Shown: in pieces, positions 1-9,568 of the stretch
Layout: each line of letters opens with the position of its first letter
Numbering within the stretch: the stretch's first letter is position 1
DNA from: Candidatus Hydrogenedentes bacterium CG07_land_8_20_14_0_80_42_17
GTDB lineage: Bacteria; UBA8481
Length of the DNA: 9,568 nucleotides
Direction: 5' to 3'
Assembly (NCBI GenBank): GCA_002780065.1
Contig: PEWQ01000188.1
Coordinates: 1-9,568 of the forward strand
Made by a program: the position numbers and the translations under genes
Notes under the pieces: model-generated
Databases searched by the model: none
What the model was told of the DNA's origin: nothing
Seen by the model: the letters and a program-made list of their open reading frames with translations, nothing else

Positions 1-55
1 ACCGACTCACTACTTCACGAGTAATTCTTTCAATTAACTCTCGATCAATCTGCAT
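1..55 (-). CDS. 5' end of a truncated BMC-associated gene with cargo-type N-terminal helix
   Basis: Only the first 18 codons plus one base are in the window, reading MQIDRELIERITREVVSR from an ATG at 55-53. A strong Shine-Dalgarno sequence lies just upstream (AGGAGGAA, 69-62, six bases before the ATG). The peptide is a short amphipathic helix with hydrophobic residues spaced three to four apart (I3, L7, I8, I11, V15, V16). It resembles the N-terminal encapsulation peptides of BMC lumen enzymes and the N-termini of three other proteins in this operon. It starts 40 bases after the diguanylate cyclase stop, on the same strand, so it is probably the next operon member. It may be a lumen enzyme, but the family cannot be named from 18 residues. 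Confidence 0.7.
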   Translation of the reverse strand, partial: MQIDRELIERITREVVSR

Positions 56-61
56 TATTTA

Positions 62-69
62 TTCCTCCT
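62..69 (-). promoter_or_regulatory. Strong ribosome binding site for the truncated left-edge gene
   Basis: AGGAGGAA on the minus strand with a six-base spacer to the ATG at 55. It supports the start codon of the truncated gene and shows that the short peptide is a real N-terminus rather than a random open frame. Confidence 0.75.
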
Positions 70-95
70 AGCATATTATTTCATAATCTTGTTTA

Positions 96-1763
96 TCATA
101 AAGTTTTTTCTGTCACATCCAAAAAATGAGTTACTCTATTTCTGCCTGAACGTTTCGAGTTATACATTGCAGCGTCCGATTCGTTGATCATTTCATCCTT
201 GCTTCGTCCAAGTTTATACGTAGATAAACCCATGCTGATGGTAACATGCAGTTTCCCGGCAGAGGTTGTAAATGTAAAATCTTCGACAGCTTTTCTCATC
301 CTTTCTGCAACAATCACCGAGCCCTGTTTGTCGGTATTCGGCAGTATCACTGTAAACTCTTCGCCGCCGTACCTGCAAGGAATATCGATTTCTCGAAAAA
401 CTCTGCGAAATATTCGGCTCAGCATTACGAGTACAGCATCCCCGACCTGATGCCCGTAAGTGTCGTTAATATCCTTGAAATGATCTATATCGGCCATTAG
501 AAGCGACAGTGGAGTGCCGGTGCGTTTAGTTCGTATTATCTCCTCTTCCATTCGCTGATGGAAATATCTTGCGATAAAAAGTCGCGTTAATCCATCGGTA
601 ATTGCAAGATCATACAGCCTCGAATTTTCAAACGCTACGGACGAAATTTCAGCAAGCGTCGTTAATGCGGACTCGTCTTCTTCATCAAACGAACTTCCGT
701 CATTTTTCTCGTGGAGATTAACCACGCCGAAACATCTCCCCTTTGCAATAAGCGGAAGCGCAAATAATGACTCCTTGGCGCGATGCTCTCCGGAAAAAGA
801 TTTGTATTCAGAACTATCTTTAAGTTTATCTACTTTGATCGGCTTCCCTGTTGCCATCACTTTTCCGGCAACTCCTTCTCCAATCTTCAGCTTCAGAAAT
901 GATGCCGCGTCTTGCCGCAATCCTACTCCGCCGACAATCTCCAGACATTCAGTCGATTCATTCCAAAGCATTAAACTCATCTTTGAAACGTTGCCCATCT
1001 CGATAAAAGCCTCTACTACAATTTGTATGACTTTGTCGCGAGCAAGTTCGGAAGAAATAATTCTGCCCCATTCTTGCAGTTGAGTGATAACTGCAATTTG
1101 ATTTTCTATTTTAAACGCCATGTCGTTGAAAGTTCCGGCAAGCATTCCAATCTCGTCATTGGAGTTTATCGAAGTTCTGGCTTTGAAATTTTTCTTACCA
1201 AAATCATTCGCGGTATCTCTCAAATGTTCGAGCGGTTTCGTAATAGTTGAAGCGACAAGCCAAGCCGCTATAAGTCCGATTAAAGAAAAAATAACTCCGA
1301 CTGAGACTTGCCTGAGAAGTATATCTCTCTGATCTTTCAAATAACGGGTAAGATTGAAATTAACCTTGATGTAGCCGTAATCTCGGCCTTCGGCAGTCAG
1401 TTTCAGAGGGACTACTCGTTCAATCTGGTTATCATTACTGTCGAACATGCAAGCAGGCGGATATGAAATTAATGGCGCCCATTTTTGGTCAAATACGGAA
1501 ATTTCCAATATGTCATCCTGAGATTCCACTGTCTTTCTAAGTACTGCATTGACATCCGCTAAACGTTCGTCAATATCACCTCCGGATACAACTAGAGCAG
1601 GCAGCACCATTAGTCCTACAGTCGTTCCAATCGTATTCATTCTGCGTTCGAAAGAATCGGCGAGAGTTCTTGAATACTCGTATCTCACAACAATCATATT
1701 CGTGACAAGAATGAGAACTACAATCAGAGTTATCATCCATGTCAATTTGCGCCGTAATGTCAT
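96..1763 (-). CDS. Membrane diguanylate cyclase, HAMP-GAF-GGDEF
   Basis: A 555-residue protein predicted to make cyclic di-GMP from two GTP at the inner membrane. Order of parts: TM1 at about residues 8-26; a periplasmic sensor region of about 125 residues with no family I recognise; TM2 at about 153-175; HAMP at about 172-224 (P177, DEIG at 203-206); GAF at about 240-385; and GGDEF at about 386-550. The active-site signature is intact as GGEEF (466-470), within CRYGGEEF. The allosteric inhibitory site RxxD is present (R457, D460), so product feedback is expected. No EAL or HD-GYP domain is present, so it should be a synthase only. Its ATG overlaps the nucleotidase stop in an ATGA arrangement (1763-1760), implying translational coupling. 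Placement inside a BMC operon is unusual. The signals sensed by the periplasmic region and the GAF domain are unknown. Confidence 0.93.
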   Translation of the reverse strand: MTLRRKLTWMITLIVVLILVTNMIVVRYEYSRTLADSFERRMNTIGTTVGLMVLPALVVSGGDIDERLADVNAVLRKTVESQDDILEISVFDQKWAPLISYPPACMFDSNDNQIERVVPLKLTAEGRDYGYIKVNFNLTRYLKDQRDILLRQVSVGVIFSLIGLIAAWLVASTITKPLEHLRDTANDFGKKNFKARTSINSNDEIGMLAGTFNDMAFKIENQIAVITQLQEWGRIISSELARDKVIQIVVEAFIEMGNVSKMSLMLWNESTECLEIVGGVGLRQDAASFLKLKIGEGVAGKVMATGKPIKVDKLKDSSEYKSFSGEHRAKESLFALPLIAKGRCFGVVNLHEKNDGSSFDEEDESALTTLAEISSVAFENSRLYDLAITDGLTRLFIARYFHQRMEEEIIRTKRTGTPLSLLMADIDHFKDINDTYGHQVGDAVLVMLSRIFRRVFREIDIPCRYGGEEFTVILPNTDKQGSVIVAERMRKAVEDFTFTTSAGKLHVTISMGLSTYKLGRSKDEMINESDAAMYNSKRSGRNRVTHFLDVTEKTL

Positions 1764-3337
1764 CTCTTATTCCTTAAGATCCATCGCTCTTCAGAAACAG
1801 GAGCTACACCACCTGAATGCTTTTCAAAAAATTCTACCTCAGCTTCAAGCAAAGTTCTTCCTGAATCGTAACCTTCAAGTCCTTCAACAAATTCTCTGTA
1901 AGCATCTCCGCCGGCAAAAAGAAACGAATTTGTAGCAACGGAATAAAGTCTGTTCCGCTCAAGCTTCGATCCTGAAATAACAACTTCCATAATTTTTGAA
2001 CCGGCAGGCTTATCCGGATCATAAGTGACTTTCATACCGGAGATCTCGAAAGTCGTGTGTTTGCCATCCAGAGCCTTTTCAAGCAGAGATAAAATTTGAG
2101 CTCCTGTAAGCTTCACCGAACATATTGTATTGCCGAATGGGCTGACCGAGTAAAGAGCTCTCAAACTGATTTCCCCTTCCGAAATGTCGGACCTAATGCC
2201 GCCTTTATTCATAATTCCTATATCCGCGCGAGCATACTCACGCATAATATCGGCCTGATGATTCCCGAGCGGACTTGAAATACCGGTATTCGATCTCCGC
2301 TTGAATGGAGCTAAAGCGCGCCCAACAACACGATTCATTGAACGATCAATCTCCGAAAATTTAGGCTCTAAAAATTTTCTCATCTCTTCGTCCTCTGGAA
2401 AAACTTCGTGACGAAGTTCAACCAACTTATAGTCGAAGGCTCGAATTTGCCTGAGCTGTCTGTCCCATCGGATTCTGATCTCTCCCGGTTCTACTCCTTT
2501 GCCGCCTGTCTGAACGATTCTTACTCCGTTCACAATAACAGGCGAAGGCAATCTGGTATGAGAGTGCCCGCCGATTATCATATCGATTCTGATAGTTCCA
2601 CTCTCAGAAGGTAAATTCGAATCGTAAGCCGCCGCAATTTCAGAATCATGTTCGAACCCGCAATGAGTGAGAAGAATAATAATTTCCGCGCCCCTATTTT
2701 TTAATTCCCATACTGCTCTCTGCGCATTCGGCAGTTCGCGTTCAACAAACCATTCTGCATCGGAATCCAAGTTCGTAACTCGTAAAAGTTCATCGGTTAT
2801 TATTCCGGCAATTCCAATTTTTATTCCGTTCTGCTCGATGATAATCGGAGGTGAAAGTTCGGCTGGAAGCCCTCCTGTCACCCTACTACGCAGGTTGTCT
2901 GCCATAATCGGAAACTTTGCGGTATTGATTAGTTCCTTCATATTGTCGAATCCAAAATCAAATTCGTGGTTGCCTAATGTAGCCGCATCATAGCCAAGCC
3001 TATTCATCAATTCGATCATCAAGTGACCCTTAGACTCATTTCCTTCCGGAGTTCCTTGAAAATAATCGCCGGCGTCGAGAATTAAAAGATTGTCATGACC
3101 TCCGACTTTCTCCGCCCATCGTGAATAAAAAGTCGCAAGCGATGCGGTGCCTCCAATTAAAGACGCCGTATCTGAACTGCTTCTTCTTGATTTGCTCGCT
3201 CTAATGTTGCCGTGTACATCGTTCGTAAAAAGTATTACAAGTTCATCTCTCTGAATTGCGCTTAGCGAACGAAGCGAACACGAATTGAATAAAATAAGAA
3301 AGAAGAAAATAGTAAGAGTAAATCTTCTATTACTCAT
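1760..3337 (-). CDS. 5'-nucleotidase / 2',3'-cyclic phosphodiesterase family lipoprotein (UshA/YfkN-like)
   Basis: A 525-residue two-domain metallophosphoesterase expected to dephosphorylate nucleotides or related phosphoesters outside the cytoplasm. The N-terminus has basic residues, a hydrophobic core (about 6-17) and LFNSC, with C20 as the likely lipidated residue, matching an FCB-style lipobox. Metal-site motifs are all present: NDVHGN (D40, H42), DAGD (D88, D91), GNHE (N123, H124), THCG (H225) and GGHSH (H258, H260). The C-terminal substrate domain shows NKGGIRSDI (about 377-385), SPFGNT (399-404) and NSFLFAGGDAY (about 470-480), typical of nucleoside-binding 5'-nucleotidase C domains. 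Length is close to UshA (about 550). The ATG lies three bases after the stop of the upstream gene, with GAGG of its ribosome site inside that gene's 3' end. The 3' end overlaps the cyclase gene. Substrate preference (NMP, cyclic nucleotide, UDP-sugar) cannot be read from sequence. Confidence 0.92.
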   Translation of the reverse strand: MSNRRFTLTIFFFLILFNSCSLRSLSAIQRDELVILFTNDVHGNIRASKSRRSSSDTASLIGGTASLATFYSRWAEKVGGHDNLLILDAGDYFQGTPEGNESKGHLMIELMNRLGYDAATLGNHEFDFGFDNMKELINTAKFPIMADNLRSRVTGGLPAELSPPIIIEQNGIKIGIAGIITDELLRVTNLDSDAEWFVERELPNAQRAVWELKNRGAEIIILLTHCGFEHDSEIAAAYDSNLPSESGTIRIDMIIGGHSHTRLPSPVIVNGVRIVQTGGKGVEPGEIRIRWDRQLRQIRAFDYKLVELRHEVFPEDEEMRKFLEPKFSEIDRSMNRVVGRALAPFKRRSNTGISSPLGNHQADIMREYARADIGIMNKGGIRSDISEGEISLRALYSVSPFGNTICSVKLTGAQILSLLEKALDGKHTTFEISGMKVTYDPDKPAGSKIMEVVISGSKLERNRLYSVATNSFLFAGGDAYREFVEGLEGYDSGRTLLEAEVEFFEKHSGGVAPVSEERWILRNKR

Positions 3338-3340
3338 CGG

Positions 3341-3826
3341 TTATTCCTCAATGATTCTAACTCCGCTTCGCTCGGCATTGTCTCTGGCTAATGGCGTGAT
3401 TCTGTCTTTCTTTGACAGCCTTATAACTTTTTCTCCGAGCATAATTTTATCGATATCGGAAGCAGTAATTAATTTTCGATCATTTGCAGAGACAGGATTA
3501 ATTTTAGGAACTAGAGATTCTGTTCGGCTCAAATAAGCCACAACTGAAGACATAACAGCTTCAGCAAGCATTGCAGCATCTCCGGAATTCAAATCAGCGC
3601 TCAAGGTTTGAGTAATTTTTATTCCCAGAGTTTCAGCTCTATCACGTGCGGCAGGAGTTATTATCGCTCCGGGCGGAATCTCAAGCACTTTGCTTCCTCT
3701 TCGTTTCGCTTGAGCTACCATGGATTCCGAAACAACAGGGCGTTTTATTCGAGGCGTCGCTGTCGCAGACGAAAGCGACTTAACTACTTCTTCTTCAACA
3801 ACACGTCTTATTGTGACGTAATCCAT
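3341..3826 (-). CDS. BMC-associated protein of unknown function with duplicated ITPxARD motif
   Basis: A 161-residue protein with no catalytic motif I recognise. Residues 1-20 (MDYVTIRRVVEEEVVKSLSS) form an amphipathic helix of the encapsulation-peptide type. Two 41-residue segments, 31-71 and 118-158, align without gaps. Each ends in the motif ITP-x-ARD-x-AE-x-x-G-[IV]-x-I (56-71 and 143-158), and I count 13 of 41 identical positions. A similar 'LTPxAR' motif occurs near the N-terminus of EutT-type corrinoid adenosyltransferases and in other BMC accessory proteins, but the adenosyltransferase core is absent. A second hydrophobic helix lies at about 85-100. It sits 33 bases after the shell gene pduT and three bases before the nucleotidase gene. 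A lumen scaffold or shell-cargo adaptor is a guess; no biochemical role can be assigned. Confidence 0.85.
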   Translation of the reverse strand: MDYVTIRRVVEEEVVKSLSSATATPRIKRPVVSESMVAQAKRRGSKVLEIPPGAIITPAARDRAETLGIKITQTLSADLNSGDAAMLAEAVMSSVVAYLSRTESLVPKINPVSANDRKLITASDIDKIMLGEKVIRLSKKDRITPLARDNAERSGVRIIEE

Positions 3827-3859
3827 CTATAACACCCGTTTCAAATTAATCTCTTCTCA

Positions 3860-4414
3860 CTAAAATATCGCCTTTATGAGTTCTTCATGAGGCTGAGGTA
3901 TAACGATCGAAGAATGCAATAATCCATTTTGTCGAGCTATTTCGCCCGCCGCACGCATCGCATCTTTAACAGGGCCAACTTGACCTGTAAGTATGAAAAA
4001 ACCTTTTCCGCCTATTCCAGTTGCAAGCCTCGCCTCGATAAGTTTTACCTCGGCCTCTTTCACCGCCGCATCGGCAGAGCGAATCAGGCACGCTACAGAA
4101 TATGTTTCCAATACTCCAACAGCCTGCAATTTCTTTACGACTACCGCACCGGCTAGAGCGGGAAATACATCTTCATGAACACGGGGAATGACGGCCGAAT
4201 CTACAACTGTTGTCGCAGCTCTTTTCTTTCCGGCTGAAATTGCAGTTTCTATGGCTCCGACTTCACCGCGTAAAACAATAATGAATTTTCCGGGGCAGAC
4301 AGGATGCGCATCAATAAGTGTCACCTCCGCAGATTTCAACATTGCATCAGCAGATTCAATCCCGAGCGCAATCGAGTTTGTCTCTAAAATTCCAACCGCC
4401 GAAAAATCACTCAT
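3860..4414 (-). CDS. pduT: PduT-type BMC-T shell protein with Fe-S pore cysteine
   Basis: A tandem two-BMC-domain protein that would form pseudohexameric trimers in the compartment shell. Domain 1 (about residues 5-90) starts AVGILETNSIALG; domain 2 (about 95-184) starts AVGVLETYSVA. Both domains end in the usual shell signature (VIPRVHE and VIPQPHE). C40, in VCPGKF, aligns with the PduT cysteine (C38 in Salmonella) that binds a 4Fe-4S cluster at the trimer pore. I choose the ATG at 4414 over a GTG at 4423. GAGGTG (4426-4421) makes a Shine-Dalgarno sequence six bases before the ATG and overlaps that GTG, and the resulting 184 residues equal the usual PduT length. The gene directly follows pduS, its known redox partner in Pdu systems, so trans-shell electron transfer is the likely role. 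Confidence 0.95.
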   Translation of the reverse strand: MSDFSAVGILETNSIALGIESADAMLKSAEVTLIDAHPVCPGKFIIVLRGEVGAIETAISAGKKRAATTVVDSAVIPRVHEDVFPALAGAVVVKKLQAVGVLETYSVACLIRSADAAVKEAEVKLIEARLATGIGGKGFFILTGQVGPVKDAMRAAGEIARQNGLLHSSIVIPQPHEELIKAIF

Positions 4415-4420
4415 CGTGTT

Positions 4421-4426
4421 CACCTC
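4421..4426 (-). promoter_or_regulatory. Ribosome binding site that fixes the pduT start
   Basis: GAGGTG on the minus strand, six bases from the ATG at 4414. The only other start candidate, GTG at 4423, lies within this site and has no comparable ribosome site of its own, so the shorter protein is preferred. Confidence 0.7.
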
Positions 4427-4446
4427 GTCTCGCTTTTACTTCCTTA

Positions 4447-4470
4447 CGCAGGCTAAAGCCTGCGGCCACC
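4447..4470 (-). repeat. REP-like palindrome between pduS and pduT
   Basis: A perfect 8-bp inverted repeat, CGCAGGCT (4447-4454) and AGCCTGCG (4457-4464), separated by two bases. On the minus strand it is preceded by GGTGGC (4470-4465). A short GC-rich palindrome with a GTGG or GTAG-like tetranucleotide at its 5' foot is the layout of REP elements mobilised by TnpA-REP (RAYT) transposases. From memory, close variants of 'GCAGGCTTTAGCCTGC' recur between genes in many bacterial genomes. It lies in the 92-bp gap between pduS and pduT and could also act as an mRNA-stabilising hairpin. On the minus strand no U-run follows, so it is not a good terminator for this operon. Confidence 0.6.
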
Positions 4471-4506
4471 TTTTTTAATAATGAATTCGTATCATGCATT
4501 ACGATA

Positions 4507-5838
4507 CTACAACTCACTCTTAATCTCTACAACATCGCTCACTTTTGTTACCACTCCGTCAATCGAAGCGTGAACTCTAGCGCCTAAAGCCGATTCGGGA
4601 ATCTCACCGATGAGATCTCCTTTTTTGACCTTTGACTTTTCCTTTACAACTGCTCTTGCCGGAGCTCCTACATGTTGAGAAAGCGGAATCTTGACCGTCT
4701 TCGGCAAAAGTATTTCCGTCGCCATAGGCGCCTCAACATCCCATTCGGTAAGATGCAGGCCTTGAACTATCCGCTCAACCGGAATTTTTCTGTCCGCTAT
4801 TGATGGGTGAATTGAACCCGTCTCACCGCGAAATGGATTCTGAATTTTATTCTCTGCCATCTTTCTCTTCACAGCTTGCATTACTTCTCTAGGCCTGAGA
4901 TCCATCGGGCACGACCACAAAGTGCATATTCCGCATTCACAACAAATTGCTCCGGTCAAAGCAAAACCTTCCATTGGCGGCGGTTCTAAAGCAAATGCCG
5001 ACGCCCGCATCGCACGGTGAGGCAGCACGCGGTGTCCGAGCAAATAACGCGGACAATATTTTGTGCAGTCTTCGCATGACGTGCAAGCCGCCGCCGCTTT
5101 ATTCCATGATATTCTCATCGACTCCATTCGCTTTTTTACGTAAGGGTGTTCGGTCGGAAAAAGCAGTATGCCTGAAGTTCTTTTCGTAATCGAATGAGTG
5201 AGTTCGACAAATTTTCCCATCATGGGTCCGCCATCAATGATTACATAATTTTCAACTGACGCGCCTCCGGCTTTCTCAATTAAATCCGATACCGGAGTTC
5301 CGATTGGAGCAAGAAATGTGGTCGGATGCCGAACTGCTCCGCCTACTGTCACATATCGCTCGGTCACAGGTGCCCCTGAATCAGCGTCATCAATCCAGCA
5401 TAATGTATGAACATTTTGAACAAGGCATCCGACATTCATTGGCAAAGAAGCTTCGGGAATTACTCTGCCCGTCACTTCGTAAACTAACGTCACTTCATCG
5501 CCTGCAGGATAAAATGAACCGAGAGGAAAAAGTTCAACCCCGAATTTTTTTGCATGTTTTTCCAATTCCGACCATGCTGATTTATATTTTTTTTTCAAAG
5601 CAATTATCGCGCGCTTCGCGCCTGTTGCCCCGCGTACCTTTGCAATTCCAGAAACAACCTTTTCAGCAAATTTAGCCATTATCTGCTGATCGACCCGCAA
5701 CAGCGGTTCGCATTCAGCTCCGTTCGCAATAACAATTTCAACCTTTGCAGAAATTTTTACATGAGTGGGAAACCCTGCTCCGCCGGCTCCAACTACTCCA
5801 GCATTGCGAACAGAGTCTTGTAAAGAATTAGATTTCAT
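4507..5838 (-). CDS. pduS: PduS-type Fe-S flavoprotein (RnfC/NuoF-like cobalamin reductase or NADH electron carrier)
   Basis: A 443-residue lumen electron carrier predicted to oxidise NADH through FMN and Fe-S centres. In Pdu systems it supports cob(III)alamin reduction and interacts with PduT. The N-terminal RnfC/NuoF-like domain has the glycine-rich VVGAGGAGFPTHVK (15-28) and NGAECEPLL (39-47). A SLBB-like segment follows around 160-215. Two 4Fe-4S motifs follow: C252-x2-C255-x2-C258-x3-C262-P and C299/C302-x2-C305-x4-C310-P. The C-terminal part (about 385-443) looks like a barrel-sandwich (biotinyl-like) hybrid domain. The ATG is 17 bases after the aldehyde dehydrogenase stop. I see no Shine-Dalgarno sequence, and an in-frame TAA four codons upstream blocks a longer start, so translation may depend on coupling. 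No B12 enzyme is visible here, so NAD+ regeneration is as plausible as cobalamin reduction. Confidence 0.94.
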   Translation of the reverse strand: MKSNSLQDSVRNAGVVGAGGAGFPTHVKISAKVEIVIANGAECEPLLRVDQQIMAKFAEKVVSGIAKVRGATGAKRAIIALKKKYKSAWSELEKHAKKFGVELFPLGSFYPAGDEVTLVYEVTGRVIPEASLPMNVGCLVQNVHTLCWIDDADSGAPVTERYVTVGGAVRHPTTFLAPIGTPVSDLIEKAGGASVENYVIIDGGPMMGKFVELTHSITKRTSGILLFPTEHPYVKKRMESMRISWNKAAAACTSCEDCTKYCPRYLLGHRVLPHRAMRASAFALEPPPMEGFALTGAICCECGICTLWSCPMDLRPREVMQAVKRKMAENKIQNPFRGETGSIHPSIADRKIPVERIVQGLHLTEWDVEAPMATEILLPKTVKIPLSQHVGAPARAVVKEKSKVKKGDLIGEIPESALGARVHASIDGVVTKVSDVVEIKSEL

Positions 5839-5855
5839 TGCGTGAAGTTAACACA

Positions 5856-7277
5856 TCAATAAATCCTCAGCGCTCCAACCATAACGAGTCTCCTCTTGCG
5901 AGCAAAATTTCTTGGAGACGTGCAACCTTCACCGGTCGGAGTTGTAATGCTCCACGCGGTCGGTCCCTCGCCTTCAAGTCCAAGCCCGTTAAAACAGCTC
6001 CCGTTCACAACAAAGATGGAGCAGTTCGCCGCTCTGCCGAATATGGTGACATGTTCTAGATTTGTCGAATGAATCATAGCAGTATGCGAATAGCCGTGCT
6101 CAGCTTCCAGAGCCCAACTCATCGCTTCGTTAAAATCACTGCATCTTACTAGTGGAATAATCGGCATCAGCTGCTCGGTCTGAACTAGAGGATGATCCTT
6201 ATTTCGGCCTACATCGCACACCAACAGCTTTGTCGATTCAGGCACCGTAATTCCGATTCTAGCCGCCAATGATTTAGCCGACCGTCCGACAGAGTCACGC
6301 TTCGGTTTAGTGCGAGGACCATGAGGACCATCGTAATTTTCAAGGCATGTCTTCAAGAGTCTGTCGAGTTCAAACTGCCGCAATTCATAAGTGCCGTTCT
6401 TCTTCATCTCTGAAATTAGTTTGTCTGCAATAGAGTCGACAGCAAATATTTCTTTCTCGGCAATGCAGACGATGTTGTTGTCGAGCGACGCTCCTCTAAC
6501 AATTCCGCGCCCCGCATTCGCCAAGTTTGCTGTTTCGTCAACAATGACCGGAGGGTTGCCTGGCCCCGCCGCTAGGCACCTTTTCCCGACCGTCAGCGCG
6601 GCTTTAACAACCTCGCCGCCGCCTGTAACTACCAACAATTTAACTTTTTTGTGATTGAAAATTATACTTCCTGTCTCCAAAGTCGGATACGCAACTGTAG
6701 TCAACATATTCTGAGGACCGCCGTTATCCGTTATTGCGCGGTTCAATAAAGAGATCGTTCTTGCCGAGACTCGCTTCGCGCTCGGATGACAATTGTAAAC
6801 GATCGAGTTTCCCGCAGAAAGAGCGCAAATTGCATTGTTCGATACAGTCTCCGACGGATTCGTACTCGGAGTGATTGAACCGACAATTCCAAACGGTGTG
6901 AATTCTTCTATTGTCACGCCGTGATCGCCTGAATAAACAATATGAGGAATGTCCTCGATGCCGGGCGTCTTCTTAGCTACAAGAATATTCTTCAATACCT
7001 TCTGCTCAACATCTCCCATTCCGGTTTCTTGAACGGCAAGATCGGCAAGTTCTCTCGCTGAATCAATAATCTTTTTGCGCATCGCCTTAATAATTTCGCC
7101 GCGGCGCTCAAGCGTAAGCTGAACCCAAACTTTTTGAGCAGATGCCGCCGCTTCAATCGCATCTTCCATTCGAGTAAAAATACCATCGGATGAATCAGGC
7201 TGGAGTGCAGTCGGAGTTTCGTGCCCTAATCTTTCGATAACCTTTTGTGTTATCGCAGTAATCTCTCGATCATTCAT
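5856..7277 (-). CDS. pduP: CoA-acylating aldehyde dehydrogenase (PduP/EutE family)
   Basis: A 473-residue enzyme converting an aldehyde, NAD+ and CoA to acyl-CoA and NADH inside the compartment. Residues 1-18 (MNDREITAITQKVIERLG) form an amphipathic encapsulation helix, joined by a linker (about 19-30) to the dehydrogenase body, as in PduP. Conserved signatures: TPSTNP (136-141), VVTGGGEVV (about 216-224), GPGNPPVIVD (238-247) and the catalytic Cys C271 in DNNIVCIAEKE. Length matches PduP (about 460). The ATG at 7277 is supported by AAGGAAAGG eight bases upstream. The gene follows the shell protein by 87 bp, which include a hairpin, and precedes pduS by 17 bp. The symbol is a family-level choice: acetaldehyde (EutE-like), propionaldehyde (PduP-like) or another aldehyde cannot be told apart without the signature enzyme. 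Confidence 0.96.
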   Translation of the reverse strand: MNDREITAITQKVIERLGHETPTALQPDSSDGIFTRMEDAIEAAASAQKVWVQLTLERRGEIIKAMRKKIIDSARELADLAVQETGMGDVEQKVLKNILVAKKTPGIEDIPHIVYSGDHGVTIEEFTPFGIVGSITPSTNPSETVSNNAICALSAGNSIVYNCHPSAKRVSARTISLLNRAITDNGGPQNMLTTVAYPTLETGSIIFNHKKVKLLVVTGGGEVVKAALTVGKRCLAAGPGNPPVIVDETANLANAGRGIVRGASLDNNIVCIAEKEIFAVDSIADKLISEMKKNGTYELRQFELDRLLKTCLENYDGPHGPRTKPKRDSVGRSAKSLAARIGITVPESTKLLVCDVGRNKDHPLVQTEQLMPIIPLVRCSDFNEAMSWALEAEHGYSHTAMIHSTNLEHVTIFGRAANCSIFVVNGSCFNGLGLEGEGPTAWSITTPTGEGCTSPRNFARKRRLVMVGALRIY

Positions 7278-7309
7278 CGATTATGCCTTTCCTTAATTTC
7301 CAAAACATT

Positions 7310-7338
7310 TACAGCGCGCTGATTGCCAACGCGCTGTA
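7310..7338 (-). promoter_or_regulatory. Intercistronic hairpin between shell gene and aldehyde dehydrogenase gene
   Basis: A perfect 9-bp inverted repeat, TACAGCGCG (7310-7318) and CGCGCTGTA (7330-7338), with an 11-base loop. It lies 26 bases after the BMC-H stop and about 32 bases before the next ATG. On the minus-strand transcript the stem is followed by AAATGTTTTGG, a poor U-tract, so an RNA-stability element or leaky attenuator is more likely than a full terminator. It could let the abundant shell protein be made in excess over the downstream enzymes. Confidence 0.55.
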
Positions 7339-7364
7339 GTTAAAGTCGAATGCGAATCTATTAG

Positions 7365-7658
7365 TTACTTCTTCGATTCGTCTTCAGTTACTCTGATTGG
7401 AAATACATCCTTGATGTTCGGATGAGGCCGAGGAATAACGTGAACTGAAACTAGTTCTCCAACCTTCTCCGCCGCGGCCGCGCCGGCATCAGTTGCGGCT
7501 TTGCATGCCGCTACATCACCACGCACAAACGTGATAACTAGTCCGCCGCCAACCTTCTCGTATCCGACAAGTAAAACCTTTGCGGCTTTAACCATGGCAT
7601 CTGCAGCTTCAACTGCGCCAACCATACCCTTTGTTTCAATCATTCCTAGAGCTTCCAC
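7365..7658 (-). CDS. Hexameric BMC-H shell protein (PduA/PduJ/EutM-like)
   Basis: A 97-residue single BMC-domain protein that tiles the flat faces of the compartment shell. [19 protein letters not shown] (2-20) is the canonical start of the fold. The edge lysine K24 (PduA K26) and the edge arginine R77 (PduA R79) are both present, so normal sheet assembly is expected. The pore loop reads K35-V-G-G38-G; G38 replaces the PduA pore serine S40, and EutM-like pores also use glycine here. VHVIPRPH (72-79) closes the domain. An acidic and basic tail (about 90-97, TEDESKK) extends past it. The start is GTG at 7658, backed by AAAGGAGG five bases upstream and by alignment to PduA. It has one of the strongest ribosome sites of the window and its own promoter candidate, fitting high expression. 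Confidence 0.97.
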
Positions 7659-7663
7659 AGGAA

Positions 7664-7671
7664 CCTCCTTT
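7664..7671 (-). promoter_or_regulatory. Near-perfect ribosome binding site deciding a GTG start for BMC-H
   Basis: AAAGGAGG on the minus strand, five bases from GTG at 7658. The next methionine (M6) would remove the first conserved strand of the BMC fold, so GTG is the true start. Confidence 0.8.
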
Positions 7672-7702
7672 AAATTTAAATATCCGTTTCCGAATTTTTT
7701 AT

Positions 7703-7731
7703 ATCTTAAAAGAAAAAATCAAAATGTTCAA
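7703..7731 (-). promoter_or_regulatory. Candidate sigma70-type promoter for the BMC-H-led operon
   Basis: Minus-strand TTGAAC (7731-7726) and TAAGAT (7708-7703) are separated by exactly 17 bases in a strongly AT-rich tract. Each hexamer matches four of six consensus positions. Transcription would begin near 7696, leaving a leader of about 38 bases that contains the strong ribosome site. It would drive the shell gene and everything downstream independently of pduL. If the organism uses a Bacteroidetes-type sigma factor the exact boxes may differ. Confidence 0.45.
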
Positions 7732-7783
7732 GTCTTTCTTGCAAAATAATTATATAAAAATTACATCTCATCTGGAGGCACAC

Positions 7784-7854
7784 ACGCTAAGCGTCAATGG
7801 CCGCTGCGTCAACAGACGCTACGCGTCAACGGACGCTGCGCGTCAACAGACGCC
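7784..7854. repeat. Imperfect 17-bp tandem repeat array with internal dyads
   Basis: Four adjoining units are visible: ACGCTAAGCGTCAATGG (7784-7800), CCGCTGCGTCAACAG (7801-7815, two bases shorter), ACGCTACGCGTCAACGG (7816-7832) and ACGCTGCGCGTCAACAG (7833-7849), followed by a partial ACGCC. Full units carry a small dyad of the GACGC-n-GCGTC kind. The array is noncoding, in the gap between pduL and the BMC-H gene, upstream of the candidate BMC-H promoter. There are no unique spacers, so it is not CRISPR. Confidence 0.75.
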
Positions 7855-7856
7855 CT

Positions 7857-7939
7857 GCTCCTCGCAATGACAAATGTAAACACTTATGATAAGAATTCGT
7901 CGCTAGCACATGCGATGACACCTGTGTCTCCTCGCACCT
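7857..7939 (-). repeat. Degenerate copies of a dispersed 'GTCATTGCGAGGAGC' type intergenic repeat
   Basis: On the minus strand TGTCATTGCGAGGAGC occurs at 7872-7857. Farther right, TGTCATCGC (7920-7912) is followed by GCTAGCGACGAA (7905-7894), and TGCGAGGAG lies at about 7937-7929. From memory, GTCATTGCGAGGAGC...GCGACGAAGCAATC is a repeat type found between genes in many bacterial genomes and metagenome assemblies. Here it seems broken into at least two partial copies joined to the 17-bp array. A small dyad GACAC-CT-GTGTC (7917-7928) lies within it, just after the pduL stop, but no U-tract follows. Confidence 0.5.
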
Positions 7940-7940
7940 A

Positions 7941-8594
7941 TCACCTCAAAAGTAGTTCGACAGTATCTCCGCTCTTCAAATCGAATGCGTTTGATTCGTC
8001 GGTATCGAGATGCAGTTCAAATTTGTGAGCGTCGCCTACTCGAGCTAAAATGTTTTCAATAATTCCGCCCCGAATTCCGCCGACTCTCACGCGAACAATT
8101 TGTTTGTCTCTCAAGCCTAATGCCTCGCCCTCTGATGTGTGACAATGAAGATGTCTTGAAGCAAGAATAACTCCCTCATTCAAAACAATTGAACCTTTTG
8201 GTCCAATTATTACACAGCCTGGCGAGCCGGCAATATCTCCTGATTGACGAATAGGAGAAGCAATTCCTAATGCAAATGAATCAGTTTTGGAAATTTCAAC
8301 TTGAGTATGTTTTCGTTCAGGACCTATGATTCTTACGTTGTGAAAAACTCCATTCGATGTAGCAATCGAAACTGTCTCAACAGTAGCGAATTGGTCCGGC
8401 TGAAGGAGATATCTCATAGGAGTAAGTTTGTGCCCGGCTCCGAAAAGAATTTGAGTATGTTCAGAGGTTAGATGGCAGTGCCTGTTCGAGACTCCCACTT
8501 TTACAAATCTCGAAGGGTTGTTGTCGACTAAAGATTTGCCCGCTAAATTCCGAACAACATTATCGACTACTCTGCTTATTAGTGCATCATCCAT
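7941..8594 (-). CDS. pduL: PduL-type phosphate acyltransferase (phosphotransacylase)
   Basis: A 217-residue BMC lumen enzyme converting acyl-CoA and phosphate to acyl-phosphate and CoA, so recycling CoA for the aldehyde dehydrogenase. Residues 1-19 form an amphipathic encapsulation helix (MDDALISRVVDNVVRNLAG), the version typical of BMC-targeted PduL. Family signatures: VGVSNRHCHL (33-42), LLQPDQFA (63-70), GPERKHTQVEIS (91-102), ASRHLHCH (145-152) and HLDTDESNAF (195-204). Metal-ligand candidates H39, H41, E100, H148, H150 and H195 and the phosphate-site R94 line up with the ligands I recall from the Rhodopseudomonas enzyme at a constant offset of nine, so it should be active. I find no clear Shine-Dalgarno sequence before the ATG at 8594. 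It is the first gene of the operon, 282 bp ahead of the shell gene and 62 bp from the divergent hydrolase. Confidence 0.96.
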   Translation of the reverse strand: MDDALISRVVDNVVRNLAGKSLVDNNPSRFVKVGVSNRHCHLTSEHTQILFGAGHKLTPMRYLLQPDQFATVETVSIATSNGVFHNVRIIGPERKHTQVEISKTDSFALGIASPIRQSGDIAGSPGCVIIGPKGSIVLNEGVILASRHLHCHTSEGEALGLRDKQIVRVRVGGIRGGIIENILARVGDAHKFELHLDTDESNAFDLKSGDTVELLLR

Positions 8595-8656
8595 AGCATT
8601 AGATTAAAATTTTATTTCTCGAAGTCAATGAAGAATTGAAATACAATTTTTTTGTT
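8595..8656. promoter_or_regulatory. Divergent intergenic region likely holding the pduL and hydrolase promoters
   Basis: A 62-bp AT-rich gap between two divergently transcribed genes. Toward pduL, a minus-strand TTGACT (8628-8623) is present, but no well-spaced -10 box stands out. Toward the hydrolase, TTGAAA (8636-8641) lies only about 20 bases before the ATG, too close for a standard promoter with a leader. Neither gene has a good Shine-Dalgarno sequence here, so leaderless or very short-leader transcripts are possible. Confidence 0.3.
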
Positions 8657-9568
8657 ATGATTCTGAACTTTTCCCGAATCTATTTTTATTCGATAATTTT
8701 TTTCGTATTGCTTGCAATATTTTTTATCTTTATTCCGCTATATCTCATGTATATCAACATGCTTCCTATGAAAACATACAACGAGTCACCGGCGCCTGAT
8801 GACTTCAATATGAATTACGAAAAAATAACGGCAGTTTCATTTGACGGATTCGAATTGAAGGCATGGCTGATAAAAGGAAAAGACAGCGCTCCAGCCGTGA
8901 TAATGGTTCACGGGAAAGGAGGAAATAAGTCGGGGCTTCTGCATCTCGCTCGAATTGTAAATTCCAAAGGATACCACGTTTTATTGCCGGACCTTAGAGG
9001 CCACGGCGAAAGCGGTAATGCTCTTATGACTTTCGGACTCGATGAGGCAAAAGACCTTGAAACAATTTATGATTCTTTGAAGAGGCGCGGCAATATCGAC
9101 AGCTCCAGAGTTTGCGTCTACGCGCAATCTATGGGCTCTGCGGCATCAGTTCTCGCTTTTGTAAATAAATCAGAAATTCGCGGATTTGTTATCGACTCAG
9201 GTTTTGATTCGCTTGACGAACTTATCGCAGATGTCGGCTCCGAAAGTTATGGGCTTCCTCATTGGCTTGGAAAGATGTCAACGTGGACTTATCGAGTCTT
9301 TACAGGCCACTCTGCTTCTGAAGTGAATCCAGCCGAATTGCTCTCACGCTCTGATAAATCAGTTCTGCTCTTTCATTCGAAAAACGACCGCGTTATTCCT
9401 TTTCGAAGAGCTCTTTCTTTATTTGAGAAAATTGCCGGGCCGAAACGGCTCGTGCAATCAGAGGCAGGGCACACCGGAGCATGGGGTGAAAATCCCGGAG
9501 AATACGAAAAAAAACTTCTCAAATTCTTCGACGGCTGTTTTTCAAAAGAACATTTCGATCCGAATTCT
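8657..9568 (+). CDS. Membrane-anchored alpha/beta hydrolase, 3' end beyond window
   Basis: An open frame of 304 codons from ATG at 8657 with no stop before the window ends, so the C-terminus is missing. Residues about 8-33 are a strongly hydrophobic N-terminal segment, probably a membrane anchor, followed by the hydrolase fold. Visible fold marks: oxyanion-region VIMVHGKGG (81-89); LLPDLRGHGES (109-119); nucleophile elbow YAQSMGSA (155-162), with S158 in AxSxG rather than GxSxG; catalytic acid D244 in KNDRVIP; and catalytic histidine H272 in AGHTGAW. The triad is complete and most of the fold is present, since known relatives of the YqkD/BAAT-like type are about 300-320 residues. Substrate is unknown. 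It is transcribed away from the BMC operon and need not share its function. Confidence 0.9.
   Translation, partial: MILNFSRIYFYSIIFFVLLAIFFIFIPLYLMYINMLPMKTYNESPAPDDFNMNYEKITAVSFDGFELKAWLIKGKDSAPAVIMVHGKGGNKSGLLHLARIVNSKGYHVLLPDLRGHGESGNALMTFGLDEAKDLETIYDSLKRRGNIDSSRVCVYAQSMGSAASVLAFVNKSEIRGFVIDSGFDSLDELIADVGSESYGLPHWLGKMSTWTYRVFTGHSASEVNPAELLSRSDKSVLLFHSKNDRVIPFRRALSLFEKIAGPKRLVQSEAGHTGAWGENPGEYEKKLLKFFDGCFSKEHFDPNS

Follow-up and report, generated by a model that had tools for sequence, protein, structure and literature searches.

A UshA-type 5'-nucleotidase gene within a probable SPU-type microcompartment operon of Candidatus Hydrogenedentes

In Candidatus Hydrogenedentes bacterium CG07_land_8_20_14_0_80_42_17, a microcompartment (BMC) operon contains the genes of a 5'-nucleotidase and of a diguanylate cyclase. 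Judged from sequence, the locus is probably the main one of a compartment of the sugar-phosphate-utilisation (SPU) type (probability about 0.7), dispersed over the genome, with its signature enzymes at satellite sites and a putative envelope nucleotidase and the cyclase embedded in its operon. The window analysed here, a stretch of 9568 bp, is one complete contig (C141) of a fragmented 2.39 Mb draft genome (G000, 87% completeness) with no sequence to the left of position 1, and other compartment-related genes lie on further contigs of the same draft. The within-phylum comparison involved two genomes, that of the window and that of Candidatus Hydrogenedentota J006 (G001), which belongs to the same phylum and to a different family. 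The window holds eight genes, all on the minus strand, listed in the order of transcription:

7941..8594, minus strand: PduL phosphotransacylase (PF06130, 230 bits), with the N-terminal targeting helix MDDALISRVVDNVVRNL
7365..7658, minus strand: EutM-like BMC-H shell protein (PF00936, 97 bits; EutM model over cut-off; 91% identity to the G001 copy)
5856..7277, minus strand: BMC acylating aldehyde dehydrogenase (AldDH) with a targeting helix (NCBIfam PRK15398.1, 599 bits, over cut-off; near SPU AldDHs in the tree)
4507..5838, minus strand: RnfC/PduS-like flavo-iron-sulfur protein (TIGR01945 over cut-off; Pfam Complex1_51K, SLBB and Fer4)
3860..4423, minus strand: PduT-like BMC-T shell protein with two BMC domains (PF00936 twice; best match TIGR02526)
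3341..3826, minus strand: H161, an accessory protein of 161 aa with a targeting helix and two EutQ/PduM-type ITPxAxD modules
1760..3337, minus strand: UshA-type 5'-nucleotidase with a putative signal peptide, a probable lipoprotein (Pfam domains, solved relatives and motifs; same position in G001)
96..1763, minus strand: membrane diguanylate cyclase, the last gene of the operon (periplasmic region, HAMP, GAF and GGDEF, 148 bits; G001 counterpart 50% identical)

The aldehyde dehydrogenase and PduL on which the original prediction relied both have model matches. H161 gave weak matches to EutQ, PduM and TIGR02536 in the model search.

The nucleotidase ORF encodes 525 aa from an ATG start. Both Pfam domains pass their cut-offs (Metallophos, 46 bits; 5_nucleotid_C, 134.5 bits), and the nearest solved structures are bacterial and animal 5'-nucleotidases (3ivd, 3.5e-59; 2z1a, 1.7e-44; CD73; E. 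coli UshA, 8e-29). The active-site motifs NDVHGN, AGD, GNHE and GHSH are all intact, as are the C-terminal nucleotide-binding motifs GGIR, PFGN and NSF. The protein is therefore a complete 5'-nucleotidase, in agreement with the UshA-type enzyme that had been proposed. It had also been called a lipoprotein, which it probably is: a hydrophobic N-terminal signal and a Cys at residue 20, set in a relaxed lipobox (FNSC, and FQAC in G001), were recognized by eye. We infer both the envelope location and the substrate specificity of the enzyme. The gene starts after a 3-nt gap from the upstream H161 gene (which ends at 3341) and ends in a 4-nt overlap with the cyclase gene (which starts at 1763), so that its predicted setting between a BMC accessory gene and a further operon member holds to the nucleotide.

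The corresponding row in G001 reads BMC-H, BMC-P, AldDH, H161, 5'-nucleotidase and cyclase. The order AldDH, H161, 5'-nucleotidase, GGDEF is kept, with protein identities of 69, 45, 45 and 50% respectively. As this order recurs in another family of the phylum, chance placement of the nucleotidase is unlikely; with two genomes compared, its conservation in the operon amounts to two observations. In the cyclase (window 96-1763) the RxxD and GGEEF motifs are intact, and in both families the gene is conserved as the last one of the BMC operon. Control of a BMC operon by c-di-GMP would be unusual. A literature search on nucleotidases with microcompartments returned nothing relevant, and no BMC operon with a 5'-nucleotidase or a diguanylate cyclase was reported in the literature found, which for the cyclase had not been searched by name.

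SPU loci are known, and a role in the catabolism of DNA products has been proposed for them (Axen 2014, PMC4207490; Sutter 2021, PMC8217296); no experimental study of this role was found in the literature searched. A tree was calculated from 24 BMC AldDHs, the labels of the non-SPU comparators being read by eye from adjacent ORFs. The AldDHs of the two Hydrogenedentes genomes form one clade, and the nearest rows by path are SPU. The PDU, fuculose and GRM rows fall in a separate supported group and PVM in another, with the query AldDHs outside both. Because the SPU rows form a grade, the placement within the SPU part of the tree is left loose.

Further compartment genes were located outside the operon. 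In the window genome DeoC lies on C47, RpiB on C99 and BMC-P on C143, the signature enzymes being outside the operon; the G001 genes are likewise dispersed, with the exception of RpiB, which is on the operon contig. Each genome contains one copy of DeoC, directly upstream of the phosphopentomutase gene deoB and matching TIGR00126 deoC at 277-297 bits. The N-terminus of the G001 enzyme, VNVDKMLVERITREVVRRLE, is a helix of the BMC-targeting type; its amphipathic moment exceeds that of all 82 background N-termini and is the strongest among the proteins tested. Behind the helix comes a domain with homology to the PF02441 flavoprotein of a Geosporobacter PDU locus (hhalign probability 96%). A direct Pfam search gave no name for this N-terminal domain, and the homology to the BMC flavoprotein comes from hhalign alone. 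The window-genome DeoC has the same flavoprotein-type domain, cut by the contig end, so that the helix evidence comes from the G001 copy only. The fused genes, with the BMC flavoprotein-type domain N-terminal to DeoC, lie at L033:1428-2960 (G001) and L032:2-1345. Long DeoC N-termini weakly similar to the fused domain were also seen in L094, L098 and L101, with L094 and L101 over the threshold.

Each genome has two RpiB genes, and one of each pair carries a C-terminal module, TARD..LLTPLA, that is also found at the end of H161. In G001 the tailed RpiB shares a contig with the BMC operon. BMC-associated RpiB proteins with a C-terminal module common to H161, EutQ and PduM are encoded at L049:2102-2752, L039:1483-2064 and L102:11582-12250; this module may be a cargo-recruitment tag distinct from the encapsulation helices. 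The tailed RpiB (L049:2102-2752) has RGIVIDGAGSPSAIVANK where the housekeeping copy (L036:1480-1920) has RGIVFGGSGNGEAMSANK. This alters the position normally occupied by the catalytic Cys or Glu, and the activity of the tailed protein may therefore differ. RpiB and DeoC are fused in one polypeptide at L115:4179-5483 and L116:5253-6602; the L115 fusion belongs to an SPU-like locus that also has shell genes.

The SPU-like type suggested by the original prediction is thus supported by the targeting helix of the G001 DeoC, by the RpiB tail shared with H161 and by the branching of the AldDH with SPU. The operon could also serve another substrate (a diol, ethanolamine, a glycyl-radical substrate or fuculose), its signature enzyme being in the missing part of the genome and the DeoC and nucleoside genes belonging to ordinary salvage. 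The operon indeed has no signature enzyme, 13% of the genome is missing, and PDU loci were among the nearest named AldDHs in a small pattern scan. Against this reading stand the targeting helix of DeoC and its BMC flavoprotein domain, the second, tailed RpiB, and the position of the AldDH outside the PDU, fuculose and GRM group. Diol dehydratase had no match in either genome, but the control was equally silent and the result is thus no evidence of absence. A rival signature enzyme, which had been named as the finding that would speak against the proposal, is only partly excluded. We consider a different substrate highly improbable.

All three classes of shell protein are present in the window genome, with one BMC-H, one BMC-T and three BMC-P. 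The latter are three adjacent EutN_CcmL genes on contig C143. A FAD oxidase and an SDR behind them were set aside, since they have the appearance of DprE1/DprE2-type cell-wall genes. On contig C143 of G001 (L029:2194-6819), about 3 kb from BMC-T/RnfC, lie genes for an NCS1 nucleobase permease, a beta-ureidopropionase-like carbon-nitrogen hydrolase and a xanthine/uracil-type permease, which possibly point to nucleobase use. A row of three BMC-P genes together with a satellite aldolase recalls HO loci, which have a BMC-P triplet and an aldolase with an N-terminal extension at a satellite site (PMC8217296); here too the aldolase is off the main locus and extended at its N-terminus. An HO-type compartment instead of an SPU one is nevertheless improbable. 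An RpiB partner is present here, the operon order is that of SPU operons, and the BMC-T is PduT-like and single. Neither a second nor a dp-type BMC-T was found, each genome having one BMC-T and the window genome being a draft of 87% completeness.

The SPU reading is also consistent with the nucleoside genes. In both genomes a purine nucleoside phosphorylase (punA), a pyrimidine nucleoside phosphorylase (pdp) and recJ form one operon:

L050:576-5032: punA-pdp-recJ operon, window genome (contig C40)
L054:6064-10448: punA-pdp-recJ operon, G001

The RecJ of this operon has an inserted DnaQ/RNase T exonuclease domain, and DNA degradation seems to be wired to nucleoside phosphorolysis through the three genes. 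In the window genome they are followed by a gene for a DUF3006 protein. Uridine phosphorylase (udp) and cytidine deaminase (cdd) also occur together in that genome. The deoC, rpiB, nucleoside phosphorylase and phosphopentomutase genes that the original prediction expected elsewhere in the genome were all found, and are conserved in G001. The nucleoside transporter expected with them was not: a search of both genomes for the Bmp-type ABC transporter family gave no member. For the enzymatic steps from nucleosides to acetyl-CoA and acetyl-phosphate, a gene is present for each in the window genome. With all the enzyme steps tested between nucleosides and acetyl-CoA encoded, the lineage probably eats the sugar of DNA.

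For comparison with other phyla, 40 DeoC neighbourhoods were fetched from 386 genomes. Several of them are full SPU operons, and L086, L087 and L091 have the order BMC-H, PduL, BMC-P, AldDH, RnfC, BMC-T, H161-like, RpiB, BMC-P, BMC-P, DeoC. The H161 ortholog lies between BMC-T and RpiB in these canonical operons and has 76-81 aa with one module copy, versus two in the H161 of the window. The AldDH-RnfC-BMC-T-H161 order of the window matches these operons. As far as H161 the window therefore has the gene order of SPU, and the nucleotidase then stands at the RpiB position. In three loci with BMC genes (L103, L113 and L123) Pdp or Cdd is encoded beside DeoC, which ties BMC DeoC to nucleosides independently.

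The 386 genomes were also searched with the window nucleotidase as query, a DeoC being counted as BMC-linked when its stretch contained shell or BMC AldDH genes. A strong match was obtained in 18 of the 22 genomes with BMC-linked DeoC, compared to 47 of the 151 other genomes with DeoC (Fisher p 8e-6), and in 7 of 211 genomes without DeoC at the threshold. Counted by family, 10 of 13 with BMC-linked DeoC had the nucleotidase. This enrichment is suggestive and not proof, since sets and thresholds were fixed after the data had been seen and the genomes are related.

The compartment may be of the SPU type and the nucleotidase an ordinary phosphate or nucleotide scavenger, merely co-transcribed and with no special feeding role. 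UshA-type enzymes also serve in phosphate or UDP-sugar scavenging, and the relatives of UshA are generalists. Each of the two Hydrogenedentes genomes has a single UshA-type nucleotidase at E < 1e-50, and this sole strong match must serve general roles. Moreover, a search of the 40 DeoC neighbourhoods for a 5'-nucleotidase gave no match, even with a threshold of E < 0.1. Against simple co-transcription stand the tight spacing, the order, which is kept in both families although protein identity is only 45%, and the co-occurrence of the nucleotidase with BMC-linked DeoC. We regard the scavenger explanation as unlikely.

The genes, their order, their conservation in two families and the targeting-type helices suggest how an SPU-type compartment of this kind might work. 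The envelope 5'-nucleotidase would convert extracellular nucleotides to nucleosides. After uptake of these, purine and pyrimidine nucleoside phosphorylases would yield (deoxy)ribose-1-phosphate and phosphopentomutase DeoB the 5-phosphate, from which DeoC inside the shell would produce acetaldehyde. Acetaldehyde would be converted to acetyl-CoA by AldDH and then to acetyl-phosphate by PduL. Electrons may exit via RnfC and the PduT-like BMC-T, and RpiB may be encapsulated through its C-terminal tail. Through the terminal cyclase the system would be connected with c-di-GMP behaviour, for example attachment to detritus. Encapsulation, flux, regulation and the role of the nucleotidase as a feeder of the compartment are all predicted features of this scheme. 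More tentatively, envelope nucleotidase, c-di-GMP switch and microcompartment could be co-transcribed as a single regulon for extracellular DNA. The nucleotidase would then be a committed feeder of the organelle, and nucleotide capture and compartmented deoxyribose cleavage would have evolved as one unit.

SPU is one of the most common BMC types in environmental genomes, and the role in DNA catabolism has so far been proposed from DeoC and RpiB alone. The operon structure described here links the organelle to a nucleotide enzyme predicted to act outside the cell, and most of the inward route from nucleosides is encoded in the genome. The substrate guess for SPU thereby becomes a testable route, with nucleotidases, nucleoside phosphorylases and RecJ-type exonucleases as candidates for the SPU regulon.

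Compared with the UshA/CD73 family, the window nucleotidase has both domains, the metal- and nucleotide-binding motifs and a putative export signal in common, and differs by its setting inside a BMC operon. Among the SPU features, a DeoC-type aldolase (pfam01791), RpiB (pfam02502) and AldDH and PduL with targeting peptides are present, whereas the signature enzymes and the shell genes do not form a single cluster. Published SPU descriptions permit fission into satellite loci (PMC4207490, PMC8217296), so the dispersal makes the fit less neat and leaves the SPU type standing. AldDH, PduL, RnfC/PduS, the shell set, the DeoC-type aldolase, RpiB and the operon order AldDH-RnfC-BMC-T-H161 are shared with SPU loci. 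Unlike in those loci, DeoC, RpiB and BMC-P are here on separate contigs, and the operon includes genes for a 5'-nucleotidase and a diguanylate cyclase.
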